Position numbers and translations under genes: made by a program. The notes under the pieces were generated by a model. That model ran no database searches and was not told the origin of the DNA. It was given only the letters and a program-made list of their open reading frames with translations. From an uncultured Bacteroidota bacterium (GTDB lineage Bacteria; Bacteroidota; Bacteroidia; JABEUT01), in assembly GCA_903863935.1 (NCBI GenBank), contig CAIPDV010000126.1:1-41834 (forward strand): DNA of 41,834 nt, in the 5' to 3' direction. This document shows positions 1 to 41,834 of the stretch, in pieces (the first letter of the stretch is position 1; each line of letters begins with the position of its first letter).

Positions 1-143
1 AGAAAGGAGGTTGTATTATCAAAATTTAAAATTGAGCCAGAATAAAAAATTTAACCTACATTTGAATTAACAAGAAACACTATCTAAGCATAAGTACAAT
101 TTAGTTTGAAGACATACATTCGCGGGTACGGGAGTAAGGTAGG

Positions 144-455
144 TTATTGTCTTAAATTCCTATATTCATTTATTAGAAAGTTGAGAACATAAAGTCTACA
201 GTCTTTATGGAATCCTTTATTGGAATTATTTTCTTTAATCCAATCATCATTAATTTCTCTATTAGCCTCCCATGCAGCGGTAATTATATTTCGAGGAATT
301 GCTTTAGGGTCGTTGTTTATAGTTTTAAACCTAAATGAAAACGTTCCATTTTTTGGTTTGTAAAGCCAATCATAAAAGGTAAAATTACCATAGAGTTGTT
401 GTCCGCAGTTACTATATTTTGCTCTTAAAGTTTCATAAAATTCTATTCCATTCAT
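144..455 (-). CDS. Hypothetical protein, 103 aa
   Basis: I do not recognise this protein. It begins with an ATG (MNGIEFYETL) and is soluble by composition: aromatic-rich in the first third (YGNFTFYDWLYKP), then charged, with no signal peptide, membrane segment or obvious catalytic motif. Two cysteines are present, at about residues 17 and 86. It is AT-rich and reads in the same direction as the small membrane protein upstream, about 43 bases away, so the two could be co-transcribed. The window edge gives no further context. The reading frame is clean and not shadowed by a better gene, so I treat it as probably real. Confidence 0.55.
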   Translation of the reverse strand: MNGIEFYETLRAKYSNCGQQLYGNFTFYDWLYKPKNGTFSFRFKTINNDPKAIPRNIITAAWEANREINDDWIKENNSNKGFHKDCRLYVLNFLINEYRNLRQ

Positions 456-498
456 ATTTTGTAATTATTTGTAATTCATAGAGAGTAATTAATATGAA

Positions 499-981
499 CT
501 ATATTTTAAGTTTCGCCTTTTTAATTTCATTTTGAATATTAGTTAAGGTTTCTGTTGCTCCGAATATTTTATATTTTTCTTTATGACTCTTAATACGAAA
601 TGTCATACTGATATTATTAAGCGGAAGCCTCACTTCAAAATCTTTATTGCTTTTAATGACTTTTGGAATCGAAAGAAAACTACCTACCCCAATAACAAAA
701 CCAGCTATTGTATAGAAAATATTCGCATCTTCATTTGGCACATCCATATCTAATGCAATAGATGGCTTTACAAATCCTACAAAATTTGCATATGCACAAA
801 TCATTAGCCCTATTATTCCAATAATTACTAGTACAGGTATCGGTAATTTAGATTCAATAGTTCCATTATTTTTTAAATTTCCTAGAGAAACACTTATTAA
901 TTCTTTCTCATCTTTTTCTTTTAGTGTCAAAATATTATCTTTTATACTAATTAGTTGTCCTTGTTCAGTTTTTAATTCCAT
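499..981 (-). CDS. Small two-pass membrane protein, hypothetical, 160 aa
   Basis: I do not recognise the family. The protein has about 46 charged cytoplasmic-looking residues, then a hydrophobic segment (around residues 47-72, PIPVLVIIGIIGLMICAYAN), a short acidic loop (DMDVPNEDAN), a second hydrophobic segment (about 88-110, FYTIAGFVIGVGSFLSIP) and a basic C-terminal half. This predicts an inner-membrane hairpin with both termini on the same side. It lies just upstream of the 103-aa gene in the same direction and just downstream of paaZ, also in the same direction, but the AT-rich gaps suggest it is not part of a paaZ operon. Confidence 0.6.
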   Translation of the reverse strand: MELKTEQGQLISIKDNILTLKEKDEKELISVSLGNLKNNGTIESKLPIPVLVIIGIIGLMICAYANFVGFVKPSIALDMDVPNEDANIFYTIAGFVIGVGSFLSIPKVIKSNKDFEVRLPLNNISMTFRIKSHKEKYKIFGATETLTNIQNEIKKAKLKI

Positions 982-1034
982 TTTTTGATATTTGAGTTAT
1001 TTGTTAATTGAATTATTCTGCACATCAACCTCAT

Positions 1035-3077
1035 CTACGCCTCCTTCCTCGCCACAATCGTCAATATTGTAGCTAGCGCAACCGTTTCTCCGGTTTCATC
1101 ATGTACATCTACTTGCCATTTTACTATGCCCTGGGGGCGTTCGCCTTCTTTGTTTTCTTTGGCTGTTTTTTCCTTTACGGTGAGGCGTACCCCTAGTGTG
1201 GCTCCTACATAAACGGGTTTCACAAAGCGGCATTCATCCAGCCCGTAGTTGGCAAGTACGGGGCCTTTGCGCGGGTCAACAAATAATCCTGCTGCCATGG
1301 AGAGTACAAAATAACCATGCGCCACGCGGCTTGTAAACATAGTGCCTTCGAGGGATGTAACATCCATGTGGGCATAAAAATTATCTCCGCTAATGTTGGC
1401 AAAATTCACAATGTCGGCCTCGGTAACGGTGCGTTTGTGGGTTACTTCCGTTTCGCCAATCTGCAACTCATCAAAATATTTCCGGAAAGGGTGGGTGAGG
1501 GTGTGTATTTGTTCCGCTTTGGGTTGGTAAACATCGGTAATGTGCATAATCGTAGTCGGGTGGCCTTGTATAGCGGTGCGCTGCATATAGTGGAAAATGC
1601 CACGCATACCGCCCATTTCTTCGCCGCCACCTGCACGTCCTGGCCCGCCATGCACCAGATGGGGCAGTGGAGAGCCATGCCCTGTGCTTTCTCCAGCAGA
1701 CTTGGAATTAATTACAACCATACGTCCATGATAGGCGGCAGTTCCCAACACCATTTGGCGGGCAAAGGAATCATCTTCGGTAAATATCGAACCCACCAAA
1801 CTACCCTTGCCAAGCTTAGCAATAGCAATAGCATCGGCGGCGGTTTTGTAAGGCATAACGGTACTAACAGGCCCGAAAGCCTCCAGTTCATGCGGAGCCA
1901 TATTGTGGAGCGGGTCTTTGCTATATAGCAACATAGATGGGAAGAAGGAGCCTTTCTTTTTATCGGCTGCCATCACTTCGAAGTCATCGTAATTTCCAAA
2001 GACTGTTTCACAAGTTTTCTGCAACATTTTTACTTTTTCCATCACTTCTTTCACCTGTTCTTTTCCTGCGAGGGAGCCCATACGCACGCCTTCTTTTTGT
2101 GGGTCGCCCATAGCAATGGTTGCTAAGCGTTTCTTGAGTGCATCAATAACGGGTTCTGTAAGGTTATCGGGGACAATGGTACGTCGGATAGCGGTACATT
2201 TTTGTCCCGCTTTGGTGGTCATTTCCCTTGCGACTTCTTTTATAAAGAGGTTGAATATTTCACTTCCGGGGGTTGCATCAGGCCCAAGGATACAGCAGTT
2301 CAGGGAATCCGCTTCCATAGTAAAGCGGACCGAGTTATCTAAAATAGAAGCGTGAGATTTTAATTTTTTGCCTGTGGATGCGCTGCCGGTAAAGGTCACT
2401 ACATCCTGGCAAGTAAGGTGGTCGAGCAAATCTCCTGTGCTGCCACAAAGCAGTTGTAATGCGCCTTCGGGCAATATACCCGATGCAATAATTTCCTGCA
2501 CCATAATTTGGGTTAGGTATGATGTAATGGTAGCAGGCTTTACAATTGCAGGCATACCTGCCAATAGGTTCACAGCAATCTTTTCCAGCATTCCCCAGCA
2601 TGGAAAGTTGAATGCATTAATATGTACTGCCGTACCTTCCAACGGCACACAAATATGGTGCCCGATGAATGTCCCGTTTTTAGAAACTATTTCCGGTTTA
2701 CCATCCACAAAAAATGGTTCGTTTGGCAGTTCTCTTCTTCCTTTGCTTGCATAAACAAACAGGTTACCTATTCCACCCTCAATATCCACCCATGAATCAA
2801 CCTTGGTAGCACCTGTTGCGTATGATAGTTTATAGAACATATCTTTTTTAGCGGTCAGGTGCAACGCCAGTTTTTTCAGCATTAATGCCCTTTCATGGAA
2901 TGTCATTTTGCGGAGAAGAGGGCTTCCAACCATTCTTGCATAATCAAGCATGGCGGCATAGTCAATCCCCTTGGTGGTGGCTTCGGCAATCAGTTCTCCG
3001 TTTATAGCATTAAATAGCGGAACACCTTCTCCGGCGCCTTCCACCCATTTGCCTTGTACATAGTTAGCGAGTTTCAT
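1035..3077 (-). CDS. paaZ: Bifunctional oxepin-CoA ring-opening enzyme PaaZ (aldehyde dehydrogenase / MaoC-like hydratase)
   Basis: The 680-residue length and two-domain layout match PaaZ (E. coli protein 681 aa), which opens oxepin-CoA and oxidises the aldehyde product in aerobic phenylacetate degradation. The N-terminal aldehyde dehydrogenase domain (about 1-520) has [11 protein letters not shown], the general base in FTMEADSLN (Glu255) and the catalytic cysteine in GQKCTAIRR (Cys294). The C-terminal hot-dog hydratase domain (about 530-680) has [11 protein letters not shown], with Asp565 and His570 as expected hydratase residues. The start is the ATG of [11 protein letters not shown]. No other paa genes are in the window, so the ring-epoxidase genes must be elsewhere, or the enzyme serves another CoA-ester route. 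A possible -7 box lies about 50 bases upstream. Confidence 0.93.
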
Positions 3078-3129
3078 ATTTTATTATTTAGTGAATAGTT
3101 GATAATGAATAGTGAATAGTATAGCAGAG

Positions 3130-3137
3130 CAAATGTA
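3130..3137 (-). promoter_or_regulatory. Candidate -7 box upstream of paaZ
   Basis: On the minus strand this reads TACATTTG, a full match to the Bacteroidota -7 consensus TAnnTTTG. It lies 52 bases before the paaZ ATG. I see no good -33 TTTG at the usual spacing, where an (ACTAAAAC) repeat sits instead. Confidence 0.45.
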
Positions 3138-3150
3138 AGGGAATTATGCC

Positions 3151-3182
3151 ACTAAAACACTAAAACACTAAAACACTAAAAA
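3151..3182. repeat. Four tandem copies of an 8-base repeat (ACTAAAAC)
   Basis: Four head-to-tail copies of ACTAAAAC lie between the divergent paaZ and the 107-aa membrane gene, the last copy ending in A instead of C. A complementary GTGTTTTAGT occurs at 3220-3229, so the region can fold back on itself around a CCCAC/GTGGG inner stem. It may be a slippage-prone spacer or a transcription-related hairpin. Confidence 0.6.
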
Positions 3183-3302
3183 AATACCCACCAACTATTT
3201 TGTGGGCTTTAGTGATTCTGTGTTTTAGTAGCAAACATGGAAAGAGATGTTTTGTACATTTACACTTTCAACTGACAATTCTTAACGCCTAATCTTTAAA
3301 TC

Positions 3303-3626
3303 ATGTACGATCTATTTTTACGAAAACTCAAAACCATTATAGGGTTAGTAGGGTTCTTTTACTTTGCTGCCCCTATTTTATTCCGATTCCTTATAGGAAA
3401 AACCGATCCGGGAAAAGTTCCTACTATAGTCGAGCGTTTTTTTGCATTGGGTATTTTTCACCCTATTATGGAGCAGTATGATATTGCATTGCACAAAAAC
3501 AGTGCTATGTACTGGCTTGCCTTTTACGTAACGCTTACCCTTATATATATGGGATCATGCGTACTTGTTTTTTTTGTACTGAAAATGATCTACCTCCTCT
3601 ATAAAAAAGTGACCGGAAAGGTTTAA
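3303..3626 (+). CDS. Small membrane protein, hypothetical, 107 aa
   Basis: The family is not recognised. Two hydrophobic segments are evident: about residues 11-30 (TIIGLVGFFYFAAPILFRFL) and about 69-97 (YWLAFYVTLTLIYMGSCVLV and onward), separated by a loop of about 40 residues containing FFALGIFHP and a histidine/glutamate-rich stretch. The C-terminus is basic, so both ends are predicted to be cytoplasmic. The ATG start follows an AT-rich leader in the divergent intergenic region shared with paaZ. It is convergent with the lipoprotein gene that ends 24 bases downstream. Confidence 0.65.
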   Translation: MYDLFLRKLKTIIGLVGFFYFAAPILFRFLIGKTDPGKVPTIVERFFALGIFHPIMEQYDIALHKNSAMYWLAFYVTLTLIYMGSCVLVFFVLKMIYLLYKKVTGKV

Positions 3627-3649
3627 AAGTAATAGGTGAAGGAGTGGAC

Positions 3650-5092
3650 CTATTTTAATCCATCATTGCCATAATCTCCCAGTTTTTTCTTGGCAAGGTT
3701 AAGTTCAATAATATAAAAAGGAACAACTGTTGCAGAATCAATTTGCAGCATACCCTTAATATTAACGTATTTGCAATCCTCGGGGAAGGTTCCATTTAAG
3801 GAAAAAGAAACCTTATCGTTAAGTTTTTCCTTTTCTTCATAATCGTAATTTGACGAGGTGAGATATGCCGAAATATAATCATGATTGGTAAGGCTGTCTG
3901 TCACATCCATTCCTTTATCCGTAACTATAGAATTTATTTTAACCGACGACATATAACTGTCGGAAATAGCAGGGTGCCCAAGTTCTCCGGTAAAAGAAAA
4001 ATACCCTCTGTAATACTGAGTTGCCGTTAGTGTTTTGAAGTACATTTTGCCATTGGCTGAATCACCAGTCGTTAAAATCAAGGTGCCTTCTTCTCTTTTC
4101 TTTTCCTTTTCTTCCAACTCTTTTTTAGCGATAGCAATTGAATCAAAAGCATCTAACCCCGATTTTCTCCGGAAGTTGGCATAGTAAGTTTTTGCCTCCT
4201 GAACTTCTTTAGCATAGTCAAACAATGGCTTGTTGCCCGTTTCATAAACAACCTTAACCGGTGCTGCTTTACCAAACAGGAATTTATAGGTGGCATAATT
4301 TTTATCGGAAGGAAGTGAACCAAGGCCAGAAGAGCCCGGATACATTTTTGATAGCAGATCTATATTCTGCATTAAGGTATCAAGGTTATGAATCATTTTT
4401 TTACCATTTATAGCAAGCATTACAGTATTGTCGTTCTTTTTTTCAAAGTTAGAAACCGATACAATTTTTCCTGGCAACTGGTAACTTACACTTACATAAT
4501 AATCGCGGAGAAGCGAAGCCATATAGTAGTGCATCATGCTATAATAGACTCCTCCTTTGAAAGGATTTTTTTTAAACAAAGAAGAATAATCTTTTTTCAA
4601 TGTATCTTTCACAGGGACATTCATTTCAATTACGGTTTGCCCTAAATCGTTCTTATAAATGTGGATATTCGAATCAATGGATGCCATGCCACCGGTTGAT
4701 AAATTTTTAAAGTAAGCCGTGCCTTTAAAATAAACAGTATCTTCTCCAATCAGGTGAAAATCCACGTCCTTCCATGCTTCTACAGATTTGTTCGATAAAA
4801 TTTTACTTGCAAAGCCCAGCATAATATCATGGGGTGAAGGCATAACCGTATCCTCCGAACCAAATATGGAAGATAGTCCGCTCATGCTTTTGCTGTTATA
4901 GTTTCCGCCATAGGCCGTGGTTATCATTGCCACATCAAGACCTACTTTTTCTTCGAACACACATTTACCCGACAGGTCAGGATTAACAATGTAGGCAGTG
5001 CGGCTATTAATTCCGCATCCCGAGAAAAATAGTACACTTGCAGCCAATATGGAATAAAAAGATGCTTTATTAGTTAAGAAAATATTTTTCAT
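3650..5092 (-). CDS. Large putative lipoprotein, 480 aa
   Basis: The N-terminus has a signal peptide ending in a lipobox-like FFSGC (Cys near residue 26), so the protein is probably lipid-anchored in the periplasm or at the outer membrane. The rest has no motif I recognise: a mixed alpha/beta composition with a charged stretch at about residues 320-335 (KKELEEKEKKREEG) that could be a short coiled coil. The mature N-terminal part (NSRTAYIVNPDLSGKCVFEE) reads like the start of a beta-rich domain. The gene starts 6 bases after the alaS stop codon and so is likely translated from the same message as alaS, although a functional link is not evident. Confidence 0.7.
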   Translation of the reverse strand: MKNIFLTNKASFYSILAASVLFFSGCGINSRTAYIVNPDLSGKCVFEEKVGLDVAMITTAYGGNYNSKSMSGLSSIFGSEDTVMPSPHDIMLGFASKILSNKSVEAWKDVDFHLIGEDTVYFKGTAYFKNLSTGGMASIDSNIHIYKNDLGQTVIEMNVPVKDTLKKDYSSLFKKNPFKGGVYYSMMHYYMASLLRDYYVSVSYQLPGKIVSVSNFEKKNDNTVMLAINGKKMIHNLDTLMQNIDLLSKMYPGSSGLGSLPSDKNYATYKFLFGKAAPVKVVYETGNKPLFDYAKEVQEAKTYYANFRRKSGLDAFDSIAIAKKELEEKEKKREEGTLILTTGDSANGKMYFKTLTATQYYRGYFSFTGELGHPAISDSYMSSVKINSIVTDKGMDVTDSLTNHDYISAYLTSSNYDYEEKEKLNDKVSFSLNGTFPEDCKYVNIKGMLQIDSATVVPFYIIELNLAKKKLGDYGNDGLK

Positions 5093-5098
5093 TTTGTT

Positions 5099-7777
5099 TT
5101 ATTTTTTATCCACCCATTCTTTGGCCTTTGCAATAGCGTTAGTTATACCTTGAACATTCGTTCCACCGGCACTTGCATAAAATGGTTGTCCTCCACCGCC
5201 ACCCTGTATTTCCTTGCTGAATTCGCGAATAAGTGTTGAGGCATTCCATGCTTTTTCCTTTATCAAATTGTCTGACAATGCAAGGAATAAGTTAGCTTTT
5301 CCGTTTACTTCGGCACCGAGAATTAAAAAGAGATTAGGTATTTCGCTCTTCAGTTGGAAGCAAATATCTTTTGCAACATCGGCAGAGGTGATTTCAATTT
5401 TTTCTCCAATGAAAGTTACAGTTCCGAGTTCTTGTTTTTTATTCAGTAAAGCTGCTTTGATTCCTGCACCCTGTTCTTTAGAAAGCTTTTCTATTTGTTT
5501 GCCAAGATCAGCCGCTTGCAGTTGCATATCCTGGATAGCTTTTACAATATTTTTAGGGTTCTTCAGCGCAAGCGATGCCTGTTTCAATGTCTCAATTTGC
5601 TCCTGAATGTAGTTTTCAGCACCAAGTGCGGTAACCGCTTCTATTCTTCGTATGCCCGCCGAAAGCGCACTTTCCGATAATATTTTAAAGTAACCAATCT
5701 GTCCTGTAGCTTTTACATGGGTGCCACCGCAAAGTTCGATAGAGTAGTTTTTATCCATTGTAACCACACGAACCGTATCGCCGTATTTTTCCCCGAAAAG
5801 AGCCATAGCACCCAATTTTTTGGCTTCTTCAATGGGTAGTACCTGAGTGTTGCATGGGATATTCTCACGTATCTTTTGGTTTACTATACTTTCAATTTCA
5901 TGCAATTCTTCATCGCTCACTTTGGAGAAATGGGAGAAATCGAAACGCAAATAATCGGGGCTCACAAGTGAACCTCTTTGTTCCACATGTTTGCCAAGTA
6001 CCTTACGCAGTGCTGCATGGAGTAGGTGAGTGGCAGAGTGGTTATCAGCAGTATGTATCCGCCTTTGTGGATCAACGATTGCTGTGAATGTATCATTTAC
6101 ATTTTCCGGAAGTGAATCCGAAAAATGAATGATCAGGTTATTTTCTTTTTGGGTGTTTGTTATTTTTATGCGTTTATTATTTGATTCAAGAAAACCTGTA
6201 TCGCCCACCTGTCCGCCACTTTCCGCATAAAAAGGAGTTTTATCCAAAACAATTTGATATTGGTCCTTTCCTTTAGCGGTGGTTTTGCGGTATTTTACAA
6301 TCTTAGCCTGTTCGATCAAACTTTCGTACCCAGTATATTCGGTTTGTGATTGAGGAATAAGTTCAACCCAATCTTCAGTGGAAGTAGCTGTGGCCTTACG
6401 GGAACGGGTCTTTTGCTCCTCAAGGGCTTTATCAAAGCCTGCTTCGTCAATACTTAAATCATATCCTTTTGCTATTAGGGCTGTTAAGTCAGCAGGGAAA
6501 CCGAAGGTATCGTGCAGTTCAAAAACGCGCTCCCCATCCAGTATTTTTTTCTTTTCTGCTATTAATTCGTTGCAATACACTTCAATTCTTTTCAAGCCCT
6601 GTTCAAGGGTGCGCATAAATGCCTGTTCCTCTTCCTGAATTACTTTTTTAATAAGCTTATTTTGTTTTATCAATTCAGGGAATACTTCACCCATTTGTTT
6701 GGTGAGTATATCCACTAATTCATAAAGAAAGGGTTCTTTAAAACCTAATGTTTGGTATCCATATCTTACGGCCCTTCTTAAAATTCTTCTGATTACGTAA
6801 CCAGCTCCATTATTGGAGGGAATTTGCCCGTCGGCTATGCAGAAGGATATTGCCCTTATATGGTCGGCTATTACCCGCATTGCGATATTAACTTGTTCCT
6901 GATATATACTTCTCGATGGAATCTTTTCCGCATCTATTATTGAAGATGTGTCGGGAATATATTTTTTACCTGATAGTTTTTCAAGTTCCTTAATAATCGG
7001 CTGAAAAATATCCGTATCATATGTTGACTGCTTGCCTTGCAAAACCATAGAAAGCCTTTCAAAGCCCATTCCCGTATCTACATGCTGGGCAGGCAGTTTT
7101 TCAAGTTTGCCGTCTGCCTTGCGGTTGAACTCCATAAACACCAGGTTCCAGATTTCAATTACCTGTGGATTTCCGGTGTTAACTAAGGTTTTGCCATCAA
7201 TTTTTTTGCGGTCTTCTTCCGAGCGCATATCCACATGAACTTCCGAGCAAGGACCGCAAGGCCCGGTTTCCCCCATCTCCCAAAAATTATCCTTTTTATT
7301 TCCGTTAATTATACGCTCTTCATTCAGGTATTTAAGCCAGTAACTTTTAGCTTCGCTGTCAAATGCCAGATTCTCATTTTTATCCCCTTCAAAAACAGTA
7401 ACATAAAGGCGGTTTTTATCAATTTTATATACTTCCGTAAGCAGTTCCCATGCCCAATCAATGGCATCCTTTTTAAAGTAATCGCCGAAAGACCAGTTGC
7501 CCAGCATTTCGAACATGGTATGGTGGTAGGTATCTACACCAACCTCCTCTAAATCATTATGCTTGCCTGATACCCGCAGGCATTTTTGGGTGTCTGCAAT
7601 ACGTGGGCTTTGAGGCTTGCCATGCCCCAGAAACACATCCTTAAACTGGTTCATACCTGCATTGGTGAACATCAGGGTAGGATCATCCTTCAAAACAATT
7701 GGTGCAGAAGGCACTATCAGGTGCTGTTTTGATTCAAAAAATGAGAGAAAAAGAGAGCGTATTTCTGCCGACTTCAT
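5099..7777 (-). CDS. alaS: Alanyl-tRNA synthetase
   Basis: AlaRS charges tRNA-Ala with alanine and hydrolyses mischarged Ser/Gly-tRNA-Ala. The 892-residue length is normal. The class II catalytic core is at the N-terminus (MKSAEIRSLFLSFFESKQH, then APIVLKDDPTLMFTNAGMNQ), followed by the tRNA-recognition region. The editing domain carries the zinc-site histidines in HSATHLLHAAL and the cysteine/histidine pair in ELCGGTHVKATG. The C-terminal DHHA1 domain ends with the glycine-rich GGGGGQPFYASAGG. The ATG start gives the standard MKSAEIR beginning. It is divergent from the M23 peptidase gene, and the lipoprotein gene follows closely downstream. Confidence 0.98.
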   Translation of the reverse strand: MKSAEIRSLFLSFFESKQHLIVPSAPIVLKDDPTLMFTNAGMNQFKDVFLGHGKPQSPRIADTQKCLRVSGKHNDLEEVGVDTYHHTMFEMLGNWSFGDYFKKDAIDWAWELLTEVYKIDKNRLYVTVFEGDKNENLAFDSEAKSYWLKYLNEERIINGNKKDNFWEMGETGPCGPCSEVHVDMRSEEDRKKIDGKTLVNTGNPQVIEIWNLVFMEFNRKADGKLEKLPAQHVDTGMGFERLSMVLQGKQSTYDTDIFQPIIKELEKLSGKKYIPDTSSIIDAEKIPSRSIYQEQVNIAMRVIADHIRAISFCIADGQIPSNNGAGYVIRRILRRAVRYGYQTLGFKEPFLYELVDILTKQMGEVFPELIKQNKLIKKVIQEEEQAFMRTLEQGLKRIEVYCNELIAEKKKILDGERVFELHDTFGFPADLTALIAKGYDLSIDEAGFDKALEEQKTRSRKATATSTEDWVELIPQSQTEYTGYESLIEQAKIVKYRKTTAKGKDQYQIVLDKTPFYAESGGQVGDTGFLESNNKRIKITNTQKENNLIIHFSDSLPENVNDTFTAIVDPQRRIHTADNHSATHLLHAALRKVLGKHVEQRGSLVSPDYLRFDFSHFSKVSDEELHEIESIVNQKIRENIPCNTQVLPIEEAKKLGAMALFGEKYGDTVRVVTMDKNYSIELCGGTHVKATGQIGYFKILSESALSAGIRRIEAVTALGAENYIQEQIETLKQASLALKNPKNIVKAIQDMQLQAADLGKQIEKLSKEQGAGIKAALLNKKQELGTVTFIGEKIEITSADVAKDICFQLKSEIPNLFLILGAEVNGKANLFLALSDNLIKEKAWNASTLIREFSKEIQGGGGGQPFYASAGGTNVQGITNAIAKAKEWVDKK

Positions 7778-7807
7778 AAATTATTCTAATTTCCGGATAT
7801 GTTTTTT

Positions 7808-7815
7808 TATATTTG
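7808..7815 (+). promoter_or_regulatory. -7 box for the M23 peptidase gene
   Basis: TATATTTG matches the Bacteroidota TAnnTTTG element exactly, 51 bases before the chosen ATG. An upstream in-frame TTG at 7813 falls inside this box, so it cannot be the translation start. This decides for the ATG at 7867. On the other strand CAAAAGTA at 7841-7848 gives TACTTTTG, a candidate box for alaS. Confidence 0.6.
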
Positions 7816-7866
7816 CACTCCTTACAAAAAAAGAGTTGCTCAAAAGTAAGGCAATTTTGCAGACAG

Positions 7867-8838
7867 ATGGCTAAAATTAAATACATATTTAACCACAAGA
7901 CTCTTAGCTATGAAAAGGTGCATCACCGTTTCAGAGATAAGATGCGCAAGGTTTTGTCGTATGTATTAACCAGCGTTTTCTTTTCGTTTATAGTATTGGC
8001 TATTGGATTCAGCGTAATTGATTCACCTAAAGAGAAGAAACTGAAACGGGAAATAGCCCAGTTGAATTTGCAGTATGACCTGTTAAATAACCGTATGAGT
8101 GAAGTAAACCAAGTAGTTCAGGATATGGCTTCGCGGGATAATAATATTTACCGGGTAGTTCTGGATGCTGACCCAATACCAAGCAGCATACGTTCGGCAG
8201 GTTATGGAGGGGCGGACCGCTATAAAGACTTACAGGGCTACACAAGTTCGGATATTATGACTGAAACTTCCCGGAAAATGGATCAGCTTGTAAGGCAGAT
8301 TTATGTTCAGTCAAGGTCGTATGATGAAATTGAAAAGCTGGCTAAGAACAAAGAGAAAATGCTTGCCTGCATTCCTGCCATTCAGCCTATTGATAATAAA
8401 CAGTTAAAAGGAATCCTTTCCGGTTTCGGAATGCGTATTCATCCTATTTTTAAGGTGGAAAAAATGCATACAGGAATTGATTTTGCCGCTGTATTGGGCA
8501 CTCCGATTTACGCCACCGGCGACGGAGTTGTTGAAACTGCTGATAATTTAGAAAGAGGATATGGTAACCATGTGGTTATTAACCATGGTTTCGGTTATCA
8601 AACGTTATACGGACACATGAGCAGAATGGCAGTAACGGCCGGCCAAAAGGTGAAACGCGGCCAGTTAATAGGATACGTTGGTTCAACCGGTGAATCTACC
8701 GGTGATCACTTGCATTATGAGGTAATTAAAAATGGGGTAAAGATCAATCCGATCAATTACTTTTATAATGACTTAACTCCGGATGAGTTTAAACAAATTA
8801 TAAGTATTGCGTCACAACCTACCCAATCTCTCGATTAA
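7867..8838 (+). CDS. M23 family metallopeptidase, membrane-anchored, 323 aa
   Basis: This is a LytM/peptidase M23 protein of the kind that cuts peptidoglycan cross-links or regulates hydrolases during growth. From the chosen start (MAKIKYIFNHKTLSYEKV) it has a cytoplasmic tail, one membrane segment (about residues 30-52, VLTSVFFSFIVLAIGFSVID), a coiled coil (about 55-95) and a C-terminal LytM domain. The zinc-site motifs are intact: HTGIDFAA (HxxxD), YGHMSRM and GDHLHYEV (HxH). An N-terminal extension from an upstream TTG would overlap the promoter box, so I reject it. The gene is divergent from alaS and stands alone, with a 148-base gap before the polysaccharide kinase gene. Confidence 0.92.
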   Translation: MAKIKYIFNHKTLSYEKVHHRFRDKMRKVLSYVLTSVFFSFIVLAIGFSVIDSPKEKKLKREIAQLNLQYDLLNNRMSEVNQVVQDMASRDNNIYRVVLDADPIPSSIRSAGYGGADRYKDLQGYTSSDIMTETSRKMDQLVRQIYVQSRSYDEIEKLAKNKEKMLACIPAIQPIDNKQLKGILSGFGMRIHPIFKVEKMHTGIDFAAVLGTPIYATGDGVVETADNLERGYGNHVVINHGFGYQTLYGHMSRMAVTAGQKVKRGQLIGYVGSTGESTGDHLHYEVIKNGVKINPINYFYNDLTPDEFKQIISIASQPTQSLD

Positions 8839-8986
8839 TTGTATCTGTGTGATGAATATTTATAACGGAGAATTATTACCATATCTGAACAATTGATTTA
8901 AATATTTGAAAGATAATGCGCCTGTAAAAGGTGCTGGATAAAATATATAGAAAACAAAAGAATAAAAAAACGAACTGTAAAAACGA

Positions 8987-11374
8987 ATGGAAAACCGTAA
9001 TAGTGGCGCAATATTTGATTCGAATGATTTAAAGTCCTTCTTCCGTTTAGCTAAAAAAAATTGGTGGATATTGGTAGGCTTGATAGGCCTTTCTGCAGGA
9101 ATTGCAGTTTATTACGGGCAAACACTGCCCGATGTTTATGCTATTGTAACAGAATTGTTACTGAAATCGGAAGATGAATCGAATAGTACATTAGACGCAC
9201 TATCCAACGGATCAGGCTCTTCAGCCAGTGGTATTTTTGGGAATTCACAGGTTCAGAATTACAACGAAATTCAAGTGATTGAATCCTATGACCTGTTAAG
9301 AAAAGTTGTTGAGAAACTGGATTGTGGTGTTTCGTATTATATCGAAGGTAGACTAAATGACAGGGAAGTTTTCAATAATATTCCTTTTAAAATAAATGTG
9401 CTTAACATTAATAAGGCATTGTATGAAAAAAGTATAAAATTCAATTATATAGATAAATATCACTATAAGATCAGCTATATAAAGGATAAAAAGCCTATAA
9501 TAGTGAACGGAACATTTGGGGATTATATCATTAACAACGATATCAAGCTGGAGGCTTTAAACTTAAGGCCAAATGAAATAGCCACTTCCAATTACTACAT
9601 TAAGGTACATAACCTGAATGAAATGGTTGATCAGATTCAAAAGCATTTATTAGATATAGAAGTCCCGGATAAAACAAACGTTTTACAGATAACTCTTAAA
9701 GACCCAAATCCGCAAAGAGGAGTTGCATTTTTGGATACGCTGATAAATATGTATGTGAAAAACGTAGTAGATCACGAAATGAAGGTTAATACACGTACTA
9801 TAGAGTTTGTAGATAAGCTGATTGCAGATGAATTGGGAGTTTTGGATACGATAAGCCTATCCATGCAGAACTATGAGGCTAAAAAGAACATATTGGACCT
9901 AGGCCGTGAAGAAGATGAATATTTTGGTCAGTACAGCACTCTTGATGCAAACAGAAGCACCCTTGAGGCACAAGTTAGCGCATTGAATGACCTGGAAAAA
10001 TATATTATTGAAGACAAAGACCCTTCCTTCTTTCCGCCATCTGTATATATTAATAGTGATGACGGTTTTTTAAAATCGGCTACCGATGAGTTGTATGCAT
10101 TGCAAATAAGCAAGATAGATGAACTTTCCAAAGGAACAAGGGAGGGCATTATTTTGGCCAGTATGGACTCTAAAATTGATTCATTGAAGAGGAAAGTTTT
10201 AGATTATATTTCAAAAGACAGAACAGCAACAAATAATTTAATTAAAGATAATGGTGTACAGTTAAATCAATATGTACAACAAATTAAAACAATACCTGAT
10301 AAACAGAGAGGCTTAACCAACATTAGCACTCAGCAGGATGTAAATGAACAGCTATATTCATTCCTGCTTCAGGAAAAAGCAACTACACTTATTCAACGTG
10401 CAACAATAATTCCCAAAACACAGATAATAGAAAATCCAAGATCGAAAGGGGTGGTGGAACCTAACCGTAATAAAATGCTCCTGATATTTATTTTTGGAGG
10501 AGCTTTATTAGCATTACTAATTATATTTATAAGAGTAACATTCTACGAACGTGTTGAAAATATTGCGGAATTAAAACAGAAAACCACGTTGCCTGTAGTT
10601 GGTGAAATTTTAAGTGCTCCCAACCTGGCAAATTTATCAGTTGCAATTGAAAATAACCCCAAATCTCCTTTAACAGAGTCATTCCGGGTGTTACGGACCA
10701 ATTTGCAGTACATGTCAACGGAAGCTAAAACCAAGGTGCTCTTATTTACTTCCAATGGTCCGGGTGAAGGAAAAACATTCTGTTCAATTAACCTGGGGGC
10801 TATATTAGCAAAAGCAGAAAAGAAGGTTCTTTTGCTTGAGTTTGACTTACATAAACCTCGGATTCACAAAGCATTGAATATTAAAGCCGATATTGGTTTA
10901 AGCACAATTTTAATTGGTAAATCGGAAATAGGGGAGTGTATAATGGAAACACCTGTACCGGGTATGGATATTATCCTATGCGGACCTATCCCGCCAAACT
11001 CTTCTGAGCTTGTATTATCGCCAAGGGTTAAGGATATCCTGGATTATGGCAGGCTGCATTATGACTATGTAATTGTGGATACACCACCAATCGGTTTGAT
11101 ATCGGATGCATTCGTTCTAATGAACCTAACCGATATAAACTTGTTTGTATTAAATACTAAATATGCATACCGTGATGCAATTTCAAATGTACAGGAAACG
11201 GTATTGATGAATAAGATCAAGAATTTTGGATTTGTGCTTAACAACGTTAAAAGAAGAAGGTCGAAATACTATTATAACAGATATAGTTATGGTTACTATG
11301 GCGGTTACGGAGGCTATGGTGGCTATGGCGGTTACGGAGGTTATGGCGGTTACGGAGGCGGTTATGGAAGCTAA
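8987..11374 (+). CDS. Wzc-like polysaccharide chain-length determinant / tyrosine autokinase, 795 aa
   Basis: The protein combines a Wzz-type chain-length domain with a cytoplasmic BY-kinase. The first membrane segment is at about residues 26-44 (WWILVGLIGLSAGIAVYYG), followed by a long periplasmic coiled-coil region and a second segment near 495-520 (MLLIFIFGGALLALLIIFI). The kinase has Walker A (GPGEGKT, about 589-595), a Walker A' (LLLEFDLHKPR) and Walker B (YVIVDTPP, about 691). The C-terminus is a tyrosine-rich tail beginning RRRSKYYYNRYSYGYY and continuing as YGG repeats, the usual autophosphorylation cluster in exaggerated form. It neighbours the glycosyltransferase/ABC-export cluster, which reads on the opposite strand, and probably controls length or export of that polymer. 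Confidence 0.93.
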   Translation: MENRNSGAIFDSNDLKSFFRLAKKNWWILVGLIGLSAGIAVYYGQTLPDVYAIVTELLLKSEDESNSTLDALSNGSGSSASGIFGNSQVQNYNEIQVIESYDLLRKVVEKLDCGVSYYIEGRLNDREVFNNIPFKINVLNINKALYEKSIKFNYIDKYHYKISYIKDKKPIIVNGTFGDYIINNDIKLEALNLRPNEIATSNYYIKVHNLNEMVDQIQKHLLDIEVPDKTNVLQITLKDPNPQRGVAFLDTLINMYVKNVVDHEMKVNTRTIEFVDKLIADELGVLDTISLSMQNYEAKKNILDLGREEDEYFGQYSTLDANRSTLEAQVSALNDLEKYIIEDKDPSFFPPSVYINSDDGFLKSATDELYALQISKIDELSKGTREGIILASMDSKIDSLKRKVLDYISKDRTATNNLIKDNGVQLNQYVQQIKTIPDKQRGLTNISTQQDVNEQLYSFLLQEKATTLIQRATIIPKTQIIENPRSKGVVEPNRNKMLLIFIFGGALLALLIIFIRVTFYERVENIAELKQKTTLPVVGEILSAPNLANLSVAIENNPKSPLTESFRVLRTNLQYMSTEAKTKVLLFTSNGPGEGKTFCSINLGAILAKAEKKVLLLEFDLHKPRIHKALNIKADIGLSTILIGKSEIGECIMETPVPGMDIILCGPIPPNSSELVLSPRVKDILDYGRLHYDYVIVDTPPIGLISDAFVLMNLTDINLFVLNTKYAYRDAISNVQETVLMNKIKNFGFVLNNVKRRRSKYYYNRYSYGYYGGYGGYGGYGGYGGYGGYGGGYGS
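11286..11370 (+). repeat. Tandem 9-base repeats encoding Tyr-Gly-Gly
   Basis: The 3' end of the kinase gene consists of repeated TATGGCGGT/TACGGAGGC units that encode a run of YGG tripeptides ending in GGYGS. The units alternate in synonymous codons, so some selection for the peptide is likely. Copy number could vary by slippage in steps of three residues without breaking the frame. Confidence 0.8.
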
Positions 11375-11410
11375 AAAAATAATTTTTGTATTGCCGTTCC
11401 TAATAATTAG

Positions 11411-11418
11411 TACATTTG
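11411..11418 (+). promoter_or_regulatory. -7 box for tRNA-Val
   Basis: TACATTTG matches TAnnTTTG and ends 11 bases before the first tRNA base. TTG triplets at 11386-11388 and 11391-11393 are possible -33 elements, though neither has the standard 19-base spacing. Confidence 0.6.
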
Positions 11419-11429
11419 CAAACCTTTTT

Positions 11430-11507
11430 GGGAGCTTAGCTCAGCTGGTTCAGAGCATCTGCCTTACAAGCAGAGGGTCATCGGTTCGAACCCGGTAGCT
11501 CCCACCA
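11430..11507 (+). tRNA. tRNA-Val (anticodon TAC)
   Basis: A complete cloverleaf can be drawn. The acceptor stem is GGGAGCT/AGCTCCC, and the D-arm has GCTC...GAGC with the invariant GG. The anticodon stem is TCTGC/GCAGA around loop CTTACAA, with anticodon TAC at 11465-11467. The variable region has five bases and the T-arm is ATCGG-TTCGAAC-CCGGT. The terminal CCA is encoded (11505-11507). The gene is transcribed alone, with its own -7 box and terminator. Confidence 0.97.
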
Positions 11508-11514
11508 AAACAGG

Positions 11515-11551
11515 AAAACACTTATAGGATAAAACTTATAGGTGTTTTTTT
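11515..11551 (+). terminator. Rho-independent terminator of tRNA-Val
   Basis: Bases 11517-11528 (AACACTTATAGG) pair with 11535-11546 (CTTATAGGTGTT) along 12 positions if two G-U wobbles are allowed. The loop is six bases (ATAAAA) and the stem is followed by a T run. Flanking A and T runs can extend the stem. Confidence 0.85.
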
Positions 11552-11559
11552 ATGTCGGA

Positions 11560-11709
11560 ATGAAATTCACAGTTTACATAATATATTCGAACACCCTTAA
11601 CAGGTATTATGTTGGATATACCGCAGGGTTTACGGAGCGATTGCGAAGACAAATTCAAATCACAAAGGATTTACCGGTGGAAGAACCTGATGAGAGCTAC
11701 CTTAAATAG
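11560..11709 (+). pseudogene. Decayed GIY-YIG endonuclease family gene
   Basis: Reading from the ATG at 11560 gives MKFTVYIIYSNTLNRYYVGY, then TAGFTERLRRQ. These are the start, the GIY-equivalent (VYIIYS), the YIG-equivalent (YYVGYT) and the conserved arginine of the small stand-alone GIY-YIG proteins (usually 80-100 aa). After residue 31 the frame becomes unlike the family and stops at residue 49. Re-reading from 11652 in the +1 frame gives NSNHKGFTGGRT, which looks like the family's next segment (RRHN...HKGFTG), and then hits two stops. One base was apparently lost near 11651, and the 3' half is missing or unrecognisable. It sits directly behind the tRNA terminator and is probably not functional. 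Confidence 0.75.
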
Positions 11710-11712
11710 ATA

Positions 11713-12855
11713 TTATTTTGAATTTAAATATATGTTTGTCAGTTCTTTGTAGTGTGATTCGATTGAAAATTTTTCGATTATTTTAAACCTATTTGCAGGA
11801 ATTCGTTTCCAATGGAGGATATCTAGCATGCGTTTAGCATAAGCCTCAACATTCCGTTCTTCAATGAGGTATCCATTAACTCCGTCTTCAACTAACTCGG
11901 GTATGCCCGCATGCCAGGTAGAAATAACCGGCAATTCCATAGCCATAGCTTCCATTATAGCATTCGGAATCCCTTCTTTCATTCCTGTAGCAGATGTTAT
12001 GCTATGATGCACAAAAACATCAGCTTGCTTGAGTAAAGGGTAGGTTTCCTTGTAAGTAATAACACCTGTAAATTCAACAAAATTGGAAAGTTCAAGTCTA
12101 TTTGTTTCATTTTTTGTTTGTTCAAGTGTTTGGCCCCCTCCTGCTAGAATAAGCTTGTAATGGGTTTTGTCTTCTACCAAGTTCAAAAATTTTCGAAAAG
12201 CCTGCAAAGTATAAGTATGACCTTTCTTTTCGTTGAAGGAACTTATTTGAAGAAATGTGAATTTTTTGTGTTGCTCAGGGTTTTCCTCAGGTTTAAAATA
12301 ATCCGTATTTGTGCCATAGTAAAGTAGTCTGGCTTTCTTCAAATTAAGTCCCGCATTTTCCATATCCTTACGCATGTAATTAGATACATAAATAGGCGTA
12401 ATATTAAAACGGTTGAAATAATAGTTCAGTTTTTTAACATAACATTTGCGTAGTAGCATTTCACTTGCATCATACCCGTGGAAAGAAACAACAATTGGGC
12501 ACGGTGGGCTATCTATATTCTCCAAGAGTATCAAAGATTCATAACCAAAATGCCCATGAATTATATCGGGCTTAAAAGTTGTTATTACCTCATTCAATTT
12601 ATGCTTGAAAGCATGATTCTTTCTGTTCAGAAGAATATCGTTCTTTTCTAAGAGCCAATTAATTTTTCTCGTAACCCTGTTTTGTGTGAAAGGTATAATT
12701 GTGAGTTTTTCGAACGGGAAATCTTTTTCACTTCCTTTAATTCTGTTTGTAGTTACCAATAAAACATCATTTGTTTTAGCAAGTTCCATTATTTCATTGT
12801 AGATGAATAATAGCGTAGGCCCCATGAAATTTTCTACAAACACAAGTATTTTCAT
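11713..12855 (-). CDS. GT4 family glycosyltransferase, 380 aa
   Basis: This GT-B fold enzyme (GT4 group) probably adds one sugar to a lipid-linked surface polysaccharide in the cytoplasm. The N-terminal domain begins MKILVFVENFMGPTLLFIYN. The C-terminal donor-sugar domain has FLQISSFNEKKGH and the characteristic GIPNAIMEAMAMELPVIST...GIPELV, with two glutamates spaced as in GT4 enzymes. I use the ATG at 12855. A longer in-frame version (MGSCFGRFL...) lies inside the upstream gene. With this start the gene overlaps its upstream neighbour by four bases (ATGA), typical of translational coupling. It is the last gene of the polysaccharide operon and nearly abuts the GIY-YIG remnant. Confidence 0.9.
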   Translation of the reverse strand: MKILVFVENFMGPTLLFIYNEIMELAKTNDVLLVTTNRIKGSEKDFPFEKLTIIPFTQNRVTRKINWLLEKNDILLNRKNHAFKHKLNEVITTFKPDIIHGHFGYESLILLENIDSPPCPIVVSFHGYDASEMLLRKCYVKKLNYYFNRFNITPIYVSNYMRKDMENAGLNLKKARLLYYGTNTDYFKPEENPEQHKKFTFLQISSFNEKKGHTYTLQAFRKFLNLVEDKTHYKLILAGGGQTLEQTKNETNRLELSNFVEFTGVITYKETYPLLKQADVFVHHSITSATGMKEGIPNAIMEAMAMELPVISTWHAGIPELVEDGVNGYLIEERNVEAYAKRMLDILHWKRIPANRFKIIEKFSIESHYKELTNIYLNSK

Positions 12856-13370
12856 TTTCCGAAATCTTTCGTTAAGGAATCTACCAAAGCAGGAACCCAA
12901 ACCATTTTGCCAGGTATATTCATTTCTTCCTGTTCACCAACTCTAACAAGCTTTATCCAGTAACGAAACTCATCAATATCAATAATATGCCGGTAAGTTT
13001 CAATAACTTTAAGTGGTAAATCATTCTTGATGCAAAAAGTAAAATAATTCAATAAGGTTTTGGGGTTGTTACCCCAACTTATATTTCCTATTCTAACAAT
13101 TGTGTATGATTTAAAACTACTCTTAACGAATGCCTCCATTTTCTTTTTATGTAATAAATAGGGGGTTGATTCAGTGCTATAATAAAGCGATAGGGAAGAC
13201 ATATATACAAGATGAGTATCTTTTGGTTGCTTTTTCAATAATTCTTCTTCCCTTTTAAAGTTATCGGTATTTGTTTCCTTGCTGTCACTTACGCCCGAAG
13301 CGAAGAATGTAACATCATTCCGGTCCAGGTCTGCAATTGCTTTTGCAATATCCCCACTTCCTATTATCAT
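12852..13370 (-). CDS. Short SDR-like (NAD-dependent epimerase/dehydratase-type) protein, 172 aa
   Basis: The protein starts with a Rossmann-like MIIGSGDIAKAI, followed by VYMSSLSLY (Ser58/Ser59) and YLLHKKKME, which fits the YxxxK catalytic pattern of short-chain dehydrogenases (Tyr71, Lys75). The order and spacing resemble an extended SDR reduced to a minimum: about half to two thirds of the usual length, with little room for a substrate domain. It may modify a nucleotide sugar or be a degenerate accessory protein. I cannot name a substrate. It lies in the polysaccharide operon, 8 bases after the GT2 gene and overlapping the next glycosyltransferase gene by four bases. Confidence 0.65.
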   Translation of the reverse strand: MIIGSGDIAKAIADLDRNDVTFFASGVSDSKETNTDNFKREEELLKKQPKDTHLVYMSSLSLYYSTESTPYLLHKKKMEAFVKSSFKSYTIVRIGNISWGNNPKTLLNYFTFCIKNDLPLKVIETYRHIIDIDEFRYWIKLVRVGEQEEMNIPGKMVWVPALVDSLTKDFGK

Positions 13371-13378
13371 AAATGGTT

Positions 13379-14377
13379 TTATTTTTTTATTCCCTTGTAG
13401 TAGAATTTCAACTTTTCAACAAAACTAATATTATTTAGTCCAAAATGCTTTTTAAATAACCGGACTGCATTAATACCACATTGTTGGGTTGAAAAATAAC
13501 TTGCTTCAAAAAGCCTGCGGCTGATTTGGAGATTAATAATGTGCGGTGAGTACTCTTTTGTAAAGTTGTTTTTAGATATAAAGTCAGTATAGATTTCAAA
13601 TAAGCGTTTTAATTCGGATATGGAAAACCCGTATTCAAATGTTATAAATCTCCTAAGGATGGCAAAATCACTTTCACTTATGTTGACCCCTGTTATACTC
13701 AATTGCCCAATGATGATTTCAGTTTTATTTTCATCCATTAATTTTTTTCGTGCAATAGTGGCTTGATCCTTATGAACCCTATACTTCAATAATACTTCAG
13801 GTAAATTAGCCAGTTTAGAGACCCTGCCAAGGTTTACCCATAACTTAAAATCGGCAGTATCGTGGTAATGTTCCTCGTAGCGGATATTGTTTTTTATGAG
13901 AATATCCTTTCTTACAATTGCAGTTGGGTGAATTAGTGAGGAGCCCCACATTAAATGACATTTAATTTCATTGTGTGAAACATCGTATTTCCATATTCCG
14001 GTTCTTTCCCCAATATACTCCGCAAAAGTTCCACTAACACCAATATCCAAATGTAGTTCCATGAAATCAAATTGCCTTTCGAGTCGCGATGGTAAGGCAA
14101 TATCATCGGCATCCATGCGCACAATATACCTTCCTTTGCTTTCATCAATGCCTCGGTTTAGTGAATAGACCATTCCCTTATTTCCATCGTTTTCGAAGTA
14201 TCTGATACGGGAATCTTCATAGGATTTAATTATAGTTCCGGAATTGTCTTTCGATCCATCATTAATAATAAGCAACTCAAAATTTCGGTACGATTGATTT
14301 AAAATACTTGCAATGGCTTCAGAAATATATTCTGCAGAATTATATACCGGTATTATTACAGATAATTCAGGAGTCAT
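13379..14377 (-). CDS. GT2 family glycosyltransferase, 332 aa
   Basis: This is a GT-A fold family 2 glycosyltransferase. The N-terminal domain has the canonical SVIIPVYNSAEYISEAIASI, then LLIINDGSKDNS (nucleotide-binding Asp40), and the metal-binding DXD as VRMDADDIALPSR (Asp89-Asp91). The expected downstream histidine/aspartate segment is HYHDTADFKLWVNLG. No membrane segments are seen, so it probably works at the cytoplasmic face of the membrane. It sits in the middle of the polysaccharide operon, three bases from its upstream neighbour. Confidence 0.93.
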   Translation of the reverse strand: MTPELSVIIPVYNSAEYISEAIASILNQSYRNFELLIINDGSKDNSGTIIKSYEDSRIRYFENDGNKGMVYSLNRGIDESKGRYIVRMDADDIALPSRLERQFDFMELHLDIGVSGTFAEYIGERTGIWKYDVSHNEIKCHLMWGSSLIHPTAIVRKDILIKNNIRYEEHYHDTADFKLWVNLGRVSKLANLPEVLLKYRVHKDQATIARKKLMDENKTEIIIGQLSITGVNISESDFAILRRFITFEYGFSISELKRLFEIYTDFISKNNFTKEYSPHIINLQISRRLFEASYFSTQQCGINAVRLFKKHFGLNNISFVEKLKFYYKGIKK

Positions 14378-14380
14378 GCA

Positions 14381-15349
14381 TTAAGAAATTAATCTGTGTA
14401 ACCTGGTAATAACCCTTGATGCATTTTTACCAAGTTTGGCCCTTGAAATCAATTCAACAGAAATTGATTTAACCGATTTATCCAATGGTAAATTAGGATA
14501 AACATCTAAAATTATTTTTCGTAATTCATCCTCGGTATATCCTGCAGCAGCGGCCCAGTATATAAAAGTTCTCAACGTTTCCCATTCATATAATGGGTAT
14601 TTGCTTTTATCAATTTCTTTAGCGGCAATAGGTAATTTACTTTTCCATTTTCTATTTAAAAGCAATGTGTTTTCAAACCAGGTTTTATTGAACGTACCTT
14701 GCTGAAAGTGTTCAATTAAAATATCAAATACCACGCAAACACGCAAGTGTTGTTTTACCTGTATAGAAATATCACTGTCATATGAATGAAAACCTTTGAA
14801 AGTATCGGAATCAAATTTTATTTTTTGCTGTGTAAATAATTCCTTTCGAATGCAAAACCATAAGCCGTCTAAAACTACGGCATCAACCACGTTTTGTTTT
14901 GTCGGGTTGTTGTATTGACGTGTAACAGTCTCATCCGCACTTTCCGATAACTTTTCCTGATACGATTGATATGAAACTTTCCGGCTCCAATGCTGAATAT
15001 TATTTATAAGATGATCGTTAACCAATTGGTTACTCCACCATGGGGCGGGGCTTTTAGGAAGAACATTCCCGCCAATTACCCCAATCATTCCAATGCTGGT
15101 ATCATTAAAATGTGCTACAACTTTCTCTCCCCAGTTTTCGGTATGAAATACAATATCCTCATGGGTAAAACATAGTATAGGAAACGTGCTTTTTTGAGCT
15201 CCTTCATTATATGCCTCGAAAATTGAATATTGATTAGATGTATTATCAATAACTATCAATTCATAGTGAATGCCAATGGTCTTTTGGATGCTTTCTTTTA
15301 TTTTCTGCAAATAAACCTCGCTCCTATGACAAATTACAATGGAAATCAT
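14381..15349 (-). CDS. GT2-like glycosyltransferase, 322 aa
   Basis: The sequence begins MISIVICHRSEVYLQKIKES with a GT-A-like first strand, then ELIVIDNTSN and CFTHEDIVF, where a THED sequence takes the place of the usual DXD. This resembles the divergent 'glycosyltransferase-like family' found in Bacteroidota polysaccharide clusters. The middle contains a tryptophan-rich acceptor region (PAPWWSNQL) and a block FHSYDSDISIQVKQH that fits a catalytic-base segment. The start codon overlaps the stop of the GT4 gene upstream by four bases (ATGA). Donor and acceptor are unknown. Confidence 0.8.
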   Translation of the reverse strand: MISIVICHRSEVYLQKIKESIQKTIGIHYELIVIDNTSNQYSIFEAYNEGAQKSTFPILCFTHEDIVFHTENWGEKVVAHFNDTSIGMIGVIGGNVLPKSPAPWWSNQLVNDHLINNIQHWSRKVSYQSYQEKLSESADETVTRQYNNPTKQNVVDAVVLDGLWFCIRKELFTQQKIKFDSDTFKGFHSYDSDISIQVKQHLRVCVVFDILIEHFQQGTFNKTWFENTLLLNRKWKSKLPIAAKEIDKSKYPLYEWETLRTFIYWAAAAGYTEDELRKIILDVYPNLPLDKSVKSISVELISRAKLGKNASRVITRLHRLIS

Positions 15350-16476
15350 TTAGGCAAGCTTAATAAAATATTTTCCCAGTTAATAACTTGTTTAGAAACA
15401 TCAAAGTCACCCGCCCTTTCTTTCGCTTTTTCAGAACTAAAGCCTATTTTATTCGAGGATACCTCATTCATTGTATTCGCCAGATCTGATACATTCCATG
15501 AATTGACAATTTTTCCTGTACCCTGAGTTACTATTTCTGAAACGCCTCCTGCATTAAAACTCACCACTGGTTTTCCCAAAGCCAATGCTTCTACAACTAC
15601 CATTCCAAAAGGCTCTTCGCGCGAAGTAAGCACAAAACCATCCATGATATTCATGTAATCGTAATAGTCTTTTGTCTTTTTACCAAGAAAAAACAAATTG
15701 TTGATTTTGTTGTATTCAATTTCCTTTTCAATCATCAGGTCCATCCCGGTATTGGAATTATTTCCCAGCCATACCAAAGCAGCATTTTGTTCTTTCAATT
15801 GGGTTGCTATTGCTGGTGCCATGTCAATCCCTTTCCTGGTAGATGAAGTGCCCGACATAAGCCAGATAAAATCAAACCTTGATAATCCCAACTCTTCTTT
15901 TATTTTTTGTGAATTGGAATTGTCAGCCTTTATTTTTGAGGTGTCTATACACTCATACTGAAGCATAACATTTTTTGCACCCATAATTTTGAGTGCATCA
16001 TACACAGCCTTACTGTCCGCAATAATAAGTGTTGCATAGTCAATGGCCTCTTGCAGTTGCTTTTTGCTTACAAGTGCATAATCCGACTTTAATTCATGAA
16101 TATGAAGGATGACCGCTATGTTATTTTTTTTTGCAAGTGATACTTTATCGGTCATTAATACCGTATTCAAATACCAATAATGAGGGTTGACCTTTTTATG
16201 AATATCCAAAAGATGTTTCTCATATAAATTCTGTCCAACTTTTCTAGCAATAATTTGCTTAATGCGTGTTTTGGTATTTGGATATTTTAACGTAACAAAG
16301 GTCTTGATATACGGTGGCATCATCCCAAGTAATTCTCCTTCGCACTCACTTACAAGGCTTGCTTCAATGATGTTTTTATTGATATGTTCAAACATGTACC
16401 ATAAAAACATTTCAGATCCGGTGCGACCTGCATATGGAGTGAAAAACAAGAGATTTAATTTAGATTTTCTTTCCAT
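15346..16476 (-). CDS. GT4 family glycosyltransferase, 376 aa
   Basis: This is a GT-B glycosyltransferase of the GT4 type. The N-terminal domain starts NLLFFTPYAGRTGSEMFLWY, with a glycine-rich acceptor-side loop. The C-terminal domain has FIWLMSGTSSTRKGIDMAP and the diagnostic REEPFGMVVVEALALGKPVV followed by FNAGGVSEIV. I take the ATG at 16476 (MERKSKLN). An in-frame TTG 39 bases further upstream would add an unlikely leader. It overlaps the next gene by four bases and is the first glycosyltransferase after the sulfotransferases. Confidence 0.9.
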   Translation of the reverse strand: MERKSKLNLLFFTPYAGRTGSEMFLWYMFEHINKNIIEASLVSECEGELLGMMPPYIKTFVTLKYPNTKTRIKQIIARKVGQNLYEKHLLDIHKKVNPHYWYLNTVLMTDKVSLAKKNNIAVILHIHELKSDYALVSKKQLQEAIDYATLIIADSKAVYDALKIMGAKNVMLQYECIDTSKIKADNSNSQKIKEELGLSRFDFIWLMSGTSSTRKGIDMAPAIATQLKEQNAALVWLGNNSNTGMDLMIEKEIEYNKINNLFFLGKKTKDYYDYMNIMDGFVLTSREEPFGMVVVEALALGKPVVSFNAGGVSEIVTQGTGKIVNSWNVSDLANTMNEVSSNKIGFSSEKAKERAGDFDVSKQVINWENILLSLPK

Positions 16477-16545
16477 TAAATTTATATCCCTGCATTTTGT
16501 TGCTTGAAAAATCAAATTTGTTAAAAAACTAAAACCGGATTTTAG

Positions 16546-17391
16546 TTACGACCAGTTAAACTTTTTGCCAATATGCGAAAAAAATGCTTCGTTATGCGGT
16601 TTGTAAAGTTCACTTAACATGTTGAAGGTGGATTTACTCATTGGTTCTTTATAGTCTATTACATGGTATTTGCTATTTACCGATTCAATATTCCACTCCA
16701 TTTGCGGCACTCCAACAAAACTACATATCTCATTTAAAACACGTGATCTTTCCTGGTCAAGTTCAATGTTTTCAAAAAGTATAAACCTGTCTTTTGGGAA
16801 ATAGTTATAGAAATTTTCCAGCTGATCCTGGTAAAAGCCACGCCTGATAAAGGAAGGTTCAGGTAATTGTTTAGCATCCGACATTATTTTCATTTCTTCT
16901 TCCAGAAAGTTTTCGAATGGCGGACACCCTTCCGGCGTGAAAAAAAGTTTCTGGAAAAAATTCTCAATATCCGGATTACGATTCTTATAAGACCATTCAA
17001 TGGTTCTTTCCCGAAGTTCTGGTGTAAGCGTATTTTGCTTAAACATATTATAAGCGGAATAAGCCCTGATAACTGGATCCCTTACAAGGCAAATAAATTT
17101 CATTTCAGGGTTGTACTTTGCAATTCTTTCGGGTGTATGTGGAGAATACCAGTACTGTGGCGAAGCTTCATAATAAAGTATATCTTTTTTTCCAAAATCT
17201 TTCCAGCGCGAGTGATACCATTTTTCCCCCATTTTATAATTCGAATGGAGATGGAAGTAATCCAATTCCTTCCCCAATGATCCCTGGAGCGATGGATGGG
17301 CTTTAAGATATTGAAACAGTGAGGTTGTACCACATTTTTGGGCTCCTATTATTACAAAATCAACCTTTTTTTTCTTGTTCCTGAATAGCAT
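16546..17391 (-). CDS. Sulfotransferase (PAPS-dependent), 281 aa
   Basis: Sulfotransferases of this type move sulfate from PAPS to carbohydrate hydroxyl or amino groups. The 5'-phosphosulfate-binding loop is intact near the N-terminus (DFVIIGAQKCGTTSLFQYLK), and the 3'-phosphate-binding site is FICLVRDPVIRAYSAYNMF. The spacing and the later RRGFYQDQLENFYNYFPKDR and LNEICSFVGVP segments resemble heparan-type N-deacetylase/sulfotransferase domains. No signal peptide is present, so sulfation would happen in the cytoplasm before export. It is followed by glycosyltransferase genes and preceded by a second sulfotransferase and an ABC exporter. Confidence 0.93.
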   Translation of the reverse strand: MLFRNKKKKVDFVIIGAQKCGTTSLFQYLKAHPSLQGSLGKELDYFHLHSNYKMGEKWYHSRWKDFGKKDILYYEASPQYWYSPHTPERIAKYNPEMKFICLVRDPVIRAYSAYNMFKQNTLTPELRERTIEWSYKNRNPDIENFFQKLFFTPEGCPPFENFLEEEMKIMSDAKQLPEPSFIRRGFYQDQLENFYNYFPKDRFILFENIELDQERSRVLNEICSFVGVPQMEWNIESVNSKYHVIDYKEPMSKSTFNMLSELYKPHNEAFFSHIGKKFNWS

Positions 17392-17522
17392 AAGATGTTC
17401 TCAAATATTGTAAGAACAATTTTTGATAGTGAAAGTATATAAGATATGCAAATGTAAGATTGGGGATGATAATCGAATGAAACATTTTAGAATAAACTGC
17501 ATAATGGCCCTTAAAAAAGTAA

Positions 17523-18458
17523 TCATGCCGTTTTGTAGAGCAACGATTTGATAAATGTTTTTATGTTTCTCTTTACCTTAGACGAGAATTCAATCGCAGA
17601 TATTCGAATGGAATAGAATTTATTTTCAATTGGACCTAAACCCCATTTGGTGTCTTTTTCATATCCTTCTTCAATTAAATCCTTACCCAAAATCTTCGTT
17701 GCAATATGGATCTGCATTTTCGAAAGACGCTTTTTCCACAAAGGCGTTTTAGAAACCCTGTCAGAATAGGATGTATTACTGTCCGGATTACTAACCATGC
17801 TTTTCTCGCCGGTGGTTTCTGCCACTATGGAATTAATCAGTTCCTCGGATGCGTTAATGTTGCAGAACTTAAAAATTGCTGAAAGTTGAGTTATTGGATG
17901 AAGCACCAGATCCTCATAATGAAGCTCGTAATAGTTTCCGGTAAACTGTTTGGCTTTTTTGGCTGCATTTTTTGCATCAACCCAGTTTTTGCAAGCAGCT
18001 GCGAAGTCTGCATTCCAGAAAAAGATCTTGTTCCATGAAAATGCAACGTCTTTTCCGTCTCTTATTATATGGATGAATTTTGCATTCGGGATGTAATAAT
18101 GTATTAAATCCACATAACGTGAATTCAGGGGGTGCTTTTCAAGTATCAGTTTGGAGTCGGGCTTCTCTTTAAGTGATGAATAAAAATTCTCTATAAATGA
18201 AAATATGAATTCATCAAATTGCCCCTTGTTCCAAACGTGGGGCAATCCATATTTAATATTTTTCAGCTTGTTATGCTCAAGTTCTTTATCGAAATTATTT
18301 GAAAGTGGCGCAATGTAATTGTTAAAAAGAGATACTTCGTTGCCAAGGGCTACTGTATCAGGGTGCGATAATATGACTTTATAAAGCCATGTTGTTCCAC
18401 TTCTTGGGGCACCAATAATAAAAACAAATTGTTTATCTCTAAGCCACTCCGGTAAAAT
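17523..18458 (-). CDS. Second sulfotransferase, about 311 aa, no canonical start codon
   Basis: The frame contains a complete sulfotransferase. It has a 5'-PSB loop FVFIIGAPRSGTTWLYKV, a 3'-PB site (IHIIRDGKDVAFSWNK) and the C-terminal YYELHYEDLV and FCNINASEE segments. However, the first ATG/GTG/TTG in frame is a TTG at 18245, far downstream of the PAPS-binding loop. Starting there would delete the cofactor site. The open frame runs back to 18458, where an ATT codon (ILPEWLRDKQ) directly follows an in-frame TAG. Either ATT is the start, or an ATG start has been lost by mutation or sequence error. I annotate the whole frame. It begins 38 bases after the Wzt ATPase stop, in the same operon. 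Confidence 0.75.
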   Translation of the reverse strand: MLPEWLRDKQFVFIIGAPRSGTTWLYKVILSHPDTVALGNEVSLFNNYIAPLSNNFDKELEHNKLKNIKYGLPHVWNKGQFDEFIFSFIENFYSSLKEKPDSKLILEKHPLNSRYVDLIHYYIPNAKFIHIIRDGKDVAFSWNKIFFWNADFAAACKNWVDAKNAAKKAKQFTGNYYELHYEDLVLHPITQLSAIFKFCNINASEELINSIVAETTGEKSMVSNPDSNTSYSDRVSKTPLWKKRLSKMQIHIATKILGKDLIEEGYEKDTKWGLGPIENKFYSIRISAIEFSSKVKRNIKTFIKSLLYKTA

Positions 18459-18496
18459 CTATAATCCTTTTGGGGATTGTAAATGTATATAAAATA

Positions 18497-19771
18497 TTAC
18501 ATATTAATAGAAGACTTCCATTCAAAGGAAGGTTTTAAAAATCCGGGAGGCCTGTTTCTTATTGCAGCACCGGAATCTATAAGCACTACTTTAACAATAT
18601 CATTATCCTTATAAACTACTGTCCTTCTATTTTCAACGAATGCAAAATTTAAATAAATGATTCCTGTGTTGAAGAAGTTGGCTGGAATAAAGCAGGTTAC
18701 AGTTTGACGACCCCTTTTTAACACAGGGTTTTCAAATTCACCCGTCCTTGTAATAAACTGAACAACACCTTCATCGTCTTTTATATGCAAGCCAATATCA
18801 TATCTGTTGTTTAATTCGTTTTCATTTATTTCCAGATCAATTTTTATTTCAATTGCGGAGTTAATTGGTATTGATTCACCCGCCGGTTTGCCAGGCTCGC
18901 TTACTGAAAATGAATAAATACGGTTGTTGGAGGGTAGCTGAATAGGAGGGTCAAAAATTTTGACACTGCTATAGGTTCCACTGTCTGAAGTCATGTACTT
19001 TGTAATTACCATATCAGTTGGACCACTTAACTTTACAGTTCCGTTTTGCATTAAAATGGCATTACTGCATAAACTGCGAACAGCCGGCATGCTATGACTT
19101 ACAAAAATTACGGTTTTACCTATCGTAGTAACGTCTTTCATTTTGCCCAGGCATTTTTTCTGGAATTCTACATCACCTACTGCCAATACTTCATCAGCGA
19201 TAAGAATTTCTGAATCAAGGTGAGCTGCTACTGCGAATGCAAGCCTTACATACATTCCTGATGAATAACGTTTTGCGGGTGTATCAATATATCTTTCAAT
19301 GCCCGAGAAGGCTACAATTTCATCGAATTTATTTTTTATTTCATGCTTGGTCATGCCTAAAATTGCACCATTCATGTAAATATTCTCTCTTCCTGTTAAT
19401 TCAGGATGGAATCCTGTTCCCACTTCCAGCAAACTGGCAATTCTGCCTTTTACTTTAAAACTGCCTGTGGTAGGCCCAGTTACCCGCGATAATATTTTCA
19501 GTAAGGTCGATTTGCCTGCTCCGTTATTGCCAATAATTCCCAGGCTTTCCCCTTTTCCAACATTAAAATTTATATCCCTTAAAGCCCATACATATTTACT
19601 GTCGCTTTTTTTGTCTCGTTCATTAGTTTCACCAATTTTTAAATAGGGATCTTCTTTCCCTCTTATTTTATACCACCATTTGTTTAAATCGTGTGATATA
19701 GTTCCTGTACCAATTTGGCCCAAACGGTATTGCTTGCTTAAGTTTTCTATTTTAATTACTGTTTCTGTCAT
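18497..19771 (-). CDS. wzt: ABC transporter ATP-binding protein, polysaccharide export (Wzt-like), 424 aa
   Basis: The nucleotide-binding domain (about 1-260) has Walker A GNNGAGKST (81-89), signature RYSSGMYVR (168-176) and Walker B EILIADE (188-194). The long insertion before Walker A (KWWYKIRGKEDPY) is typical of polysaccharide and O-antigen exporters. The C-terminal region (about 275-424) is a beta-rich Wzt-C-like domain of the kind that binds the growing glycan's terminal cap. It contains DIGLHIKDDEGVVQF and FIPANFFNTGIIYLNF. It pairs with the permease gene just upstream, 12 bases away. The presence of a Wzt-C domain suggests export of a chain whose end is marked, perhaps by sulfation. 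Confidence 0.94.
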   Translation of the reverse strand: MTETVIKIENLSKQYRLGQIGTGTISHDLNKWWYKIRGKEDPYLKIGETNERDKKSDSKYVWALRDINFNVGKGESLGIIGNNGAGKSTLLKILSRVTGPTTGSFKVKGRIASLLEVGTGFHPELTGRENIYMNGAILGMTKHEIKNKFDEIVAFSGIERYIDTPAKRYSSGMYVRLAFAVAAHLDSEILIADEVLAVGDVEFQKKCLGKMKDVTTIGKTVIFVSHSMPAVRSLCSNAILMQNGTVKLSGPTDMVITKYMTSDSGTYSSVKIFDPPIQLPSNNRIYSFSVSEPGKPAGESIPINSAIEIKIDLEINENELNNRYDIGLHIKDDEGVVQFITRTGEFENPVLKRGRQTVTCFIPANFFNTGIIYLNFAFVENRRTVVYKDNDIVKVVLIDSGAAIRNRPPGFLKPSFEWKSSINM

Positions 19772-19783
19772 GCCGTTCTGCAG

Positions 19784-20644
19784 TTAAACAGTATCCATAA
19801 AATTACGTTCGATCTTATTGAACAGAAGAGCACCGAAAAATAATGTAATTACCATAAAAACACTACTATAGGCTAAGTGATGCCAATTAAAATCACCTTG
19901 TGGGAAAAATGCATAACGGAATGTATCTATTACTGAAGACATCGGATTAGCCTCAATGAAAATTGCTCTTTTTCCTGTCATTAATGAGGGCGGAAAAATT
20001 ACGGGGGTTAGATACATGAGAAGTTGAACACCAAAGGTAACCAGATAGCTTAAGTCGCGATATTTGGTTGTTAAAGAAGATATTATTATTCCTGCACCAA
20101 GGCCCAATCCTGCCATTACTATCATTGAATAAGGAATAAGTAACAGATAAACGGTGAAATGGAATTGGTATCCTTTGAAGATTATATAATAAAGAAGGAA
20201 GCCTAAAAACAGCGTGAACTGAGCAAGGAAGATGAATAAGCCGCTTACAGTTTTTGATATGGGTGTTACCAGTCTTGGAAAATAGACCTTGCCAAAAATA
20301 TTGGTGTTTTGCACAAAAGTATTGGCAGTTGATGTAAAACTTGTAGTGAAGTAATTCCAGATTGTTAGACCCGACAAATAAAACAGCATCCCAGGAATAG
20401 GGTCTGTTTTAATTCTGGCAATGCCACCAAAAACAAACAGGAACAAAAATGCTGTAAGTAAAGGCTGAATTAAAAACCAAAGAGGGCCTAATATTGTTTG
20501 ATTATAAACAGTTGCAATGTCACGTTTAGCAAACTGCATTATTAAATCACGATACGTCCAGAGTTCTTTTAAGTTTAAAGAAACCCGATGCTTTTTAGCG
20601 TCAATTACTATATCCCAATGTTCTTTTGGGGGAGTATCATGCAT
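19784..20644 (-). CDS. wzm: ABC-2 type polysaccharide export permease (Wzm-like), 286 aa
   Basis: This is the membrane half of the exporter. The N-terminal tail carries the conserved LWTYRDLIMQFAKRDIATVY, with the NQTILGPLWFLIQP segment of Wzm/TagG-type permeases. About six hydrophobic segments follow, including LTAFLFLFVFGGIARI, TLFLGFLLYYIIF, LIPYSMIVMAGLGLGAGIII, LVTFGVQLLMYLTPVIFP and VFMVITLFFGALLF. It is the first gene of the minus-strand polysaccharide run, and a well-spaced promoter lies about 40 bases before its ATG. With the Wzt protein it should carry lipid-linked glycan across the inner membrane. Confidence 0.95.
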   Translation of the reverse strand: MHDTPPKEHWDIVIDAKKHRVSLNLKELWTYRDLIMQFAKRDIATVYNQTILGPLWFLIQPLLTAFLFLFVFGGIARIKTDPIPGMLFYLSGLTIWNYFTTSFTSTANTFVQNTNIFGKVYFPRLVTPISKTVSGLFIFLAQFTLFLGFLLYYIIFKGYQFHFTVYLLLIPYSMIVMAGLGLGAGIIISSLTTKYRDLSYLVTFGVQLLMYLTPVIFPPSLMTGKRAIFIEANPMSSVIDTFRYAFFPQGDFNWHHLAYSSVFMVITLFFGALLFNKIERNFMDTV

Positions 20645-20681
20645 AAATACCTTTAATTAAAGTAGTGTGAGAATTAGTTTA

Positions 20682-20711
20682 CAAAGCTAACTCAAATGTT
20701 GCAATAAACAA
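20682..20711 (-). promoter_or_regulatory. Promoter of the polysaccharide export operon
   Basis: On the minus strand TTG (20711-20709), exactly 19 bases, then TAGCTTTG (20689-20682) match the Bacteroidota -33/-7 promoter. This is the best full match to consensus I found for a multi-gene unit in the window. A start near 20675 would give a leader of about 30 bases before the permease ATG. Confidence 0.7.
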
Positions 20712-20841
20712 TTACCTAAGAATAAGCCCTTATTGGTATTACTCTGGAAATCCAATTTATTATTGGATTGTAGTGTATTGAAAATCAGCAATAAGTGAAG
20801 AATATGGAACGGTAAACAAGCAGAACTTTATACCTCGATTT

Positions 20842-21204
20842 CTAATTGTTTTCTAATATCTTGGTGGAGCGATATAATATTATTTCAGCCCTTTCAATCG
20901 TAACAAGCCCACCCGAGTCTGCTCTTTCAAATAAAGCATTTAAGGCAGGAATAAAAGCCTTTATTTTTTCTTCTGTATCTATGATTTCTATCACTACAGG
21001 AAGATCTGGGCTTATTTCGAAAATTTTTGCTGTATTAACTCTGCTTTTTGTTCCGTAGGATAAAATGCCTTTAAAGCCAGTAGCTCCGGCAAGACCTGCT
21101 GCTTTGGCTTTAAAAACAATTGCCTCATATAAAGGTTGATTGCCAATTTTATCAACTTCGCCAACAAATATCCGCAAGAGTCTTGCATTTTTAATTGTTT
21201 CCAT
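20842..21204 (-). CDS. DUF190 family protein, 120 aa
   Basis: DUF190 proteins are small PII-like ferredoxin-fold proteins that often sit beside crcB. The sequence METIKNARLLRIFVGEVDKI...PLYEAIVFKAKAAGLAGATG and the later LPVVIEIIDTEEKIKAFIP fit that family over the full length. Here it follows crcB by four bases and shares the fluoride-riboswitch transcript, which supports a part in fluoride efflux or its regulation. The molecular role of DUF190 is not established as far as I know. Confidence 0.9.
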   Translation of the reverse strand: METIKNARLLRIFVGEVDKIGNQPLYEAIVFKAKAAGLAGATGFKGILSYGTKSRVNTAKIFEISPDLPVVIEIIDTEEKIKAFIPALNALFERADSGGLVTIERAEIILYRSTKILENN

Positions 21205-21208
21205 TCAT

Positions 21209-21583
21209 TTATAATTTTTCGATTAGCATAACAGGAATAAAGGTAGCCAGAACACCAAGTACCACACTGGCCCCCATATAAGCACAAGCATACAAGAGAT
21301 GGCCTTCTCTCAATAATGAAAAGCTCTCCATTGAAAAGGTAGAGAATGTGGTAAACCCTCCACAAACACCTACTGCAAGGAAAAAACGTAAGTCGGGGCC
21401 AATTTTATTTCCTTCTGCAAGTGCATAAATAACACCTATTAAAAAACACCCTGTTATGTTAACCGTAAGTGTGCCGAACGGAAATGTGGAAAGGAATTTA
21501 TTATTGACGAATGTAGCAGTCAGGTATCTGAGTATACTGCCTATTGCCCCACCAATGCCCACCAATGTAATTGTCTTTAACAT
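21209..21583 (-). CDS. crcB: Fluoride channel CrcB (Fluc), 124 aa
   Basis: Fluc channels are dual-topology dimers of four-helix subunits that let fluoride leave the cell. The signature residues are visible: GGAIGSILRYL at the N-terminus, TFPFGTLTVNITGCFLIG with the conserved Asn in helix 2, and GGFTTFSTFSMESF in the broken helix 3, which holds the Na+ site and the phenylalanine box. The fourth helix is MGASVVLGVLATFIPVML. Length is standard. The leader is a fluoride riboswitch, so expression is presumably switched on by fluoride. The DUF190 gene follows directly. Confidence 0.97.
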   Translation of the reverse strand: MLKTITLVGIGGAIGSILRYLTATFVNNKFLSTFPFGTLTVNITGCFLIGVIYALAEGNKIGPDLRFFLAVGVCGGFTTFSTFSMESFSLLREGHLLYACAYMGASVVLGVLATFIPVMLIEKL

Positions 21584-21598
21584 AGATTAAGTTTTAAG

Positions 21599-21661
21599 GT
21601 AGGAGTTATCAGACATCGGGCATAAATGCGAGAGACGGTTAAGGGCAAACTCCATTGCCAC
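21599..21661 (-). promoter_or_regulatory. Fluoride riboswitch (crcB motif) in the crcB leader
   Basis: Read on the minus strand, the leader has GGCAATGGAGTTTGCC, then TTAACCG, then CTGATAACTCCTAC. These match the fluoride aptamer as I know it: a hairpin GGCAA/TTGCC whose loop TGGAGT pairs with ACTCC downstream to form the pseudoknot, with the AACCG and CTGAT...CTCCTAC blocks conserved. The -7 box TACCTTTG (21675-21668) would start transcription at about 21661, two bases before the first conserved G. The aptamer ends about 16 bases before the crcB ATG, so control of translation initiation is more likely than termination. Confidence 0.9.
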
Positions 21662-21667
21662 AGGGTA

Positions 21668-21675
21668 CAAAGGTA
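21668..21675 (-). promoter_or_regulatory. -7 box of the crcB operon
   Basis: The minus strand reads TACCTTTG, matching TAnnTTTG, and lies immediately before the fluoride aptamer. No clear -33 element is visible at 19 bases. Confidence 0.65.
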
Positions 21676-21707
21676 AAGAAAATTGGGCAGTTGCTGATTT
21701 CTTATTC

Positions 21708-21715
21708 TATATTTG
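21708..21715 (+). promoter_or_regulatory. -7 box of the FISUMP protein gene
   Basis: TATATTTG matches TAnnTTTG 31 bases before the chosen ATG at 21746. An in-frame TTG at 21713 lies within the box, which rules it out as a start. The region between this box and the crcB box (about 32 bases) is a compact divergent promoter. Confidence 0.6.
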
Positions 21716-21745
21716 TCAGAAATTATTGATTTTATACAAGATTAT

Positions 21746-22375
21746 ATGAAGAAGATTATCCTTTTAGGAACCGTTTTATTTGTGCTGAATGGCTTTGTGA
21801 ATGCGCAAGATGCCGTTAAAGTCGTTACTGTCGGTAAACAAATATGGACTGTCGAGAATTTAAATACGTCTACCTTCCGTAATGGAGACAGCATTCCTCA
21901 GGCGTTATCAGATTCTGATTGGGCCAAGGCTGCACGCAACCATAAACCTGCCTGGTGCTATTATATGGGTAATCCTGTTAATGGTAAAATCTATGGCCGC
22001 TTATATAATTGGTATGCCGTTAATGATAAAAGAGGGCTAGCTCCAAAAGGCTGGCACGTTCCAACTGATATGGAATGGAATAAATTAGTTGAATTTTTAG
22101 GCGGGTACAAAACCGCAGATATTAAGTTAAAAAGCAAGGTTTCGTGGGATGGAGATGGTAATGGTGACAACAGCACGGGCTTTGCCGGAATCCCTTCAGG
22201 GCAACGTATTGTTCGATTAGGGTTCATGGGGCTGGGAAATATTGCATGTTTTTGGGCTGCCAATAAAAAGGATAACGATGAAGCCTACTATTTTCCTCTG
22301 ACCAAACACGGAGATACAGCAAACCCAAGTTATTCCAAAAGTGCAGGGTTTGCAGTTCGGTTGATTAAGAACTGA
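21746..22375 (+). CDS. FISUMP-domain secreted protein, 209 aa
   Basis: The mature protein is one copy of the Fibrobacter succinogenes major paralogous (FISUMP) domain. It shows GKQIWTVENLNTSTFRNGD, IYGRLYNWYAVND, GLAPKGWHVPTDMEWNKLVE and GFAGIPSGQR, ending with the usual SAGFAVRLIKN. From the chosen ATG the N-terminus is a signal peptide (MKKIILLGTVLFVLNGFVNA-Q), so the protein is exported and probably displayed or released. It has no T9SS sorting domain and no lipobox. Its function is unknown. Its 3' end overlaps the convergent glycosyltransferase gene by 11 bases. Confidence 0.88.
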   Translation: MKKIILLGTVLFVLNGFVNAQDAVKVVTVGKQIWTVENLNTSTFRNGDSIPQALSDSDWAKAARNHKPAWCYYMGNPVNGKIYGRLYNWYAVNDKRGLAPKGWHVPTDMEWNKLVEFLGGYKTADIKLKSKVSWDGDGNGDNSTGFAGIPSGQRIVRLGFMGLGNIACFWAANKKDNDEAYYFPLTKHGDTANPSYSKSAGFAVRLIKN

Positions 22376-23519
22376 TTTTCTTTAACCATTCATCAACCAC
22401 TTTCTTGTAGTTTTCTTTTTCAAAAGCAGGTTCAACAGGATTAAGTTCATTGGCTTTTTCCAATGCATCTTTCAATGAAAGCCCTTTTTGGGTAAAGGTT
22501 ATAGCCATTCCTCTTTTCTCGAATTGTTTAGCAAGATATTCCTGTTCAGTTTGGCCCGGAGTTGGAATAAAAATCGATTTTTTCCAACCAATTGTATGTA
22601 AATCCATAATTGTAGAATAGCCTCCACGGCTTAATATGACCTCACTGTTGTTAACCGCATCCTGAAAATCTGTATCACCCAAATGTGGAATAATTTGCAC
22701 ATTTCTCCCCTCTCTACTTGGTAGGGATTGGGCCAGGGGGTAAGTACTTCCAGGCAAACCTTGAATTATCAAAGCTTTGGTTTTTGGCAAGTCTTTTAAT
22801 TGATTTAAAATAATTTCCTCCAGTTTGCTACGCTGCGGTTCTGGCCCTGAAAGAATAACAAGCAAATCATATTTCTTGTTTTGGTTAAACCCCAAACCCC
22901 TAAAGGGGCTTTGAGCAGCACTATTCAAGGCCCCTTTAGGGGTTTGGGGCTGAACAACTAAGGTGTCAAACCGTGAAAGTGGTCCAACATACTTTCCATT
23001 CAAGCCTTTTGGAATAGGGTGGGAAAGAGTACCTGATAAATTAACATCTCCGGAATAATCTGGAATCCAGCATTCATCAAAGTTTTTAATGTAATTGTAA
23101 GCAGTCTTGCTCAAAAAAGTATTGGCTGCCGGAGCTTGAATATTTAACTGGTGGGTTATAATGATTGATGGGATTTTTTTGTTCCATAAACCGTAACGGT
23201 TGTCGGAAATAGCTGCATCAATATTTTTATCTTTAATAATAGTTTCCAGTAGTTCATGTTCTTTTTTGATAGCAGCAACCATTTGTGGCAACTGGAATAA
23301 AACCTTAACACCAACTGGAAGTGCGGTGGAATACTTAATCCTATAACCCGGAAAATCCACAAAGTCAACGTTGAGAAAATGTTCTTTTAAAAATAAAAGA
23401 TGTGGACCTTCTGCCCCAATTACAACCTCAATTTTCTTTTCCAGCAGATGGTGTATTATCGGTATGCATCTCGATGCATGGCCCAAACCCCAGTCTAAAG
23501 GAGAAATAAATATGCGCAA
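22365..23519 (-). CDS. GT28/MurG-like glycosyltransferase with in-frame palindromic insertion, 384 aa
   Basis: The protein resembles MurG-type and UDP-GlcNAc-transferase-like enzymes. The N-terminal domain starts MRIFISPLDWGLGHASRCIP with the GLGHASR glycine loop. The C-terminal domain has LVILSGPEPQRSKLEE and VILSRGGYSTIMDL followed by TPGQTEQEYLAKQFEKRG, the donor-binding region of the GT28 superfamily. Between the domains, at about residues 190-210, a stretch TPKGALNSAAQSPFRGLGF is encoded by a 60-base palindromic element. The gene starts six bases after the ABC permease and is likely in one operon with it. The acceptor is unknown; glycolipid or glycan synthesis is plausible. Confidence 0.85.
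   Translation of the reverse strand: MRIFISPLDWGLGHASRCIPIIHHLLEKKIEVVIGAEGPHLLFLKEHFLNVDFVDFPGYRIKYSTALPVGVKVLFQLPQMVAAIKKEHELLETIIKDKNIDAAISDNRYGLWNKKIPSIIITHQLNIQAPAANTFLSKTAYNYIKNFDECWIPDYSGDVNLSGTLSHPIPKGLNGKYVGPLSRFDTLVVQPQTPKGALNSAAQSPFRGLGFNQNKKYDLLVILSGPEPQRSKLEEIILNQLKDLPKTKALIIQGLPGSTYPLAQSLPSREGRNVQIIPHLGDTDFQDAVNNSEVILSRGGYSTIMDLHTIGWKKSIFIPTPGQTEQEYLAKQFEKRGMAITFTQKGLSLKDALEKANELNPVEPAFEKENYKKVVDEWLKKISS
22890..22949. repeat. 60-base palindromic element inserted in a coding region
   Basis: Bases 22890-22914 and 22925-22949 are inverted copies (24 of 25 positions match) around a 10-base loop. Each arm contains CCCCTAAAGGGGC and CCCCAAA. The element is 60 bases, a multiple of three, and keeps the glycosyltransferase frame open through the linker between its two domains. 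Its GC content is far above that of the gene around it. It resembles the palindromic repeats scattered in Bacteroidota genomes and, in concept, the Rickettsia protein-inserted palindromes. Confidence 0.88.
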
Positions 23520-23525
23520 AATCTC

Positions 23526-24854
23526 TTATTTATAAAATAGCCATTTGCCAAGTTCCTTGTAGGTCACTTTTTTGCCATACATAAGTAAGCCTACCCTGTA
23601 AATCCTTCCGGCTAACCATACCGTACCAAATATAGTACCAATCAATATGGACATGGAAAGGGCAAGTTGCCATACGGGAATACCGAAAGGTATGCGGGCC
23701 ATCATGGCAATAGGTGATGTTAGCGGAATTATGGAAAACCAAACTGCAATGGTACTGTGTGGGTTTGTAATAATACTCTGCATAACAACAATTGATAGTA
23801 TCAGCGGAGCTGTGACCGGAAGCATGAATTGCTGCGTCTCGGTCTCCTGGTCTACTGCTGAGCCCACCGCGGCAAACAAGGCACTGTAGAGAATATATCC
23901 ACCAAGAAAATAAAATAAAAAGCCGCCTATAACCAGTACCCAGTTTGTTGAACGTAGCATATTGTCAACATTATCCATAGCTCCGGTAATATCTTTATTC
24001 TGTGGATTCATGTGGCTTAAATTAGTAGCATCAACTGGAGCACCTTTCTTTAAGGTCTGCTCTGTTGCAGCTCTTTGAGGGTTCACCATTTCTCCTTGCA
24101 AGTAGGCTGTTCCCACATGATAAGCCCCAAAACCAAGAATGACCCATATAAGGAATTGAGTGAGCCCTACCAGGCCAACTCCAATTACTTTACCCATCAT
24201 GAGTTGAAACGGACGGACAGAAGAAATGATAACCTCCACAATTCGGTTTATCTTTTCTTCCATAACACCCCGCATTACCTGAACCGAATAAAGGAAAATG
24301 AAAATATAAATGAGAAAGGAGGCTGCATACCCTAATACGGCATTATAGCCCGTATTGGTGACTTTGTTGTTTACATTATCCTCTACTTTTACACTTGATT
24401 TAACCTTATCTATCATTGCCTGATCAAGGTTTTCAGCTTTCATTTTAGCCCTTTCAAGCGTATTGTTCAATTGGTATTCAATAGACGAAACAACATCATT
24501 GCCCGGGTCATCTTTCGAGAAGAGCTGTACCTGCACCATTTGTTCACTCTTGGGAATATAAAGCACAGAAACATGGGCTGAATCGGCAAATATTTTTTTA
24601 ACGGAAGCAACTTCTATATTGCAATAACCATAGTCATAATGAACCGTAGAATTGTTTTGCAATACCCCGCAAATGGTTTTTGTTTCGTCTACTACAACGA
24701 TACGTTGGTTCTCATTTTTGGTATTCGAAATTAAAATAGGCGCAAAAATCAATCCCGCAAATACCAGTGGCCCTAGTATTGAAATCACCAGGAATGATTT
24801 TTTTCTTACACGGGTAGTATATTCTCTTTGTATTATTAGTCCTATTTTACTCAT
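23526..24854 (-). CDS. ABC-2 type transporter permease (NatB/YhaP-like), 442 aa
   Basis: The protein has one membrane segment at the N-terminus (SFLVISILGPLVFAGLIFAP), a large external domain of about 150 residues (NENQRIVVVDETKTICG onward), then five or so membrane segments from AVLGYAASFLIYIFIFLYSV to MSILIGTIFGTVWLAG. The GVMEEKINRIVEVIISSVRP segment is typical of NatB/ABC-2 export permeases. It overlaps the ATPase gene by four bases. The family includes sodium and drug exporters and transporters of unknown substrate, and no substrate can be read from the sequence. Confidence 0.88.
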   Translation of the reverse strand: MSKIGLIIQREYTTRVRKKSFLVISILGPLVFAGLIFAPILISNTKNENQRIVVVDETKTICGVLQNNSTVHYDYGYCNIEVASVKKIFADSAHVSVLYIPKSEQMVQVQLFSKDDPGNDVVSSIEYQLNNTLERAKMKAENLDQAMIDKVKSSVKVEDNVNNKVTNTGYNAVLGYAASFLIYIFIFLYSVQVMRGVMEEKINRIVEVIISSVRPFQLMMGKVIGVGLVGLTQFLIWVILGFGAYHVGTAYLQGEMVNPQRAATEQTLKKGAPVDATNLSHMNPQNKDITGAMDNVDNMLRSTNWVLVIGGFLFYFLGGYILYSALFAAVGSAVDQETETQQFMLPVTAPLILSIVVMQSIITNPHSTIAVWFSIIPLTSPIAMMARIPFGIPVWQLALSMSILIGTIFGTVWLAGRIYRVGLLMYGKKVTYKELGKWLFYK

Positions 24855-25786
24855 GCTTGTGGTATTGGTTGATTACGCTTTACGGCCGAAATAAAGATCT
24901 CACTCATGGATGGCAGTATCTCCGAAAAGCCAAGTATGGTGCAGGATGGGAGCAAGGTCTGAATTAAGGTATTGGAATTAAGAGCATCCGGTATTTTAAT
25001 TTTCGCCACCGTTAAACTAATCTCAGGCACCATTTCAATCAACTCAAATTTTCCATTCAGTGCGCTCCTGACTGCATCTTCAGAACCCTGAAATTTAACC
25101 TCCCAGGTATGTGCCTTAAAGCTATGTCTTAATTCGGTTACATTCCCTTCCAGTACTGCTTTCGACTGATTTATCAAGGTGATATTGTTGCAAAGTTCTT
25201 CAACTGACGCCATATTATGTGTAGATAAAATGATGGTTGCACCATCTTTTCTCAGGCGCAGTAATTCGCCTTTTATTAACTCCACATTTATCGGGTCAAA
25301 TCCGCTGAAAGGTTCATCCAGTATTAGTAATTTGGGCTCGTGCAGTACGGTAACAATAAATTGCACTTTCTGTTGCATGCCTTTCGATAAGTCCTCTACT
25401 TTTTTATCCCACCAGGTCTGCATTTCAAACTTTATGAACCAGGCTTTCAGTTTAGCTTCAGCATCGGCCTTGTTCATACCTTTCAGTCGAGCAAGATAAA
25501 GTGCCTGCTCGCCAACTTTCATCTTTTTATAAAGCCCTCTTTCCTCCGGCAAATAGCCAATCGATTTGGTATGATCGGCAGAAAGTTTTTCATTGTTGAA
25601 AAGCACTTCGCCGCTATCCGGTGCCGTTATCTGGTTTATGATACGGATCATGGATGTTTTGCCGGCTCCATTGGGGCCGAGCAGTCCATAAATAACCCCT
25701 TCGGGCACTGTAAAACTAACATCGTTAAGCGCAACGTGTTTGGAATACCGCTTAACAATATTTTTTGCTGTAATAATATTACCCAT
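24851..25786 (-). CDS. ABC transporter ATP-binding protein (NatA-like), 311 aa
   Basis: Walker A is GPNGAGKTS (37-45), the signature is LSKGMQQKVQF and Walker B is PKLLILDEPFSGFDP, with the switch histidine in LSTHNMASVEELC. The remaining approximately 90 residues form the C-terminal extension common in NatA-type ATPases (domain DUF4162-like: HTWEVKFQGSEDAV). It is the first gene of a three-gene minus-strand unit with the permease and the glycosyltransferase. No consensus -7 box was seen in the gap in front. Confidence 0.92.
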   Translation of the reverse strand: MGNIITAKNIVKRYSKHVALNDVSFTVPEGVIYGLLGPNGAGKTSMIRIINQITAPDSGEVLFNNEKLSADHTKSIGYLPEERGLYKKMKVGEQALYLARLKGMNKADAEAKLKAWFIKFEMQTWWDKKVEDLSKGMQQKVQFIVTVLHEPKLLILDEPFSGFDPINVELIKGELLRLRKDGATIILSTHNMASVEELCNNITLINQSKAVLEGNVTELRHSFKAHTWEVKFQGSEDAVRSALNGKFELIEMVPEISLTVAKIKIPDALNSNTLIQTLLPSCTILGFSEILPSMSEIFISAVKRNQPIPQA

Positions 25787-25884
25787 TTCTTTTATCTGAA
25801 TATAGGCACGAAAATAGGAAAACTACTGGAATACTTACTGTGTTATTGCAATTGACTGATTTATTGAATTACTATTTTCCTATA

Positions 25885-26670
25885 CTAAGTTCCCAAATTG
25901 CTCTCTATCTTAAATATATATATTCCATTCGGTATCCCTTCAACATTAATTGAGGCACTGTAATCGGTTGGTATTGTTCCGGCATCTTTATTTATAATAA
26001 GCCGACCATCTATACTGTATAAAGAATACTTCAATTCAGATAGCCCTGTTAAATGCATTGTGATACGTGTATGGGCAGGGTTTGGGAATAGTTCAATGTT
26101 TTTATAAGTTGCAATTGCGGTTCCAATGCCCGATAATGTGGTATAGTACACATTCACCTCAAGTGCATTTACCAACATGTGATGGTAGCCTGTGTCTCCA
26201 TGCGCTTGTGTATTCACTTCAATTCCGTTAATAGTAGAACCCGCCGGTATTGAAAAATTAAAATCACGATATCCCTGGCTTATGCTCAATCCCGGATTCG
26301 TAATTTTAAGACGGAAATTTTTATTCGAAAATTCTGAATCAACCCATGCGGTGCGTCCCCACAAATTGGCCGGGCCTCCTGCCAGTCTCCAGGAATCATT
26401 TGTATCGTACGGGCCAATTAACATGGATGACGTGTATGTAAGGCCACCATCCCATGACAGATATAGCCAGGGGCAATTGCAGCCGGCACCATGTGTTACC
26501 GTTGTCCATTGTCCGTCACTAACCATGCCGTTTAACGGATTGGTCCAGCCATGCGGCAAGGCAGTATCCGAAGGGTTCATAAAGCCTGTAGATTGGGCCG
26601 ATGCAATGCCTCCAACAAACAGTATTGACGTAATAACGAGGAAAAATTGACGTGTGATAATTTTTTTCAT
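25885..26670 (-). CDS. T9SS type A cargo protein, sorting domain cut short by a TAG codon, 261 aa
   Basis: A signal peptide (MKKIITRQFFLVITSILFVG...ASAQ) is followed by a beta-rich domain of unknown function with cysteine-tryptophan motifs (GAGCNCPWLYLSWDGG). The C-terminus is a T9SS type A sorting domain: IELFPNPAHTRITMHL, YSLYSIDGRL, then GIPNGIYIFKIESNLGT and a TAG stop. In the same frame beyond the TAG lies YRKIVIQ and a TAA (25861-25863). That is exactly the conserved last strand (K-I-V-x) of the domain. The natural end thus appears to be at 25861, and the TAG removes the last strand. I start at the ATG at 26670 because longer frames begin within the -7 box. Confidence 0.85.
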   Translation of the reverse strand: MKKIITRQFFLVITSILFVGGIASAQSTGFMNPSDTALPHGWTNPLNGMVSDGQWTTVTHGAGCNCPWLYLSWDGGLTYTSSMLIGPYDTNDSWRLAGGPANLWGRTAWVDSEFSNKNFRLKITNPGLSISQGYRDFNFSIPAGSTINGIEVNTQAHGDTGYHHMLVNALEVNVYYTTLSGIGTAIATYKNIELFPNPAHTRITMHLTGLSELKYSLYSIDGRLIINKDAGTIPTDYSASINVEGIPNGIYIFKIESNLGT

Positions 26671-26685
26671 GGATATTTTTTTATG

Positions 26686-26693
26686 CAAATATA
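26686..26693 (-). promoter_or_regulatory. -7 box of the T9SS cargo gene
   Basis: The minus strand reads TATATTTG, an exact TAnnTTTG match, 15 bases before the ATG at 26670. Transcription would begin about 9 bases before the start codon, so the leader is very short. This excludes the longer frame that begins at 26688. Confidence 0.6.
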
Positions 26694-26731
26694 AAAATAG
26701 AATAATTGTAAGAAGTAGTTAAACAACTAGA

Positions 26732-26762
26732 TTTGAACAACCCCTGACTTTTCCTACTTTTA
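26732..26762 (+). promoter_or_regulatory. Promoter of the TPR lipoprotein gene
   Basis: TTTG at 26732-26735, exactly 19 bases, then TACTTTTA at 26755-26762 (seven of eight in the TAnnTTTG box, counting spacer positions) lies 20 bases before the ATG. It is divergent from the T9SS cargo gene promoter. Confidence 0.5.
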
Positions 26763-26782
26763 CAGCCTCAAATAAAGAAACC

Positions 26783-27502
26783 ATGAAAAAGATACTTCTA
26801 TTGCTATTGTGCTCCATACTCATTATTTCATGCGTAGATGCTCAAAATAAATATTTCAGAAAGTCAGACCCCTTAGATACCTCTACCATAGCACCTTTTG
26901 GAGATTATAATAAAGCAATTTCGCTTGATACAAATAATGCATTGGCGTACAAGAACAGGGCCAGAGAAAAGTACCACCTAATGGATTATGATGGAGCCAT
27001 AAATGATTATACTAAAGCTTTAAAAATTAACCCGGATGATGCTTACGGCTGGGATGGACGGGGTGCCGCATTTATAAGGATAAAGGATTATGAAGCTGCC
27101 CTTAGTGACTTTAATAAGGCCATCGCCCTGAACAATAAATTGCCTAATGCTTACTATAACAGGGGCCTGGCAAAAGTTAAATTAAAGATGTATGAAAGTG
27201 CGTTGGATGATATGAATAATGCCGTCGAGTTAGGGTCGACCGATGCTGATACGTATAGTGAAAAGGGGTATATAGAATATCATTTGGATATGTACACAAA
27301 GGCAGATGAAGACTGTTCGAAAGCGATTGCTCAAGATACAGTAACTGAAGCTAACTATATTAACAGGGGAGGAGCCAGGTATATGCTGCATGAATATAAG
27401 GGTGCTTTGAATGATTACAACAAAGCTATTTCCATAAACCCGAAAAATTCCGATGCATATACGGGGCGAGGTATGGTTCTGTCAAAAATGAAAAAAGACT
27501 AA
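26783..27502 (+). CDS. Tetratricopeptide-repeat lipoprotein, 239 aa
   Basis: The N-terminus MKKILLLLLCSILIISCVDA is a signal peptide with a lipobox-like IISC (Cys17), so lipid anchoring is likely. Behind it are about six TPR units of 34 residues, such as ALAYKNRAREKYHLMDYDGA, AYGWDGRGAAFIRIKDYEAA and NAYYNRGLAKVKLKMYESAL, each ending in DYxKAIxxxP-like helices. TPR scaffolds bind other proteins, but no partner can be named from context. The gene is divergent from the T9SS cargo gene and convergent with dnaJ, 12 bases away. Confidence 0.88.
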   Translation: MKKILLLLLCSILIISCVDAQNKYFRKSDPLDTSTIAPFGDYNKAISLDTNNALAYKNRAREKYHLMDYDGAINDYTKALKINPDDAYGWDGRGAAFIRIKDYEAALSDFNKAIALNNKLPNAYYNRGLAKVKLKMYESALDDMNNAVELGSTDADTYSEKGYIEYHLDMYTKADEDCSKAIAQDTVTEANYINRGGARYMLHEYKGALNDYNKAISINPKNSDAYTGRGMVLSKMKKD

Positions 27503-27514
27503 GGTCTTCCGTTT

Positions 27515-28669
27515 TTATTCAAACATTTCGTGGATCCGCTGAAAGAAGCTTTTGTTTTTCTTTCCTGGTTGTGGGTTGAAATTGGGTGATTTGCGCAGTG
27601 TTTCTAAAAGTTTCTTCTCTTCACTGGTAAGGCTTTGAGGGGTCCAGACACATACGTTCACTAAAATGTCTCCTTTGCCATATTGATTCAACCTTGGCAG
27701 CCCTTTACCTTTTAATCGCAATATATTTCCGCTTTGAGTGCCCGCATCAATTTTCACACTCACTTTACTATCAATGGAAGGTACTTCAACGGATGTGCCC
27801 ATGGCAGCATCAGCCATGTTAATATAGAGGTCGTAGTATAAATTTACGCCATTGCGTTTGAGGTGTTCGTGTTCTATTTCTTCAATAAGCACAATCAGGT
27901 CACCCGGTACTCCGCCTCGCTGGGCTGCATTTCCCTGGCCTGAAACCGAGAGTTGCATATTATTTTCAACCCCTGCCGGGATTTTTACACTTATGATTTC
28001 TTCACCATCGGTTATTCCATGGCCATGGCAAACTTTACATTTTTTAGTGATTATCTTTCCCTCGCCATTACAGGTAGGGCAGGGGGTTGTTGTTTGTATT
28101 TGACCTATGAATGTACGTTGAATACGGCTCACATATCCTGACCCATGGCAAGTATTACATGTATTAAAGCCCGAACCTTTCTCGGCACCGGAACCACTAC
28201 ACTCTTTGCATGAAACTTGTTTGTTTACTTTAATTTTTTTCTCAACCCCGTTGGCGATTTCCTGCAAGGTTAATTTCAGCTTTACGCGAAGGTTCGACCC
28301 TCTGTTAACTTGCCTGCCGCCTTGCTGAAAGCCACCTCCGCCGAATCCAAATTCACTTCCGAAAATATCGCCGAAACGGCTGAAAATATCATCCATATTA
28401 CCAAAGCCTCCTCCAAAACCTTGCCCATCAGATGCGGCACTACTGCCCACGCCTGCATGGCCAAAACGATCGTATCGTGCTTTCTTATCGCCATCACTAA
28501 GCACTTCGTATGCTTCAGCAGCTTCTTTGAACCGATCTTCTGATTCTTTATCACCCGGATTACGGTCAGGGTGGTGTTGCAAAGCCTTCTGGCGGTATGC
28601 CTTTTTTATCTCATCAGCCGTTGCATTTTTGTTAACGCCCAGCACTTCATAAAAATCTCTTTTAGCCAT
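27515..28669 (-). CDS. dnaJ: Chaperone DnaJ, 384 aa
   Basis: This is the co-chaperone that delivers substrates to DnaK and stimulates its ATPase. The J domain has the HPD motif (33-35, in [10 protein letters not shown]). It is followed by a glycine/phenylalanine-rich region (about 70-120, [17 protein letters not shown]). The four zinc-binding CxxCxGxG motifs are intact: CKECSGSG (154), CNTCHGSG (171), CPTCNGEG (197) and CKVCHGHG (211). Two C-terminal substrate-binding domains follow. Length is normal for type I DnaJ. grpE lies upstream in the same direction, the usual pairing; dnaK is not in the window. Confidence 0.98.
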
Positions 28670-28683
28670 GTCTTTTAGTTATG

Positions 28684-28748
28684 AGTTATGAGTTATAAGT
28701 GAAAAACATTCGTAACCAAATTCGCAAAATAACTTATAACTCATAACT
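28684..28748. repeat. Inverted repeat between grpE and dnaJ
   Basis: Bases 28684-28700 and 28732-28748 are perfect 17-base inverted copies of AGTTATGAGTTATAAGT around a 31-base loop. The left arm is extended by a third ATGAGTT copy. It could act as a processing or attenuation hairpin separating grpE from dnaJ. It belongs to a class of short AT-rich heptamer repeats seen in several gaps of this window. Confidence 0.75.
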
Positions 28749-28751
28749 ATT

Positions 28752-29321
28752 TTAATTTGCTACTACCACTTTAGCGTGGCGAATTACTTTTCCGTTCAGC
28801 AGGTATCCTTTTTCAACTACTTCAGCCACTTTTCCTTTCATATCCTCTGATGTTGCCGGGAAATTAGTTATTGCATCATGAAATTCAGGATCAAAAACTT
28901 CACCTTTGGGCTCCATAGTAGTAATACCTTTGGCTGTAAGGGTTGATTTCAATTTTTGATAGATCAGGTCAAGTCCTTCATGAAGTGAGGTGTGTTTGTC
29001 TGAACCTTTATGGGCAGAGTCTTTAGCATCTTTATGATGAGCCAAAGCTCTTTCCATATCATCCATAATTGGCAGGATACTAAGTATAATTTCTTCCCCC
29101 CCATATTTTATCAGATCAGCTTTTTCCTTTTGGGTTCTGCGGCGGAAATTGTCAAATTCGGCATAAAGGCGCAAATATTTTTCGTTTAACTCCTTTACTA
29201 AGGCTTCAAACTTAGCAACCACATCGGCTGCATCCATACTCTCAGTCCCCTCAGCATTTTGTTCTGTGGCTTCAATATTTTCTTGTGTTTCTTCCGGTTT
29301 TTCGTGTTCTTTCTTTCCCAT
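28752..29321 (-). CDS. grpE: Nucleotide exchange factor GrpE, 189 aa
   Basis: GrpE releases ADP from DnaK. The first 45 residues are charged and disordered (KKEHEKPEETQENIEATEQN). A long coiled-coil helix follows (LVKELNEKYLRLYAEFDNFR RRTQKE), and the C-terminal beta wing has GITTMEPKGEVFDPEFHDAI and GKVAEVVEKGYLLNGKVIRHAKV, the GrpE signature. Length is standard. It is the first gene of the grpE-dnaJ pair, preceded by a candidate -7 box. I see no CIRCE or other heat-shock operator. Confidence 0.97.
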   Translation of the reverse strand: MGKKEHEKPEETQENIEATEQNAEGTESMDAADVVAKFEALVKELNEKYLRLYAEFDNFRRRTQKEKADLIKYGGEEIILSILPIMDDMERALAHHKDAKDSAHKGSDKHTSLHEGLDLIYQKLKSTLTAKGITTMEPKGEVFDPEFHDAITNFPATSEDMKGKVAEVVEKGYLLNGKVIRHAKVVVAN

Positions 29322-29404
29322 AATTTATCTTATTGAAGTAAGTACTATATTGATAATCAATAATTCCTAATTCCTAATTATTAATTCCTAATTTAATAGG
29401 CCCG

Positions 29405-29412
29405 CAAATATA
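29405..29412 (-). promoter_or_regulatory. Candidate -7 box of grpE-dnaJ
   Basis: The minus strand reads TATATTTG, an exact TAnnTTTG match. TTTG at 29432-29429 may be the -33 box, though the spacing is 16 rather than 19. It gives a leader of about 75 bases containing a TAATTCC-type tandem repeat (29361-29395). Confidence 0.5.
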
Positions 29413-29470
29413 TCCTCAAAAACCTTGCCAAAGGGTATGAAGTGGAAATAATGGCAGAATAGTATGCGGT

Positions 29471-30094
29471 TTATTCTTCTTCCCCAAACAAACTCAAATT
29501 ACCGCTTTCAAAATCCAGCAGCCAGCGTTTGCGCTTAAGTCCGCCGCCATAGCCAGTCAGGTTTCCATCTTCGCCAATAACGCGGTGGCAGGGCACAATA
29601 ATGGATATTCTGTTAGCACCGTTGGCAGTTCCAACTGCCCTTATGGCACCTAAATTCCCTAAAGCAATAGATTGTTGTTTGTAGGAACGGGTTTCCCCAT
29701 AGGGTATGTCCAATAATTTTTTCCAAACCGCATTTTGGAAGTCGGTTCCTGAAGTTATTAATGCTACATCAAATTTCTTTCGCTTCTTTTCAAAATATTC
29801 GTTCAGTTCTTTTTCTACTTGTTTTAAATGCTTATTTGTACCGGGTTCAATGGTTGCGCGAAGCATCCGTTTTAAATCTTTTAGTTCGGTTACAAAAGCC
29901 CGCCTGTCAATAAATTCAAGCATACAAATGCCATCTTTGGTGGCGCAGGCAAGCATCTTTCCTAAAGGTGTGTCAAGAATTTCGAAGTTAATGATAGTAT
30001 TTCCATCGGTAAATAAAGCTTTGTCATCTATTACCAATTTAGCATCTTGCCTTAATTCATCAAAGGAATCAGCCTTCTTTACTTTTGCTCCCAT
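29471..30094 (-). CDS. ogt: Methylated-DNA--protein-cysteine S-methyltransferase (Ogt/AGT type), 207 aa
   Basis: This repair protein removes alkyl groups from O6-alkylguanine (and O4-alkylthymine) to its own cysteine. The active-site motif IIVPCHRVIG is intact (Cys169), preceded by the helix-turn-helix arginine-finger region GAIRAVGTANGANR and the YGETRSYKQQS segment. The N-terminal ribonuclease-like domain is INFEILDTPLGKMLACATKD. There is no Ada-type zinc domain, so a regulatory role is unlikely. I choose the ATG at 30094 (MGAKVKKAD). The longer start at 30142 would run back into bioA. The gene begins 8 bases after the bioA stop, so the two are probably co-transcribed. Confidence 0.92.
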   Translation of the reverse strand: MGAKVKKADSFDELRQDAKLVIDDKALFTDGNTIINFEILDTPLGKMLACATKDGICMLEFIDRRAFVTELKDLKRMLRATIEPGTNKHLKQVEKELNEYFEKKRKKFDVALITSGTDFQNAVWKKLLDIPYGETRSYKQQSIALGNLGAIRAVGTANGANRISIIVPCHRVIGEDGNLTGYGGGLKRKRWLLDFESGNLSLFGEEE

Positions 30095-30102
30095 TGTGTT
30101 TT

Positions 30103-31392
30103 TTATAAATTGGGTAATAATGATAGCATTTCGTCGGTGCATTTCTCCAATTCTTCAAGCTGAGCTTGATTGATAACATAAGGAGGAATAAAGTAAAGTA
30201 TGTTGCCCAATGGGCGGACAATAATTCCTTTTTTGAGAAAGAAAGATGAGATCTTTCTACCCACTTGATTAAGGTAGTGCGTCCTTTCTTCTGTTTTTAA
30301 TTCCATAGCGAATATTGCCCCTCTGTTTCTGCAATCAATAATAGCAGGATGGTTCTGATATTTCTTTTTCATTCTTTCGAAGAAAGAAGCGATAAACTGT
30401 ACATGCTCAAACAATTCATGTTTTTCAAGTAAATCGAGGCTGGCATTAGCTGCCGCACAGGCAAGAGGATTGGCAGTATAGGAGTGTCCATGATAAAAGG
30501 TTTTGGTTTTATCGTCCGACACAAATGCATCATAAATAAATCCAGCGCAACTGGTAATGCCTAGGGGCATAAATCCCCCGGTAATACCTTTGGAAAGACA
30601 TATTATATCGGGCTTTGTGTTCATATAATTGGATGCCCAGAATTTACCTGTCCGTCCAAAACCTGTCATAACCTCATCGGCTATTGTAATACATTTATGG
30701 GCTTTGCAGAGTTTTAATATTTTTTCCAAAGTCTCTGGTTCATACATCACCATTCCACCCGCACCCTGAATAAGTGGTTCATATATAAATGCGCAAACAT
30801 CTTCGCTTTTTAACGCATGGTCGAATTGCCCCAAACTCGTTTTCTCCATTCCTTTTATTGGAGCAGGAATTAGCTGCACTTCAAATAAAAACGGGGCAAA
30901 AGGATTGTTGAATACATTTCGTTCAGCAACCGACATAGAACCGAAAGTATCGCCATGATATCCGTTTTCAAAAGCAATGATTTTCTTTTTAGGAGTTCCT
31001 ATATTATGCTGATACTGAATAGCCATTTTCAATGCAACTTCAACAGATGTAGAGCCATTATCGGAATAAAATATGCGTGATTGATTGGTCGGCAAGTGGG
31101 AGAGGAGGCGCTCTGCCAGCATGACAGCGGGAGCGTGTGTGAAGTCAGAAAAGGCTACCTGTTCAAGAGTTTTGGCCTGTTCATATATTTTCTCAGCTAT
31201 ATACGGATTGGCGTGTCCGTGTAAATTCACCCACCAGGAAGAAAAGGCATCAATATATTTGTTGCCACTCTCATCAAACAGGTAAACGCCCTCGCCTTTT
31301 ACAATATTAAGAGGATAAGCAGCCTCTTTTTGGTGCGTAAAAGGATGCCAGGTTACTTTGCGGTCGCGTTCTGAAATGTCTGAATTTCCCAT
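30103..31392 (-). CDS. bioA: Adenosylmethionine-8-amino-7-oxononanoate aminotransferase BioA, 429 aa
   Basis: BioA converts KAPA to DAPA in biotin synthesis, using S-adenosylmethionine as amino donor and PLP. The sequence has HPFTHQK near the N-terminus, the substrate-site SSWWVNLHGHANP, the phosphate-binding DNGSTSVEVALKMA, the ENGYHGDTFGSMSV block, the Asp of ADEVMTGFGRTG and the PLP lysine in CLSKGITGGFMPLG (about Lys268). I choose the ATG at 31392 (MGNSDIS); an in-frame TTG nine bases upstream lies inside a TAnnTTTG-like sequence at 31406-31399. The other bio genes are not in the window. Confidence 0.96.
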   Translation of the reverse strand: MGNSDISERDRKVTWHPFTHQKEAAYPLNIVKGEGVYLFDESGNKYIDAFSSWWVNLHGHANPYIAEKIYEQAKTLEQVAFSDFTHAPAVMLAERLLSHLPTNQSRIFYSDNGSTSVEVALKMAIQYQHNIGTPKKKIIAFENGYHGDTFGSMSVAERNVFNNPFAPFLFEVQLIPAPIKGMEKTSLGQFDHALKSEDVCAFIYEPLIQGAGGMVMYEPETLEKILKLCKAHKCITIADEVMTGFGRTGKFWASNYMNTKPDIICLSKGITGGFMPLGITSCAGFIYDAFVSDDKTKTFYHGHSYTANPLACAAANASLDLLEKHELFEHVQFIASFFERMKKKYQNHPAIIDCRNRGAIFAMELKTEERTHYLNQVGRKISSFFLKKGIIVRPLGNILYFIPPYVINQAQLEELEKCTDEMLSLLPNL

Positions 31393-31438
31393 TAAATGCA
31401 AAACTACGTTTTACTTAGTAGATAAGAATGCTAAAAAG

Positions 31439-31990
31439 TTATCTACTTACAGTACTTAGGTAAGTAACCACTTTTTTTTCTTTTTTGGAATATGCTATGT
31501 AATAAAGATTTTCAACCCCAAAGGCGTATGAAAATCCTACAGCCGAAGTGTCTGCTTTTATATCTTCATACGACTCGCCTTCTCCAAACTCTTCCATAAA
31601 AACTGTGTCAGCATCTGTGGCTGCTGGACGCATGAAGTTAACATCGTTAAAAAATAATGATATGGCTTTCTTAATTGTGTCTTCCTTTTGCTTTAATGTA
31701 AATTTTGGATCCTTCATATCATCAACCATATCATACCCAGAAAAAGAATCCACAAAAATTTTGTTTTTATTCTTGGTAAATATTTCGAACACAATTCGTC
31801 CCGATAAGATGGAATCGCCTGTTAGGGTTAATTTAAAAAGGTCTTTAGTTTTTGAATTTGAAAAATAATGTTCGGTGGAATATGCAAGCAATACATTGGA
31901 TTGATGCTTTTTATTAAGGCAACTAAAAAAGCCAAGAGATGAAATGGCTGCAAATAACAAAAAGACAACTGCTTTTATGGACTGATTCAT
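31439..31990 (-). CDS. Putative lipoprotein, 183 aa
   Basis: The family is not recognised. From the ATG at 31990 (MNQSIKAVVFLLFAAISSLG) there is a signal peptide ending in FFSC (Cys about 24), a plausible lipobox, so the product is likely anchored in the cell envelope. The mature part is alpha/beta with a highly acidic patch (EEFGEGESYEDIKAD, about residues 128-142) and a final YYIAYSKKEKKVVTYLSTV strand-like segment. It precedes bioA by 46 bases in the same direction. The 450-base gap to secDF lies upstream. Confidence 0.65.
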   Translation of the reverse strand: MNQSIKAVVFLLFAAISSLGFFSCLNKKHQSNVLLAYSTEHYFSNSKTKDLFKLTLTGDSILSGRIVFEIFTKNKNKIFVDSFSGYDMVDDMKDPKFTLKQKEDTIKKAISLFFNDVNFMRPAATDADTVFMEEFGEGESYEDIKADTSAVGFSYAFGVENLYYIAYSKKEKKVVTYLSTVSR

Positions 31991-31999
31991 ATTTAACAA

Positions 32000-32448
32000 G
32001 ATACAAATAAAGCTATTTTTCGAGTGTAAAATAAAAATCTTTTTAACGCATTGTAAAGTAGCTAAACAAATGTTTGTGTTTTGATAATCAACATGTTATT
32101 GTTTTTGTGTTGATAGTCAGTAATTTATGTCTGTTCCGCCTTTTCAATTCAAGTAATGATCATAATAGCTTCAATTTATAAGGTGTCTGTATAACAAAAA
32201 TAGCATGTTGTAATTGTAATAGCAATATAATCAATATATTACATTAACATGTGTACAGTCTGGAAAACACGTAAAACTGTATAAAAGTGTAAAACAAAAC
32301 TAAAAAGCAGGATATAAAATTAAGGTTGGGATAAAATCATTTTGTCATGTTTCCGGTTATGTGCAATACCATATTCTTACATAAAAAAACAGATTTGGAA
32401 AATGGCAAGCAATAAATTTCTATCTTTGCGCCCCTATAAATAAAAAAA
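32000..32448. other. 450-base gap between divergent lipoprotein and secDF genes
   Basis: This stretch is strongly AT-rich and holds no reading frame I would call a gene. I see the secDF -7 box near its right end, a TAGTTTTG on the minus strand at 32302-32295 and several short direct runs (such as repeated TATTACATTAACATG-like words), but no stable hairpin, tRNA or riboswitch that I recognise. A small RNA gene cannot be excluded. Confidence 0.6.
32421..32428 (+). promoter_or_regulatory. -7 box of secDF
   Basis: TATCTTTG is an exact TAnnTTTG match 20 bases before the secDF ATG. TTTG at 32394-32397 is a possible -33 element with a rather long spacer of 23 bases. Confidence 0.65.
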
Positions 32449-35400
32449 ATGCAAAATAAAGGTGTTATTCGGTTGTTTGCTATACTCTTAGCCTTAGCCT
32501 GTGTCTATTATTTCTCGTTCACATATTTCTCTACTAAAACAGAAAAAGCAGCCAAAGAAAATGCTGCTGATTATATTTCAACTAAAGCCGTGGTTGATTC
32601 AGCTAAAAAGGCTGCAAAAGGCGATACAGCCAAAACAAGGTTTTACCTTGATTCACTGGAGCTTGTTACAACGGATAACTACCTGAAGCGTATTAAAGAC
32701 AGCAACGTTTATCCGTTGTTTGGTTTCACTTACGAAGAATGCAAAGAAAAGAGTATCAACCTTGGTCTCGACTTGAAAGGTGGTATGAACGTTACCCTTG
32801 AAATATCGGAAGCTGATATTATCAGGAGAATGTCGAATAATAATAAGGATGTAATATTTAATCAGGCCATCAGTCAGGCAGAAGACCAACATCAGAAATC
32901 TACCAAGCCATTTCTTGACCTGTTTGCTGAAAACTACGCTCAGTTAAATCCAAATGGCAAACTGGCTTCCTATTTTCAAACCATGGAACTCAGGGATGCT
33001 ATTCCTTATTCTAAAACAAATGATGAAGTATTGGTTATTCTTAAGGAACGTATTACCGATGCTATTAGCACAGCTCAGTTAACTCTCCGCGCCCGTATCG
33101 ACAAATTCGGTGTTGCTCAGCCAAACATACAGGTTCTTCCTGGTTCCGGCCGCATTCTTATTGGCTTACCTGGTGTGAGTGATAAAGAACGTGTACGTAA
33201 ATTATTACAGGGAAGTGCCAACCTCGAATTCTGGCAAACCTATCCGAATGAAAAGATGTATCCATTATTGGTTGCAGCGGATGCTCGTTTGGCCAGCATA
33301 TTACACTTAACACAAGACACTACCAAGAAACCTGCCGATACCGGTAAAAATGGTGTAACTGCTATAGATACATCTAACCATAAAGCTGACACTGGTAAAA
33401 AAGCTGTTGCGGCTAATAAGCCTGTAAATTCAAAAGACACCGGCAGAGCAGCTTTTGCAAAGAAATCACCGCTGTTCAATATCTTGCAACCAATCTATTC
33501 TTACGACCAACAAAACCATCCTATTGCTCCAAAAGGTCCAAATGCAGAGGTTGGTATTGCAAAAATCTCTGATACTGCCAAGATAAGTGCCTATTTACGT
33601 TTACCTCAAATTGCCGCAATCTTCCCATCAGATTTGAAATTTTTATGGGAAAAACCAAAAGACAAGAGTTCTAGTACATTGGAACTTGTAGCTATCAGAA
33701 CACTCAAAGGTGGAGCTTGTCCGCTTTCAGGCGATATTATTGCTGATGCAAAAAAACAATTTGACCAACAGAATGGTGGCAGCCCAAGTATCGAAATGAC
33801 CATGACTCCTGCAGCGGGTCAGGTTTGGAGAAGACTTACCAAAGAAAACAAAGACTATTGTATAGCAATCGTACTTGATAATATTGTTTACTCTGCACCT
33901 CGGGTTGAAAACGAAATCCCAAACGGTATCTCCACCATTACTGGAACCTATAAACCTGAAGAAGCAGATGACTTAGTGAACATTCTTAAAGCAGGTAGAT
34001 TGCCTGCACCTGCACATATTGTAGAGGAAAGCGTGGTAGGTCCTACACTTGGTAAAGAGTCTATCAATTCAGGACTGGTTTCCTTTATGGTTGCACTCTT
34101 ATTAGTATTGGTATTTATGGCTCTCTATTATAACCAAGCCGGTAGAATTGCTGATGCTGCCATGTTAATTAACGTATTCTTTGTATTAGGTATCCTTGCC
34201 TCTTTGGGTGCGGTTCTCACATTGCCTGGTATTGCAGGTATAGTGCTGACAGTAGCAATGTCGGTGGATGCAAACATATTGATATTTGAGCGTATCCGTG
34301 AGGAAATGGCACATGGTGGTAAAACCCTTGCCAATGCTGTAAAGGATGGTTTCAAAAATGCACGTTCCTCTGTACTCGATTCAAACATCACTACCTTTAT
34401 TTTGGGTATCATATTATATGTATATGGAACAGGTCCTATCCAGGGATTTGCCACTACACTGATCATAGGTATCCCTTCATCTTTATTCTGTGCAATGTTC
34501 CTGACACGCTTAATGTTTGAACGTTCCTTATCTAAAAACAAGGATATCAAGTTTGATACGGTTATTACCCGTAATGCATTCAAAAACATCAATATCAATT
34601 TCGTAAAACGCAGACATTGGTATTATGTAATTTCAGGTACTATACTTGTAGCAGGGCTTGTATCTTATATCCATAGTGGATTCAATCTTGGTGTGGATTT
34701 TAAGGGTGGTAGGAATTATGTAGTTCGTTTCAACTCAGTTCCTAATATTGAGAATTTAAGAAAGACCTTAAAGGTATCTTTCGCAGGAAAGGAACCTGAA
34801 ATTCAAACCTATGGTGAATCAACCCAAATAAAAGTAACAACCGATTACATGGTTGACAACCAATCGAAGAATGCACAAAGTCTGGCAGATACCGCACTTG
34901 CAAAAGGTCTATTGCCGCTGAAAAATGACAACAGTCATAAGGATTATGTGGTAATGAGTTCTCAATTGGTAGGCGAATCAGTTTCTCATGATATTAAATC
35001 GAAAGCGATATGGTCGGTATTATTAGGCTGTTTGCTGATGTTTATTTTCATATTTATCCGGTTCAGGGGATGGCAATATGGCTTGGGAGCAGTTGTTGCA
35101 CTCTTCCACGATGCTCTTATGATTATGGCTGTGTTTACCTTGTTCAAAGATGTTGTACCATTCTCCCTCGAAGTAAATCAGGACTTTATCGCAGCAATTC
35201 TTACCGTAATGAGTTACTCGATGACGGATACCGTTGTGGTATTTGATAGGATTCGCGAATACCTCAGCAAAAAGAAGAAACGCGATTCGGATAAGCCCGA
35301 AGACAAAACTGAAATTATCAACACAGCTCTGAATGCCACATTGAGTCGTACCATCAATACGTCAATGAGTATCTTCTTCGTATTGCTTGCCATATTCATA

Positions 35401-35538
35401 TTTGGCGGAACAACCATCAAAGGATTTGCTTTTGCATTGTTAGTTGGTATTGTGGTGGGTACTTATTCTTCAATATGTATTGCAACGCCTATCGTTATTG
35501 ACTTCGACAGAAAGAAGAAGGACGTTCCGGCGAAGTAA
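32449..35538 (+). CDS. secDF: Protein translocase subunit SecDF (fused), 1029 aa
   Basis: SecD and SecF are fused, as usual in Bacteroidota; the complex uses the proton gradient to pull proteins out of SecYEG. The SecD half has an N-terminal membrane segment, the D1 motif NLGLDLKGGMNVTLE, a large periplasmic P1 region and five membrane helices from GLVSFMVALLLVLVFMALYY. The D5-like SVDANILIFERIREE (about residue 600) carries the key aspartate. The SecF half begins near 715 with NLGVDFKGGRNYVVRF and has MSYSMTDTVVVFDRIREYLS. A Lys/Asp/Thr-rich low-complexity insert (about 288-340) lies in the periplasmic head. A strong terminator follows. Confidence 0.97.
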   Translation: MQNKGVIRLFAILLALACVYYFSFTYFSTKTEKAAKENAADYISTKAVVDSAKKAAKGDTAKTRFYLDSLELVTTDNYLKRIKDSNVYPLFGFTYEECKEKSINLGLDLKGGMNVTLEISEADIIRRMSNNNKDVIFNQAISQAEDQHQKSTKPFLDLFAENYAQLNPNGKLASYFQTMELRDAIPYSKTNDEVLVILKERITDAISTAQLTLRARIDKFGVAQPNIQVLPGSGRILIGLPGVSDKERVRKLLQGSANLEFWQTYPNEKMYPLLVAADARLASILHLTQDTTKKPADTGKNGVTAIDTSNHKADTGKKAVAANKPVNSKDTGRAAFAKKSPLFNILQPIYSYDQQNHPIAPKGPNAEVGIAKISDTAKISAYLRLPQIAAIFPSDLKFLWEKPKDKSSSTLELVAIRTLKGGACPLSGDIIADAKKQFDQQNGGSPSIEMTMTPAAGQVWRRLTKENKDYCIAIVLDNIVYSAPRVENEIPNGISTITGTYKPEEADDLVNILKAGRLPAPAHIVEESVVGPTLGKESINSGLVSFMVALLLVLVFMALYYNQAGRIADAAMLINVFFVLGILASLGAVLTLPGIAGIVLTVAMSVDANILIFERIREEMAHGGKTLANAVKDGFKNARSSVLDSNITTFILGIILYVYGTGPIQGFATTLIIGIPSSLFCAMFLTRLMFERSLSKNKDIKFDTVITRNAFKNININFVKRRHWYYVISGTILVAGLVSYIHSGFNLGVDFKGGRNYVVRFNSVPNIENLRKTLKVSFAGKEPEIQTYGESTQIKVTTDYMVDNQSKNAQSLADTALAKGLLPLKNDNSHKDYVVMSSQLVGESVSHDIKSKAIWSVLLGCLLMFIFIFIRFRGWQYGLGAVVALFHDALMIMAVFTLFKDVVPFSLEVNQDFIAAILTVMSYSMTDTVVVFDRIREYLSKKKKRDSDKPEDKTEIINTALNATLSRTINTSMSIFFVLLAIFIFGGTTIKGFAFALLVGIVVGTYSSICIATPIVIDFDRKKKDVPAK

Positions 35539-35554
35539 ACTAAACCTTTAAGTG

Positions 35555-35604
35555 AAAGTGAAGAATCATGAATATAACATTCATCATTCTTCACTTTCTT
35601 TTTT
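35555..35604 (+). terminator. Rho-independent terminator of secDF
   Basis: Bases 35555-35573 and 35579-35597 form a 19-base-pair stem with one C-C mismatch and a five-base loop (ATAAC). A C and six T residues follow. It ends only five bases before the -7 box of the next gene, so tatA is transcribed separately. Confidence 0.9.
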
Positions 35605-35608
35605 GCAC

Positions 35609-35616
35609 TAACTTTG
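35609..35616 (+). promoter_or_regulatory. -7 box of the tatA-like operon
   Basis: TAACTTTG matches TAnnTTTG. It ends only seven bases before the ATG at 35624, so the transcript may start at or within a base or two of the start codon. No -33 TTTG is seen at the usual spacing; the terminator stem occupies that place. Confidence 0.55.
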
Positions 35617-35623
35617 CCACATC

Positions 35624-35941
35624 ATGTTACTCACAACACTTCTGTTTCTAGATTTCAGTGGAGGCGAATTTCTCCTCATTGCGGTTGTTTTCCTAATGTT
35701 TTTTGGTTCAAAAAGCATTCCCGGAATGGCAAAAGCTCTTGGAAAAGGTATGCGGGAGTTCAGAGAGGCAGCCGGAAATGTTCAACGTGAAATAAGTGAT
35801 AGTATAAAAGTGGAAGAAGTAAATGAAACAATAAGGTCGGCCACTAAAAGTATTACCGAAGAAGCAACTCCCACTCCTCCTCAAAAAATTTCTGAAGCGA
35901 CTACTATCATGCCTCAATCTGGAGATAAAGAGGTAAAATGA
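35624..35941 (+). CDS. tatA: Twin-arginine translocase subunit TatA/TatB family, 105 aa
   Basis: The short N-terminal segment leads into a membrane helix (FLLIAVVFLMFFG), the FGSKSIPGMAKALGKG hinge that corresponds to the FG-x-x-x-x-P motif of TatA, and an amphipathic helix (KGMREFREAAGNVQREISD). A polar, proline-rich tail follows (TPTPPQ). These are the features of TatA/TatB proteins, which build the pore for folded, cofactor-loaded proteins. A TatC gene is not in the window. The stop overlaps the ATG of the next small membrane gene by four bases. Confidence 0.92.
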   Translation: MLLTTLLFLDFSGGEFLLIAVVFLMFFGSKSIPGMAKALGKGMREFREAAGNVQREISDSIKVEEVNETIRSATKSITEEATPTPPQKISEATTIMPQSGDKEVK

Positions 35942-36132
35942 TTTCTTTAAATAGAAAGAAAAGTTTTAATCTGTTATGCATTTTCTATTTAGTTACTATA
36001 GCATACACTATCCTTCTCATTGGTTGGATAAATCATAAAATTGGTGGTGGGCCTTGCAACGGAGGAATTGTATTACTATTCATTGTTTTTCCTTTCCTGT
36101 TTTTTATTGTGGCAATGTTCTTTATGAATTGA
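35938..36132 (+). CDS. Small two-pass membrane protein, 64 aa
   Basis: I do not recognise the family. Two hydrophobic segments cover most of the protein: FNLLCIFYLVTIAYTILLIG and GGIVLLFIVFPFLFFIVAMF, joined by a short loop (WINHKIGGGPCNGG). A lysine-rich N-terminus suggests both ends inside. The ATG overlaps the tatA stop (ATGA), so translation is probably coupled to tatA. This makes a real gene likely in spite of the short length. Confidence 0.65.
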   Translation: MISLNRKKSFNLLCIFYLVTIAYTILLIGWINHKIGGGPCNGGIVLLFIVFPFLFFIVAMFFMN

Positions 36133-36138
36133 ATAAGT

Positions 36139-36342
36139 GTGTATATTTTATTGAAGAAAAATGAGCCCTATTCAGGGAGAGTAGTAGCCATATTATTGCC
36201 AGCAATTTTGTGGGCCGGTGCCGGCATAATAACCGCTCAGGATGCCGGAATGCTTAATACATTGGTTTACTTTACTCCACTTTTGGCATATTCCTTCTTT
36301 CTTGGAAGGTTTATGTATTCCTTGAAGAATAGTGCCGTTTGA
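36139..36342 (+). CDS. Small two-pass membrane protein, 67 aa (GTG start)
   Basis: The family is not recognised. It begins with GTG (MYILLKKNEPYSGR), six bases after the upstream stop, and has two hydrophobic segments (VVAILLPAILWAGAGIITA and LVYFTPLLAYSFFLGRFMY). It is probably the third gene of the tatA unit, and similar small proteins could be membrane stabilisers of unknown role. The start codon is less certain than the frame: no ATG is available near the N-terminus. Confidence 0.5.
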   Translation: MYILLKKNEPYSGRVVAILLPAILWAGAGIITAQDAGMLNTLVYFTPLLAYSFFLGRFMYSLKNSAV

Positions 36343-36376
36343 AATTCATAGTTCATAATTCATCATTCTTTTGTAG

Positions 36377-36384
36377 TATCTTTG
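36377..36384 (+). promoter_or_regulatory. -7 box of ssrA
   Basis: TATCTTTG is an exact TAnnTTTG match 18 bases before the first base of the mature tmRNA. No clear -33 element. Just upstream are TTCATAATTCATCATTC repeats similar to those in other gaps. Confidence 0.65.
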
Positions 36385-36402
36385 TAAAGTCTTTTACGTT
36401 AT

Positions 36403-36768
36403 GGGGCCGACAGGTTTTGACAGCAGGCCGAAGTAGCGGATAAGCATGCCGAGCATTGGGAAAGTGGCTCGCAAATCTCAATTCTCAACAACTCAGACGG
36501 CGAATCAAATTACGCCTTAGCTGCTTAATCACTAGGTGATTTAAGTGCTATGTTTCCCGGGAAGCCCTTCTTGTCGGCGTTCCGGACCAAGCATCGTAAA
36601 TGACAGGATAGCTGTGGTATTGTTCCGGTACTGTGGTGAAACTAAAGGAACTAAGGTGGCAATAGCCTTGATTTACGACGGTTGCCGCACCAAAATTAAG
36701 TAACTCTAAGCATGTAGAAGGTTCGTTGTTTCCTTGTTTGGACGAGGGTTCGAATCCCTCCGGCTCCA
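36403..36768 (+). ncRNA. ssrA: Transfer-messenger RNA (tmRNA, ssrA), 366 nt
   Basis: tmRNA rescues stalled ribosomes and tags the peptide for degradation. The 5' end GGGGCCGACAGGTTTTGACA pairs with CGGCTCC at the 3' end in a tRNA-like acceptor stem with one G-U pair. The T-arm is GAGGGTTCGAATCCCTC. The tag frame at 36499-36528 reads GESNYALAA and a stop, which resembles the known Bacteroidota tag. The 3' CCA is not encoded and must be added after processing. The RNA is in one piece, not permuted. Transcription ends at the hairpin at 36779. Confidence 0.98.
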
Positions 36769-36778
36769 CGGTAAGAAT

Positions 36779-36818
36779 AATCCCGGTAAATAATTTTATT
36801 TACCGGGATTTATTTTTT
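36779..36818 (+). terminator. Terminator behind ssrA, shared with the convergent gene
   Basis: Bases 36779-36793 (AATCCCGGTAAATAA) and 36796-36810 (TTATTTACCGGGATT) are a perfect 15-base inverted repeat with a tight AT-rich loop, followed on the + strand by TATTTTTT. The minus-strand OmpA-like gene ends at 36817, right beside it, so the hairpin probably stops both transcripts. Confidence 0.92.
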
Positions 36819-38799
36819 ACCTAGTCTTATTACTCATACCCACGATAGTTCCGTTAACGCCTTTAGCATTTAGTTCTTTGAGACCTTCGGCAGCGGCTGC
36901 TGAGGAAGCATAGGAACCGTAGTAGTAGCAGAAGTAGCCATTTTCGTAGCGTATGTGATAGACCCCTGATACCCCTTTAAACTGGGGAGCATCATCTTTG
37001 AGTTCGGTCATTACGGCAGTTATCTGTATGGCATAGCTGGCGGGAGCAAAGGCAGCCGCTTTAGGGGTGGGAGCCGTCATATTTTGGGAGTTGAACTCCA
37101 TCATCTGGAACTGAACGCGGCGGTTCACTTCCTGTTTCACCCGGTCATAGACTCCTTCTGTAAGCAGAGGAGGGTGAGGACCAAAGCCCACGGTTTTCAC
37201 CCGGTCCTTATCGATCCCTTTGCTGATGATATACTGTGCAGCTGCATTGGCACGCTGAGTAGACAGTATCTGGTTGTATTCTTCCTGGCCGCTGATATCG
37301 GTATACCCATTTACCTGAACCATCTGGTCCCTGTTTTTCTGCAGGAAGTCAACGATCTCGTTCAGTTTAGCAATAGCATCCGGCCTTAGCACTGCTTTAT
37401 CCACATCAAAGTTGATATGCAGATCAGGCGGCGGAGGAGGAGGAGGAGGGATTACTTTTTTCTCTTCCACCGGAGCCACCACTACAGGAGGAGGAACCGG
37501 TTTTTTGTAGCCTATCACATAAATACTTGCAACAAGGTCTTTATCATCGCCCATATCAAAGTAATAGATATCGTCGCTGCCCTTTCCACCGCTGCGGTTG
37601 GAAGAGAAGTACCCGGTTTTACCGTCTTTAAGGAACACCATGGCAAAGTCATCAGCTGCCGAGTTGATGGGAGCTTTCATGGGGATAGCCTGGGTATACT
37701 GCCCGTTCCAGAGCTTGGATACACAGATATCAAGTCCGCCAAAACCTGCAAAACCATCCGAAGAGAAGTAAAGATCATCCGCCGAGTCGAGAGCAGGATA
37801 GCTTTCTGTTCCGGCTGTATTGATCATAGGCCCTGCATTCACGGGAGGCCCCCAACCTGCGCCGCTGCGCAGACAGTAATAGATATCGGAACCCCCAAAA
37901 CCGTTCTTCATATCGGAAGCAAAGTAAAGACGGCTTCCATCATGAGAAAGACAGGGATGAGCTACGGAGAAGCTGTCGCTGTTGAGGAAGAAAGCAGCCA
38001 CATTCGACCACTTGCCGTTTTTCATTACGGCATAATATATTTTACTTCGTTCAATGCCCAGTGTTTTTTTAGCGGTGCCTTTCAGTGTTTTGTCAACCCT
38101 GGAGAAGTACATGGTATCAAAGTTTTTGGAGAAGCTGGCGGGTCCGTCGTGGTACTTGATGTTGATGGTGGCATCAAAGGCGGAAGCCTTTCCGAAGCTG
38201 GTATCGCTGCCATCGGCACTGAAGAGCTGGAGATAATGGTCACCGTTCCATTCATCGGTCTTGGTATGGCCGGTGCTTTCGCGGTCCGAAGTAAAAACAA
38301 TACCCCCTTTATAAAGAACAGGAGCGAAGTCTGCATCTTTGGTATTTAAGGAAGTTACATTCTGAACCTTTAAAGGCAGATCCCCTTTGTGGTCATTGAC
38401 TACCAGGTCGCAGGAGTTGAGGTACATTTTACCCCTTGGGTCGGCGGGTTCTTGTTGGATGTATTTTTGGAAAGCCGCTTTGGCTTCATCATAGCGTTCG
38501 CTGGTTTTAAGCATCCATCCATAGTAAAGGTAGAAGGAAGGATTTTTGTACTCGCCCAAAGAGTTTACTTTATCGTAAGCCTTCAATGCTTCGGGATACC
38601 TGCTCATGTTGCGGTAACATTCACCCAGTTTGAAGTATAGGTCCTGGGAAGGATGGGTAGCTGATTCTTTCTGGTAAAGCTGAGCGGCGCCATAATAATC
38701 CCAGTTGTTGTAAAGCTTATCGGCTTTCGGGGTCTGAGCACAGGCGATGAGGCCGGAGCATACCGTAACGAGCGTAAGTAGTGTTTTTTTCATTTCCAT
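36817..38799 (-). CDS. TPR / PD40 propeller / OmpA-like lipoprotein, 660 aa (PorE-like)
   Basis: The signal peptide ends at a lipobox-like LIAC (about Cys20). TPR-type helices follow (DYYGAAQLYQKE, LGECYRNMSRYPEALKAYDK), then a beta propeller of PD40/WD40-like repeats (GSRLYFASDMKNGFGGSDIY, DLYFSSDGFAGFGGLDI, TGYFSSNRSGGKGSDDIYYF). A proline-rich linker (VIPPPPPPPPDLH) precedes an OmpA-like domain (INFDVDKAVLRPDAIAKLNE; VNGYTDISG; LSTQRANAAAQYI). The end has an SPOR-like stretch (YAIQITAVMTELKDD...YHIRYENGYFCYYYG). This order resembles PorE, the T9SS protein that ties the machinery to peptidoglycan. It follows PorP/SprF by 17 bases. Confidence 0.9.
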   Translation of the reverse strand: MEMKKTLLTLVTVCSGLIACAQTPKADKLYNNWDYYGAAQLYQKESATHPSQDLYFKLGECYRNMSRYPEALKAYDKVNSLGEYKNPSFYLYYGWMLKTSERYDEAKAAFQKYIQQEPADPRGKMYLNSCDLVVNDHKGDLPLKVQNVTSLNTKDADFAPVLYKGGIVFTSDRESTGHTKTDEWNGDHYLQLFSADGSDTSFGKASAFDATINIKYHDGPASFSKNFDTMYFSRVDKTLKGTAKKTLGIERSKIYYAVMKNGKWSNVAAFFLNSDSFSVAHPCLSHDGSRLYFASDMKNGFGGSDIYYCLRSGAGWGPPVNAGPMINTAGTESYPALDSADDLYFSSDGFAGFGGLDICVSKLWNGQYTQAIPMKAPINSAADDFAMVFLKDGKTGYFSSNRSGGKGSDDIYYFDMGDDKDLVASIYVIGYKKPVPPPVVVAPVEEKKVIPPPPPPPPDLHINFDVDKAVLRPDAIAKLNEIVDFLQKNRDQMVQVNGYTDISGQEEYNQILSTQRANAAAQYIISKGIDKDRVKTVGFGPHPPLLTEGVYDRVKQEVNRRVQFQMMEFNSQNMTAPTPKAAAFAPASYAIQITAVMTELKDDAPQFKGVSGVYHIRYENGYFCYYYGSYASSAAAAEGLKELNAKGVNGTIVGMSNKTR

Positions 38800-38816
38800 T
38801 CAAAAATACATTTATA

Positions 38817-39776
38817 CTAAAAATAACGGGGATTAACCATACGTGTTTTGCTTGCAGGGCTTAAGTCCCAGCCCAGCATGATCTCATGGGTTCCGGTAGA
38901 GTAGCTGCCTGCATTGCTTAAGAAGATATCGTAGGAGTAACCGATGCGGAACTTGTTGCCCAGGTCATATTCAATGCTTGGGACAAGGATATTGTCGCTG
39001 CCCGATATACCGCTGCGGAAGCTGTTGCGGATACCGAGGCCAACGAAGAGGCGTTCTTTATAGATTATAGAAGCATCCAGTTCTTCAAGAGCGGGAGCAG
39101 CCTGTACATATTGTATGAGGGCCGAAGGACGCAGTGCGAAGTTGTCGCTTAACTTAGCCACATAGCCGGCAGTAATATAATACTGGCGGTAGAACATGGC
39201 AGTAGGAACGGCCGTTATGGGAGCATTCTGGAGCTTCCATTTTGTCTGGATCAGATGGTTGGCCGATAATCCCACATAGAAGTTCTCCTTGTAGAGGTAC
39301 ATTCCGAAGTTGGCATCGGGAACCAGCGAAGACATATTACCGGTAGGGAAAGCCGGATCATTGGGCATATCCACATTGATCTGGCTGAAGTTGATAGCCA
39401 CATTGTTGAATGATCCTGCCAGGCCGAAGGCCAGCTTGGTCTCAGAGGTGATATGGATGCTGTAGGTAAAGATAGCGGAAGCCGAAGTGACATGCAACGG
39501 TCCGGCAGCATCATTGGATACCTGGAGGCCTACGCCGATCTTATCGCCGATAGGCATGTGGGCATCGAGGGCCTGTGTAACAGGCGAGCCTGTAATGCCA
39601 CCCAGCCACTGGTTGCGGTAGGTAAGGGTCCCGGAGAAGGTGCCCCTGCTTCCTGCATAGGCCGGGTTAACGGTCAGCGGGTCGAAGAAGTACTGGGAGT
39701 AGTTGGCTTCCTGCTGGGCCGATAACTGGAAGCTGAAGAGGATCCCTGTTATAGCAGTTATAAATTTATATTTCAT
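38817..39776 (-). CDS. Type IX secretion system membrane protein PorP/SprF family, 319 aa
   Basis: A signal peptide (MKYKFITAITGILFSFQLSA-Q) is followed by the family-typical QQEANYSQYFFDPLTVNPAYAG and TYRNQWLGGITGSP. The rest is a series of amphipathic strands of an outer-membrane beta barrel, ending RIGYSYDIFLSN...GTHEIMLGWDLSP. PorP/SprF proteins are paired with type B T9SS adhesins and hold them or help place them at the surface. The gene lies between the adhesin gene (45-base gap) and the OmpA-like gene, the standard order for these cassettes. Confidence 0.95.
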   Translation of the reverse strand: MKYKFITAITGILFSFQLSAQQEANYSQYFFDPLTVNPAYAGSRGTFSGTLTYRNQWLGGITGSPVTQALDAHMPIGDKIGVGLQVSNDAAGPLHVTSASAIFTYSIHITSETKLAFGLAGSFNNVAINFSQINVDMPNDPAFPTGNMSSLVPDANFGMYLYKENFYVGLSANHLIQTKWKLQNAPITAVPTAMFYRQYYITAGYVAKLSDNFALRPSALIQYVQAAPALEELDASIIYKERLFVGLGIRNSFRSGISGSDNILVPSIEYDLGNKFRIGYSYDIFLSNAGSYSTGTHEIMLGWDLSPASKTRMVNPRYF

Positions 39777-39821
39777 AGTTCAGATTTTTAATTCGTAATT
39801 TTTAATTCGTAATATAAACGC

Positions 39822-41834
39822 TTAGCGTTTGATAAACACCCATCCTGATTTTTCAAGGCCATTGTATTTAATGACATAGTAGTAAGTACCGTCCGGCAGA
39901 TCTCCGCCCGACATGTTCTTACCTTCAAAACGGATGGTTTTATTATCGTAGTTGGTACCCATCCATACTTCGCTGCCATAGCGGTTCATCACCACTACAG
40001 AGTTATCCTGGTAGCAGTCCAGCATCGGGATATTCCACCAGTCGTTGATGTTATCACCATTGGGAGAGAACCCGTCATAGAAGTTCATATCCACCGGAGT
40101 AACGGTTACGGAACTGGTAGCAGTACATCCGGCTGTATCGGTTACCACCAACGTATAAATAGTTGTAACACCTGGGTCAGCGGTAGGTTGTGCTGCAGTA
40201 GCCGAGCTTAATCCACCGGCAGGAGTCCATGCATAGGTGTTTCCTGCTACGGCAGGAGTACCGATGACAGCACCTGTTCCGCAGGCTTTCTGATCAAGGC
40301 CGGCATCCGCCGAAGGCAATGGATTTACAAATACGGTCACCGAGTCTGTATTAAAGCAAGCTCCTGTTGCATTTACAACGGTAAGCGTATAGGTAGTAGT
40401 AACGGTAGGGCTCGCATTAGGCTGAGGAACGGTATCGGAACTGAGGCCGGTGTTCGGGGTCCATGAATAAGTGTCACCGGATTGACGGGTACCGCCAATG
40501 CTTGTAACATCACCTAAACAGATGGTTTTATTAGGTCCTACCAATGCGATCGGTAAAGCGGTTACGGCAACGGTAACGCTGCTGGTAGCAGTACAACCGC
40601 TTGCATCGGTAACTGTTATAGTATATGTAGTAGAAGCGACCGGATTTACAACCGTGCTGCTGCTTGTACCACCGGAACTCCAGGAATAGGTGTACGGAGC
40701 TGTACCGCCTGTCTGAGAAGCAAAGAGGGTATCGGAACTACCCGCACACGTGTTAAAGGTAGAAGCCGTGGAAGAAGCTACCAATGCAGGAGGAGCGGTA
40801 ATAGTAACAGAGGCTGTTGCAGTACAACCGCTGTTATCGGTAACGGTAACGGTATAGGTACCTGCCGAGAGGCCTGTAGCATTAGCATTGGTACCACCCG
40901 AAGGAGACCATGCATAGGTGTACGGAGCCGTACCGTTGCTGGCCGTAACGGTAGCATCACCTGTGCTGGCACAGGCTGTAGCATTGGCATTCACTACGGC
41001 AGTTGCACTCACCACTGCCGGAGCAGTGATGGTTACGCTTGCAGTTGCTGTACACCCATTATTATCAGTTACGGTAACAGTATAAGAACCTGCCGAGAGG
41101 CTGCTGGCTGTAGCACCTGAACCTCCGCTAGGGCTCCATGAATAAGTATATGGTGTAGTTCCGCCACCCGGAGTAACGGTAGCACTTCCATCGGCATTAC
41201 ATCCCGTTGCATTATTATCAACCACAGCAGTAGCGGTAACCGCAGCCGGAGCTGTAATAGTTACAGTTGTGGTTGCAGCGCAACCATTATTATCGGTTAC
41301 CGTTATAGTATAAGTTCCCGCAGAAAGATTGCTTGCCGAGGCATTGGTACCTCCCGAAGGAGACCATGCATAGGTGTATGGAGAGGTTCCACCACTTGGT
41401 GTAACAGTAGCACTACCTGTATTGGCACAGGCAGTAGCATTGGTATTAACCACCGCAGTAGCCCCCACCGCAGCCGGAGCTGTAATGGTTACACTTGTGG
41501 TTGCAGAACAACCATCATTATCGGTTACGGTTATGGTATAGGTACCTGCCGAGAGGCCTGTAGCATTGGCATTGGTACCACCCGAAGGACTCCATGCATA
41601 GGTATATGGAGTGTTACCACCCGTTGCAGTAACAGTAGCATTACCGGTATTGGCACAGGCAGTAGCATTGGTATTCACCACGGCAGTAGCCCCCACCGCA
41701 GCCGGAGCAGTGATGGTAATCGTAGTGGTTGCAGTACAGCCGCTGTTATCAGTTACGGTTATGGTATAGGTTCCAGCCGAGAGGCCTGTAGCATTGGCAT
41801 TGGTACCACCCGAAGGAGACCATGTGTATGTATA
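39822..41834 (-). CDS. SprB-repeat adhesin with T9SS type B (gliding-motility-associated) C-terminal domain, 5' end beyond window
   Basis: The frame is open to the window edge, so only the last 670 residues are seen. From the edge come repeats of 76 residues with TPYTYAWSPSGG, LSAGTYTITVTDNDGC and VTITAPA, the SprB type. A variant PYTYSWSSGGT domain and two Ig-like segments with CLGDVTSIGG and YAWTPAGGLSS follow. The last 85 residues are the type B sorting domain: YDGFSPNGDNINDWWNI, VVVMNRYGSEVW, GGDLPDGTYYYVIKY and SGWVFIKR. The protein should cross the outer membrane by T9SS and stay on the cell surface, probably with the adjacent PorP/SprF protein. Confidence 0.93.
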   Translation of the reverse strand, partial: YTYTWSPSGGTNANATGLSAGTYTITVTDNSGCTATTTITITAPAAVGATAVVNTNATACANTGNATVTATGGNTPYTYAWSPSGGTNANATGLSAGTYTITVTDNDGCSATTSVTITAPAAVGATAVVNTNATACANTGSATVTPSGGTSPYTYAWSPSGGTNASASNLSAGTYTITVTDNNGCAATTTVTITAPAAVTATAVVDNNATGCNADGSATVTPGGGTTPYTYSWSPSGGSGATASSLSAGSYTVTVTDNNGCTATASVTITAPAVVSATAVVNANATACASTGDATVTASNGTAPYTYAWSPSGGTNANATGLSAGTYTVTVTDNSGCTATASVTITAPPALVASSTASTFNTCAGSSDTLFASQTGGTAPYTYSWSSGGTSSSTVVNPVASTTYTITVTDASGCTATSSVTVAVTALPIALVGPNKTICLGDVTSIGGTRQSGDTYSWTPNTGLSSDTVPQPNASPTVTTTYTLTVVNATGACFNTDSVTVFVNPLPSADAGLDQKACGTGAVIGTPAVAGNTYAWTPAGGLSSATAAQPTADPGVTTIYTLVVTDTAGCTATSSVTVTPVDMNFYDGFSPNGDNINDWWNIPMLDCYQDNSVVVMNRYGSEVWMGTNYDNKTIRFEGKNMSGGDLPDGTYYYVIKYNGLEKSGWVFIKR
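40787..41834 (-). repeat. 228-base tandem repeats in the adhesin gene
   Basis: A marker word CAGCCGGAG or a close variant recurs at 40787, 41015, 41243, 41471 and 41699, exactly 228 bases apart. There are four full units (40787-41698) and part of a fifth at the window edge. Each unit encodes one 76-residue SprB-type repeat with two cysteines. The units near 41471 and 41699 are nearly identical, which suggests recent duplication or conversion. Confidence 0.92.

Follow-up and report, generated by a model that had tools for sequence, protein, structure and literature searches.

In-frame copies of a genus-restricted palindromic repeat in genes of an uncultured Bacteroidota bacterium

We analyzed a stretch of 41,834 nucleotides (the window) from the 3.76 Mb draft genome of an uncultured Bacteroidota bacterium, which we refer to as G000. 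A 60-nt palindrome within a glycosyltransferase gene of the window (element A) is very probably one copy of an interspersed repeat that is confined to one genus and that has inserted in frame into genes in the G000 lineage. The repeats form a family with a single open frame; six full copies lie within genes of G000, and related genomes have empty sites and in-frame relics. The relevant features of the window are:

22365..23519, minus strand: host gene, encoding a 384-aa GT28/MurG-like (MJ1255-like) glycosyltransferase with two Rossmann-type domains and element A in the linker.
22890..22949, minus strand: palindromic element A, 60 nt, with in-frame peptide PQTPKGALNSAAQSPFRGLG (glycosyltransferase residues 191–210).
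22890..22909, plus strand: left arm CCCCAAACCCCTAAAGGGGC, the conserved 20-mer of the family, with the sub-palindrome CCCCTAAAGGGG inside it.
22930..22949, minus strand: right arm, an inverted copy of the 20-mer.
22700..22745 (approximate boundaries), minus strand: a further in-frame palindrome, decayed and from a different family (CCCTCTCT..AGAGAGGG), with the peptide reading ...PLAQSLPSREGRN.

The DNA of element A is CCCCAAACCCCTAAAGGGGCTTTGAGCAGCACTATTCAAGGCCCCTTTAGGGGTTTGGGG. This copy matches its own reverse complement at 52 of 60 positions, as expected from an earlier note, made from the letters of the window, that had described a near-perfect palindrome here. An unbiased search for inverted repeats independently ranked it first in the whole window, with 31-nt arms (22884–22914 and 22925–22955) that are 90% complementary and are separated by a 10-nt gap. 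The predicted DNA fold of the element has an energy of -28 kcal/mol (z = -8.2), and the RNA fold of the surrounding 80 nt reaches -49.8 kcal/mol, versus -24.75 +/- 3.36 for shuffled sequences (z = -7.5). A comparison of the element with Rfam gave only sub-threshold matches to microRNAs and snoRNAs, which are usual for any long hairpin. The palindrome was also said to be rich in GC, and it is: 57% (34/60 by hand count), versus 28–48% in the adjoining 60-nt blocks. The note was right that a linker peptide is encoded, but the peptide that it gave (TPKGALNSAAQSPFRGLGF) is off by two residues where it starts and by one where it ends.

Other copies of the repeat, which the note had proposed to search for across the genome, are present at about 38 sites in G000 by BLAST with the 60-mer. 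The 13-mer CCCCTAAAGGGGC likewise has 38 matches, and the reversed-pattern control has none. With strict scoring, G000 has 23 full copies, 16 of which have a length of exactly 60 nt, as well as 13 single arms. The family consensus is self-complementary at 58 of 60 positions. The exact 20-mer arm turned up in 8 of the 11 genus members and in no genome among 384 from the rest of the class. When named genomes were scanned with a 45-nt pattern, the matches were to two contigs of one MAG (AM_bin-3948, uncultured Bacteroidetes bacterium), apparently the same as contigs C128 and C101 of G005, which is the nearest sister species. Five other genus members have the same arms around variable and mostly longer loops, for total lengths of 54–149 nt; among the genus members that we scored, the form of exactly 60 nt is found in G000 and G005 only.

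Frame 0 of the consensus is open on each strand, giving PQTPKGALNSAIQSPFRGLG and PQTPKGALNSTIQSPFRGLG; stop codons interrupt the other four frames. Owing to the self-complementarity of the element, nearly the same peptide (PQTPKGALNS[A/T]IQSPFRGLG) is encoded in both orientations. The genic copies encode the 20 residues PQTPKGALNSAxQSPFRGLG. The 60-nt copies outside of genes are also mostly open (24/30 strand readings, by hand count), so an open frame is not by itself a sign of selection in genes, and we make no claim that selection keeps the genic copies open.

All six full genic copies in G000 are in frame 0 of the coding strand. Their hosts are the glycosyltransferase of the window, MtaB, NadE, an oligopeptide ABC transporter ATPase, CysS, and a PMT-type glycosyltransferase. 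G005 has one full genic copy, also in frame 0, in a SAM methyltransferase. The full genic copies are 60 or 66 nt long. Other copies in G000 are at or near the N-termini of GldB and of a PA0069-family radical SAM protein, and BshC contains a single arm. Single arms in G005 are in CtaA/COX15, a CN-hydrolase, an HlyD-type protein, a PAP2 protein, a secreted protein, and the ABC ATPase. MtaB, NadE, CysS, BshC, and GldB all score above the NCBIfam equivalog cut-offs, and the reading frame and the homology run on across the insert in every host.

In relatives, NadE and CysS have no element at these sites. The NadE insert is absent from all eight of the same-genus orthologues that we aligned, which read directly through the site; by hand count, the G005 orthologue is 24 codons shorter. 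The CysS insert is absent from all seven of the aligned orthologues, and the same count against G005 gives a difference of 19 codons. Solved NadE, CysS, and MiaB chains also have no equivalent of the insert. Searches of the genus with these segments gave no second match of comparable score to NadE or CysS in G000, so the proteins with inserts are presumably the working enzymes. In-frame copies in at least five unrelated genes besides the glycosyltransferase, together with the empty sites, bear out the proposal that a mobile palindromic repeat had entered a coding region, and it is from filled versus empty sites that we infer mobility. Neither of the two outcomes that the note had named as refuting its idea occurred.

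Several other repeats are found near these copies. Residues ~264–309 of NadE (L054, G000:C74) are a second insert, also in frame and larger, that lies between the CN-hydrolase domain and the NAD-synthase domain and is made of a CGTCATTGCGAGG-type repeat and a GGAGCCCGACTGGC repeat (peptide ..DCFVPRNDG..SLRGSAKQS..). Palindromes of the CGTCATTGCGAGG type are also nested within the element A loop at L072 (G000:C66:9062), L025 (C80:101754), and L244 (G005:C116); the composites with both arms are 127–173 nt long. Apart from its single arm, BshC (L009, G000:C42) has an in-frame stretch resembling tandem repeats (VDPTPLVKQGVN..) around IEHNVGVDPRVDPTPLVKQGVNPTPLVKQGVNPTPLVDPRVSPYKIV. At L063 (G000:C81:49992), an out-of-frame copy of the element's core ends an ORF with SprB-like repeats, and this gene was possibly broken by the insertion. 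Within the window, 40743–41834 holds five 228-nt tandem repeats in a long ORF (39822–41696, minus strand) that resembles an SprB-type adhesin and has a gliding/secretion-type C-terminal end.

In the window's glycosyltransferase, element A was said to lie between the two domains, and this predicted position is supported by the match to Glyco_tran_28_C, which begins at residue 232, and by an AlphaFold2 model, in which residues 184–214 have pLDDT below 50 and lie between the strands at 175–178 and 217–222. A second place with low confidence, residues 257–270, is at the decayed palindrome. The model is modest (built from six sequences; pLDDT 69.5, pTM 0.64), so it gives weak support to reading both inserts as loops. 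As the earlier note would predict, the orthologues from G002, G003, G006, G008, and G009 do not have the linker. The G005 orthologue has CCCCAAAACGCTAAAG, a mutated relic of the left arm, and a few bases further on, GATAATTGCCGGTCGGGCTCCGACC, which belongs to a different repeat family. That family (pattern GCCNGTCGGGCTCCGAC) is a short palindromic repeat with 23 copies in G000, 27 in G005, and none in nine other genus members; one of the G005 copies is in frame in the glycosyltransferase linker, and some copies adjoin arms of element A.

The decayed palindrome of the same gene (22700–22745, peptide SLPSREGR) is ~190 nt from element A. Its counterpart is intact in the G005 orthologue (CCCTCTCTGCCAAGCAGAGAGGG, G005:C50:7865-7887), and the family of this palindrome has 10 copies in G005. 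The small hairpin repeat CCCTCTCT(N)AGAGAGGG, whose stem is conserved and whose loop is variable, has 14, 10, and 5 copies in G003, G005, and G008, respectively.

The glycosyltransferase is not the only host with shortened or mutated relics in near species. In the linker of the ABC ATPase, G000 has PQTPKGALNSTIQSPFRGLG, G005 has PQTPKGALSSIPQSLREVLGL, and G002 has PQTPKEALNKGLGL, and the insert is missing in G006–G010. BshC has PQTPEGVL in G000 and PQTSGGAFK in G002, with nothing comparable in the others. These relics are in frame, so the insertions persist as peptide during erosion, by steps that keep the frame.

It is possible, although we think it doubtful, that element A is an ordinary extragenic palindrome of the REPIN/BIME type, which would act as a terminator hairpin or stabilize transcript ends, and that the genic copies are rare accidents. 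This explanation agrees with ours that the element is a repeat and differs in the weight that it gives to the genic copies. Like REPINs and the REPs of REP-RAYT systems (TnpA-REP, Y1 HUH), element A has a variable spacer between two inverted arms, is found in dozens of copies, and is predicted to form a very stable hairpin. One copy in G000 (C45:31637) directly follows the apparent 3' end of a tRNA. Also, all 53 full copies in the five variable-loop genus members are outside of long genes. However, G000 has 6 of its 23 full copies well within long genes, and the exactly 60-nt form was seen only in G000 and G005. If a copy is counted as genic when its ORF is 150 aa or longer and continues for 30 aa or more on both sides of it, 7 of 38 full copies are genic in G000 and G005 versus 0 of 53 in the five relatives (Fisher p = 0.0016, which is only a guide because the ORF cut-offs were our own choice and the copies share ancestry). 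All of the genomes are drafts and these copy numbers are approximate; completeness is 52–86% in the genus apart from G000, G005, and G006, and the five relatives fall in this range.

Two other features of REPINs are missing as well. Unlike a REPIN, the arm CCCCAAACCCCTAAAGGGGC lacks a GTAG/CGTC tag at the foot of the palindrome (by eye). Subclasses 2.4 and 2.6 of TnpA-REP are described from Bacteroidetes (PMC6006769). Unlike in REP-RAYT systems, we found no Y1 transposase gene that is flanked by the repeat: among the 28 Y1_Tnp (PF01797) loci of the genus, none has an arm within ~1.5 kb even when 4 mismatches are allowed, which in draft genomes is no proof of absence, and one locus (G008:C16) has only the core AGCCCCTTTAGGGGC, ~200 bp away. 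Membership among the REPINs therefore fails on the tag and the linked transposase, and the share of copies in coding sequence also sets element A apart.

The relics also bear on whether the peptide was recruited, with the host proteins using a Pro/Gly-rich linker for flexibility or interaction and selection maintaining it. The ABC ATPase and BshC do keep peptide relics in more than one species, but these are shortened and substituted, so the peptide itself is not conserved. Also, the inserts in NadE and CysS are missing in all relatives, the hosts are functionally unrelated, and the insert in the glycosyltransferase is modelled at very low confidence, like a disordered loop. We consider recruitment to be improbable. 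We give still less credence to an artefact of assembly or binning that misjoined repeats into genes. The assemblies are all drafts in many pieces, and copies do stand at or near the ends of a few contigs (C65:3, C21:1), but the frame and the homology are continuous across every insert, and degenerate relics are at the same position in independent genomes. Finally, inter-domain linkers are frequently Pro/Gly-rich, but convergence on a low-complexity linker is refuted by the genome-wide copies, which include nearly identical DNA, with unchanged codons, in six unrelated genes and many intergenic copies.

In the lineage of G000 and G005 the repeat has its compact 60-nt form, with one open frame per strand. 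If it is mobile, as seems likely, its copies would land genome-wide. They might be moved in trans by a HUH/Y1 process that acts on single-stranded hairpins: the layout of two inverted arms suggests that the hairpin is recognized on single-stranded DNA, as for REP/TnpA-REP. A copy that lands in a gene in the open phase would add 20 flexible residues and would be retained at exposed loops or linkers of the protein. Later, the copies would mutate, shrink in frame, and remain as ordinary protein sequence. The effect on the host enzymes is probably near-neutral. The phase of insertion may be random, with survival of the open phase, or may be targeted. We observed no movement within a species, and the empty sites of NadE, CysS, MtaB, the ABC ATPase, and BshC gave no convincing or unambiguous target-site duplication. 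The ends of the element are inverted, and the lack of a clear duplication at NadE, CysS, and MtaB may reflect their diverged flanks.

The Rickettsia palindromic elements (RPEs), which the earlier note had invoked, hold up as the closest working analogue, as an analogy rather than as established membership. RPEs are 105–150 bp long and occupy intergenic DNA as well as many conserved genes, the latter in frame; the RPE-bearing Gmk of R. conorii is translated and active, with altered substrate affinity (PMC2229807, PMC10969869). Like the RPEs of Rickettsia and Wolbachia, element A is a multicopy palindromic repeat that is found both between genes and in frame in unrelated conserved genes, and its inserts are missing from orthologues. 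In both cases the extra peptide appears to be tolerated, and a target duplication is not established (PMC2229807, PMC10969869). Unlike RPEs, which are from intracellular alphaproteobacteria, element A is found in one Bacteroidota genus, its genic form of 60 nt is below their length range, and its near-perfect dyad gives almost the same peptide from both orientations. ERIC/RU-1, YPAL/RU-2, and other bacterial MITEs are also small repeats whose open frames can fuse to genes (PMC2229807). However, the ERIC/YPAL-type MITEs are ~100–170 bp long, and several have TA ends and/or target duplications, whereas element A is a palindrome over nearly its full length and has no clear duplication. By analogy with RPEs, we file element A as a protein-coding palindrome from outside the Rickettsiales.

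Protein-coding palindromes have been described as a peculiarity of Rickettsia and, later, Wolbachia. In the literature we found palindromes within genes described only for other groups, which is weak evidence of novelty as subscription papers were thinly covered. Element A is shorter than RPEs, its frame is independent of orientation, and it is from a Bacteroidota genus with genomes of ordinary size. Automated annotation will label such peptides as species-specific linkers. Sister species show sites that are empty, occupied, or in decay, so that a comparison can retrace how an insertion becomes a tolerated peptide and then erodes. We put at not quite an even chance the broader idea that the palindromes are now frame-neutral and are spreading, along with other families that share their host genes, through coding sequences as well as spacers, so that their insertion would be a recurrent process of protein evolution outside the Rickettsiales.
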